In this document: positions 1 to 37,081 of the stretch, in pieces
Layout: each line of letters begins with the position of its first letter
How positions within the stretch are numbered: the stretch's first letter is position 1
Virus record (IMG/VR): IMGVR_UViG_3300020459_000002
Span: 1 to 37,081 of that record
Reading direction: 5' to 3' (one strand)
DNA from: a virus
Length of the DNA stretch: 37,081 nucleotides
Program-made: the position numbers and the translations under genes
The notes under the pieces: model-generated
Told to the model about the DNA's origin: nothing
The model's input: the letters and a program-made list of their open reading frames with translations, nothing else
Databases searched by the model: none

Positions 1-77
1 AAGAATGATCCATCTACATCTAAGAATACATGGACCAACACTAAAGATTATAAAATATTACATGCTTTAACTAAGAG
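1..77. repeat. Terminal direct repeat, left copy (contig closes into a circle)
   Basis: The first 77 bases are identical to bases 37,005-37,081. The exact match at both ends, falling inside one open reading frame that continues across the join, shows that the contig wraps onto itself. The unique length would be about 37,004 bp. A repeat of 77 bases is a common assembler k-mer size, so it is more likely an assembly overlap of a circular or circularly permuted genome than a true phage terminal repeat (inference). Confidence 0.93.
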
Positions 78-315
78 TTTAAATACTGGTGGTACATTCT
101 CAGAGATAGCAAAGTATACTGGTATTAAAGAAGTATCAATAAGCTCCAGGCTTAAAGCATTTAGAGACAAGGGATGGGTATACATTAAGTTTGATGAACA
201 CGGTAACCCAGATAAAAGGAAAAGTATTACAAGTAATTGTAATAACACTATACATTTCCTTAGTACTGATGGTTTACAATTAGTTAGAAACGAGGAGGAC
301 AATGCAACACAGTAG
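1..315 (+). CDS. Winged-helix DNA-binding protein, C-terminal part (gene runs across the contig join)
   Basis: Reading frame 1 is open from base 1 to a TAG at 313-315. Joined to its start at 36,954 through the 77-base overlap it gives a protein of 121 residues. The middle has the look of a winged helix-turn-helix: a first helix (DYKILHALTKSL), then GTFSEIAKYTGIKEVSISSR as the HTH, then an RLKAFRDKGWVYIKFDEHG wing. The pattern resembles small MarR- or Rep-type transcription or replication regulators. It overlaps the next small ORF by 14 bases. The protein probably binds DNA in the early region; its target is unknown. Two charged, Lys-rich stretches flank the domain. Confidence 0.72.
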   Translation, partial: KNDPSTSKNTWTNTKDYKILHALTKSLNTGGTFSEIAKYTGIKEVSISSRLKAFRDKGWVYIKFDEHGNPDKRKSITSNCNNTIHFLSTDGLQLVRNEEDNATQ

Positions 316-478
316 TTTAGATATGGATTTATACCAAATAAAAAAGCGTTACGAATGGGCAAAGAAACATTTGCAAGACGCTAAGTATATGGAACAAAAG
401 AATTTTTTTAAGAAGGAGATTAATGCATGTGCTTTTGCAGCAGAACAAAAGCATAATGTAGATATAAAAAATATATAG
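302..478 (+). CDS. Small hypothetical protein, 58 aa
   Basis: The ATG at 302 lies inside the end of the upstream gene (14-base overlap) just after a strong purine-rich ribosome site, GAGGAGG at 292-298. The product is short, charged and mostly helical (KKRYEWAKKHLQDAKYMEQK), with no recognisable domain, signal peptide or membrane segment. The stop at 476-478 falls directly before the structured RNA that begins near 492. If that RNA is a self-splicing intron, this ORF would be the 5' exon of a longer gene whose 3' exon is the zinc-ribbon ORF at 819. Translational coupling to the upstream gene is likely. Function unknown. Confidence 0.6.
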   Translation: MQHSSLDMDLYQIKKRYEWAKKHLQDAKYMEQKNFFKKEINACAFAAEQKHNVDIKNI

Positions 479-491
479 AATTTATATAATG

Positions 492-795
492 GGTGGGATT
501 GCAATACTGATGAGCGGTGTTACAAATACTAGGATGAGTAACCAAAAATCAGAACGACTGAAAGGGAAAGATACTACCATATTAATCGCAGAGTAAGTCG
601 AGTGTCGCACACTAACCAGACATTATATGATAAAGTCGTGATGAGTATTACGCAAAGAGGCGGTATGATAAGTGCTGTAAAAATCATATCCAAGTATCGT
701 TACACTGCACACTTGATTGAATGTAATGCAAGTCAATCAAAGTAGGAAAACCTTAGTTAAAAAGGCCTCACGAACTGCTTAGTATACTCGTCACG
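492..795 (+). ncRNA. Structured RNA with group I intron-like core
   Basis: This 335-base gap (479-818) has no convincing gene but many paired segments. In group I order: P3 492-496/574-578 (one G-U; two more pairs beyond a mismatch); P4 507-511/548-552; P5 519-523/538-542 with AAAA as J5/4; P7 554-559/634-639 (ACGACT/AGTCGT); P8 579-586/622-628 with an apical stem 601-605/609-613; P9 638-648/784-794, 11 bp with one G-U. Further stems lie inside P9 at 657-661/765-769, 672-680/700-710 (2-nt bulge), 713-720/733-740 and 751-754/762-765. P3 and P7 interlock as the group I pseudoknot does. The string ATGATAAAGTC at 627-637 resembles the classic S element AAGATATAGTC. No P6 and no canonical P1 were found, so another RNA class is possible. 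Two tiny ORFs inside (489-596, 641-745) lack ribosome sites. Confidence 0.55.
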
Positions 796-818
796 CAACC
801 AAACAAAAGGAGATTAAA

Positions 819-992
819 ATGGCAGAAGAAAAAGATTATGTAGATGAAGCGATGGATCAAATGATGGATGCGTTAGCTGAAGCAGCAGAAACAGAAAGAC
901 TAAGACAGATAGCAATACAATCTGGTATCTGTATGTACTGTGGTGCTGGTGCAGAGGGTGGTGCATGTGGAGATTACAAATGTTGGATATAA
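819..992 (+). CDS. Small zinc-ribbon-like protein, 57 aa
   Basis: The ATG at 819 follows a good ribosome site, AAAAGGAGA at 805-812. The N-terminal 30 residues are acidic and helical; the C-terminus carries four cysteines (C38, C41, C50, C55) in the order CMYC...CGDYKC, a plausible single zinc-binding site. The chain is too short for a complete enzyme, so it is probably a small adaptor or regulator. The frame is open upstream to about 783, so splicing of the RNA element before it could in principle fuse it to the ORF at 302-478; the strong ribosome site argues that it is also made on its own. Function unknown. Confidence 0.65.
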   Translation: MAEEKDYVDEAMDQMMDALAEAAETERLRQIAIQSGICMYCGAGAEGGACGDYKCWI

Positions 993-1206
993 AAAAGAAA
1001 GTTGAACTAGTATTTTGTATACTCACATTGTTTATACTTTGGCACATCTAAAATACCTTAATGTCAAGATAGTAATTAGTATTTTATCTTAGGATAATTC
1101 CTCTAACAGATAGTTGGAGGGCTTTATGTCTACTGATTGAAAGCTATTGGTGTGTAATATTGTGTTTATTATATACACTATCACATTGAATTTGATAGGC
1201 GAACCT
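993..1206 (+). other. Intergenic stretch with two stem-loops
   Basis: No gene is visible. Two hairpins lie back to back: 1066-1071/1085-1090 (AAGATA/TATCTT), and 1100-1107/1113-1120, an 8-bp stem with one G-U pair and a 5-base loop (CCTCTAAC/GTTGGAGG). The second is followed by GCTTTATG, which is a poor U tract, so it is at best a weak terminator and may instead be a leader structure for the genes that follow. Confidence 0.4.
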
Positions 1207-1302
1207 ATGCCTATGCAAATTGTTCACGGTCGTAGGACTGTGCGCAGAGTGGTTGTCATTACATCTGAACAAGATGCTAGTGATTTTATTAATGTCATAT
1301 AA
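1207..1302 (+). CDS. Possible microprotein, 31 aa
   Basis: A short ORF starts at ATG 1207, preceded by a weak AGGCGA. It encodes a basic then hydrophobic-acidic peptide (MPMQIVHGRRTVRRVVVITS...) and stops just before the ribosome site of the next gene (AAAGGAG at 1301-1307). The tight spacing to the next gene and the non-random amino-acid pattern support translation, but length alone makes it uncertain. No domain is recognised. Confidence 0.35.
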   Translation: MPMQIVHGRRTVRRVVVITSEQDASDFINVI

Positions 1303-1314
1303 AGGAGAAATAAC

Positions 1315-1752
1315 ATGGCAAAAAAATTTAATGTAAGAGTAAAAGATAGGGAACGAATAGAAGATAGAGTTAAAGAAGCTGTTCGTGAACATTTTCTAAA
1401 GCTAATAGAAAGTGATAAACTTGTTATCAATAAACTAAGAGATTTAAATCTTAGGAAAAATAAAGTTAAAGAACAAAGAGATAAACTTTATCAATTAGAC
1501 GAAGCTATTGATCATGATGCTAAAGAATTTGCAGATTGGTTACAATCTTGTGATCATTACGGATATGATTATTCTGTTGAAAGCAGTAGGTATAGTGATA
1601 AAGATAAGATTCATATTGCTTGGAATAACTATAAGCTATGGTCATTAGTTCATGATACTACTATGTTTAATGCAGAGGATAATCCAGCTGTTACATCACT
1701 AGGTATACTAGAAGAAATAGTATTACAAGATGTAATAGAAAAACTATCTTGA
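1315..1752 (+). CDS. Hypothetical protein with coiled-coil N-terminus, 145 aa
   Basis: The ATG at 1315 follows a strong AAAGGAG seven bases upstream. Residues 8-70 are rich in Lys, Arg, Glu and Leu with heptad-like spacing (VKEAVREHFLKLIESDKLVI, then RKNKVKEQRDKLYQLDEAI), suggesting a coiled coil. The C-terminal half is acidic and contains several Trp and Tyr residues. No catalytic motif, membrane segment or known family is recognised. It lies in the early plus-strand block between small ORFs and an HTH protein, so an early host-takeover or replication-accessory role is possible, but that rests on position only. Confidence 0.75.
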   Translation: MAKKFNVRVKDRERIEDRVKEAVREHFLKLIESDKLVINKLRDLNLRKNKVKEQRDKLYQLDEAIDHDAKEFADWLQSCDHYGYDYSVESSRYSDKDKIHIAWNNYKLWSLVHDTTMFNAEDNPAVTSLGILEEIVLQDVIEKLS

Positions 1753-1776
1753 TTTAAAAACGAAAGCACCTATGCT
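1749..1776 (+). promoter_or_regulatory. Candidate sigma70-type promoter with near-leaderless start
   Basis: TTGATT (1749-1754), a 16-base spacer and TATGCT (1771-1776) lie at the end of the upstream gene. An overlapping TATACT sits at 1776-1781. The next gene's ATG is at 1785 with no Shine-Dalgarno, so a transcript from here would be leaderless or nearly so. Candidate only. Confidence 0.35.
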
Positions 1777-1784
1777 ATACTGTT

Positions 1785-2072
1785 ATGGCAGATAAAAATG
1801 AATGGATAGCATCAAGGTCAAATCGTGTGGGTTATAAACCATCATGGTATTGGGAACTGATATATCAATTCAAACTAAGGAGAGAGAGTTTGAGTATTTC
1901 ACAATTAGAATTGGATCAACGCATGGGTAATGCTGATGGGTTGGTCGGTAAATGGGAATGTGGTATTAGAAGTCCAGGTGCTTTCAATTTAACTTCATGG
2001 GCTATGGCCCTTGACTGCGATATTAAATTGGAGACTACTAATGAAATTATACAAACAGAAAGACCTCATTAA
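1785..2072 (+). CDS. XRE/Cro-type helix-turn-helix protein, 95 aa
   Basis: Residues about 27-82 follow the Cro/C1 HTH plan: a first helix (FKLRRESLS), the HTH pair (ISQLELDQRMGNADGLVGKW) and the closing ECGIRSPGAFNLTSWAMALD helix typical of this fold. Such proteins bind operator DNA, usually as dimers. It is the only clear small repressor-like protein in the window, so it may control the early region or an early-to-late switch (inference). No Shine-Dalgarno precedes the ATG; a possible promoter overlaps the start. Its last 32 bases overlap the next gene. No integrase was found, so a lysogeny repressor role is not implied. Confidence 0.68.
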   Translation: MADKNEWIASRSNRVGYKPSWYWELIYQFKLRRESLSISQLELDQRMGNADGLVGKWECGIRSPGAFNLTSWAMALDCDIKLETTNEIIQTERPH

Positions 2073-2427
2073 ACTTAACCTTATTGATGGATTTAAATTG
2101 TTCTGGGAAGCATATCCAAATGCTCAAGGAAAATTTTTAGCGATGACTGCGTATGTCCATGCGATAAAAGATGATGGCGCAACAGAACAGGAGATAATAG
2201 ATGGAGCAAGAGAGTACAGAAAATATGTCCAACAAAATAAAATCGAACAAAGATACATCAAATACCCAAGTAACTGGTTACAACAAGGACACTACTATAA
2301 TAGATACGAAACCAATAGCACATCTGCAAACACCATTCAGCAAGGAATTGTTGACAGGGGTGCAATTCAAGAGTCAGATGGAAGTAAAGTCTTACAAATC
2401 CCAGAAAGAAATAAACGCAGCACTTGA
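2041..2427 (+). CDS. Phage replication-protein-like C-terminal domain, 128 aa
   Basis: I place the start at ATG 2041, seven bases after GGAG at 2030-2033, rather than at an upstream in-frame ATG (2011) with no ribosome site. Residues about 12-90 match a pattern common in the C-terminal part of phage replisome-organiser and primosomal proteins: FKLFWEAYPNAQGK, then a helix, then TEQEIIDGAREY, then YIKYPSNWLQQGHY. Those domains help load the host helicase. The tail is Ser/Thr/Gln-rich. The gene overlaps the preceding HTH gene by 32 bases and, unusually, the next ORF by up to 227 bases in another frame. Likely role: recruiting host replication machinery, consistent with the lack of a phage DNA polymerase. 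Confidence 0.62.
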   Translation: MKLYKQKDLIKLNLIDGFKLFWEAYPNAQGKFLAMTAYVHAIKDDGATEQEIIDGAREYRKYVQQNKIEQRYIKYPSNWLQQGHYYNRYETNSTSANTIQQGIVDRGAIQESDGSKVLQIPERNKRST

Positions 2428-2770
2428 TGAATTAGATATAGATTTACAGTTTATGATAGATAGACTGCAACCTATTACATTAGAACAAATGTCTGAGTGT
2501 TTGTATCTATTGTTCTTAGTTAACAAGCATGTGTTACCAGACACAGAGCAAGAAAAGAAAGACTTCTATGCTGTGTATTCTAATGAATTAAAATTATTTC
2601 CAGCTGATGCTATTCGATATGCAGTATCTAAGATGGTTAAAGAATCTGAATACCCTAGCATAAAAAATATTAGAACACATGCTAACAAGATATACATTCC
2701 ACGAGTGGAGGTGTTTGAGTTATTACAGCATGCTCATAAAAAAATTGCTGAACAATTAGAGGAGAAATAA
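2201..2770 (+). CDS. Hypothetical replication-accessory protein, 189 aa (start uncertain)
   Basis: The longest start, ATG 2201, has AGGAG at 2189-2193 with ideal spacing, but it lies deep inside the previous gene. ATG 2378 (residue 60) would leave a 50-base overlap and has only AAGAG nearby. Residues 1-59 are Asn/Thr/Ser-rich and look like a linker or a by-product of the overlap. From residue 60 on the chain is a convincing helical protein (INAALDELDIDLQFMIDRLQ, then LKLFPADAIRYAVSKMVKES, then YPSIKNIRTHANKIY). The closing pattern recalls helicase-loader or replication-accessory proteins of phages, but I cannot name a family. It ends directly before a small membrane ORF. Confidence 0.62.
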   Translation: MEQESTENMSNKIKSNKDTSNTQVTGYNKDTTIIDTKPIAHLQTPFSKELLTGVQFKSQMEVKSYKSQKEINAALDELDIDLQFMIDRLQPITLEQMSECLYLLFLVNKHVLPDTEQEKKDFYAVYSNELKLFPADAIRYAVSKMVKESEYPSIKNIRTHANKIYIPRVEVFELLQHAHKKIAEQLEEK

Positions 2771-2890
2771 ATGAATACTCAAAAACAAGAACTGCAATAT
2801 GCAGTTAAACAATACCTTAAGACTATGATGATAGCAATTCTATCTGGAATTGTATTGTTGAATGGTCTTGCATTTATCTTTGGAGTTTAA
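2771..2890 (+). CDS. Small single-span membrane protein, 39 aa
   Basis: The ATG at 2771 follows GGAG at 2761-2764 at the end of the previous gene. After 17 polar residues (MNTQKQELQYAVKQYLK) comes one hydrophobic segment (TMMIAILSGIVLLNGLAFIF) that would span the inner membrane. It stops two bases before the exonuclease start, so the two are probably co-translated. Function unknown; small early membrane proteins in phages often modulate host envelope functions or superinfection. Confidence 0.62.
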   Translation: MNTQKQELQYAVKQYLKTMMIAILSGIVLLNGLAFIFGV

Positions 2891-2892
2891 CA

Positions 2893-3888
2893 ATGTCGAT
2901 TAAAATATATAAAAGTGTAGACTATACTGGTACGAGAGAAGAATACTATCAGGATAAAATAAGTAGTAGTGATGCAAGAGCAATAGCTAATGGTGACTAC
3001 TATGATTTAGAAAAACTTTGGCAGCAAAAGATAGATCATCTCAAAGATGATTTGTCTAATGTATTTCCTGTTCAATTAGGATTAGCTACTGAGGAGTTTC
3101 ATACAAGTTGGCTTAACAAACAGTTAACAAGAAACAATGTAGTTGGTTACGGACATGAACATAACTTAATGTGCGAACAAGCACATTGTGTTGTTGAATC
3201 TGATAGTCCAGCTCATCCATTTACATTAGCATCTACTATTGACATAGCTTATTCAAATGAACCTATTAATCATCCGAATAATAATATAAAAAGTATTAAC
3301 TTAGTAGAACTTAAACATACTGGAGAGTACAGTAACTTAGATAAAGTAATTGAGAACTACTATCCACAGTTACAACATCACATGTATGTCTGGGGTACAC
3401 ATGAGATAATGATCTCAGCTATCTTTGGAAACAAAAGACAACAGCATGACATAGTTAAAAGAGATGATAATTTTCTTGCAGATTACATGGAAAGAACTAT
3501 AGAATTAGGATCATTAATCCATGACTATTGGCATGACCAAGCAAGGTTCTATGAAGATGGAGAAAAACCAAACAGAGATGAATGGTGGAAAGTATCACAA
3601 GAATTAGACTGGGTTACTGGTGTGCCAATAGAAAAAGATATTGTATGTGAAAGCGGTAAGGTGTATAATCTTAACGAATGTGCAGATTGGAATTGGGCTA
3701 AAGAATTTATTGATAAAGCATTAGAAACTTCGATAAGCAATACTGGATTCAGTAAGTCTAAAGATGAGAATGAACATAACAAAACTCATCTTAAGAAACT
3801 AATACCAGATGATGCCAAGTCTGTAACATACAACGGTATTACTGCCAGCCGAAATAAAAATGGCATAGTATCTATAAGGATTAAATAG
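2893..3888 (+). CDS. PD-(D/E)XK exonuclease (YqaJ/lambda-exo type), 331 aa
   Basis: The sequence shows the landmarks of the recombination exonucleases. There is an early acidic residue in GLATEEFHTSW (E67/E68), then D117 in ASTIDIAY, then E139-x-K141 in NLVELKHTG, then a QxxxY-type helix YYPQLQHHMYVW (Q159/Q161). These are the metal ligands and catalytic lysine of the PD-(D/E)XK fold. Such enzymes chew one strand of double-stranded DNA ends to give 3' single strands for annealing. The genes that follow (a putative annealing protein, then SSB) complete a typical phage recombination cassette. The enzyme probably processes replicating DNA ends for recombination-dependent replication or concatemer formation. 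There is no strong Shine-Dalgarno; translation is probably coupled to the small ORF ending at 2890. Confidence 0.82.
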   Translation: MSIKIYKSVDYTGTREEYYQDKISSSDARAIANGDYYDLEKLWQQKIDHLKDDLSNVFPVQLGLATEEFHTSWLNKQLTRNNVVGYGHEHNLMCEQAHCVVESDSPAHPFTLASTIDIAYSNEPINHPNNNIKSINLVELKHTGEYSNLDKVIENYYPQLQHHMYVWGTHEIMISAIFGNKRQQHDIVKRDDNFLADYMERTIELGSLIHDYWHDQARFYEDGEKPNRDEWWKVSQELDWVTGVPIEKDIVCESGKVYNLNECADWNWAKEFIDKALETSISNTGFSKSKDENEHNKTHLKKLIPDDAKSVTYNGITASRNKNGIVSIRIK

Positions 3889-3897
3889 GAGCAACCA

Positions 3898-4296
3898 ATG
3901 GATAAAAAAGAAGCATGGGCTAAGATACAAAAACTTTGCCCAGACATAGAGCCAAACGATAAACTTGCTTGGCAATTAAAACAAAACAAACAATGGATAT
4001 TAAGTAACCAAGCTGTGCAAAGAATCGCAGCATACAATAATATTATTGTTACCTATGGAGAACCAAAAGAAATCATGGGTAATATATATATTAAAGCTAC
4101 TGCTAAGAATACTGTTACAGGATTGCAGATAGAATCCTTTGGAGAAACAAGCAGTAAGAATACACACAACGCATACCCTCTAGCTATGGCAGAGAAAAGA
4201 GGACACGATAGAGTTGTTCTTAAATGTGTTGATGTATACTCAGACTTTTATAGTGATGTAGAAGCTGATTCATTTAAACAAAACAAGGAGGAATAA
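3898..4296 (+). CDS. Putative single-strand annealing/recombination protein, 132 aa
   Basis: This gene sits between the exonuclease and SSB, the usual place for a single-strand annealing protein. The segment AYPLAMAEKRGHDRVVLKC (residues 92-110) resembles the conserved helix in Erf/Sak-like annealing proteins (consensus like MAEKRAxxRAvL). Before it lies a small beta-rich region (IIVTYGEPKEIMGNIYIKAT). The protein is shorter than typical Erf or Sak proteins, so it may be a minimal form. The start at 3898 follows AGGAG at 3887-3891. It ends exactly where ssb begins (TAA then ATG). Assignment rests on context plus one motif, so confidence in the function is moderate. Confidence 0.5.
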   Translation: MDKKEAWAKIQKLCPDIEPNDKLAWQLKQNKQWILSNQAVQRIAAYNNIIVTYGEPKEIMGNIYIKATAKNTVTGLQIESFGETSSKNTHNAYPLAMAEKRGHDRVVLKCVDVYSDFYSDVEADSFKQNKEE

Positions 4297-4716
4297 ATGT
4301 CAGGAAGTGTAAATAAAGTAATGCTCATAGGTAGACTAGGAGCGGACCCGGAGGTCAGAGATACAAAGACAGGAGGAAGATTCGCAACCTTTAGTCTTGC
4401 AACATCTGAACGATGGAAAGACAAGAGCGGAGATCAACAGGAAAGAACCGAATGGCATAGAGTAGTAGTATTCCAAGAGGGATTGATTCCTGTTATAGAA
4501 CAATATGTTACCAAAGGAAGTAATGTATTTATTGAGGGTAAATTGCAGACAAGAAAGTATGAGGACAAAGACGGAGTAGAAAAATATACTACCGAAGTTG
4601 TACTTCAAGGATTCAATTCTACATTTACCATGCTAGATTCTAAATCATCAGAGTCAGGAGCGAAGCCCACAACAGGCGGAGCGAAAGACAATGATGATAG
4701 TGATATACCATTTTAA
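4297..4716 (+). CDS. ssb: Single-stranded DNA-binding protein, 139 aa
   Basis: This is a clear OB-fold SSB: the N-terminus NKVMLIGRLGADPEVRDTKT, the middle WKDKSGDQQERTEWHRVVVF, then EGKLQTRKYEDKDGVEKY, and the acidic tip DNDDSDIPF that in bacterial SSBs docks partner proteins. It coats single-stranded DNA during replication and recombination, acting with the exonuclease and annealing protein upstream. The start codon directly abuts the preceding stop, with GGAGGA just before it (4288-4293), so the two are co-translated. Length is within the usual 130-180 range. Its stop codon forms part of the first stem of the pseudoknot that follows, so 3'-end structure may affect mRNA stability. Confidence 0.96.
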   Translation: MSGSVNKVMLIGRLGADPEVRDTKTGGRFATFSLATSERWKDKSGDQQERTEWHRVVVFQEGLIPVIEQYVTKGSNVFIEGKLQTRKYEDKDGVEKYTTEVVLQGFNSTFTMLDSKSSESGAKPTTGGAKDNDDSDIPF

Positions 4717-4783
4717 CCTATTGATTCTCCTTTCCTAATTCGTTTGTGTATCAATAGGTTAGTATTCAAAGGCGCAAACGAAT
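4715..4783 (+). ncRNA. H-type RNA pseudoknot with anti-Shine-Dalgarno loop, 3' of ssb
   Basis: Two perfect inverted repeats interlock. Stem 1 pairs 4715-4725 with 4750-4760 (11 bp, AACCTATTGAT/ATCAATAGGTT). Stem 2 pairs 4738-4746 with 4775-4783 (9 bp, ATTCGTTTG/CAAACGAAT). Their order is that of an H-type pseudoknot with loops of 12, 3 and 14 bases; they could also be alternatives. The first loop (4726-4737) begins TCTCCTTTCC, complementary to the AAAGGAGA ribosome sites this phage uses, including the one at 4858-4865. A terminator follows at once, so the element would be the 3' end of the ssb mRNA or a released small RNA. Confidence 0.6.
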
Positions 4784-4787
4784 GACT

Positions 4788-4826
4788 AATAGGCACAGTA
4801 GTATTGGAGCTGTGCCTATTTTTTTT
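4788..4826 (+). terminator. Rho-independent terminator after ssb
   Basis: A perfect 11-bp stem, AATAGGCACAG (4788-4798) with CTGTGCCTATT (4810-4820), an 11-base loop, and a run of eight T (4819-4826). It should end the transcript that comes from the recombination cassette. Confidence 0.92.
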
Positions 4827-4868
4827 GTGCGTGGATAAGGAGATAAGTAATTGCTATAAAGGAGAGCT

Positions 4869-5507
4869 ATGCAAATGAAATTCAAAAATAAAAAACTTAC
4901 ACATATAGTCCATAAGATTATGGAGGATTATGATTTAACTGTAGAAGAAATCAAAGGCAACCAAAGAACCAAACAAGTAACAGAACCACGCTGGGTTATG
5001 TGGAAACTAATCAGAAAAAATTCTGGATTAAGTTACGGAGAGATAGGCAGATTGTTTAACAAAGACCACTCTACTGTTATGAATGGTATTAAGAAAGCAC
5101 CACAAGATATTGTGGATGAATACCAAAAAATATTTAACGAGATTTCTTTTGAAGAAATTCCAGATAGTCACGGCCTTCTTCCACATTCTCAAATAACAGT
5201 TGCTTTGAAGCACTTAGAGAGTATGGATCAATCACTTGTAAAATTGACTGACCGTGTTGCTGTTGATGAAAACCCTTATCTATTGCATATTGATCGTGAT
5301 ACTTATAACCTCTTAGTCGACATAAAGAGCTTACTTTACCATTTACTTGCTCCACTTTCTGAATCCCCCAGTTATGCTTATGACCAGCAATATAAAGATC
5401 AGCATCAGAATTCCAAAGACTCGCTTTCATCAGACCATGAAGATTTGAATATTGAGAATGACCGGGGTAGTCATGTCGTGCGTCCACCGAAAGACGATAT
5501 CCATTAG
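4869..5507 (+). CDS. DnaA domain IV-like DNA-binding protein, 212 aa (C-terminal half antisense to the next gene)
   Basis: Residues about 10-80 match the C-terminal DNA-binding domain of DnaA, ending in its signature helix-turn-helix (YGEIGRLFNKDHSTVMNGIK, with the hallmark DHSTV). The AAA+ and N-terminal domains of DnaA are absent, so this is a stand-alone box-binding domain. It may bind DnaA boxes, either to recruit host DnaA to the phage or to titrate it (inference). The ribosome site AAAGGAGAG precedes ATG 4869, after the terminator. The recognisable domain stops near residue 90, but the frame stays open for about 120 more codons that lie antisense to the metallophosphoesterase gene. That tail (Ser/Asp/Gln-rich) may be real or the by-product of a missing stop or frameshift. 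Confidence 0.75.
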   Translation: MQMKFKNKKLTHIVHKIMEDYDLTVEEIKGNQRTKQVTEPRWVMWKLIRKNSGLSYGEIGRLFNKDHSTVMNGIKKAPQDIVDEYQKIFNEISFEEIPDSHGLLPHSQITVALKHLESMDQSLVKLTDRVAVDENPYLLHIDRDTYNLLVDIKSLLYHLLAPLSESPSYAYDQQYKDQHQNSKDSLSSDHEDLNIENDRGSHVVRPPKDDIH

Positions 5508-6171
5508 GAAAATTTAATCTAAATTTAACTTGCCAATCAGCAGAGATATTCTTTGGCTGTTCCATCCATGTCATCGGATCCTTTGCACTAGGTGTCCAGT
5601 TGTCATGATTCCCTCGAATCAGTATGAGTGGGTCCATGTTATTAATCAACCATTCAATAAGTAGATAGGTTTGTGCATCAGTTGTTTCCTGACTAGGACT
5701 CATTTTGAGTGACAAGCGACCTATCCAATTATTGTGTACATCACCTATCGATGCACCTTTAATAGCTGAATTAGATTTAATTAACTCTACATCAGAGTAT
5801 AACTTCTCCCAATCACAATGGTTATCATCTATGTGTGGATCACCCATCCATAGTATACCTACTGGTCCATCAATATTTACTTTAACATCTACCCAATCAT
5901 GAGCATCAGTAGCATTTTTTCTTGTACGAAATCTCTTTCGTTTATACTCAATCAATTCTTCAATAGGTAATTCTTCTGAGGGTAGGTCTGGTACTTCAAA
6001 CTCAGGCTCTTTAGTTAAGTCTGGTAACCTTTCTCTTGCGCTATATAATCTTGCAGTAAATGTAGCATAGCTTAAACCTAATGCTTTAGCAGCATCATGT
6101 CTGCTCTTATGTTCATTGTCTGCTTCTAGTACTTCTAATAATTCATCGGCTGTTAGTGGGTTGCGTGACAT
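5134..6171 (-). CDS. Calcineurin-like metallophosphoesterase with N-terminal HTH, 345 aa
   Basis: The N-terminal 50 residues look like a small helix-turn-helix (HDAAKALGLSYATFTARLYS). From about residue 100 there is a complete metallophosphoesterase core with all metal-binding blocks: GDPHID (D111, H113), IGDVHNNW (D144), RGNHDNW (GNHD 187-190), ARHDYPG (H233) and AGHKHNW (H264, H266). Such enzymes cleave phosphomono- or diesters using two metal ions; with a DNA-binding head, DNA or RNA ends or nucleotides are plausible substrates. It is the last gene of the minus-strand operon. AAGGAG six bases before ATG 6171 supports the start. Its last 374 bases overlap the DnaA-like ORF tail to tail. Confidence 0.87.
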   Translation of the reverse strand: MSRNPLTADELLEVLEADNEHKSRHDAAKALGLSYATFTARLYSARERLPDLTKEPEFEVPDLPSEELPIEELIEYKRKRFRTRKNATDAHDWVDVKVNIDGPVGILWMGDPHIDDNHCDWEKLYSDVELIKSNSAIKGASIGDVHNNWIGRLSLKMSPSQETTDAQTYLLIEWLINNMDPLILIRGNHDNWTPSAKDPMTWMEQPKNISADWQVKFRLNFPNGYRLSVDARHDYPGHSQYSNLHGLMKASLWNSDADLYIAGHKHNWGIQKVEQVNGKVSSLCRLRGYKYHDQYAIDKGFHQQQHGQSILQVIDPYSLSASKQLLFENVEEGRDYLEFLQKKSR

Positions 6172-6174
6172 TGT

Positions 6175-6372
6175 TTACTCCTTACAACATTTACAAAGTT
6201 TTTCTTCTCGTCTTATTTCTTGGATAGCGTCCATACATCCAGCAATCAAATTCATATACGCATTAACTGTCATGTTTTTCCATACAGACTCATGGTCTAT
6301 ACATACTCTTAGCTTATCGCCAGTTGGTATAATATAAACTTGTGAGTCTTTATTTATCTTTATTGATTTCAT
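6175..6372 (-). CDS. Small hypothetical protein with C-terminal cysteines, 65 aa
   Basis: The start is ATG 6372, seven bases after an AAGGAG on the minus strand, and it overlaps the preceding gene by 23 bases. The product is a compact alpha/beta-looking chain (QVYIIPTGDKLRVCIDHESV) that ends in EEKLCKCCKE, three closely spaced cysteines that could bind metal together with C26 or C46. No known family is recognised. It lies between the lysis-type membrane genes and the metallophosphoesterase. Confidence 0.65.
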   Translation of the reverse strand: MKSIKINKDSQVYIIPTGDKLRVCIDHESVWKNMTVNAYMNLIAGCMDAIQEIRREEKLCKCCKE

Positions 6373-6658
6373 CTACTTGCTCCTTGATTTTACTAACTTC
6401 TTCTTGCAGTTGCTGAATACGCATGTCTTGAAGTGCATCATCTGGTAGCGCACCAAACTCACCTCTTGGCCATTTAACTCTGAACTCTGAGTTAAGAACT
6501 ATATCTTTATTCTTTAACTCTAACTCATGTTCAAGAAAATTTAATCTTTCAGTTAAACCAAAGTAACCATACACAGCTATACAGCTACCAGCTATAAGGC
6601 TTATAAGATTTCTTAATGGTATAGATATTACACTTGAGTCTGATACTTTCACCGACAT
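6350..6658 (-). CDS. Membrane-anchored coiled-coil protein, 102 aa (possible inner-membrane spanin)
   Basis: One hydrophobic span near the N-terminus (LISLIAGSCIAVYGYFGL, residues about 19-36) is followed by a long charged helix (RLNFLEHELELKNKDIVL), a short WPRGEFG loop and a second coiled coil (MRIQQLQEEVSKIKEQVDEI). An N-terminal anchor plus a periplasmic coiled coil is the layout of inner-membrane spanins, and the gene directly follows the holin and lies near a lipoprotein gene. Other tail-membrane or superinfection roles are possible. Its ATG lies one base after the holin stop, so the two are likely co-translated. Confidence 0.62.
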   Translation of the reverse strand: MSVKVSDSSVISIPLRNLISLIAGSCIAVYGYFGLTERLNFLEHELELKNKDIVLNSEFRVKWPRGEFGALPDDALQDMRIQQLQEEVSKIKEQVDEINKDK

Positions 6659-7093
6659 TTATCTTTTCCTCATCATAGCTCGTTGACCAAACCAGAAAGC
6701 AATAATGCAAGACACCATACCCTCATCAAAATCTGAATAGATGATGTGTAAGTTTTCATGCAGCTCTACACCACTAGTATATGCTTGCCATATAGTAATT
6801 GATTTTGCAGTAAGGTAAGAAAACAAAAACAGATATGTAATGACTGGTCTGCATGTAGCTGAGAATGTAGTAACCCAACCAGCAGAGTTAGTAGCTAGTG
6901 TCTGGTCATGCTTATATATATTTTCTGCCTCTGCTATGTCGGCTTGAGCGTTAGCAATATTAATTTTATGTTTGGACTGTGCTTCAAGTAAAGCCAACTG
7001 CTGACGATGTGCCTGGCGTTTCTCAAAAAATCCTAACACAGATGGAATTGTACTGGAAAAGAAACCAAGTGCTGATCCGAACAGGGCAATCAT
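6659..7093 (-). CDS. Holin-like protein (3-TM, GTA-holin type), 144 aa
   Basis: There are three likely membrane segments: residues about 2-22, 83-103 (VITYLFLFSYLTAKSITIW) and 125-137, with a charged amphipathic helix between the first two (KRQAHRQQLALLEAQSKHK). The WVTTFSATCRP motif before the second span is typical of the three-TM holins first seen in gene transfer agents. The protein would assemble in the inner membrane to time lysis. No endolysin was recognised beside it. The Shine-Dalgarno is weak (GGGA about ten bases before the ATG), which suits a gene whose product must accumulate slowly. Confidence 0.72.
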   Translation of the reverse strand: MIALFGSALGFFSSTIPSVLGFFEKRQAHRQQLALLEAQSKHKINIANAQADIAEAENIYKHDQTLATNSAGWVTTFSATCRPVITYLFLFSYLTAKSITIWQAYTSGVELHENLHIIYSDFDEGMVSCIIAFWFGQRAMMRKR

Positions 7094-7202
7094 GAAAAAT
7101 TAATCCCATAAATGAGCGTAGAGAAGAAGTTAAGTATGTCTATATAGTATAAGGTCATAGAGTTTAAATCTTTTTGTATGGCTTTCTATTCAATCGAGAG
7201 AG

Positions 7203-7346
7203 CTAATCAGTTATTTTGTCTGTAGTTTCTATCTTAATTGATATATTTTTTCCTACTGGTACTTGAGATGTCACATTTATATGTGAAGATGCACATCCAA
7301 CTACAGTAAACATACAAAGAATTACTACTGTTAATATATTTTTCAT
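7203..7346 (-). CDS. Small lipoprotein, 47 aa (possible outer-membrane spanin)
   Basis: The ATG at 7346 follows directly after the stop of the upstream gene, with GGAGG seven bases before it. The product starts MKNILTVVILCMFTVVGCAS: a short signal peptide ending in a lipobox (VVGC, acylated Cys at residue 18). The remaining 29 residues are polar. Small phage lipoproteins of this size near holins are usually o-spanins, which connect to an inner-membrane coiled-coil partner; the proteins at 7347-7553 or 6350-6658 could be that partner. Function is inferred from the lipobox and location. Confidence 0.72.
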   Translation of the reverse strand: MKNILTVVILCMFTVVGCASSHINVTSQVPVGKNISIKIETTDKITD

Positions 7347-7553
7347 TTAGTTACCTCCAAGTTTAGTTAAAAAATTTGTAACGCCAGCTGATATTCCACC
7401 AGCTGCAAAAATAATTCCGAACAATAGACCTCTACCTCTTGCTACTTGTAGCTCCATGTTCTGTAATCTCTTGTTCAAGTCCTCAACTTGATCTGTTAGT
7501 TTATTAACAGCGTTAAGTAATTTACCTTGTTCAACAGGAGATAGGCCAGCCAT
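7347..7553 (-). CDS. Coiled-coil protein with C-terminal membrane span, 68 aa
   Basis: The N-terminal half is a heptad-patterned helix (LLNAVNKLTDQVEDLNKRLQNM). RGRGLLFGIIFAAGGISAGV then forms one membrane segment near residues 43-58, followed by a short tail. This layout is common in marine phage genomes next to lysis genes. It could act as a holin or antiholin, a pinholin, or part of a spanin complex with the lipoprotein whose ATG follows its stop. It overlaps the upstream gene by one base. Exact role unknown. Confidence 0.68.
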   Translation of the reverse strand: MAGLSPVEQGKLLNAVNKLTDQVEDLNKRLQNMELQVARGRGLLFGIIFAAGGISAGVTNFLTKLGGN

Positions 7554-7912
7554 TATTCTTCATCTCTTGGATCAGCAAAATCTTCATCAGCAATCCATCC
7601 ATTTTCTTCTGTATAAAAATATTTATTAGCTATCCAATCCTCTGGTGTATCAGTTACTCCTATGTAATGATTAGTATTAGATGAGTTCAAGTCGGCTACT
7701 ATTAAAAGTTCTTCACCATCAGCACCACTAACTACCAATCTATTATCTGTAAGAGTTACAACTTCTTCATCAAGAAATATAAAAGGACATCTATCTTTAT
7801 ATTTATCTACTACATCAAATTCTTCTGCTACTTCATTACCTGATTCATCAGTATAATTATTAGTTAATGTTACAGTTTCATCTTCTCTGTTTAATGTTAT
7901 TACTTGTGTCAT
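7553..7912 (-). CDS. Acidic hypothetical protein, 119 aa (fibre-associated, paralogue of the next gene)
   Basis: This very acidic protein has beta-rich patterns (VITLNREDETVTLTNNY) and a C-terminal TPEDWIANKYFYTEENGW motif. A similar closing pattern (LPDDYEDGKYCYTVDDGF) occurs in its neighbour at 7909-8256, suggesting an old duplication. Proteins of this kind sit beside fibre genes in many marine phages and may be accessory tail or capsid-decoration proteins; I cannot name the family. Its start overlaps the preceding stop as ATGA. Confidence 0.68.
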   Translation of the reverse strand: MTQVITLNREDETVTLTNNYTDESGNEVAEEFDVVDKYKDRCPFIFLDEEVVTLTDNRLVVSGADGEELLIVADLNSSNTNHYIGVTDTPEDWIANKYFYTEENGWIADEDFADPRDEE

Positions 7913-8256
7913 TCTTCTTCTCCTGTTGGTGTAATGTCATCAGGTTTTAATGTGAACCCATCATCTACAGTATAGCAATACTTACCATCTTCATAATCAT
8001 CTGGTAATTCTATATCTGAATATATTGTAGATGTATCTGGAGTAGCATCAGCTATAGTAACATAAGGAACAAATGTTTCATCTGATACATGAGTTCCTTT
8101 TTCAGTAGCATCTAAGTTCCATTCATTAGGGTAAGCCCTTATTACTACATTCTCTAGGAACAAAGTAATCTCAGGAACATCTCCTTCAAAATCTTCTGGT
8201 ACTTCTGGTGTATATGTAATGTCCTCATTATTATTTACTATTATTTTTTTCAACAT
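7909..8256 (-). CDS. Acidic hypothetical protein, 115 aa (fibre-associated)
   Basis: The start at 8256 follows a TAGGAG on the minus strand that lies at the end of the giant fibre gene. The chain is acidic and beta-rich (YTPEVPEDFEGDVPEITLFL) with a C-terminal YEDGKYCYTVDDGF shared in outline with the downstream gene. It overlaps that gene by four bases (ATGA). A structural accessory of the fibre is likely from position; no catalytic motif is seen. Confidence 0.68.
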   Translation of the reverse strand: MLKKIIVNNNEDITYTPEVPEDFEGDVPEITLFLENVVIRAYPNEWNLDATEKGTHVSDETFVPYVTIADATPDTSTIYSDIELPDDYEDGKYCYTVDDGFTLKPDDITPTGEEE

Positions 8257-8265
8257 GATAAGCTC

Positions 8266-11200
8266 CTAATGTCCATGACTTGATTTAATATATAGATCAG
8301 TAGCAGATAAAGCTACACCAACTTCTGTATTGCCAGTAGCTGTGTGAGTAAATGTAGCATTAGCTGAGCTTACATATACTGAACTACCAGCAGTTAGTCC
8401 TGATTGTTTTGTGTTCGTTTCACCTAAAGCAGTAATGGTAACATTAGCTCCATCAGCAACAGTACTTGTTGCAGCTCCTATGAATGTACCACTACGATCA
8501 AACGCTCCAAATCCTACACACCTAGACTTAGCATAATAGCTACTAGCGCTAGACCCCCAGTTTAATAAGGCTAACCCTGTTGTTGGATGTACACCTACAG
8601 TCCTTGAGAATCCAACATCACCATAGAATTCACTAGGTGCAACAGCAAACTCATTGACAACTGTTGTTCCCTTAGTCCATTGGCCATTCGGTGACACTAA
8701 ACTATTAGCACCTCCATCAATAAAGTTTAACTCACCAAAATGTATTGGTTCACTTTGACTGCTAGTTTGATTGCCCATAAACATATAAGTTTTTTGAGCA
8801 GCCGGACTATAGTAAAGAGTTAACAACCTCCAACTATCACTAAAGCTACCAGAACTAGGAGTTATATCACTCCAGTTTGTTGCCCAACTGCCACTATTTC
8901 TTTTAAAGTTAACGGCTTGCCATCTATCATCACTGCTGTGTTTTCTTACACCACAAAAGATTTTTTTAGCACTATCATATACAATAGACATAGCACTTGT
9001 ACTAGTGTCTGATGTTATATTAACTTGATAAACATAATGATCAAGACTGTTGGCGTTATTAGTAAAGTAAATATAGTTACCTCTAATATGATTAGGACCA
9101 CTACCACCACTAAAGCCATAAATTAAACATGCTTGTTCATCTGGATTCCAGACTATACCACTTGACCATCTACGAGACCAATCAGTACGAGTAGTCCAAC
9201 CCCAGTTACCGAAACTATTATACTCACTATCCTTGTTCCATTGATAACCACTATTACCAGAACTATTCATTCTACCAGCACACACTTTTTTGTAACCAGC
9301 ACTCCAGGCTTGGTTATAATCTGACATACATATAAACTGATCGTACTCATTTGAAGGTCCTGACTTACCACCAGTAGTAGAATCTACACATTCAATAACT
9401 TGTGTAACTCCCTGACCAGTTGGGTCCCATCCACTTGAGAAAAAATTACTTCCATATTGTTCGCTTAATACTGTACCAGAAACAGATATAGCTCTTAAAT
9501 AAAAATGACTGCTATACCCATGAAATAACATAAGCGTTGGCTCACCATTATAATTCTTTATTTCACATATAGATGGGAAACCAGATGAGCTACCCCAAGA
9601 TAAAGGAGTACCCCATGTAATATTACCAGCACCATCATCTGTACCACATGCAACATGACAATGATTACTATTGTCTAACCATGTTTGATACCATTTACCA
9701 CTATGTCTACCATAATGTGTTTCACCAATATAACTACTTGAGTTTGAGTTTGTTCCATCTGGAGTTTGAAGCGATGTCTTGGTTATAGTAGCATTAGTAC
9801 CTTTTAATGTTCTAGCTGCCTTACCATCTGATGTTACAGAAACAGGATCACCCTCAGTAATAGCTCCATCAGCTACTAATGTAAGACCACCGCCTCCTCC
9901 TCCGCCTCCACCAGAAGAAGAACCAGCGTTCATCCATAGTTTGTTTGTATCTAATGCTCTACCTAAATCTACCGTACCAGTAGTAGCAATGACACCAGTC
10001 ACACCAGTCTTGTATTCATCATTAATTGTAAGACCAGATACAGATGTATTGATACCACCGCTGATTGTTACAATGACTGGTTGTCCAGCAGTTGCAGCTG
10101 AATTAGATACACCTAAGAATGTATTACCAGTTAAGTTAGATGAGGTTACCATTTTACCTGAGTAGTAATGTATGTAACCATTAGTACCTTGTCTATATAA
10201 AACATGGAAACCACCATAAGCATCAGTAGCAGATTGTTTGTAGTATACAGGAGGCCATGCGTTTTCCATTAATCCATTAGCTGGAGTGTAGTGTTCTGTT
10301 TCTGTAGCTGTATAGTTTCCAGTTGTTGCAGTTATAGTAGCAACTTTAAACTTATTGCTGTCACCTCTGTCTACAAAACCATAATAAAACTTATCATCTA
10401 CTTCATCATAACGAAGATTAGAACCATTCTGAACTGCTTCATAAGAGTAACTTGATGAATTATCCATAGTAAATAAGGATGTTGTATCATTGGTTGCTGT
10501 ACTCCATGAAGAACCAGAGGTTTGAGTACATTCTAATGTAATCATACCTACATAAGACTGATTATTTCCTTTCTTCCTGTAATAAAGTACACCATTTTTC
10601 TGTTGATCTGGATTATAAGCAACATCCAATACATCGAATGTATCACTACCAGAAGATATTACAGTTTCTGAATACTGCCTGCCGTATGTTCCATAACCAC
10701 CGTTATAATCTAATCTTTCTACCTTTAAATCATTAGAGCTATAGTCAGTAAAGTAATATAAAATTTTACTTTTTTGCTTATCATATTCCATTACTGGTTT
10801 AGCTGATGAACTGTAATTGCCTCTTTGCTGTTCATAACCATAGCCACCACTTTGTCGTCTGGCAAAACTCATACCATTATTATATCCTGTGGGATAAGCC
10901 CATGCTATGTGCCAGTATGACTGACCACTAGCATACGATTTAAATGTTAATACTAAGTTTCTTTGGCTTCTATCCCAACACATACTAAAGAAATTAGCTG
11001 AATGATTCTGTCCACCTCCAGAAAATTGGTAGAAACCACCATAAGTATTGCTGGCTTGGTCATCCTGAGGAGATATTTGATTGCCAATAAGAGTAACCCA
11101 ACCACAACCATAGCGTGTATAAGTCTGGTTTGTTCTCATAGCATAGGAATATATTTCACGATCACCGTATTGAGCGTTGTAACCCTCGCCACCTGTGGCA

Positions 11201-13956
11201 CTTGACATGCCAGCTTCATACATTAGTTTTAAATGGTTACCACCAGAGTCACCACTATATTGTGTTGATCCACTATTAGCTATAAACTCTGTACCCCATG
11301 TTAGACTACCATCACTATCACTTACTGTTGCAGCTCTTAAACACATTTGACTTGAACCGTTTTTATACGCAATAATAACTGCTTTCTCAGTTAAGTTATA
11401 ATCCCAACCTATTAATCTAGTACTGATATTTGTAACAGAACCCTCAGTTTTGCTGAAAGCTGTAGTTTCTGCTATTTGTTGAGCCTTACCAGTAGATGTT
11501 AATATGACTGGTTTACCAGCAGCAACATCTCCATCAGCAGTTACAGTTACATCAGCAATAGTAGATGCTGGTAAGTTAACTAAGTTAGAGCCATCTACTT
11601 GTGGTAGCTTAGCTTTAGTGTGTAAGAAAATTTTTGTTGCACTTATAGCTGTACCTACAAACACAGAGTTATCATCTTTAGTAGTAGTTAGACCACCAGC
11701 TGTAGTAGCGTAATAGTCTGTATTAATTGTAAGGCCAGTCTGATTATCATTAACACCACCGATAATATTAATATCTACATTAGCTCCATCTGATACAGTT
11801 TCACTTGATAGACCTAAGTATGTATCTATATTTAAGTTATGAGCAGATGAGAAACCATAGTAATAAGTCCAGGTCTTAATCTTACTGCTATCAGAGGTAT
11901 CTCTTATTGCTACCAATACACCTTTACCAGCTTTATATACTGATGATCTTGGTCCTATTCTACTATCGCCTGTTAGAATTGTACCACCAGAACCTACAGT
12001 AAGAGCTGATCCATTACTTGTTATTGTTTTATATTTACCGTAGTCATTATCTTGGTCATCTTTATATATAAATAAAAATTCATTAGCATCAGAATTATAA
12101 ACAAGCGATGTGTTTTGATAACCACTCGTACTACTATGAATATCTGTTGCACTTGAGAAAGATATAGTATTAGTTGATCCTCCTGTTACTGTACCTATTC
12201 TTGCTTGATGTTTTTGTTGTCCTACATTATAGTAACTGACAACAACCTTTTGATTATCTGAATCATAAGTAGCAGAAGTTTCTCCTTGAAAATCTACCTC
12301 ACCACTAATATATGCTCTTGCTCCAATACTAACAGTTGGATTACTTGATGATCCTGTTGATTGTATTACAAAAGCTGATCCATAAGCCTGACCAAGATGA
12401 TTTCTTTTAGTAAAGTATACAGCTCTTTGGGTATTTGAATCCCAGACAAAATCTGCTGTATTATTTGAAGCTGTAGATGTATGAGAATATATAGCTGACT
12501 TTGCACCTAATGTTGTAGCACCATCTGATGCTATATATATTGGTCTACACCATGTATAGTTTGCTGAATCAGCAGCTGAATAAGCAATTAACACATAATT
12601 ATTAACAGTATCATACACCATTTTATAATCTAATGGAGTTGAAGCTGCAGGAGCAAAGTCTACTTCACTTCCTACTTGTGTTAAAGTTGTTCCGCTTACG
12701 CTATATACTTTAAATTTACCATAATTGCTTTGATCTCTACATGTTGTAAAAACATAACCTCTACCGCTGGATATATGAATAACATCATCGACACCACCAC
12801 CATCAATACTTACTCCAGTACCCCATGTAATTGTACCATTAGACCAAGTACCAGCATACAATTCGTTAATTGAACCACTTGATGTAGCTACTAAATAAAC
12901 ATCATTTGTTTCATCATAATGTACTCCTACATACCCTTTATCAGATAATCTTCCACCATCTATTTCTGTAGGAGTTCCAGTAGTTGGGTTAGCATCTTGT
13001 GTATTTGTTACGCTAATTTCTTTAGCTTTACCAACAGCTGTCATTTCAACAACCTTACCAGCTGTAATACCGCCATCAGCTACAAATGTTTCTACTCCAC
13101 CATTAGCTGGTAGGTTTAAAATCTGATGACCATTTAAGTCTAAGTTTCCACCAAGTTGTGGAGTTGTATCTTCTACAATGTTTGCCATTGGTCCAGCTGG
13201 CCCTTGTGGACCAGTAGCTCCAGTAGCACCAGTATTACCTTGAATACCTTGAGTACCTTGAGGTCCAGTATTTCCTGTTGAACCTTGTGGACCAGTAGCT
13301 CCAGTAGGTCCAGTTAAGTTAGGGCTTGTTACTGTAATATTAGAACCAGCAGACATACTATGTACTATGTCGTAAGTTCCATTTCCATTATCAGTTAAAC
13401 TAATTCCTGTAATATGTGTACCAGTAGCTCCAGTATTACCAGTTGAACCTTGAGGTCCAGTATTTCCTGTAGGTCCAGTTGGTCCTGTAGGTCCTGTGTT
13501 TCCTGTTGAACCCTGAGGTCCAGTTGCACCAGTAGCTCCAGTAGCTCCTCTTAAATTCTGTGATGTAAAGCTATGACTACTACTATCAGAAAAAGTTATA
13601 GTAATAGTTTCTGTAAAATTATTGTTTGATGTAGAAGAAAATCCTGTAACAGTAATACCAGATGTACCAGCTGGTCCAGTCGGACCAGTAGGTCCAGCTG
13701 GTCCTTGCGCTCCAGCAACTCCAGCGCTTCCTGTTGCTCCAGCAGAACCAGTAGGTCCAGATGGTCCAGTTAAATCAGGAGTTATAATAGTATATGTAGC
13801 TCCACCTACAGCAGTGAATATAATATCAATAGTACCATCACCATTATCTGTTTTAGTTACTCCAGTAAATCCAGTAGTTACACCACTACCATCTAAATCA
13901 GCAGTTCCAATAGAACCATCTGTTACCATTCTTCCATGTACTGTAGTTATAGCCAT
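8266..13956 (-). CDS. Giant collagen-like tail fibre with three repeated adhesin modules, 1,896 aa
   Basis: After a short N-terminal domain (MAITTVHGRMVTDGSIGTAD) the chain has three blocks of Gly-X-Y collagen repeats (roughly residues 62-100, 135-190, 213-265), which fold as a trimeric rod. Three large homologous modules follow at about 285-770, 800-1345 and 1357-1896. Each opens with an ADGxIxxGxxVxxTxxGKA tag and closes with a FLGxSxxxxxDGxxV...GLTxxxxY tag. Between the tags lie aromatic and Ser/Gly-rich beta-propeller-like repeats. A run of nine glycines near residue 1345 links modules two and three. It is probably the receptor-binding fibre. It is the largest gene in the genome and is followed by two acidic accessory genes. 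Confidence 0.85.
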   Translation of the reverse strand: MAITTVHGRMVTDGSIGTADLDGSGVTTGFTGVTKTDNGDGTIDIIFTAVGGATYTIITPDLTGPSGPTGSAGATGSAGVAGAQGPAGPTGPTGPAGTSGITVTGFSSTSNNNFTETITITFSDSSSHSFTSQNLRGATGATGATGPQGSTGNTGPTGPTGPTGNTGPQGSTGNTGATGTHITGISLTDNGNGTYDIVHSMSAGSNITVTSPNLTGPTGATGPQGSTGNTGPQGTQGIQGNTGATGATGPQGPAGPMANIVEDTTPQLGGNLDLNGHQILNLPANGGVETFVADGGITAGKVVEMTAVGKAKEISVTNTQDANPTTGTPTEIDGGRLSDKGYVGVHYDETNDVYLVATSSGSINELYAGTWSNGTITWGTGVSIDGGGVDDVIHISSGRGYVFTTCRDQSNYGKFKVYSVSGTTLTQVGSEVDFAPAASTPLDYKMVYDTVNNYVLIAYSAADSANYTWCRPIYIASDGATTLGAKSAIYSHTSTASNNTADFVWDSNTQRAVYFTKRNHLGQAYGSAFVIQSTGSSSNPTVSIGARAYISGEVDFQGETSATYDSDNQKVVVSYYNVGQQKHQARIGTVTGGSTNTISFSSATDIHSSTSGYQNTSLVYNSDANEFLFIYKDDQDNDYGKYKTITSNGSALTVGSGGTILTGDSRIGPRSSVYKAGKGVLVAIRDTSDSSKIKTWTYYYGFSSAHNLNIDTYLGLSSETVSDGANVDINIIGGVNDNQTGLTINTDYYATTAGGLTTTKDDNSVFVGTAISATKIFLHTKAKLPQVDGSNLVNLPASTIADVTVTADGDVAAGKPVILTSTGKAQQIAETTAFSKTEGSVTNISTRLIGWDYNLTEKAVIIAYKNGSSQMCLRAATVSDSDGSLTWGTEFIANSGSTQYSGDSGGNHLKLMYEAGMSSATGGEGYNAQYGDREIYSYAMRTNQTYTRYGCGWVTLIGNQISPQDDQASNTYGGFYQFSGGGQNHSANFFSMCWDRSQRNLVLTFKSYASGQSYWHIAWAYPTGYNNGMSFARRQSGGYGYEQQRGNYSSSAKPVMEYDKQKSKILYYFTDYSSNDLKVERLDYNGGYGTYGRQYSETVISSGSDTFDVLDVAYNPDQQKNGVLYYRKKGNNQSYVGMITLECTQTSGSSWSTATNDTTSLFTMDNSSSYSYEAVQNGSNLRYDEVDDKFYYGFVDRGDSNKFKVATITATTGNYTATETEHYTPANGLMENAWPPVYYKQSATDAYGGFHVLYRQGTNGYIHYYSGKMVTSSNLTGNTFLGVSNSAATAGQPVIVTISGGINTSVSGLTINDEYKTGVTGVIATTGTVDLGRALDTNKLWMNAGSSSGGGGGGGGGLTLVADGAITEGDPVSVTSDGKAARTLKGTNATITKTSLQTPDGTNSNSSSYIGETHYGRHSGKWYQTWLDNSNHCHVACGTDDGAGNITWGTPLSWGSSSGFPSICEIKNYNGEPTLMLFHGYSSHFYLRAISVSGTVLSEQYGSNFFSSGWDPTGQGVTQVIECVDSTTGGKSGPSNEYDQFICMSDYNQAWSAGYKKVCAGRMNSSGNSGYQWNKDSEYNSFGNWGWTTRTDWSRRWSSGIVWNPDEQACLIYGFSGGSGPNHIRGNYIYFTNNANSLDHYVYQVNITSDTSTSAMSIVYDSAKKIFCGVRKHSSDDRWQAVNFKRNSGSWATNWSDITPSSGSFSDSWRLLTLYYSPAAQKTYMFMGNQTSSQSEPIHFGELNFIDGGANSLVSPNGQWTKGTTVVNEFAVAPSEFYGDVGFSRTVGVHPTTGLALLNWGSSASSYYAKSRCVGFGAFDRSGTFIGAATSTVADGANVTITALGETNTKQSGLTAGSSVYVSSANATFTHTATGNTEVGVALSATDLYIKSSHGH

Positions 13957-13958
13957 TG

Positions 13959-14417
13959 TTATTCTCCTTTAGGATTCCTTTCTTTTATTTCTTTTATAGT
14001 TTCTCTCCATGCGTCTATGTCGTGATATATCATATCTAATTGTTCTGCTAGTTTAGGATATTCATTTCTTCTTTTACCAGAATAATCTAAATCTGCTTCT
14101 CTTATTCTTTGTTCAAGAACACCAGCATCATTCCTTGCTATATATAATTCATAACCTTTAGTAACCTGACCAACAAAAGGGATTATTAATTCATAAGAAT
14201 CATCTTTTTTAGTTGTACCCATTTGTGTTCCATACTCATCATCGCCTAAAACTTGGATGTAATATCCATCACTTGGGTTATCAGACTTTGCTTGTTGATC
14301 TAATAGTAGTTGAGCATAGGCTTCATCTTGAGCAGCAGCTTCTTTTTCTGCTTGTTCCATTTCCTGTGCTACTTTTTCTTCTCTTTCTTTTATTTGTTGT
14401 TCTGTATATTTTGGCAT
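13959..14417 (-). CDS. Fibre-associated/assembly protein, 152 aa
   Basis: I choose ATG 14417, which shares a base with the upstream stop (TAATG), over an in-frame ATG at 14432 inside the previous gene. The N-terminus is a long charged helix (EREEKVAQEMEQAEKEAAAQ). The C-terminus (YPKLAEQLDMIYHDIDAWRE, followed by a helix rich in Lys/Glu) is a pattern seen in many phage proteins next to tail fibres. It probably helps fold or attach the giant fibre encoded next (family-level inference). Confidence 0.72.
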   Translation of the reverse strand: MPKYTEQQIKEREEKVAQEMEQAEKEAAAQDEAYAQLLLDQQAKSDNPSDGYYIQVLGDDEYGTQMGTTKKDDSYELIIPFVGQVTKGYELYIARNDAGVLEQRIREADLDYSGKRRNEYPKLAEQLDMIYHDIDAWRETIKEIKERNPKGE

Positions 14418-16639
14418 TATCTTAGTCCCCAAGCAAGTATGTTAGCTTTAGTTAAATTACAAGCAGTTCCATCATGTTTAGCATATAGTTTAAATCTAAT
14501 TGCGCTTGTTGTCTTTCCTGTTGCAGATATTTGTGTTGGTATTCTAGCGTTAAGGTGCATATTAGATACATACCAATCTTCATATATATCATGCAATACA
14601 TATTCAGTACCCTCTGTGCTTCCTGTTAATGTACATGCAGTTAACTTTCCATATATACCATCAGATGTACTGCTGAAATATAAACTAGCCATAGCCATAG
14701 CAGCATGGCCCTCTGATGTTGATCCTGTGTTATCTGGTGCTGGTAAATCACAAGTAACTTTTAATACATAAGAAGATGTTAAAGCTGATGAAGCAGATGT
14801 TTCTTCAAAATTTTGTTTGTTAACATCTCCTCTAATTTTATTAGCTTGTAAAGAATCAATAACAGCATCACGAATATTGGTAACACCATTTACAACCTCA
14901 AATGGATTTTTTGCAGTACCAACATTAGTTCTATCTGCTATCCAAAATCTATCAGCATTTACAGCAAATTGTGTAGTTGATCCACTTACTTCATTAGCAC
15001 TTGAAATTAAGCCAAATCCACTAACATAACCATTTGAAGAAATTTTAACAGAGTACTTGCCTTGTATTCCATTAATGCTTTGAGTGTTAGTAGATATTGT
15101 TGTTGTGTTGTTACCTACTGTTGTATTTAATTGTGTAACTGTTGCAGCTTGGGCTTGTGCTGTAGAGTTTGCATTTGCAGCAGTTGTGCTTACAGCATTT
15201 AATTCTGATATTGTAGCCAGTACTCTGTTACCAGTACCACCAGTTACAATAGATTCTAAACTATTTAATCTTGTAGCATGAGATGTTGTAGTACCATTAA
15301 GTGTACTTACAGTAGCGTTTAATGAGTTGTGTTCATTAAGTGTAGCTAATCTTCTTGTAGTTCCATCTGCTTCAAATACTTGTGACTCAAGATTGGTAAT
15401 TCTATTAAGGTCTAATGTTATACTACCAGAACCTTGCACTTGTAATAATTCTAAAGCAGCTACCCTTGATGTTAGTGATGTAGATGCAGAACCATTAACA
15501 GTATTATCTAACGATGATGTTAATGTTTCTAGCGCAGTTATTTTAGTTCCTTGATCAGAGATAATTTGCACACCGTTTTGTGTAATAATGTTTTCAAGAA
15601 CCAAGACTCTGCCATCTACTGTAGAAATATTAGATATTTGATCTTGTAGTGATGTAGATAATTGTGATGTATCTATTCTGTTTGCTGCAGCAGATATATC
15701 AGCAAGTAATTTATCTAAATCTATATTAGCTTGAGTTATTTCTGTACCAGATAAATCAATAATAGTTCCTGATCCAGATGATACTGTTGAGGAAAAATCT
15801 CTTATCTCAATAGAAGCACCAGTAGGTGGAGCAGTTGTAAATGTTATAACATTATCAGATAATGTGTAGTTAGCAACATTCTGTAATACACCATCAATAA
15901 TAACTAATATGGACAAGACACTACTAGGTCTTGCTGATAGAGTTAATGTCGTTTGACCAGAAGAAGTATATGTTGTTGATATAGGTTGAACCCTACCAAA
16001 TACCAAATCCCATGCTGTGCCTGTCCATATCCGTGTTTCTAAAGCTGTTGTATTGTAATATAAATCACCAGTTTCTAATGCAGTACCATCTGGCCTGTTA
16101 GTTAAATCAGTTGTAAAAGCTCCAAGATACTCAGTAATAGCAGATGTTTTAGTGGTGACATTACCAGATGAGTCAAAAGCCAAGAGCTTTCCAGCCCTTG
16201 AAGTCGCAGTAGGTAAATCTCCTGGCGTACCCTCTTGTATAGGTGCTGAAATAGATTGATCAACTTTTAACTCCAAGTCTTGTAAGTTTCTTGTTACCCT
16301 TGATAACTCAACATTGAGGTCTTCAATATCGAAATACCCTCCTGTGTTGTAGTCACTTGTTCTTGATATAGATGTATCTCTGATTATGTCAACGGTCACA
16401 TTACTTTGTGCTGTGGCAAATTCAATAGTAGTAGAACTAGCAGTACCTATATTATTTAATATGTATGCTGTTCCTGTCTGTCCTGATAAAGAAGCTACTT
16501 GTGTAGCCTCTGCATCATTAACAAAAACCTTAATATCCGCAGCTTGTTCAGTAGCAAACGGTACTGAGAATACAGTTTGTGGTGATGTGCCAACAGTATA
16601 TTCTACTCTTGGACTTGTATCTGATACACTTATTGCCAT
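14417..16639 (-). CDS. Tail fibre protein, T7 gp17-like N-terminus, 740 aa
   Basis: The first 110 or so residues match the T7 fibre anchor domain: VEYTVGTSPQTVFSVPF, then IEFATAQSNVTVDIIRDTSI, then YFDIEDLNVELSRVTRNLQD, which attaches fibres to the tail tube. Residues about 215-300 form a second beta domain. Residues 310-520 are a long coiled coil rich in Leu, Thr and Asn. Residues about 535-620 (VNADRFWIADRTNVGTAKNP, then GVTNIRDAVIDSLQANKIRG) resemble the C-terminal region of lambda gpJ-type tail proteins. It probably bridges the tail and the giant collagen-like fibre. The minus-strand GTGCGTT motif lies 33 bases upstream of the start. Confidence 0.85.
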   Translation of the reverse strand: MAISVSDTSPRVEYTVGTSPQTVFSVPFATEQAADIKVFVNDAEATQVASLSGQTGTAYILNNIGTASSTTIEFATAQSNVTVDIIRDTSISRTSDYNTGGYFDIEDLNVELSRVTRNLQDLELKVDQSISAPIQEGTPGDLPTATSRAGKLLAFDSSGNVTTKTSAITEYLGAFTTDLTNRPDGTALETGDLYYNTTALETRIWTGTAWDLVFGRVQPISTTYTSSGQTTLTLSARPSSVLSILVIIDGVLQNVANYTLSDNVITFTTAPPTGASIEIRDFSSTVSSGSGTIIDLSGTEITQANIDLDKLLADISAAANRIDTSQLSTSLQDQISNISTVDGRVLVLENIITQNGVQIISDQGTKITALETLTSSLDNTVNGSASTSLTSRVAALELLQVQGSGSITLDLNRITNLESQVFEADGTTRRLATLNEHNSLNATVSTLNGTTTSHATRLNSLESIVTGGTGNRVLATISELNAVSTTAANANSTAQAQAATVTQLNTTVGNNTTTISTNTQSINGIQGKYSVKISSNGYVSGFGLISSANEVSGSTTQFAVNADRFWIADRTNVGTAKNPFEVVNGVTNIRDAVIDSLQANKIRGDVNKQNFEETSASSALTSSYVLKVTCDLPAPDNTGSTSEGHAAMAMASLYFSSTSDGIYGKLTACTLTGSTEGTEYVLHDIYEDWYVSNMHLNARIPTQISATGKTTSAIRFKLYAKHDGTACNLTKANILAWGLR

Positions 16640-16671
16640 AATGACCTACTTTCCTTAATGTTTATTCTATT

Positions 16672-16680
16672 GCAACGCAC
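16672..16680 (-). promoter_or_regulatory. GTGCGTTGC motif, copy upstream of the tail fibre gene
   Basis: On the minus strand this reads GTGCGTTGC in the 44-base gap before the fibre gene, about 33 bases before its ATG. The same core lies at 27,593-27,600, 30,841-30,848 and 32,932-32,940. A promoter or operator role is inferred from recurrence only. Confidence 0.4.
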
Positions 16681-16683
16681 TTA

Positions 16684-19600
16684 TTAATCTCCTATTAAAA
16701 CATTATCTAAAATAAAATCTTCTGCTTTATTAACTATTGGTTTTGTATAAGGTAAATTCATAAAAGGTAGATTCGATTTTATTAATCTTAATTTATCTGC
16801 TTGTGTATTATCTTCATTAAATAACAAATCTATTGCAGATATAGGTAGGTGCATTGGAGTTCCTCCTAATCTAAATATTCCCTCAGTAGGGTTGGTGTCA
16901 AATTCTGGGTCCAATCCCATAGCTGTTCTAATTGAAATAGGATTATTATGATTTATGTTTGCTGGTAAAAATGGACTTAATGTTTCTATCCAATCATTTG
17001 CGTTAAATGCCCATGATACAACTCCAGTATATTCAGCTGATTTCAATAATTGTTCTTCTATAGGTAATTCAGCTAAGTATGGATTTTTTAAAGTTTGTGA
17101 CATCCAAGCTAATATTATTGCTGCTGTTCCACCAGCTACTCTTGATGTGTGTCTACCTTGAGCATAAGCTCCTAATATTTTTTGTGATGCTCCTACGCCA
17201 AAGTTATAAAACTGGAACATCATAGATATTAATGGTCTATATATTCTAGCAGCATTAGATATTTCAGCTTTATTATCAAAAAATTCTTTTTGTGCTTTTT
17301 CTATTAGTTCAGGATTTTTTGATTTGTTTGCTTTTTGTAAGTTAGCTGTTAATAAATCAGCTTTTTGTTCAGCAATTAATCTTTGTTTAATTCCATATTT
17401 TGTATGTGGTAGTCCTCTCCATACTCCTTTCATCCAGCCCGGTATTTGTGCCATCTGTGGAGTCATAACTATTGTGTTTGTTTCGGCCCATACTGCTGTA
17501 CCAAATTTATCAGCAAGTTCTCTGCCTCTTTTTCCTCTCCATGCGTCAGCATTAATATCAATGTAACCTTTACCATCACCTTTAAGTTCTTTGTAAACAA
17601 CTCCAGAGCCAGGTCTTTGTAGTCCTATATCTAATATATCTCTTTTTGAAAAACCATACATACTTAATATATCGTATTCTTTTTGTCTGTGAGCTGGAAT
17701 ACTGTATACTGGTCTTTTGTTAGCTCCTACATAAGTAACATTCATATCTTTAGCTAATTTTTGCATCCTTGTTATGAATGATTGCATTGACATTTGACCA
17801 GCAAAAGTTTTTAAACCTACAGTTAAAGGACCTAAACCACTATATTTATGTATTTCATTTGCTCCTTTATCAAGTAAACCACTTATTCTGCCACCAGTAG
17901 GGAAAACACCATCATCTTCTATTAGTCTTGCTCCAACACTTGACATAGACATTTCGCTTATAATACCCCATTGTTTTAGTAGTTGCTTATTTTTGCCAAT
18001 TAGTTCTCTAGCTTCTTTTGTTCTATCTAGTAATTCTACCATTTGTTTAAATACTGGTTTAAATCCTTGAGAAGCTAATATGTTAGACATATCTGTTAAA
18101 CTGTTGATACCAAAAAAACCTCCTAAATTTATAGCAGCAACATTCTTTAAATTTCTTGCTGTTTTTGCATCCCATTTATTTCCAGCATCAGGATGTATTA
18201 ATGTTCCTAATAATTGGTCACGCATATCTTCTATGTTTTGTATTTGTAATGTTCTTTGAAATTCTAATTTATCTATTTCATCTTGGTTTTTTGCTCTTAT
18301 TATAGCATCGTCATATATTTCATTAACTCTATTTAATTCTTTTGCCATAGATATATCACCATACTTATTAGCCAATTCTATTCTTGGTGCAATTCTTCTG
18401 TAATATGTTTTAAAAACAATTTCTGGATCAGTTATAGCTATTTTTTTTAATACATGTATTGGTAAGTTTAATGACCTTTCCATTAAAAATCCTGATCCTT
18501 TTCTTACAGTACCAGATGTATTTTGAAAATTACCACTACCCTCTCTAAGCATGTTTTCTACAGTTTTTTTTGCTCTTTCTAATGCTTCTTCTCTTGATCC
18601 ACTAAATGTTTTTGCTATTTCATTTGTAACCCATTCTCTATTTCTCTTTATAATATTTGTATCATATATAACAGGAACATAGTCAGATTGAAATTTAGGT
18701 TCAATGTTAGGTTTATAATTTGTTAAGTTATCTTCTTCTTGCTTAAGAAGAATCTTTGTACCCTCTAATTCTTTTGTTAATCTTTGTATAACTTTAGCTC
18801 TACCTTGTTTATTACCTTTACCACTTTTTACACTTTTAAGAGTTTTTTCTAATTTAACTGCTCTGTCTTTTAAATCACCAATAGTTTTTCTTAGTGTAGA
18901 GCTATAGTCGTCATTTAATAATCCGACTCTAATTAAATCTGCTTTAAAGTCATCATAAACAGAACCATATATTTTTGCATTTTTTTGTACTGAGTCATAA
19001 ATTCTTTGTAGTTCATCACGATTTGAAGTGTTTATTAAATCTTGATGTCGATTAAGAAATTCTTCTAGGTTTCTTGATTTATATCCTCTTTCAAAAAATA
19101 CTAAACTTTGTAAATCTCTATAGCTTACAGGAAGTTTCTTTTTTCTTTTCTTTTTAAACATATCTGCAAATCTTGATCCTTGTATATTAATATCTATATC
19201 ACCAGCTGTGCCTGGAAATTTAAAACCCTCTGGAATATCATTAACTTCTAAAAAGACATCGTTAATAGCTTTTTTAACTGTATGTATTTTACCAGCATGA
19301 TTTTTTTGGTACAAAGTATTAACAGATGGAGGAGCTGCATCATCTGTTCTTGTTAAAAGGTAACTATTATCACCAGATAAAGAAACAACAATATCAAGAA
19401 TTTCATTACCCTCTTTTTTAGTTATTCTATTTGAATTAACTAGCACATTAACTAAATCATAAGATTCATCTAACCAACTTCTTTCTAATCCCATTGGAAA
19501 TTTAAACACATTTCTTACATATTTATATCCACCACTATCATCTATTGTTTTTAATACATCATCTTGCCAACCAGTATCAATAGACTTGTTTATGTTATCA

Positions 19601-20427
19601 AAATCTACATCTTGTAGTCTTTGTTTTGATCCTAACATGTACATTTCATTTCTTGGTAAATCTATTAATGAGTTAATTTCATCCCATGAATTATCAAGAA
19701 TATTATCAACATCTTTTGCTCTTAGTTTACTGCTGTATCTTCCTAGTAAACTTCCTATAGTTCCACCAAATAACATACCTCCTGTAAGTGTGTATCTTAA
19801 TTCATCTAATTGTGATGTAGGATCAAGTTTTATTCTTGCAGCTTCCCACGGCAGAATCAATCCTGTTGATCTTGTTCCAGCAATAAAAAAATTTCTTGTC
19901 ATACTGTTAAGACTGTGTACTCCCTTAACAGGATTAAAAAGCATAAGTGGGTCCTGTAATAATGATGTTGACCACAAGAAAAGATTATAACCAAATCCAT
20001 AATCTCCCATTCTTTCTTTAGCAGTTATGTTTTCATATATATTTTCTTGTATAATATTCAGTTCTTGTTCATTTCTGGCTTCACTAATTTGATTCACATA
20101 CCTACCATTTTGATGATACAATAATCTTTTGTCACCTATATCTCTCCAATTTTCATTTTCTACAAACTCTGTATCTACTCCAAACTCTCTAACAGCTTGA
20201 TCTCTATCAATTAATGTTCCAACTTCTGATACAGGCAATGTTGACCAGAATGATCCTAAATCATCCCAAATATCTTTTATGTCATGAATAGCAGTTTGAA
20301 TTGGGCCTTGTTCTTCATACTCGTTTATGTTTTCTGGCATATTTTCTGGAGTTATAGCTTCTTCTCTTGGAGCAAAAATATCTCTTTGTATGCCACCTAC
20401 TCTATTATTTTCATCTATTAATGGCAT
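16684..20427 (-). CDS. Large internal virion protein (T7 gp16-like position), 1,247 aa
   Basis: Third of three successive genes after the tail tubes, in the order T7 uses for gp14, gp15 and gp16. The chain is long, helical and Lys/Glu-rich, with hydrophobic patches near residues 165-235 (LFLWSTSLLQDPLMLFNP, LTGGMLFGGTIGSLLGRY) and about 1080-1125 (MMFQFYNFGVGASQKILGAY) that could enter the host membrane. In T7 this protein is ejected to build the DNA channel. I see no lytic transglycosylase motif at the N-terminus, where T7 gp16 has one. Coupled to the previous gene by TAATG. Confidence 0.74.
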   Translation of the reverse strand: MPLIDENNRVGGIQRDIFAPREEAITPENMPENINEYEEQGPIQTAIHDIKDIWDDLGSFWSTLPVSEVGTLIDRDQAVREFGVDTEFVENENWRDIGDKRLLYHQNGRYVNQISEARNEQELNIIQENIYENITAKERMGDYGFGYNLFLWSTSLLQDPLMLFNPVKGVHSLNSMTRNFFIAGTRSTGLILPWEAARIKLDPTSQLDELRYTLTGGMLFGGTIGSLLGRYSSKLRAKDVDNILDNSWDEINSLIDLPRNEMYMLGSKQRLQDVDFDNINKSIDTGWQDDVLKTIDDSGGYKYVRNVFKFPMGLERSWLDESYDLVNVLVNSNRITKKEGNEILDIVVSLSGDNSYLLTRTDDAAPPSVNTLYQKNHAGKIHTVKKAINDVFLEVNDIPEGFKFPGTAGDIDINIQGSRFADMFKKKRKKKLPVSYRDLQSLVFFERGYKSRNLEEFLNRHQDLINTSNRDELQRIYDSVQKNAKIYGSVYDDFKADLIRVGLLNDDYSSTLRKTIGDLKDRAVKLEKTLKSVKSGKGNKQGRAKVIQRLTKELEGTKILLKQEEDNLTNYKPNIEPKFQSDYVPVIYDTNIIKRNREWVTNEIAKTFSGSREEALERAKKTVENMLREGSGNFQNTSGTVRKGSGFLMERSLNLPIHVLKKIAITDPEIVFKTYYRRIAPRIELANKYGDISMAKELNRVNEIYDDAIIRAKNQDEIDKLEFQRTLQIQNIEDMRDQLLGTLIHPDAGNKWDAKTARNLKNVAAINLGGFFGINSLTDMSNILASQGFKPVFKQMVELLDRTKEARELIGKNKQLLKQWGIISEMSMSSVGARLIEDDGVFPTGGRISGLLDKGANEIHKYSGLGPLTVGLKTFAGQMSMQSFITRMQKLAKDMNVTYVGANKRPVYSIPAHRQKEYDILSMYGFSKRDILDIGLQRPGSGVVYKELKGDGKGYIDINADAWRGKRGRELADKFGTAVWAETNTIVMTPQMAQIPGWMKGVWRGLPHTKYGIKQRLIAEQKADLLTANLQKANKSKNPELIEKAQKEFFDNKAEISNAARIYRPLISMMFQFYNFGVGASQKILGAYAQGRHTSRVAGGTAAIILAWMSQTLKNPYLAELPIEEQLLKSAEYTGVVSWAFNANDWIETLSPFLPANINHNNPISIRTAMGLDPEFDTNPTEGIFRLGGTPMHLPISAIDLLFNEDNTQADKLRLIKSNLPFMNLPYTKPIVNKAEDFILDNVLIGD

Positions 20428-22778
20428 TAAAATTCCAACTGTGTACTAAAACTAAACGGATCAATTATCTCTCTTATAGACTGCTCTTGTTGATTACCCT
20501 TTATTAGGTTTTCCCTCATGCGTTCTTTTAGTTCTTTTTCTGATAAACCTATATCGCCCTTGTCGTACCATAGTATATTTTTTCTTGTACCATTTTCTGC
20601 TGTTCTATATGCTGGTATTGAAACCCCACTTGAATCTTCTATATATACTTTAAAAGCTCTAACAGGATGTTGTTCACCATTATGCTCTACTATAGTTTCA
20701 CTAACATACTCTAGCTGCAAATCATCTTTATCAAAAATTATAGTGTTTTCTATAGAAGCTATTATTTTATCTGCGCTTTTGTTAAGTATTGTTTCTTGCT
20801 TTTCTGGATTAGAGTTTAATGTTTTTAATGTTACTGGCATCCTTTCTTTTAAAACAAATTTATTTCTGCTATTTGGATCATATTGAAATTTATTGCTGAA
20901 CTTTTGAATAGCGTGTACTGTAAATTTTTTTATATCATTGTAGTTTATAGCCTCTTGGTTATCACCTAAATCATTATCTAATTGCATGCTAACCATTTTT
21001 ACAATTTCGCTTTTTATAAATTCAGCAAAGACTGGATTGCCAGTAGAAAGTATTTGAGAAAATTTTCCTACTTGTTCGTCTTTTACATTACCAAATAAAC
21101 TTACATCCATATTTAATTTTTTTGCTATTACTACTGTATCTTCTTTTTCAAGTATATTTAATCCGTCTGCAAGAACATCAGTAAATGATCTTTCATCACC
21201 AACTCCAAATCTATCATTACTAGAACCACCAAGTAATGATTGTAAATTTACTGCAAAATCATTACCACCACCTCGACTTGCTCCAAGTACTTCTAAAGAG
21301 CTTATGTCTATTGGGTGTTGTTCTCCGCTAAGAAATTTTCTTATTGCCTCGTATGTATTAGCACCTGGCAAAGTTTGTAATTCTGGATCAATTCTGTAAT
21401 GATCTAATAGAGCTTCTAGCATTTTAGCATTTTTACTATCACCAAAATTAATTTGTGAATCATTTTGTAGTTCTATCATGTCAAATCTTTGTAATGCACT
21501 CATTGTCATTTGACCATCAACATCATTGTTAAGCGCATTAATAATTGCGTCAGAACCTTTATTCCCTACATAGTTTGATTGAAGTGCTGTTGTTGAGAAA
21601 AAATCTATAGTAGCTGCATTTTTTTCCTTTGGTGTTCCTCCAAAATTTTCTCCTACAAGTATTTCTTCAATAACTGTTTCTGCTACTTTTTCTATTGAGC
21701 TGATTTGAATATCAGAATATGACGCATTACCATTACCATCACTAAGATAATTAACTCCTACAAGCTGTGTTTTATTTGCAGCTACAAATTTTTGTAGCAA
21801 AGTATTTAATTCGTTATGTACTTGTTGTGTTATTCCATAATCATCTAAATCATTTAAAGAAATATTTTTTTTCCCAACTTGTACTTCACCTACAGAATTA
21901 TTTATCAAACCAACCCATGAATTTACATAATCTATTCCTAGCCCACCATCTTTAAATGCTTCTTTAATTATACCAGAGTATACTATTTGTATGTTATCTG
22001 ATGGTACTTTGCCTGGCATGTATGCTTTTTCAATGTCTTCAGCTAAATCTTTTCTATTTTTTTCAAAATCTTTATTATGCTCAAGCAAACCAATTAACCC
22101 ATTATTATCTAATGCAGTTTGAGCATCGTTAACATAAGATGCTGTATGATTATTCCATTGTGCTACTTGCGATTTTCTTAATACACTTGCTTCATGTCTT
22201 TGTCTTAAGCCATTTACATGATTTATCATCTTGTTTTTGAGTTGTGTATCTATAGCATTTTTTACTTTTTGATTTGTTATGGAATCATATTCTGGATCAT
22301 CAACTGTATTTCTTATATTTTCGTACTCAGCATCAATATTAAAGTCTCTTAAGTTATTTCCAAAATCTTCAGTACCAATTAACCCTATGTTAAAAGCTTC
22401 TGGTAAATATTTTGAAGCAACATTAGACCAATATTTTGTAGCTATATTGTTTGCTTGAATATCTAATCCTTCATTGTAACCTTTTGTTTGCCATTTATTA
22501 ACTAATATAGCTAGTTCTTTTGGATCGTTAATTGAATTTGATATTGTTTCTACACTTGATATTTCATCTCTATTTATCATACCATCTACATTATAATATT
22601 CTACAGAACGCCCACTTCCGCTACTTTTATTTGCATCTGTTATTGCTTGTGTCATTACATCTCCAACACCAGATATAGCTTGACCAACTTGTTTTGCTGA
22701 TTCTAAACCTATGTAACTTTTACCTACTGATATATTGCCGATAGATGATACTGTTCTTTTATTTTTTATTGTAGCCAT
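20427..22778 (-). CDS. Internal virion protein (T7 gp15-like position), 783 aa
   Basis: A long helical protein with no catalytic motif, encoded between the gp14-like and gp16-like proteins and coupled to both by one-base TAATG overlaps. The N-terminus is polar and Gly/Ser-rich (MATIKNKRTVSSIGNISVGK), followed by helical repeats rich in Asn and Asp. In T7-like phages this position encodes the protein that, after ejection, spans the periplasm. The assignment rests on gene order and size (T7 gp15 is 747 residues). Confidence 0.7.
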   Translation of the reverse strand: MATIKNKRTVSSIGNISVGKSYIGLESAKQVGQAISGVGDVMTQAITDANKSSGSGRSVEYYNVDGMINRDEISSVETISNSINDPKELAILVNKWQTKGYNEGLDIQANNIATKYWSNVASKYLPEAFNIGLIGTEDFGNNLRDFNIDAEYENIRNTVDDPEYDSITNQKVKNAIDTQLKNKMINHVNGLRQRHEASVLRKSQVAQWNNHTASYVNDAQTALDNNGLIGLLEHNKDFEKNRKDLAEDIEKAYMPGKVPSDNIQIVYSGIIKEAFKDGGLGIDYVNSWVGLINNSVGEVQVGKKNISLNDLDDYGITQQVHNELNTLLQKFVAANKTQLVGVNYLSDGNGNASYSDIQISSIEKVAETVIEEILVGENFGGTPKEKNAATIDFFSTTALQSNYVGNKGSDAIINALNNDVDGQMTMSALQRFDMIELQNDSQINFGDSKNAKMLEALLDHYRIDPELQTLPGANTYEAIRKFLSGEQHPIDISSLEVLGASRGGGNDFAVNLQSLLGGSSNDRFGVGDERSFTDVLADGLNILEKEDTVVIAKKLNMDVSLFGNVKDEQVGKFSQILSTGNPVFAEFIKSEIVKMVSMQLDNDLGDNQEAINYNDIKKFTVHAIQKFSNKFQYDPNSRNKFVLKERMPVTLKTLNSNPEKQETILNKSADKIIASIENTIIFDKDDLQLEYVSETIVEHNGEQHPVRAFKVYIEDSSGVSIPAYRTAENGTRKNILWYDKGDIGLSEKELKERMRENLIKGNQQEQSIREIIDPFSFSTQLEF

Positions 22779-23200
22779 TATGAGTTCTTATACTTTGCGT
22801 ACCCTCCAGCTAATGTTCCACCAGCTTGTATTAGTGATGCTCTTTGTTGCATTTTTCCACCTTGTAATACACCTATTCTTGTTCTTCTTAATGAATCAAG
22901 TTCAAGTAAAGATTTAGTTTTTGCTACTTGTACATCCTTGCTTAAGTTTTTTTGGTTATCTTCTAATGCAGCAAGATCAGATTCTCCTCCTTGCATCATA
23001 GTTAAATTAGCTTGAGTAATTTCATTATTTGCTCTTACTATTTTATTTTCTTCTGCTATTGCATTTAAAATTTGATTTTGTTCTTGCACTCTTAATTCTT
23101 GGGCTTGTGCTTTAGCTGATGCTTTTGCAGCTTTACCAGCATAAATTTGTCCATAAGCAGATACACCAGCAGCAAATAAAAACCATAAAGGATTAGCCAT
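22778..23200 (-). CDS. Internal virion protein (T7 gp14-like), 140 aa
   Basis: A short protein with a hydrophobic N-terminus (MANPLWFLFAAGVSAYGQIY) followed by a long alanine/glutamine-rich helix (KASAKAQAQELRVQEQNQIL) and a second helix with LLELDSLRRTR. T7-type gp14 proteins have the same plan and form a pore in the outer membrane after ejection. It is the first of three internal virion genes and is coupled to the tail tube B gene by TAATG. Confidence 0.74.
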   Translation of the reverse strand: MANPLWFLFAAGVSAYGQIYAGKAAKASAKAQAQELRVQEQNQILNAIAEENKIVRANNEITQANLTMMQGGESDLAALEDNQKNLSKDVQVAKTKSLLELDSLRRTRIGVLQGGKMQQRASLIQAGGTLAGGYAKYKNS

Positions 23201-25695
23201 TATACTGTTACCTCACTTACTAATTGCATTACTCCACATGATGCTGGTAATGTTTGTGTTATTTGAATTGTTGGGTCCTGAGAATAACCTAACAATCTAA
23301 AATCCTGTTTGCCATCTACTCTAGCTGGGTCCTGTTGTATAAGGCCAGATGCAGTAGTCCTGTTAAATAATGTTCTACCATTAACAGACATTGACAATGC
23401 TCCCTCAGTTTCTACTTTCACTCTTGTTATTCTCCTCATGTTGCCAGTTAATTCACTGCCTGGATATTGAAAATCTACTGGCATAGTTTCCAAGTTCATA
23501 AAATATGAATATCCTATATATGCTTTATCACCATTTGATAAGTTCAGCAAATTTGAATCCAATGTTCCTGTACCTGATACAGTTTGTGTTCCTCTGTAAG
23601 AGCCGTCATTTTTGATTACATGGACAGTTTTGTTATAATGATGTGCTGGTATACCTATAATTGTATTATTGGCTACAGTAACCTCGTATGCGTCATCTAG
23701 GTGACATTCATTTGTAGAGTCTACCTCATCAAAGTTTGTAAACTTCTCTAAAGAGATACCTCCATTTCTATCTGTAACCCAAAATATATTCTCGTTAACA
23801 GCACACATAGACATAACTTTATCTAAATGACCATCGGTACTAGGTGTTTGTCCTGACGCATCCCATAGTACCCATCCAAGTATAGATTCAGATAGAACAG
23901 AATGTAATACAGCTACAGTACCATCTGTGTTTATGAAGAAAATATATTCCTCAGGTCTGGTATCAGAACCACCGAAGCTACATATATCGATAGGAGTATT
24001 AATAAGATGGCTAGACCGTATGGAAACATCTCTTGGTGCAAAAGCTCCAGCAGATACTCTTTCCAAATCTCTAACAGTTCTACCATTCCTTTGTACATAA
24101 AAAGTGTTACCGTTACATATATGAGGATTAGTTCGTGTTGATCCATAGCCTGTCATCCTTTCGATTTGAATATTCGTTGGAGTGAGAGGAGTACCAGCAT
24201 CTTGTATAACAAGAAACTCTCCACCACTTGTAAGTATTTCTAATCCTTTGTTTGACACAATATGATATATTTCGTTTAACTGATTTGATGCTACAATAGT
24301 TTGAACACTATCATTGTCCGCAGCAGCACCCACATCAAAGTTATAGTAATCTCCTGACTGTGAACCGAATAAAGCATCTGGTTGACTTGTTGTTCCGCCA
24401 AACCATAATCTATTTTGATGGAATGTTATTGCTCTTGGATAACCATTTCTTGAACAGAATGATTGTTCTTTCCATTCTCTTGATGCTGGTAGATTAGCTC
24501 CAGTAATCTTAACTCCAGCTCCTCCAAAATCTCTGGACCCATTACCATTAGGATCAATATTAGCTGATGTTCCTGTATATCCAGTTACTTCATGTGATGA
24601 ATTGTATACTGCCCATGCAGATATAGCATTGCTACCTACACTAAATCCTGTTGCTACATTATAAGTACTGCCACTAGGTAAAAAGAATCCAAAGTTACCA
24701 ACACCTTGTGATATGTTTATTGTTGTATCTGATCCAATCATAAAGTGATCGTCATCAATAACCCTTTGTATTTGGAAGTTACCATTAAGTCCTGATCTTT
24801 GTATAAGACCTGGCTCTCCAGCAAATCCAGTTAAAGATAATGTTTCACCAGCTTTAAAGCCATGATTAACTAATGTAACCTCTACTGTATTTTCTCCAGC
24901 AGTAGACCTAAATGGATTTAATGGTAGTTCTATTTCAAGTCTGTCTTTTACAATGCCATTAGCTTGTGTGCTATCTACTACTGTATGTATTTCTATTTCC
25001 TTACCATGCCATAGTATTGACTCTTTGTTAGTAGCCATGCTACTTGTAAAAAAAGAATCACTAGCAAGTAAACTAATGTCACCAATATTGGAGCTAGGTT
25101 TAATGGTAACATCACTACTTGCTAGCTTTGAGTAGGGTTGATAGATTTCATATAAGTCTACTGTTCCACCATTACCAGTATATGTAAATTGTGTCACATT
25201 AGATGATTTCTTAAATTCTAATTTTTTTGCAGTAAATGAAGATGAGCTTACTCTTTCTACTATAATAGGATTAAATGATTCATGGGTAAAAATAAATGTA
25301 TCGGCTTGTTGAGCGTATGTAAACTCATGTATGTTGGTTGCGTCAATAGGTATAGCTGGAGTTGTTGATCCATCTGTATATGTTGATATAGTTGATATAG
25401 GTGTTTGACTTGCTACATCATATACAACAATCTTACCTATCTGAAATAGGAAAAGATATTCTTGTGTTTCATTAAATACAAATGGTTCTACTCTAGCATG
25501 AGTAGTGGTGCCAGTTAGTTCATCCCAATGTATAGTACCTGGCCTCCTAAATACTGATCCTTGTGATGTTAATAAAGCATTTCTAAGTTTCTTACATCCA
25601 GCAGAATAAGCTGGAATGTCTGTCCTTGCTTTCATACGAGGATCCAATTCGCCTACAGTAAAATCTGTTTGTACAAATTTTATCTTTTTAGCCAT
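23200..25695 (-). CDS. Tail tubular protein B (T7 gp12-like), 831 aa
   Basis: The N-terminus (FVQTDFTVGELDPRMKARTD, then YSAGCKKLRNALLTSQGSVF and RRPGTIHWDE) is the hallmark of phage tail nozzle (tubular B) proteins. Further features are YPRAITFHQNRLWFGGTTSQ and PDALFGSQSGDYYNFDVGAA, near residues 415-455, a blade motif of the nozzle propeller. Length is close to T7 gp12 (794). It forms the tip of the short tail, through which DNA leaves. It is coupled to the tubular A gene upstream and to the gp14-like gene downstream by TAATG overlaps. Confidence 0.92.
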   Translation of the reverse strand: MAKKIKFVQTDFTVGELDPRMKARTDIPAYSAGCKKLRNALLTSQGSVFRRPGTIHWDELTGTTTHARVEPFVFNETQEYLFLFQIGKIVVYDVASQTPISTISTYTDGSTTPAIPIDATNIHEFTYAQQADTFIFTHESFNPIIVERVSSSSFTAKKLEFKKSSNVTQFTYTGNGGTVDLYEIYQPYSKLASSDVTIKPSSNIGDISLLASDSFFTSSMATNKESILWHGKEIEIHTVVDSTQANGIVKDRLEIELPLNPFRSTAGENTVEVTLVNHGFKAGETLSLTGFAGEPGLIQRSGLNGNFQIQRVIDDDHFMIGSDTTINISQGVGNFGFFLPSGSTYNVATGFSVGSNAISAWAVYNSSHEVTGYTGTSANIDPNGNGSRDFGGAGVKITGANLPASREWKEQSFCSRNGYPRAITFHQNRLWFGGTTSQPDALFGSQSGDYYNFDVGAAADNDSVQTIVASNQLNEIYHIVSNKGLEILTSGGEFLVIQDAGTPLTPTNIQIERMTGYGSTRTNPHICNGNTFYVQRNGRTVRDLERVSAGAFAPRDVSIRSSHLINTPIDICSFGGSDTRPEEYIFFINTDGTVAVLHSVLSESILGWVLWDASGQTPSTDGHLDKVMSMCAVNENIFWVTDRNGGISLEKFTNFDEVDSTNECHLDDAYEVTVANNTIIGIPAHHYNKTVHVIKNDGSYRGTQTVSGTGTLDSNLLNLSNGDKAYIGYSYFMNLETMPVDFQYPGSELTGNMRRITRVKVETEGALSMSVNGRTLFNRTTASGLIQQDPARVDGKQDFRLLGYSQDPTIQITQTLPASCGVMQLVSEVTV

Positions 25696-26321
25696 TAGAA
25701 TCTCCTAGCAAGTGTCCGTGAGTTACCTCTAAACTTAGCAAATTTATCCATTCTTAATCTCTCAGATGTAGTTTGTTGAGCATCTACATTCCTTGCTATT
25801 AAATATTGTCTTTGTGCTTTTTCTTCAAAGAGTGCTGATTTGTTTTCATCTTCTGCTATTGCTCCAGCAAATACAGATGCTAAATGAAATTGTAATGCTG
25901 TAATAAAGTATGGTGGAAATGTAGTTGTGTCTGGTCTATATGTATATTCAGCTATAACTTTGTCATTAACACCAGCATTACAGAATAACTTCTCTGTAAA
26001 TATTTCGTATTGTATTGGGTTACCATTAACAGTAACGCCATGTATCATAATTGATTCTTGTGGTATTTGATAAGCAGCATCATACCTATCATCATCTATT
26101 GGATTTTCTGTTAGCCTTGATAACTGTGTTATGTTCGAGGCAAACCTCCACCGTGTCTGTGTGAGAGCTGTTCTTACAATATCTTCATACAGATTCTGTG
26201 CTACTTGGGATTCAGTTGTTGTTCCAGAAAACGACGAAATCGGTGATGCACCGATTAGAACCAATCCTCTTGAGGCTATGTCTATGTCACTCCCTGAGGG
26301 AGTTGAAGTTGTTGTTGTCAT
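25695..26321 (-). CDS. Tail tubular protein A (T7 gp11-like), 208 aa
   Basis: The pattern IASRGLVLIGASPISSFSGT, then ESQVAQNLYEDIVRTALTQT, then RWRFASNITQLSRL is typical of the adaptor ring that joins portal and nozzle. Length matches T7 gp11 (196). The mRNA has a 10-bp hairpin (26,329-26,361) between the nearest purine-rich ribosome-like site and the ATG at 26,321, with no Shine-Dalgarno directly at the start, so translation may depend on this structure. Confidence 0.9.
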   Translation of the reverse strand: MTTTTSTPSGSDIDIASRGLVLIGASPISSFSGTTTESQVAQNLYEDIVRTALTQTRWRFASNITQLSRLTENPIDDDRYDAAYQIPQESIMIHGVTVNGNPIQYEIFTEKLFCNAGVNDKVIAEYTYRPDTTTFPPYFITALQFHLASVFAGAIAEDENKSALFEEKAQRQYLIARNVDAQQTTSERLRMDKFAKFRGNSRTLARRF

Positions 26322-26328
26322 ATTAATT

Positions 26329-26369
26329 ATAGGGGTAGCTGCGAACGCTCACTACCCCTATCCTTTTTT
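26329..26369. terminator. 10-bp hairpin between the 81-aa gene and tail tube A; T tract only on the plus strand
   Basis: ATAGGGGTAG (26,329-26,338) pairs perfectly with CTACCCCTAT (26,352-26,361). The run TTTTTT at 26,364-26,369 follows it on the plus strand, so it would terminate antisense (plus) transcripts. On the minus strand, which carries the genes, it is a plain hairpin eight bases before the tail tube A start codon. Confidence 0.6.
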
Positions 26370-26371
26370 GG

Positions 26372-26617
26372 TTAAGCTAACGCAGTAGTTGTTACGGTTG
26401 CATTGCCAGTAGTTGATGAAACTGTAATTACATCAACAGCAGCAGTACCTCCAGTAGCTGAAACAACAAGAATAATATCAAATTGTTTCAAATTGTTAGT
26501 AACATCATTAAAATAACCAGAGCCAGTTATAGTACCAACGGCATCAGCTGATTTGTAATACCAAATAGCTGGTGAAGTACCACCGACTTTTTTCAATTCT
26601 GAGTCTGATAAAGCCAT
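26372..26617 (-). CDS. Small virion protein next to capsid, 81 aa
   Basis: A short Thr/Val/Gly-rich beta protein (SPAIWYYKSADAVGTITGSG, then YFNDVTNNLKQFDIILVVSA) encoded ten bases after the major capsid gene. Proteins of this pattern next to the capsid gene are common in marine podoviruses and are probably head-decoration or stabilising proteins. An AGGAGT lies upstream of ATG 26,617. A hairpin separates it from the tail tube A gene. Confidence 0.7.
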   Translation of the reverse strand: MALSDSELKKVGGTSPAIWYYKSADAVGTITGSGYFNDVTNNLKQFDIILVVSATGGTAAVDVITVSSTTGNATVTTTALA

Positions 26618-26626
26618 GTTTTACTC

Positions 26627-27454
26627 CTATACCGATTCGTCTATAACGACTTCCCATATACCAGCAGTATCGACAGCGATCGATCCCATTGACATATAAG
26701 AGGTTACAAGGTTACTAACTTTTTCTGGAATGTAATTTACTTCCGTTCTAACATCCGATCCTGTAGCAGTACCAAGAGCTGATTTGTGGTAAGCAAAACA
26801 TTTTCTATCATTAGTTGAGATAGGTAATGCAGAGTGCATAAAGAATGTAAAGCCTAGCCAGTTTTTAGCTGTGACACCACTTGGGAAAGGTAAACCGCCA
26901 GCGCCAATGTAGTCTGTGTTAACAAACTCATCGATACCTAGTAGGTCAGCCCATCCCTCTGGAGATACAATAAAGTATCTGTTTCCATCGTCAGGGATGT
27001 CAGCTTCGTTCATGGCTACAAAAGTAGATAATACTTTAGCTTTTGTAAGACCAGCTGAACCAGCTGCAATAGTTGAACCGTTACCAGCGTCAAGAGCAGA
27101 AATGATAAGGTCATCAGTCTTTCTTCCTAATGCGTTTGCAGCATTAGTAGCAACTACTTGTCTTTCATCAATGTTTGTCTTGAGTAGGTCTAGTGTATCA
27201 ATGTAGTCAGCTGCATAGTAATCAGACAATGTGACATCTACATTAGTATGTACGAGGTCCATGCTTGACACTTCTGCATGTCTTGACTTAGTGACTGCCT
27301 CACCTTTGCCGATTTTTTGGAATCGAGCTGTTGAGCCAGTTACATTGTTCACTTGGCGAGTTGTGTTTCTGAGTTTAGAACCAGCTCTTTGATAAGCAAG
27401 GTGGACTTCACTCTCGAACTGCGTAATAAACGCTTGATCTATAGATAATGCCAT
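26627..27454 (-). CDS. Major capsid protein, 275 aa
   Basis: Its position after the scaffold gene and its sequence pattern support this: ITQFESEVHLAYQRAGSKLR, then ARFQKIGKGEAVTKSRHAE, then SDYYAADYIDTLDLLKTNID, then NRYFIVSPEGWADLLGIDEF. These are typical of HK97-fold capsids of T7-like and pelagiphage type. It has a strong AAAGGAGAG before ATG 27,454. The 110-base leader includes two copies of TTAGGATAA (minus strand), and a GTGCGTTG motif lies about 140 bases upstream, inside the end of the previous gene, so the capsid may have its own promoter for high expression. Confidence 0.92.
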   Translation of the reverse strand: MALSIDQAFITQFESEVHLAYQRAGSKLRNTTRQVNNVTGSTARFQKIGKGEAVTKSRHAEVSSMDLVHTNVDVTLSDYYAADYIDTLDLLKTNIDERQVVATNAANALGRKTDDLIISALDAGNGSTIAAGSAGLTKAKVLSTFVAMNEADIPDDGNRYFIVSPEGWADLLGIDEFVNTDYIGAGGLPFPSGVTAKNWLGFTFFMHSALPISTNDRKCFAYHKSALGTATGSDVRTEVNYIPEKVSNLVTSYMSMGSIAVDTAGIWEVVIDESV

Positions 27455-27564
27455 AGATACTCTCCTTTAAGTTAGAGTTAATAAAATACCTCCTGTTATC
27501 CTAATGTACTGGTTCCAATTATCCTAAGGAATAGGGTTGGTCATCTACCTTTGGGCAGTTAACA
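27455..27564 (-). promoter_or_regulatory. Capsid gene leader with paired TTAGGATAA repeats
   Basis: In this 110-base gap the 9-mer TTATCCTAA appears at 27,496-27,504 and 27,519-27,527 (TTAGGATAA on the coding strand), 23 bases apart. The second copy is part of a TCCTAAGGA palindrome. No gene is visible. It may be a transcription or processing signal for the capsid mRNA. Confidence 0.35.
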
Positions 27565-28053
27565 CTAATTAATTATTTCTTGATTGTTCACGCAACGCAC
27601 AAAGTACATACGGTTGTCATCTTCTAGGTCTATAATATCAAACTTATGATAGAGTAAAAACTTTTTTAATCCTTTTCTCCTTGAATCTGCTATGTTAAAT
27701 ATCAAATCAAAGTGTGTATTAAAGACTTCTACCCATGTTTTTGACTCTCTTAAGAATATAAACTTTTCTTTTTTATTCATGTTGTTAGACATTAAAAGCC
27801 ATATTCTACCAGCATTTTTATACATCTTGTTGTTAACAGGAGGTGTATCTCTAAAGATTCCCCACATCATCATAGGTCCATGTTTGTTTACAGCTACCCA
27901 TGATATATCTTGTTGGTGTTCTTCTAATGCTTGGACACATGCTTCCATTGGCGTGCATCCAAGTAACTCACATTCTGCAATATCTTCGTTAGTTAGATTA
28001 TCAGCTAGTTCTGTAACTAGCTGTAGGTCAGGTCTGAATATACTAATTACCAC
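27565..28053 (-). CDS. T7 gp13-like protein (GNAT-like fold), 162 aa
   Basis: The order ISWVAVNKHGPMMMWGIFRD, then RIWLLMSNNMNKKEKFIFLR, then SKTWVEVFNTHFDLIFNIAD matches the phage gp13 family, a virion-assembly protein with an acetyltransferase-like fold. Its position between scaffold and capsid is unusual relative to T7, where gp13 follows the tail tubes. It overlaps the scaffold gene by 11 bases. The C-terminal codons contain the GTGCGTTG motif at 27,593-27,600. Role inferred: minor virion or assembly factor. Confidence 0.68.
   Translation of the reverse strand: MVISIFRPDLQLVTELADNLTNEDIAECELLGCTPMEACVQALEEHQQDISWVAVNKHGPMMMWGIFRDTPPVNNKMYKNAGRIWLLMSNNMNKKEKFIFLRESKTWVEVFNTHFDLIFNIADSRRKGLKKFLLYHKFDIIDLEDDNRMYFVRCVNNQEIIN
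27593..27600 (-). promoter_or_regulatory. GTGCGTTG motif, copy before the capsid gene
   Basis: The minus-strand TGTGCGTTGC lies inside the end of the gp13-like gene, about 140 bases upstream of the capsid start. Being inside coding sequence, it could be chance, but it matches the intergenic copies at 16,672, 30,841 and 32,932. Confidence 0.3.
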
Positions 28054-28819
28054 CTAGTTTCTGAAAACCTTGATTAACTTCACTAACAAAGTTTTCATCT
28101 CGCCTATTCTGATCCCAGTATCTTGGATCGTTCATCTTAGCCCTTAGATCATCTATAGTTAACTCGCCTGTGCCTTTATCTACTCCATCAGCAGTATTAA
28201 CACTAGCTACTCCCATACCCATAACTCTTTCAAGGAAACGAATACCAGTAGCAGATTGACCTAGCTGAACAACAATATCTAATTCTTCATTCTGAAAATT
28301 TTTAGATGCCCAATTTGTTACGCTATCTATTCTTGCATCAGCATTATCGCCTAGCTTTTTCTTTTCAGAATCTAAATCTTGTTCAACAACAGTAGATTCA
28401 GCAAATTGTTTTATGCCCTCATGGAATTGCTCATCATTAAATCCCTGTTCAAATGCTGTCTTTTTCCACCAGTCTAACATAGGATTAGCAAGTATATCTT
28501 CTTGTGTGAATCCCTCTATCTCTGGAATTGTATAAGCATTTTCATCTTCTGGCCTATCTTTCATTTGCTCTGCTTTAAGTTCACCTACTAGTTCTTCCTT
28601 AAAGTCATCTTTTCTTTTACCAATCATACCCTCCAATTCTGTATATGATTTAGCTAAAGCTAAGTCATCGAGCTTTCCATCTTTCCAAAACTTTTCTGGT
28701 ACATGCTCAGGTTTGGTTGGAGTCTGGCTTTCGGTTGGTGCAGATTGGGTGGGAGGGAGATCGCCAGACTCCGTTGTTTCTTCTACTTCTTGTGGTTCTA
28801 CTAAAGATTCATCATTCAT
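28043..28819 (-). CDS. Scaffolding protein, 258 aa
   Basis: A highly charged, Glu/Pro-rich N-terminus (VEPQEVEETTESGDLPPTQS) leads to EHVPEKFWKDGKLDDLALAK, then SYTELEGMIGKRKDDFKEEL, a motif found in scaffolding proteins of T7-like phages. A long helical body and a basic C-terminal helix (DENFVSEVNQGFQKLGGN) likely bind the capsid. It directs assembly of the prohead and then leaves. The gene order portal, Bbp19-like, scaffold, capsid supports this. AGGAG precedes ATG 28,819. Confidence 0.87.
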   Translation of the reverse strand: MNDESLVEPQEVEETTESGDLPPTQSAPTESQTPTKPEHVPEKFWKDGKLDDLALAKSYTELEGMIGKRKDDFKEELVGELKAEQMKDRPEDENAYTIPEIEGFTQEDILANPMLDWWKKTAFEQGFNDEQFHEGIKQFAESTVVEQDLDSEKKKLGDNADARIDSVTNWASKNFQNEELDIVVQLGQSATGIRFLERVMGMGVASVNTADGVDKGTGELTIDDLRAKMNDPRYWDQNRRDENFVSEVNQGFQKLGGN

Positions 28820-29084
28820 TTGTTTGCTCCTGTGTTGCTTGATGTTGTCTTATTCTTGTTTCAATAACACCAACTAAAAACCTCTGGCCCTCTAAATGAA
28901 ACAAAGCATCAGCTTTTATTTCTGGTCCAGCTACTCTTTCTGTTGTTATTGATTTTAAATATTTAAGTGTTTCGATTCCATGTGGTGTTCCAAAAGTAGT
29001 AGTCAATAAATCATTTAACAATTCATTATCTTTCTTACTTCTTTCATATCCATCAGGACCCAATATCTTCTGTTGTTTCGTCAT
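28812..29084 (-). CDS. Bbp19-like virion-associated protein, 90 aa
   Basis: I place the start at ATG 29,084 (MTKQQKILGPDGYERSKKDN), nine bases after GGGAG, rather than at an in-frame ATG at 29,138 inside the portal gene. The C-terminal part (TFGTPHGIETLKYLKSITTE, then LEGQRFLVGVIETRIR) fits the Bbp19 family, small proteins encoded between portal and scaffold in many podoviruses. Role in the virion is unclear. It overlaps both neighbours. Confidence 0.7.
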   Translation of the reverse strand: MTKQQKILGPDGYERSKKDNELLNDLLTTTFGTPHGIETLKYLKSITTERVAGPEIKADALFHLEGQRFLVGVIETRIRQHQATQEQTNE

Positions 29085-30588
29085 TTGGTATAGCTCCCAT
29101 CTGTTGTGCCTGTTGTAAAACTTGCTGTCTATCAGCATCAGTCATTAACAAATCCTCTGGCACGGAGAATTTTTTAGCTAAGAATTTAGCAACCTCATCA
29201 CCTTTAACTAACATAGGTAACATCTGTGGTCCAAACCTAGCCATGACCAATTCTAAAAATCTATCTACTGATGCAATATCTGTTTGCATCTGTGCTTGTG
29301 CTAATGGAGAGATACTTACTACTTTAATTTCTCTACCATTAATCTGTGGTACTTCTATTCTACCCTGTTTTTTAAGTATATGTATAACTCGTCGTAGGAT
29401 TGGAGTAACCAACTCTGCTTGTAATCTTCCAAAGGCTGATCCAATTCTTCTTGAAAGGTCTGCCATTCTTTCTGCAATTTCTGTTGCAGAGGCTGGGGTT
29501 CTGTTTGGATCGCCCAGCATATCATTGTATAAAGCTCTCTTAATGTTGTTACGCATATCCGACAAAATAATATCAGATATTCTAAAGTCACCAGCATTTT
29601 GGATCGGCTGGAGTCCAGACGAGCCTGGTGCTTTAGGTATGACAGTACCCGGCAATAACTGTATTGTATCTGTATTAACAATACCATCATCTTCCAGTTG
29701 GTATATACCCGAGATAGCCATTTGAGCATTTTCTAATATCATCTCCACAGTTAGATTCGTAGTCTTGATTGCTGCCATAGCGTTCATCAATGGTCCACGA
29801 CCGTATACTTCTCCAGCACATTTACCCCAACGGAAACAAATATATGGATTAGAACCATTACCATCCATTTCTCTATGGACTATCTTGCGCTTTTCTTCTT
29901 TTACTATAACACAGAAATGATATTTCTCATCAGGTAAAACAGAATAATCTCTGTATACTGTTTCTACTATTGTAACTTTTCTATCAGGGTTTCTTTCGAT
30001 ATTCATTTTCATATCTTCTGATACATCAGCATCAGGATATGCAATAGGTATATCTCTATATCGTACTAATCTTTTCCGATATATTGTGTCAATATCGTCT
30101 TGAGGTCCTGTTTCCAGCGTAATATGAGGGAGCGGAATTGCTGTAAAGTTGACAGGGTTAAGTGCGTCACCTTCTTCCACAAGTAAGCAACCTGTTCCAA
30201 CAGCCAAGTCCAAGAAGCTTTCATGTACTTCTTGATTAAAGTTGGAATTTTGCAGAACTTCAAATACATATTCTGTAACATCATCGAGAGCTTTGTTAAC
30301 ATCTAATCTTTCCTCCTCAGGAACTTCTTGTCCTCCTACTAAGTCAGCCCATCTGGCAAAGTTGGGAACAATTCCAGCTTGTAGTCTTGATGCAAATTCT
30401 TGTACTCCTACTACAGCTGTTTCATCAAAAATTTTGTCATGTCTATTTGCACCTTGAGATTCTTGAAAGAAACTTTCTCTCTGTGGTAGTGCATATTCAT
30501 AACATTCTTCAAAGGTAGGAGTCCATAATTGTTTAGTAGCCTCCGCTTTACTATACCTTTCGAGTATTTGTTTTACATCATCTTTCAT
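29053..30588 (-). CDS. Portal (head-tail connector) protein, T7 gp8-like, 511 aa
   Basis: The sequence opens with RYSKAEATKQLWTPTFEECY, then EYALPQRESFFQESQGANRH and IFDETAVVGVQEFASRLQAG, the typical start of podoviral portal proteins, and includes CFRWGKCAGEVYGRGPLMNA near residue 250 and PASATEIAERMADLSRRIGS near 362-381. Size matches T7 gp8 (536). Twelve copies form the ring through which terminase pumps DNA. The start lies four bases after the stop of the 67-residue gene. Confidence 0.93.
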   Translation of the reverse strand: MKDDVKQILERYSKAEATKQLWTPTFEECYEYALPQRESFFQESQGANRHDKIFDETAVVGVQEFASRLQAGIVPNFARWADLVGGQEVPEEERLDVNKALDDVTEYVFEVLQNSNFNQEVHESFLDLAVGTGCLLVEEGDALNPVNFTAIPLPHITLETGPQDDIDTIYRKRLVRYRDIPIAYPDADVSEDMKMNIERNPDRKVTIVETVYRDYSVLPDEKYHFCVIVKEEKRKIVHREMDGNGSNPYICFRWGKCAGEVYGRGPLMNAMAAIKTTNLTVEMILENAQMAISGIYQLEDDGIVNTDTIQLLPGTVIPKAPGSSGLQPIQNAGDFRISDIILSDMRNNIKRALYNDMLGDPNRTPASATEIAERMADLSRRIGSAFGRLQAELVTPILRRVIHILKKQGRIEVPQINGREIKVVSISPLAQAQMQTDIASVDRFLELVMARFGPQMLPMLVKGDEVAKFLAKKFSVPEDLLMTDADRQQVLQQAQQMGAIPNDETTEDIGS

Positions 30589-30591
30589 AGT

Positions 30592-30795
30592 CTATGAGCC
30601 TAGAGGATAACCTCTACCCCCACTCAATCCACTAATAAGGGATCGCCTACCGAACCCAGATTGCAATAATCTTTCTGCTTCTGTTGCCTCAGTCTTAAGT
30701 CTAGTACGCTCGTCTAGCTCTCCTTTTAGTTGAGCTGCTCTTGCTGCTTTTGCGTCTTGACTTTCCTTTGGTGGCTTTGGTGTTTTTATACACAT
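30592..30795 (-). CDS. Small basic protein upstream of portal, 67 aa
   Basis: A polar chain with MCIKTPKPPKESQDAKAARA at the start, a Lys/Glu/Arg-rich helix in the middle and SGFGRRSLISGLSGGRGYPL at the end. A Gly/Ser/Arg tail of this kind occurs in short T7-like assembly or adsorption proteins (such as gp7.3), but the resemblance is only in pattern. AAAGGATG precedes the ATG. A GTGCGTTG motif lies about 45 bases before the start. Confidence 0.65.
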   Translation of the reverse strand: MCIKTPKPPKESQDAKAARAAQLKGELDERTRLKTEATEAERLLQSGFGRRSLISGLSGGRGYPLGS

Positions 30796-30840
30796 ATTTT
30801 TTCATCCTTTATGCATTGGTAGTAACAATTAGAAATTGAG

Positions 30841-30848
30841 CAACGCAC
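30841..30848 (-). promoter_or_regulatory. GTGCGTTG motif, copy upstream of the portal block
   Basis: The minus-strand TGTGCGTTGC lies just after the stop of the 25-residue ORF and about 45 bases upstream of the next start. It matches copies before the fibre, capsid and early late-operon genes. Confidence 0.4.
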
Positions 30849-30849
30849 A

Positions 30850-30927
30850 TTACTTTTTCAACCAGAAGTTTAACAGCAATACTAGGAGTGCTGCAATACC
30901 AGCTATATCAAAATAAGTGAGTGTCAT
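30850..30927 (-). CDS. Membrane microprotein after terminase, 25 aa
   Basis: The ATG at 30,927 overlaps the terminase stop as TAATG, a coupling used repeatedly in this operon. The product, MTLTYFDIAGIAALLVLLLN followed by FWLKK, is a single hydrophobic span with a basic C-terminal end. It is too short for most gene callers. Possible roles include a small holin-like or membrane-anchoring peptide; there is no direct evidence for either. Confidence 0.5.
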   Translation of the reverse strand: MTLTYFDIAGIAALLVLLLNFWLKK

Positions 30928-32447
30928 TAGAATTTACTCCAAAAACTTTTTTCTTTTTTTCTAGCTCTTTTCTTATCAAATGGATTAAAGGATGCCTTTA
31001 CTTGAAAAGCATCCCTTAATGCGTTCCCATGTGTTATCCCTCTACCCTCACCAGAACCTAGCATCAGGTATTGTAGAGCATCATGCACATGGGAGAATCT
31101 GTTTTTGTTTGGTGTTTCTTGGTATCTTTCCTGTCCTGTTACTTGTAATCTTCTATAGTGATAGCCACCATCAAACCCAGCTATAAGTTCTTTACATCTT
31201 TTATCTATGATTACTCCAGACTGGCCCTCAAGCATACGAGTTAGTCCAGCATTTACAGACTCTAACCTTAGACTTACATCATTACTAGGTGCTGGGTAGA
31301 CTTGTACTCCAGCTCCTCTCATTATCTGGAATGGTGTACTCTCATCAGTCTGCGCTCTGAAATCACCAGCTGGATCACCCCACATTTGTAGGTCACAACC
31401 CTGATAATTTTGTGCAATCTCTTGTCGCATTAGCTCTGCAAAGCGTACAATACCCATGTCAATACACACAACTTCCTTTAAGATGTTCCATCTTCCGCGA
31501 ATTTTTTGGGCAAATACGGCAGCTGGAGTCAATCCAAAGTCCATGCCTACATAGACTGTATTGCCATTTGCTACTGGTATATGTTCTTCTGCTACATGAA
31601 TAAGCTTATTAAAGTCTGGATATACTGGTTTGCCATCATCTAATCTACCTAATCGGTTCATAACATATATGTCTATCCAAGATTTAGTCTTACCATTGAC
31701 TATATTCTTGTAGTATTCTGGGGTTAAATGCTTTTTGTTTTCTGCTTTATCGTTAGATTTGTAGCCTATAATCTCATTTTCCTCATTCTTATCTTCAATC
31801 ATACCTCCTGGCTGATTCCAAAATGCCCAGTTATCAGGCTTCACTAACATTAATGCTTCTTCTCGTGATATATGTTCTGGTACTATAGAGTCACCAGCCA
31901 TGATAGCCCACCAATGATCTTCTTCTGGAGCGTTGGTATCACATATAACTCCATACCATGACGGTCCACCATCTTTCATAGAGGGGTATCTGCCCACTCT
32001 CATAGTACACGCATCAATAATAGACTTAGGAATCTCTCTTGCCTCGTTCACCCATATACCAGTTAGCTCTAATGATAGCAGCTTCTTCACATCTTCTGGT
32101 CTATCTAGGGCTAAAAAGATAATCTCAACATCTAAATCGCCTTTTTTTATGTGGTGTGTAAAGGGAACAGACCATCTAAAGTTTCCCCAATCATTCTCAG
32201 GAAACCAGTCAAGCCATGTTTTTATAGTTGTTGTGCGTAATTGTGGGTTAGTATTCCTTATAACTGCCCATCTGCTGCGCCTCTTTCCATCTTCTGATGG
32301 CTTTTGTAGTAAGGCACGCCTAAACATTTCTATGCAACATGCCACAGATTTGCCAGAACCTACTGGACCACGAAGCCCACGAAAGAACGATTCATCTTTC
32401 ATAAAGGTTTTCAAGGTGTCACCATCTGGTTTGTATTTAAGTTGCAC
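30927..32447 (-). CDS. terL: Terminase large subunit, 506 aa
   Basis: The ATPase domain has Walker A GPVGSGKS (residues 27-34) and a Walker B-like LTGIWVNEAREI with catalytic Glu at 135. The nuclease domain shows VYVGMDFGLTPAAVF (D303), MWGDPAGD (D358) and SHVHDALQYL (D456), the three acidic metal ligands of the RNase H-like fold. It cuts and pumps concatemeric DNA through the portal. It overlaps the zinc-ribbon gene upstream by 11 bases. The order terS, two small genes, terL, portal is compact. Confidence 0.95.
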   Translation of the reverse strand: MQLKYKPDGDTLKTFMKDESFFRGLRGPVGSGKSVACCIEMFRRALLQKPSEDGKRRSRWAVIRNTNPQLRTTTIKTWLDWFPENDWGNFRWSVPFTHHIKKGDLDVEIIFLALDRPEDVKKLLSLELTGIWVNEAREIPKSIIDACTMRVGRYPSMKDGGPSWYGVICDTNAPEEDHWWAIMAGDSIVPEHISREEALMLVKPDNWAFWNQPGGMIEDKNEENEIIGYKSNDKAENKKHLTPEYYKNIVNGKTKSWIDIYVMNRLGRLDDGKPVYPDFNKLIHVAEEHIPVANGNTVYVGMDFGLTPAAVFAQKIRGRWNILKEVVCIDMGIVRFAELMRQEIAQNYQGCDLQMWGDPAGDFRAQTDESTPFQIMRGAGVQVYPAPSNDVSLRLESVNAGLTRMLEGQSGVIIDKRCKELIAGFDGGYHYRRLQVTGQERYQETPNKNRFSHVHDALQYLMLGSGEGRGITHGNALRDAFQVKASFNPFDKKRARKKEKSFWSKF

Positions 32448-32637
32448 GCTTACTGATCCTTTTCTCGTAACATGGTGTACAAAGTATTATATCACCACCA
32501 GTAATAATAAAGCTATCTCCTTGATGCACAGACCTTTCGCATATACGACACGGCCCGATAAGTCCTCCCCTTTTGTTTTGGTGTAGCTCCTGAGGTGTCA
32601 TATCCCTCTTTAACTTCTTCTTCTTTACTCCTACCAC
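32437..32637 (-). CDS. Small zinc-ribbon protein, 66 aa
   Basis: A basic N-terminus (GVKKKKLKRDMTPQELHQNK) and two CxxC pairs (CRICERSVHQGDSF and ILCTPCYEKR) form a likely zinc ribbon. The start appears to be GTG 32,637, overlapping the previous TAG as TAGTG with GAGGA upstream. Its position between the terminase subunits suggests a DNA-packaging accessory or regulator, as with other small Zn proteins in phage terminase operons (inference). Confidence 0.68.
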   Translation of the reverse strand: MVGVKKKKLKRDMTPQELHQNKRGGLIGPCRICERSVHQGDSFIITGGDIILCTPCYEKRISKRAT

Positions 32638-32897
32638 TATTCCTCCGTGTAGTGTTCCACCCTATCGCTAAATGCTTTTCGGACAAAATAATCCAAAAAA
32701 TTTTTCTGGAATAAGAGAGTATAGATGTCCTTATCCTCCGCATATACTCCAACCCTACCATCACCATGCTCAACAACACAAGTGAGAGATACAATGTCAT
32801 CCCTATACTTGATAAGGTGATCAAGTACAGAATCAGTTGTATGCCCTGTGTTATCATCATTTGTTGTAAACTCTATTATGTTGTTATCATTTGACAT
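32637..32897 (-). CDS. Hypothetical acidic protein between terminase genes, 86 aa
   Basis: I choose ATG 32,897 (MSNDNNIIEFTTNDDNTGHT); a GTG at 32,915 in frame would add six residues. Neither has a Shine-Dalgarno, and a TATAGT box 10 bases upstream of the ATG suggests a near-leaderless mRNA. The chain has an acidic N-terminus, then DHLIKYRDDIVSLTCVVEHG and DGRVGVYAEDKDIYTLLFQK. No family is recognised. It lies between terS and the zinc-ribbon gene. Confidence 0.62.
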   Translation of the reverse strand: MSNDNNIIEFTTNDDNTGHTTDSVLDHLIKYRDDIVSLTCVVEHGDGRVGVYAEDKDIYTLLFQKNFLDYFVRKAFSDRVEHYTEE

Positions 32898-32906
32898 GAT
32901 GTTGTA

Positions 32907-32940
32907 ACTATACACCAGTATTGACGAACCCTAACGCACA
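32907..32940 (-). promoter_or_regulatory. Candidate minus-strand promoter with GTGCGTT motif
   Basis: On the minus strand the order is TTTTTGTGCGTTAGGG, then a 16-base spacer, then TATAGT (32,907-32,912), then ATG 32,897. TTAGGG could serve as a poor -35 box. The GTGCGTT core (32,933-32,939) matches three other sites on this strand. Confidence 0.4.
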
Positions 32941-33001
32941 AAAATATTTAAGAGCTTTTTTTAAGAATAATGTTTGAGGAGGAGAAGTAACGCAAATACG
33001 A

Positions 33002-33037
33002 AGCCGAGTTTTGGGGTACCACCCCTAAACTACGGCT
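33002..33037. repeat. Long stem-loop at the end of the small terminase gene
   Basis: AGCCGAGTTTTGGGGT (33,002-33,017) pairs with ACCCCTAAACTACGGCT (33,021-33,037): about 15 pairs with one bulge and one mismatch, loop ACC. The arms overlap the terS stop. There is no T tract on either side, so it is not a classic terminator. It could be a packaging or regulatory signal. Apart from this hairpin and the upstream promoter the gap 32,916-33,035 holds nothing I recognise. Confidence 0.6.
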
Positions 33038-33407
33038 ACGACAAATCAATAGATATTTTGATGTCACCATCAAGAAGATGCTGTGTCCTTTCTGGCGGTT
33101 TGAAACCAGCTCTATCTAATATATCCTTAGATGCTTCAAGCTGCACATACTCTGACTTAGCTCCACCAGAAAGGTTAACCATCTTCTGCATTGCCTTTGC
33201 AGATGCGATACCGATGTGTTCAGCAGTTCCTTTCATAAGAGCTTGTTGAATATGTGGGAGTTTCAATAACTTACTGGCTTGCACACTTGCGTTCTTGTCT
33301 GAGTAACCAGCATCGATACAAGCTCTCTTACCATTTCCTCCGTTGGTTAAATAGTTATCCACGAATTGCATCTGCAAGTCTGTTAAATTAGTGACATCAT
33401 TAGCCAT
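33036..33407 (-). CDS. terS: Terminase small subunit, 123 aa
   Basis: The N-terminal pattern LTDLQMQFVDNYLTNGGNGK, then RACIDAGYSDKNASVQASKL, then LKLPHIQQAL is the HTH DNA-binding region of the Terminase_2 small-subunit family. The C-terminus has ASKDILDRAGFKPPERTQHL, also usual in this family. It binds the phage packaging site and hands DNA to the large subunit. GAGGT sits seven bases before ATG 33,407. A near-consensus promoter about 30-60 bases upstream probably drives the late operon. Confidence 0.9.
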   Translation of the reverse strand: MANDVTNLTDLQMQFVDNYLTNGGNGKRACIDAGYSDKNASVQASKLLKLPHIQQALMKGTAEHIGIASAKAMQKMVNLSGGAKSEYVQLEASKDILDRAGFKPPERTQHLLDGDIKISIDLS

Positions 33408-33438
33408 GTATCATACCTCACGGTTAGTTGCTCTGCCG

Positions 33439-33468
33439 ATTATACAGTTATGATTCGTTTCCTGTCAA
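33439..33468 (-). promoter_or_regulatory. Near-consensus sigma70 promoter for the late operon
   Basis: On the minus strand TTGACA (33,468-33,463) is separated by 18 bases from TATAAT (33,444-33,439), both perfect consensus hexamers. It would start transcription about 25 bases before terS. This is the strongest promoter I see in the window and implies use of host RNA polymerase. Confidence 0.82.
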
Positions 33469-33508
33469 GACTGTTATCCACATGGCTAATAATATATCTG
33501 TGATTTGT

Positions 33509-33604
33509 TTAAAGCATGAGCATTTTCTTTTTGTAGTTCCTTCGATGGGTTATTTTTAAGAACCAATAGTGAACGATATAGCGTATTTTTAGTAATATGC
33601 TCAT
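33509..33604 (-). CDS. Basic membrane-type microprotein, 31 aa
   Basis: The start at 33,604 overlaps the preceding GAGTAA...ATGA context, and a short GGAG lies upstream. The product begins MSILLKIRYIVHYWFLKITH and ends in basic residues (RRNYKKKML). Its first 14 residues resemble a shortened version of the neighbour at 33,608 (MNILLEILGIYIHATGYIVH), and both begin in copies of the same 30-base repeat, so it is probably a decayed or diverged duplicate. Confidence 0.48.
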   Translation of the reverse strand: MSILLKIRYIVHYWFLKITHRRNYKKKMLML

Positions 33605-33736
33605 GATTTACTCCATTGGTATGTCGAACCATTTAGCTAGTGCATAAGCTGGTAATAAGACAAAGTGTACGATATAGCCTGTAGCATGGATATATATACC
33701 TAGTATTTCTAGTAATATGTTCATGATTTACTCCAT
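33587..33736. repeat. Pair of 30-base direct repeats around the membrane microproteins
   Basis: 33,587-33,616 and 33,707-33,736 match at 28 of 30 positions and share AGTAATATG and TCATGATTTACTCCAT. Both hold the end of one small ORF and the start of the next. They mark a 120-base tandem duplication. A nearby GATATAGC is also present in both units. Confidence 0.8.
33608..33724 (-). CDS. Membrane microprotein, 38 aa
   Basis: The ATG overlaps the upstream stop as ATGA, with GGAG about nine bases before it. The chain, MNILLEILGIYIHATGYIVH then FVLLPAYALAKWFDIPME, is mostly hydrophobic and could form a hairpin or a single span in the inner membrane. It lies in a run of three small minus-strand ORFs between the divergent leader and the late promoter. 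Function unknown. Confidence 0.55.
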   Translation of the reverse strand: MNILLEILGIYIHATGYIVHFVLLPAYALAKWFDIPME

Positions 33737-33843
33737 GCTTTGTCTGATATTATCAGCTTTTGTTCATAGTATTCTTCTGTTGTTAAGTGTCCTTCAGCAT
33801 GTAGTATGCCTAGTACTCTTAATTGTTGTATTAATTCTTCCAT
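33721..33843 (-). CDS. Small hypothetical protein at the divergent leader, 40 aa
   Basis: The start ATG 33,843 has AAGGGAG eight bases upstream (minus strand), all inside the left arm of the giant inverted repeat. The product is a polar two-helix peptide, MEELIQQLRVLGILHAEGHL then TTEEYYEQKLIISDKAWSKS, reminiscent of short SHOCT-like (LxxLxxxGxITxEEYExxK) modules that form tails or adaptors. The resemblance is to pattern only. It is coupled to the next small ORF by ATGA. Confidence 0.6.
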   Translation of the reverse strand: MEELIQQLRVLGILHAEGHLTTEEYYEQKLIISDKAWSKS

Positions 33844-34000
33844 AAGTAATCTCCCTTAATAATATATCTGGTCAACTATATGGCTACGAATGACAATATG
33901 TTTGGGTGCGGGCAGTTCGGCTTGCCGAACAACACGGCGTATTGTCATGATGTAATCGCCATATAGTAGGATATATTAATAATAAGGGAGATACTTATGG
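33840..34000. repeat. Giant inverted repeat carrying mirrored ribosome sites and start codons
   Basis: Six perfectly paired blocks fold the 161 bases into one hairpin: 33,840-33,848/33,992-34,000 (CCATAAGTA), 33,850-33,858/33,983-33,991 (TCTCCCTTA), 33,861-33,868/33,970-33,977 (AATATATC), 33,875-33,884/33,958-33,967 (ACTATATGGC), 33,890-33,898/33,940-33,948 (ATGACAATA) and 33,915-33,920/33,925-33,930 with a CTTG tetraloop. That gives 51 pairs. Each arm ends in AAGGGAGA followed by an ATG, pointing outward. It separates the two transcription directions. It may be a divergent control region, a replication origin, or the 5' part of a large RNA. Confidence 0.85.
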
Positions 34001-34050
34001 GAGTAATGAGCAACATAAGAGTCGCTAGACAGCGACTATTCAAGCGGTAA
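33997..34050 (+). CDS. Possible leader peptide, 17 aa
   Basis: ATG 33,997 follows AAGGGAG at 33,984-33,990 and lies in the right arm of the giant inverted repeat. The ORF MGVMSNIRVARQRLFKR is very basic and its codons form the 7-bp hairpin at 34,020-34,037. It may be a leader peptide whose translation controls folding of the structured RNA that follows, or a chance ORF. Confidence 0.35.
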   Translation: MGVMSNIRVARQRLFKR

Positions 34051-34380
34051 GCTTTATCGACAGAGAGCTGTTGAATCTTAAAGTGAATTTCAGACTCATA
34101 AGAAAACACTCTGGATTACAAAGATGTAATCCTAGGTTTTCTAATTACTTAGAAGTCACAGCTATACATAAGGATTGCAAGTGCAATCCTAGTATAGCTA
34201 TAAGATTCAATAGCTATTGCGACGATTACATCTGGGTGTGCATGCATAATGCACAATATTCCCAGATGTTATATCATTTCTATTTTAGATGTTAGCGAAA
34301 TGATATACGCTTGTTATACTCATCAGCTGTAAGTACCTTTTCACTTAGTAGTCGACGACTAAGAAGTCGTCGGCAGAGCG
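34020..34380 (+). ncRNA. Large structured RNA, 5' domain
   Basis: Apart from the 17-residue leader at its start there is no convincing gene, but perfect stems follow one another: 34,020-34,026/34,031-34,037; 34,066-34,080/34,201-34,215 (15 bp, one G-U), which closes a multi-branched loop holding 34,113-34,120/34,125-34,132, 34,139-34,144/34,149-34,154 and 34,160-34,167/34,192-34,199 with 34,171-34,178/34,183-34,190 nested in it; then 34,228-34,236/34,261-34,269 with 34,237-34,243/34,249-34,255 inside; 34,270-34,280/34,297-34,307 (11 bp); and 34,353-34,360/34,365-34,372. Loops such as AAGA (twice) and AAGT favour the plus strand as the RNA. It is reminiscent of large ornate phage RNAs such as GOLLD or ROOL, but I cannot assign it to either. 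Confidence 0.72.
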
Positions 34381-34383
34381 GAA

Positions 34384-34737
34384 GATTTTTAGTTAATGAA
34401 TTGGACACGCAAGCTAAGATACTATCCTACTATTTTATATTGTATTAGCCAGCATATAAATTGTCCTCCTTATAAAACACTGCGGAAATGTTACGGTTAT
34501 GTCCAATTTAAACCGAGATTCGTTGGGGGAAAGCGTATGGTTTGCTTTGCAAACCAAGCATTCCCACCAAACAAGCCGAAGGAAATCGACAGAAGTGTGT
34601 CGATTTGTTTGGTCACCATCGTATCACGGTTAAATGGAAACATAACCTACAATTCCGTAGGTTTTATAAGGAGGCCAAAATGGCTAATACAATTAAAATA
34701 GTGGACACTATCTTGTCCAATTCATTAACTAAAAATC
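34384..34737 (+). promoter_or_regulatory. Giant foldback that sequesters the ribosome site and start codon of the 209-aa ORF
   Basis: The left strand 34,384-34,478 is a near-complete inverted copy of 34,661-34,737. Paired blocks: 34,384-34,407/34,714-34,737 (24 bp, perfect), 34,416-34,421/34,709-34,714, 34,425-34,427/34,703-34,705, 34,429-34,437/34,694-34,702, 34,439-34,451/34,681-34,693 (13 bp) and 34,465-34,478/34,661-34,674 (14 bp). The last covers the Shine-Dalgarno AAGGAGG; the 13-bp block covers the start codon. Smaller stems inside lie at 34,538-34,545/34,549-34,556, 34,566-34,573/34,606-34,613 and 34,584-34,590/34,599-34,605. The stem 34,644-34,650/34,657-34,663 competes with the 14-bp block, so a switch is possible. 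Confidence 0.82.
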
Positions 34738-35309
34738 ATCCTTGGAATAAAGGTATTAAAGCTGGTGAGTATACAGATGAAACAACTGGTGAAGTACGAA
34801 AGTACTTCAACAGTACATCATATCAAGTTGTGAAACAACTTGCTGAATCACACAGATTGATTGTGAGAATACTCAATCGTGCCATAGCACAAAAGCACAA
34901 GGCTTTAGAAACTAAGTTAGCACCTTACACTAAAGGTGGTAAGGTTGATAAATCTATACCAATGCCTGAACATGTTAAGGTTACATTTCAGGAATTCAAA
35001 GGACTTAAAGAGTTACTTGAATATGTTAATGGATTTATCACAGAGCTGGACACAGCTCTTGAGTTCTTCGGTGGTTTCAAAGACTTTGCTCACTACGATG
35101 TAGTTGCTGAGAATTTAGACGAGCGTCTAACTAAGAAAGTTACACGAAGAACTAACACTTCTGCTTTGAAAGAAAGCAGACCATCTCAGAGCTTGGCTCA
35201 AGAGATGGATGACATCCTTGAAGAAAGCAAAGCTTTCATGCAAGGTGAATCGGATGTTAATCCGATTAATCAATCCAATGACGATGGCGAAGCGCCATCA
35301 ATTCATTAA
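34680..35309 (+). CDS. Hypothetical protein with hairpin-dense coding sequence, 209 aa
   Basis: I choose ATG 34,680, five bases after AAGGAGG, over an upstream in-frame start (34,542) in the structured leader. The protein has no known domain: a mixed N-terminus (MANTIKIVDTILSNSLTKNH), a helical middle (QVVKQLAESHRLIVRILNRA), a segment rich in Leu and Phe, and a disordered acidic tail. The mRNA itself is remarkable: perfect stems at 34,790-34,797/34,802-34,809 (GAAA loop), 34,824-34,831/34,835-34,842, 35,042-35,048/35,053-35,059, 35,115-35,120/35,125-35,130, 35,160-35,167/35,173-35,180, 35,181-35,187/35,202-35,208, 35,223-35,228/35,232-35,237, 35,248-35,255/35,260-35,267 and 35,283-35,289/35,293-35,299. 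Genes elsewhere in the window do not show this. It may bind its own RNA; that is speculation. Confidence 0.7.
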   Translation: MANTIKIVDTILSNSLTKNHPWNKGIKAGEYTDETTGEVRKYFNSTSYQVVKQLAESHRLIVRILNRAIAQKHKALETKLAPYTKGGKVDKSIPMPEHVKVTFQEFKGLKELLEYVNGFITELDTALEFFGGFKDFAHYDVVAENLDERLTKKVTRRTNTSALKESRPSQSLAQEMDDILEESKAFMQGESDVNPINQSNDDGEAPSIH

Positions 35310-35320
35310 GGATTGATTCA

Positions 35321-35352
35321 AAGCCAGTCGGCTAACACCGACTGGCTTTTTT
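35321..35352 (+). terminator. Rho-independent terminator of the structured locus
   Basis: AAGCCAGTCGG (35,321-35,331) pairs perfectly with CCGACTGGCTT (35,338-35,348), loop CTAACA, followed by TTTTTT. It ends the transcript carrying the structured leader and the 209-residue ORF. A 9-bp helix just before it (35,268-35,276/35,310-35,318) encloses the stop codon. Confidence 0.93.
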
Positions 35353-35356
35353 AATA

Positions 35357-35418
35357 CTCATATCTGGGGGAACTTGACCACTAGGTCAGACAGAACGCTT
35401 CGAGCTACCCAGTATGAG
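35357..35418 (+). ncRNA. Small structured RNA or leader between two terminators
   Basis: The ends pair: 35,357-35,368 (CTCATATCTGGG) with 35,408-35,418 (CCCAGTATGAG), 11 pairs with one bulge. Inside is a hairpin TGACC/GGTCA (35,375-35,379/35,384-35,388, loop ACTA) and a short GCTTCGAGC stem. No gene is visible. Together with the terminator at 35,425 it could be a small RNA of about 125 bases or an attenuator for the ardC operon. Confidence 0.55.
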
Positions 35419-35424
35419 GATAAT

Positions 35425-35481
35425 GTGAGTAGAAGAAAACCCAATCTCCCCATTGTATATCTTCTACTCACAAATTTTTTT
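35425..35481 (+). terminator. Terminator/attenuator directly before the ardC operon
   Basis: GTGAGTAGAAG (35,425-35,435) pairs perfectly with CTTCTACTCAC (35,461-35,471), loop of 25 bases, then AAA and seven T (35,475-35,481). The next ribosome site AAGGAG follows directly, so this terminator would decide whether the downstream genes are transcribed. Confidence 0.75.
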
Positions 35482-35493
35482 AAGGAGAAACTA

Positions 35494-35682
35494 ATGGCAA
35501 TAGAAATATTTGATGTATCAATAACTCTATCAAGAGATAATTCAAATGATGATGATGAAACATGGGTTGATGAACAACACATCGCTAATGAAATCAAGTC
35601 ATGGCTTGAAGATATAGACTATGGAGTAATGGCAATCGGAGTAAATAATATTAAAATTAATTACGGAGAAACTAATGAGTAA
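35494..35682 (+). CDS. Small acidic protein upstream of ArdC-like gene, 62 aa
   Basis: I choose ATG 35,494, six bases after AAGGAG, instead of an in-frame start at 35,374 that lies in the structured RNA. The chain (IFDVSITLSRDNSNDDDETW, then NEIKSWLEDIDYGVMAIGVN, then NIKINYGETNE) is acidic, with an alternating beta-alpha-beta feel. No family is recognised. It overlaps the next gene by eight bases (ATGAGTAA), so the two are co-translated; an acidic partner or DNA mimic beside an antirestriction gene is conceivable but unproven. Confidence 0.65.
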   Translation: MAIEIFDVSITLSRDNSNDDDETWVDEQHIANEIKSWLEDIDYGVMAIGVNNIKINYGETNE

Positions 35683-36646
35683 AACAAGTAAAGTGTATGA
35701 GTTTAACACAGAAAAATTTAACTCTAAGTTTTTATCTATAATAAAAGATGCTGGTAATGAGGAGGGTAAGTGGCAAAGAACATGGCAGCTTACCTTTGAA
35801 GATCAATACAAAGCATCTGGTTTAGATATAGAATTAAAAGATAATAAACTTAATAGATACAAAGGAGTTAACAATATGTTAATGAGTATGGTATCTGAAA
35901 TGAATGGATATAAATCTAAATTCTGGTCCACATATAAAGGGTGGATTGGTATGGGTTATGCACCTAAAGATGCAAGTAACTGTGGAATTATAAGACCTAT
36001 CTTTGGAGTGAACAAAAAAACTGGTAAAGAATATATAGTCAAATGGATAACAGTACCCGGATTTAATGGCGACCAAGTTCAACCAGTACATAAAGCTATA
36101 CCAAAGTGGAATGATCATGACTATGCTATCTTTAATGATGAACCTAAAGCTAATGCTGTTGATATGAATAAAGATTGCGAAGAACTAATATCTAAGTTTA
36201 TGAAGAAACAGAAAGCTAAACTTAAACATCAAGGTAGCCATGCATACTACCAATTAAGTACTGATACTATTGTAATGCCAGATGAATGGAAGTTCTTTGG
36301 TATTGATGGTGAATCAGATGCTACTCAAGAATATCTATCTGTTATATTCCATGAGGCTGGTCATCTTACAGGCCACCCATCAAGACTGAATAGAGATATG
36401 GATTCATACCACAAATGCAAAGAGAGTAGAGCTAAAGAAGAATTAATAGCTGAGATGTGTAGTATAATGGTATGCACGGAGTTAAATGTGATTGCTAAAG
36501 CACAACCTAATCATCTTAAATACATATCATCATGGGATAGAGCTATTAAAGATGACAGCCAGTATCTTATTAAGTGTATTGCTCAAGCGAGTAAAGCAGC
36601 AACTTGGATATTGGATAACAAAAAACCTAAAGTTGTTGTGAATTAA
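35675..36646 (+). CDS. ArdC-like antirestriction protein with zinc metallopeptidase domain, 323 aa
   Basis: The N-terminal region (KWQRTWQ...RYKGVNNMLMSMVS...KFWSTYKGWIGMGY) resembles the ArdC single-strand DNA-binding domain. The C-terminal domain has a zincin motif, HEAGH at residues 226-230 within FHEAGHLTGHPSRLNRD, and a third ligand candidate in KEELIAEM (E256-E260). Plasmid ArdC proteins protect incoming single-stranded DNA from host restriction; in phages the family is found among early genes. Here it is likely made soon after infection from the plus strand. GGAG lies before ATG 35,675 in the end of the previous gene. Confidence 0.85.
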   Translation: MSKTSKVYEFNTEKFNSKFLSIIKDAGNEEGKWQRTWQLTFEDQYKASGLDIELKDNKLNRYKGVNNMLMSMVSEMNGYKSKFWSTYKGWIGMGYAPKDASNCGIIRPIFGVNKKTGKEYIVKWITVPGFNGDQVQPVHKAIPKWNDHDYAIFNDEPKANAVDMNKDCEELISKFMKKQKAKLKHQGSHAYYQLSTDTIVMPDEWKFFGIDGESDATQEYLSVIFHEAGHLTGHPSRLNRDMDSYHKCKESRAKEELIAEMCSIMVCTELNVIAKAQPNHLKYISSWDRAIKDDSQYLIKCIAQASKAATWILDNKKPKVVVN

Positions 36647-36682
36647 TGTGGATTATGTTAATAATATTATAAGGAGAGAAAC

Positions 36683-36970
36683 ATGACTAAAGAAATACCT
36701 GATGTTGATACATCATTTCGTACTAACATACGAAACCAAATAATAAAAGCTATTAAAAGACAGCATCCTAATGTTGAAATAACATTTGATGATAGTGATG
36801 AAAAATATATTAAGTTTATTACTGATCAGATAATGATGAGTCAACACCCAGAACTAAGTGATGAACAAAGAAAGTTTATGATTACATATACATTACAACA
36901 TGCAGTTAATAAACTTATTGAAGATAGTTTAGTACAAGCATACGGAGGTACAGATGGCGATACCAACTGA
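36683..36970 (+). CDS. Hypothetical early protein, 95 aa
   Basis: A strong AAGGAGAG precedes ATG 36,683. The chain is helical and charged (FRTNIRNQIIKAIKRQHPNV, then KYIKFITDQIMMSQHPELSD, then RKFMITYTLQHAVNKLIEDS), with no known motif. It overlaps the next gene by 17 bases and lies 36 bases after the ArdC-like gene, so it belongs to the same early operon. Function unknown. Confidence 0.72.
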   Translation: MTKEIPDVDTSFRTNIRNQIIKAIKRQHPNVEITFDDSDEKYIKFITDQIMMSQHPELSDEQRKFMITYTLQHAVNKLIEDSLVQAYGGTDGDTN

Positions 36971-37081
36971 TTTAAATATAATTAAATTTCCTACACCTAC
37001 AAGGAAGAATGATCCATCTACATCTAAGAATACATGGACCAACACTAAAGATTATAAAATATTACATGCTTTAACTAAGAG
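36954..37081 (+). CDS. Winged-helix DNA-binding protein, N-terminal part (continues at base 1)
   Basis: ATG 36,954 follows GGAGG five bases upstream in the end of the previous gene. The frame is open to the contig end, and through the 77-base overlap continues in frame 1 at the start of the window to a stop at 313-315 (121 residues in all). This part encodes the polar N-terminus MAIPTDLNIIKFPTPTRKND and the first helix. The Lys/Thr-rich N-terminal segment is probably flexible. Confidence 0.72.
   Translation, partial: MAIPTDLNIIKFPTPTRKNDPSTSKNTWTNTKDYKILHALTK
37005..37081. repeat. Terminal direct repeat, right copy
   Basis: The last 77 bases are identical to bases 1-77. See the left copy; the same coding frame passes through both. 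Confidence 0.93.

Follow-up and report, generated by a model that had tools for sequence, protein, structure and literature searches.

SD-burying 5' leaders, whether translational operators or of the riboswitch type, lie just upstream of a gene, carry a conserved apical domain and pair the SD and start codon of that gene in a long helix. Frpo/ssi elements, the ssDNA promoters found in leading regions of plasmids, are long imperfect hairpins upstream of early anti-defence genes. The put RNA of phage HK022, which modifies host RNA polymerase in processive antitermination, is about 70 nt long and consists of two stem-loops. The GOLLD, ROOL, OLE and HEARO RNAs are large and elaborately folded, GOLLD and ROOL being phage-borne. 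GOLLD and ROOL are often found near tRNA islands and have distinct folds (PMC12286853), and put RNAs lie downstream of early promoters (PMC9378689). Antitermination is used by phages and by conjugative-type elements alike (PMC8955417), and dsDNA viruses normally have less structure near starts (PMC3072339). Frpo (PMC11541004) and put (PMC9378689) may serve as functional analogues of the locus described here; they are not demonstrated relatives.

This locus belongs to a virus record of 37,081 nucleotides, analysed at full length and called the window (W), whose end joins its start (the junction is spanned in a relative, L005). The minus strand encodes terminase, portal, capsid and tail proteins, and the plus strand ArdC, a RecE-like exonuclease, SSB and a DnaA-C-domain protein. 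Among the isolates found, pelagiphage EXVC031P Hodr is the closest (capsid 65%, terminase 68%). On one side of the locus is the divergent terminase operon, on the other are the early genes. Homologues were gathered by searches with the 209-aa protein encoded in the locus, ArdC and the small terminase; close ones are few, with four in the W group.

Folding of the locus and its parts

The original prediction was of a hyper-structured 1.6-kb locus, and the interval does fold far beyond chance by z-score, minimum free energy (MFE) and perfect hairpins. Against dinucleotide-shuffled controls, the adjoining pieces 33830-34010, 33990-34760 and 34742-35500 have z-scores of -9.0, -18.5 and -18.1, the middle one reaching -18.8 on the minus strand. 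Across the whole window, 300-nt windows average -1.0 (sd 2.0); those from 33751 to 35550 range from -3.7 to -11.5, by far the most structured stretch. A second structured window, 33001-33300 (z -6.9), is mostly inside the small terminase coding sequence. The MFE of 33837-35481 is -664 kcal/mol with 71% paired, against -249 to -434 kcal/mol in sixteen equal control stretches of the same genome. The earlier count by eye, above 25 stems of 6-24 bp, holds (48 uninterrupted helices of at least 6 bp, the longest 24 bp) but is weak alone, since the controls give 25-41; what stands out is folding energy and long or perfect helices. Eleven of the 17 perfect hairpins of the whole window (stem at least 8, loop 3-10) fall inside the locus, which is 4.5% of the window. 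Plus-strand loops are purine-rich, as had been noticed (62% against a background of 53%).

The helices have further properties. G-U pairs are few in the locus folds (5-7% against 13% elsewhere), with little difference between the strands. In an unbiased count, mismatches in helices are G-T in 23 cases and A-C in 15. The scarcity of G-U pairs, the near strand symmetry and this mismatch count leave room for selection or a mutational process acting on the DNA. Whole hairpins are gained or lost between relatives, also between close ones.

The locus is modular: a leader on the minus strand, then a block of hairpins, a second leader on the plus strand, an ORF and a pair of terminators. Its parts and neighbours are as follows.

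33439-33468, minus: sigma-70 promoter of the terminase operon, perfect 12/12 (TTGACA-18-TATAAT); left border of the control region
33721-33843, minus: small ORF led by element A (MEELIQQLRVLGILHAEGHLTTEEYYEQKLIISDKAWSKS), with similar sequences in most of 12 relatives
33837-34003, minus: element A, a giant imperfect inverted repeat
33905-33937, minus: class-I motif CCGTGTTG-[TTCGGCaaGCCGAA]-CTGCCCGCACC, permuted form 2, at the apex of element A
34010-34379, plus (probable direction): block of perfect hairpins between the two leaders, with hairpins inserted or lost between relatives
34380-34741, plus: element B, a long leader helix burying the SD and start of the 209-aa gene (accessibility 0.17, control median 0.44)
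34380-34407/34714-34741, 34434-34451/34681-34698 and 34461-34478/34661-34678, plus: three nested long helices of element B
34513-34627, plus: apical three-way-junction core of element B, conserved in L004, L005, L009 and L016-L019
34680-35309, plus: first early gene, encoding a 209-aa helical protein; SD AAGGAGG at 34668; hairpin-built coding sequence
35320-35355, plus: intrinsic terminator T1, 12-bp stem
35356-35423, plus: small three-way-junction-like element between the terminators, nearly invariant
35424-35481, plus: terminator-like hairpin T2 (13-bp stem, 23-nt loop, T7), abutting the SD of the next gene
35494-36646, plus: downstream early genes, a 62-aa ORF and an ArdC anti-restriction protein (PF18818, E 9.5e-32; PF08401, E 5e-7)

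The promoter at 33439-33468 sits upstream of the small terminase gene and is conserved in the W group and in the relatives L016, L017 and L025; beside it is a perfect DnaA box (33474-33482). The map agrees with the prediction that the locus is terminator-bounded and joined to a coding sequence, both 3' terminators being present (35320-35349 and 35424-35472) and the structure running through the gene at 34680-35309. This is a real gene, and the interval, about 660 bases of which had seemed to hold no convincing gene, is not mostly gene-free.

Two proposed leaders and a folded first gene

We read the interval, at about even confidence, as a divergent early control region of a Hodr-related podovirus in which two cis-acting leaders would close start sites and time early expression. 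Element A would lead the small ORF on the minus strand and element B the first early gene on the plus strand. Both are predicted to form a long helix in which the SD and start codon, carried by the 3' arm, pair with the 5' arm, and the folded leader would hold the start site closed. Predicted start accessibility is 0.11-0.18 for both leaders in the window and close relatives and for the first gene of Hodr, compared with a median of 0.44 for 29 other starts of the window; in two further motif-bearing leaders (L354 and L221) the start is not closed (0.45-0.47). SD and start codon are paired in the predicted ensemble, and the pairing is conserved in relatives and accompanied by compensatory change. 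Unlike known SD-burying leaders, these are two divergent leaders in one region, with a structured coding sequence and no fitting Rfam family. No strong promoter was found for either leader, neither element containing a good -35/-10.

The minus strand gives the best reading of element A, that of a leader in which the ribosome-binding site of the small ORF is buried. In all 12 relatives a 40-100-aa ORF has its SD and start codon in the 3' arm of the element, and the predicted accessibility of the start region is 0.11; taken alone, the element has the better fold on the plus strand. The giant inverted repeat, originally placed in one plus-read RNA, is itself real, but these leftmost 170 nt fit best with the small gene of the other strand. 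The arms vary together: changes on both sides occur in 41 cells, where shuffles give 15.6 and slid controls 0-6. The apex, CCGTGTTG-hairpin-CTGCCCGCACC, is invariant in nine aligned relatives. Covariation, proposed as a check on the locus, is found in one part of it, element A.

For element B, L005 and L009 have a three-base compensatory change (34397-34399/34724-34726) in the outer, SD-burying helix, and the apical core is conserved in a second lineage. The core resembles IMES-1 (RF02034) in GGGnGAAAGC...CCACCAA, the alignment being full-length but weak: the model scores 19.9 bits (about 19.5 in L005 and L009), below the gathering cut-off of 81, whereas genuine copies score 180-200 bits and occur in SAR86-type genomes. 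A stricter pattern found 22 stretches in viral contigs, none of the 18 scanned records scoring as IMES-1 at E 0.1. Because this pattern yielded none and true IMES-1 is in SAR86-type genomes, the sub-threshold match is kept as a resemblance only. A blastn match of the IMES-1 consensus in phage PaBG is inside a CDS and is taken as chance. IMES-1 itself, named for marine environmental sequences, is present in 38 GTDB genome contigs (L406-L443), mainly ones with the label SAR86 cluster or marine Gammaproteobacteria, and some loci have two copies; the four genomes checked gave the scores of 180-200 bits.

The protein of the first early gene has homologues with 84-98% identity in L004, L005 and L009 and about 40% in L030 and L031. 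It matches no Pfam or PHROG family; its AlphaFold model has a pLDDT of 75, and a fold search returned no structural match at E 0.001 or better. Selection for folding acts on the coding sequence itself. Its z-score is -8.7 relative to shuffles in which protein and codon usage are unchanged, and z lies between -5 and -12 in seven of eight tested relatives of the protein cluster (L005 -10.5, L009 -8.3, L017 -11.9, L016 -9.2, L030 -7.0, L031 -6.2 and L025 -5.1), the exception being L029 at -2.0. Most other genes tested give +0.4 to -5, with two first genes of another lineage as exceptions (L077 -5.6, L090 -7.8). The 209-aa ORF contains seven perfect local hairpins where 0.45 are expected; over the ORFs of W, L005, L009, L016 and L017 the counts are 7-9 against 0.5-1.1. 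Since substitutions between close relatives do not preferentially keep the pairs of W, this evidence is statistical and not one of covariation.

Several roles can be proposed for these parts. The apical domains (the class-I motif in A, the three-way junction in B) are probably sites of binding or of folding timing, and an event there may open or close the message at the right moment. Folding of the coding sequence probably keeps the message compact, RNase-resistant and shut, and the tandem terminators, to judge from their sequence, would insulate the first gene from the ArdC operon. The unit ends in T1 and T2 in W, L004, L005, L009 and L016-L018, and 35384-35414 is kept even where the first gene is another one or only distantly related (L013, L014, L031).

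The first-gene slot looks like a site of module exchange. Lineages with an unrelated first gene (L012, L013, L014) are without most of the structured locus. Between the small terminase and ArdC, L012, L013 and L021 have an unrelated gene of 326-331 aa in this slot, with most of the hyper-structure absent. Upstream of the small terminase in L034-L102 are small, probably helical first-gene proteins, 34 of them joined by BLAST into a family; the members tested have no clear PHROG family, and a structured leader typically precedes the gene. Homology of this larger family to the 209-aa family was considered and rejected, profile comparison giving a probability near zero; only position and leader architecture are taken to be common to the two.

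The class-I motif in phages and mobile elements

The class-I motif, CUGCCCGCACC / CCGUGUUG, is circularly permuted and invariant at the apex of element A. The other order, CTGCCCGC[A/T]CC-hairpin-CCGTGTTG, is found at the top of the Hodr leader, ahead of the first early gene, and of at least five further phage leaders. The sense of the motif is that of the following gene in every convincing case: 12 of 12 element A relatives, Hodr and the at least five phage leaders.

Four of 398 sampled Pseudomonadota genomes have the motif with flanking stems, and a reversed-pattern control found none. One of the four chromosomal loci lies downstream of a gene of the ArdC type, and in two the motif is followed by a related small gene; the gene content of the loci suggests leading regions of conjugative elements. 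A Rhizobium plasmid has the motif ahead of a small gene and a DNA methyltransferase operon. Some candidates were set aside. The first broad scans of viral contigs gave mostly chance matches among those listed, and a stricter pattern was used instead; Perm2 matches in bacterial genomes (L448-L450) are without convincing flanking stems and are treated as chance, and a plasmid relative with a fuzzy motif only (L452) is not counted.

Competing readings and biological meaning

Cis-acting leader RNA comes first among the readings, followed by antitermination and then by a role at the level of DNA. On the RNA side are buried SDs of the right sense and place, the orientation of the motif, the purine-rich plus-strand loops and the terminators, whereas the few G-U pairs and near strand symmetry speak for a DNA-level or mutational origin.

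Processive antitermination, in which the leader RNA and/or the small first protein would modify host RNA polymerase for read-through of T1 and T2 into the ArdC operon, is a plausible but unlikely account. The leader stands at the start of the early operon, and T1 and T2 separate the first gene from the early genes that follow. In the window the interval from 35309 to 35494, ahead of the ArdC operon, has no promoter-like site, and none precedes the gene after T1/T2 in L005, L009 and L016-L018 either. The class-I motif is found ahead of early genes in both phages and conjugative-type elements. The likeness to HK022 is one of geometry, a structured RNA near the start of a terminator-containing early phage operon, but put RNA is far smaller (about 70 nt, two stem-loops) than this locus with its SD-burying arms. 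Moreover, Hodr has a promoter-like sequence after its first gene, and a leader with terminators would, alone, leave the SD burial and the structured ORF unexplained.

Somewhat less likely again is that ssDNA hairpins or cruciforms act as an ssDNA promoter, priming site or replication signal, as in plasmid Frpo/ssi. The helices are G-U-poor and nearly strand-symmetric, the perfect hairpins have small loops, and the phage carries SSB, a RecE-like exonuclease, ArdC and a DnaA-C-domain protein. As with Frpo/ssi, a long imperfect hairpin lies upstream of early anti-defence genes, and further copies of the motif lie in mobile-element-like DNA, one of them beside ArdC, and ahead of the Rhizobium methyltransferase operon. 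However, the F-plasmid stretch upstream of ssb is without the class-I motif, which counts against identity with F Frpo. Tailed phages inject dsDNA, and this phage has no known ssDNA entry stage. An N4-type hairpin promoter is rejected, as no N4-type virion RNA polymerase was found among the large proteins, each of which is a tail-fibre or internal virion protein or matches nothing. A GC-skew switch near 33 kb would suit a DNA-level role, but GC skew tracks gene direction. A replication origin marked by DnaA boxes is rejected, the boxes not being above chance (two against 3.3 expected). The SDs in the leader arms, right in sense and place, also count against a DNA-level role.

It is improbable that the palindromes are a functionless by-product of template switching in a fast-evolving region. 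Whole hairpins do appear and vanish between close relatives, the helices are nearly all Watson-Crick, and ORF substitutions do not favour pairing; yet the hairpins are concentrated at this locus and recur in independent lineages with different sequences, and the helices of element A are kept through changes on both sides across divergent sequences while its apex stays invariant.

Least probable is a stand-alone large ornate ncRNA of the GOLLD/ROOL kind overlapping a gene by chance, which would suit the size, multi-branched fold and 3' terminator but not the conserved gene filling 38% of the interval or the lack of a conserved global fold across relatives. The suggested new class of single large phage RNA is not supported: the parts are modular, no Rfam family reaches its cut-off in the whole window, GOLLD, ROOL, OLE and HEARO are absent from matches up to E 5 in 33400-35700, and the 37-kb window has no tRNA, let alone an array.

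Within the preferred reading, that of start-closing leaders, the gene for the 209-aa protein would be an unusual coding sequence for a dsDNA phage, under strong codon-level selection to fold and with its start buried, in contrast to the open starts usual in dsDNA viruses (PMC3072339). More tentatively, and with the balance somewhat against it, the class-I motif (CUGCCCGC[ACC] / CCGUGUUG internal loop, capping a variable hairpin in either circular permutation) may be a previously undescribed regulatory nucleic-acid element that plasmids and integrative elements have in common with phages. Acting, for instance, as a promoter that senses entry or as a novel antitermination RNA, it would govern the genes expressed first on entry, which often serve anti-defence; the phages of this clade would combine it with an early gene under selection for folding of its whole mRNA. 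If so, pelagiphage-related tailed phages and conjugative-type elements would control their first genes by the same structural element, the motif, about 20 conserved bases in a hairpin context, would be a handle for finding its binding partner, and early anti-defence expression in such elements would become searchable and testable.
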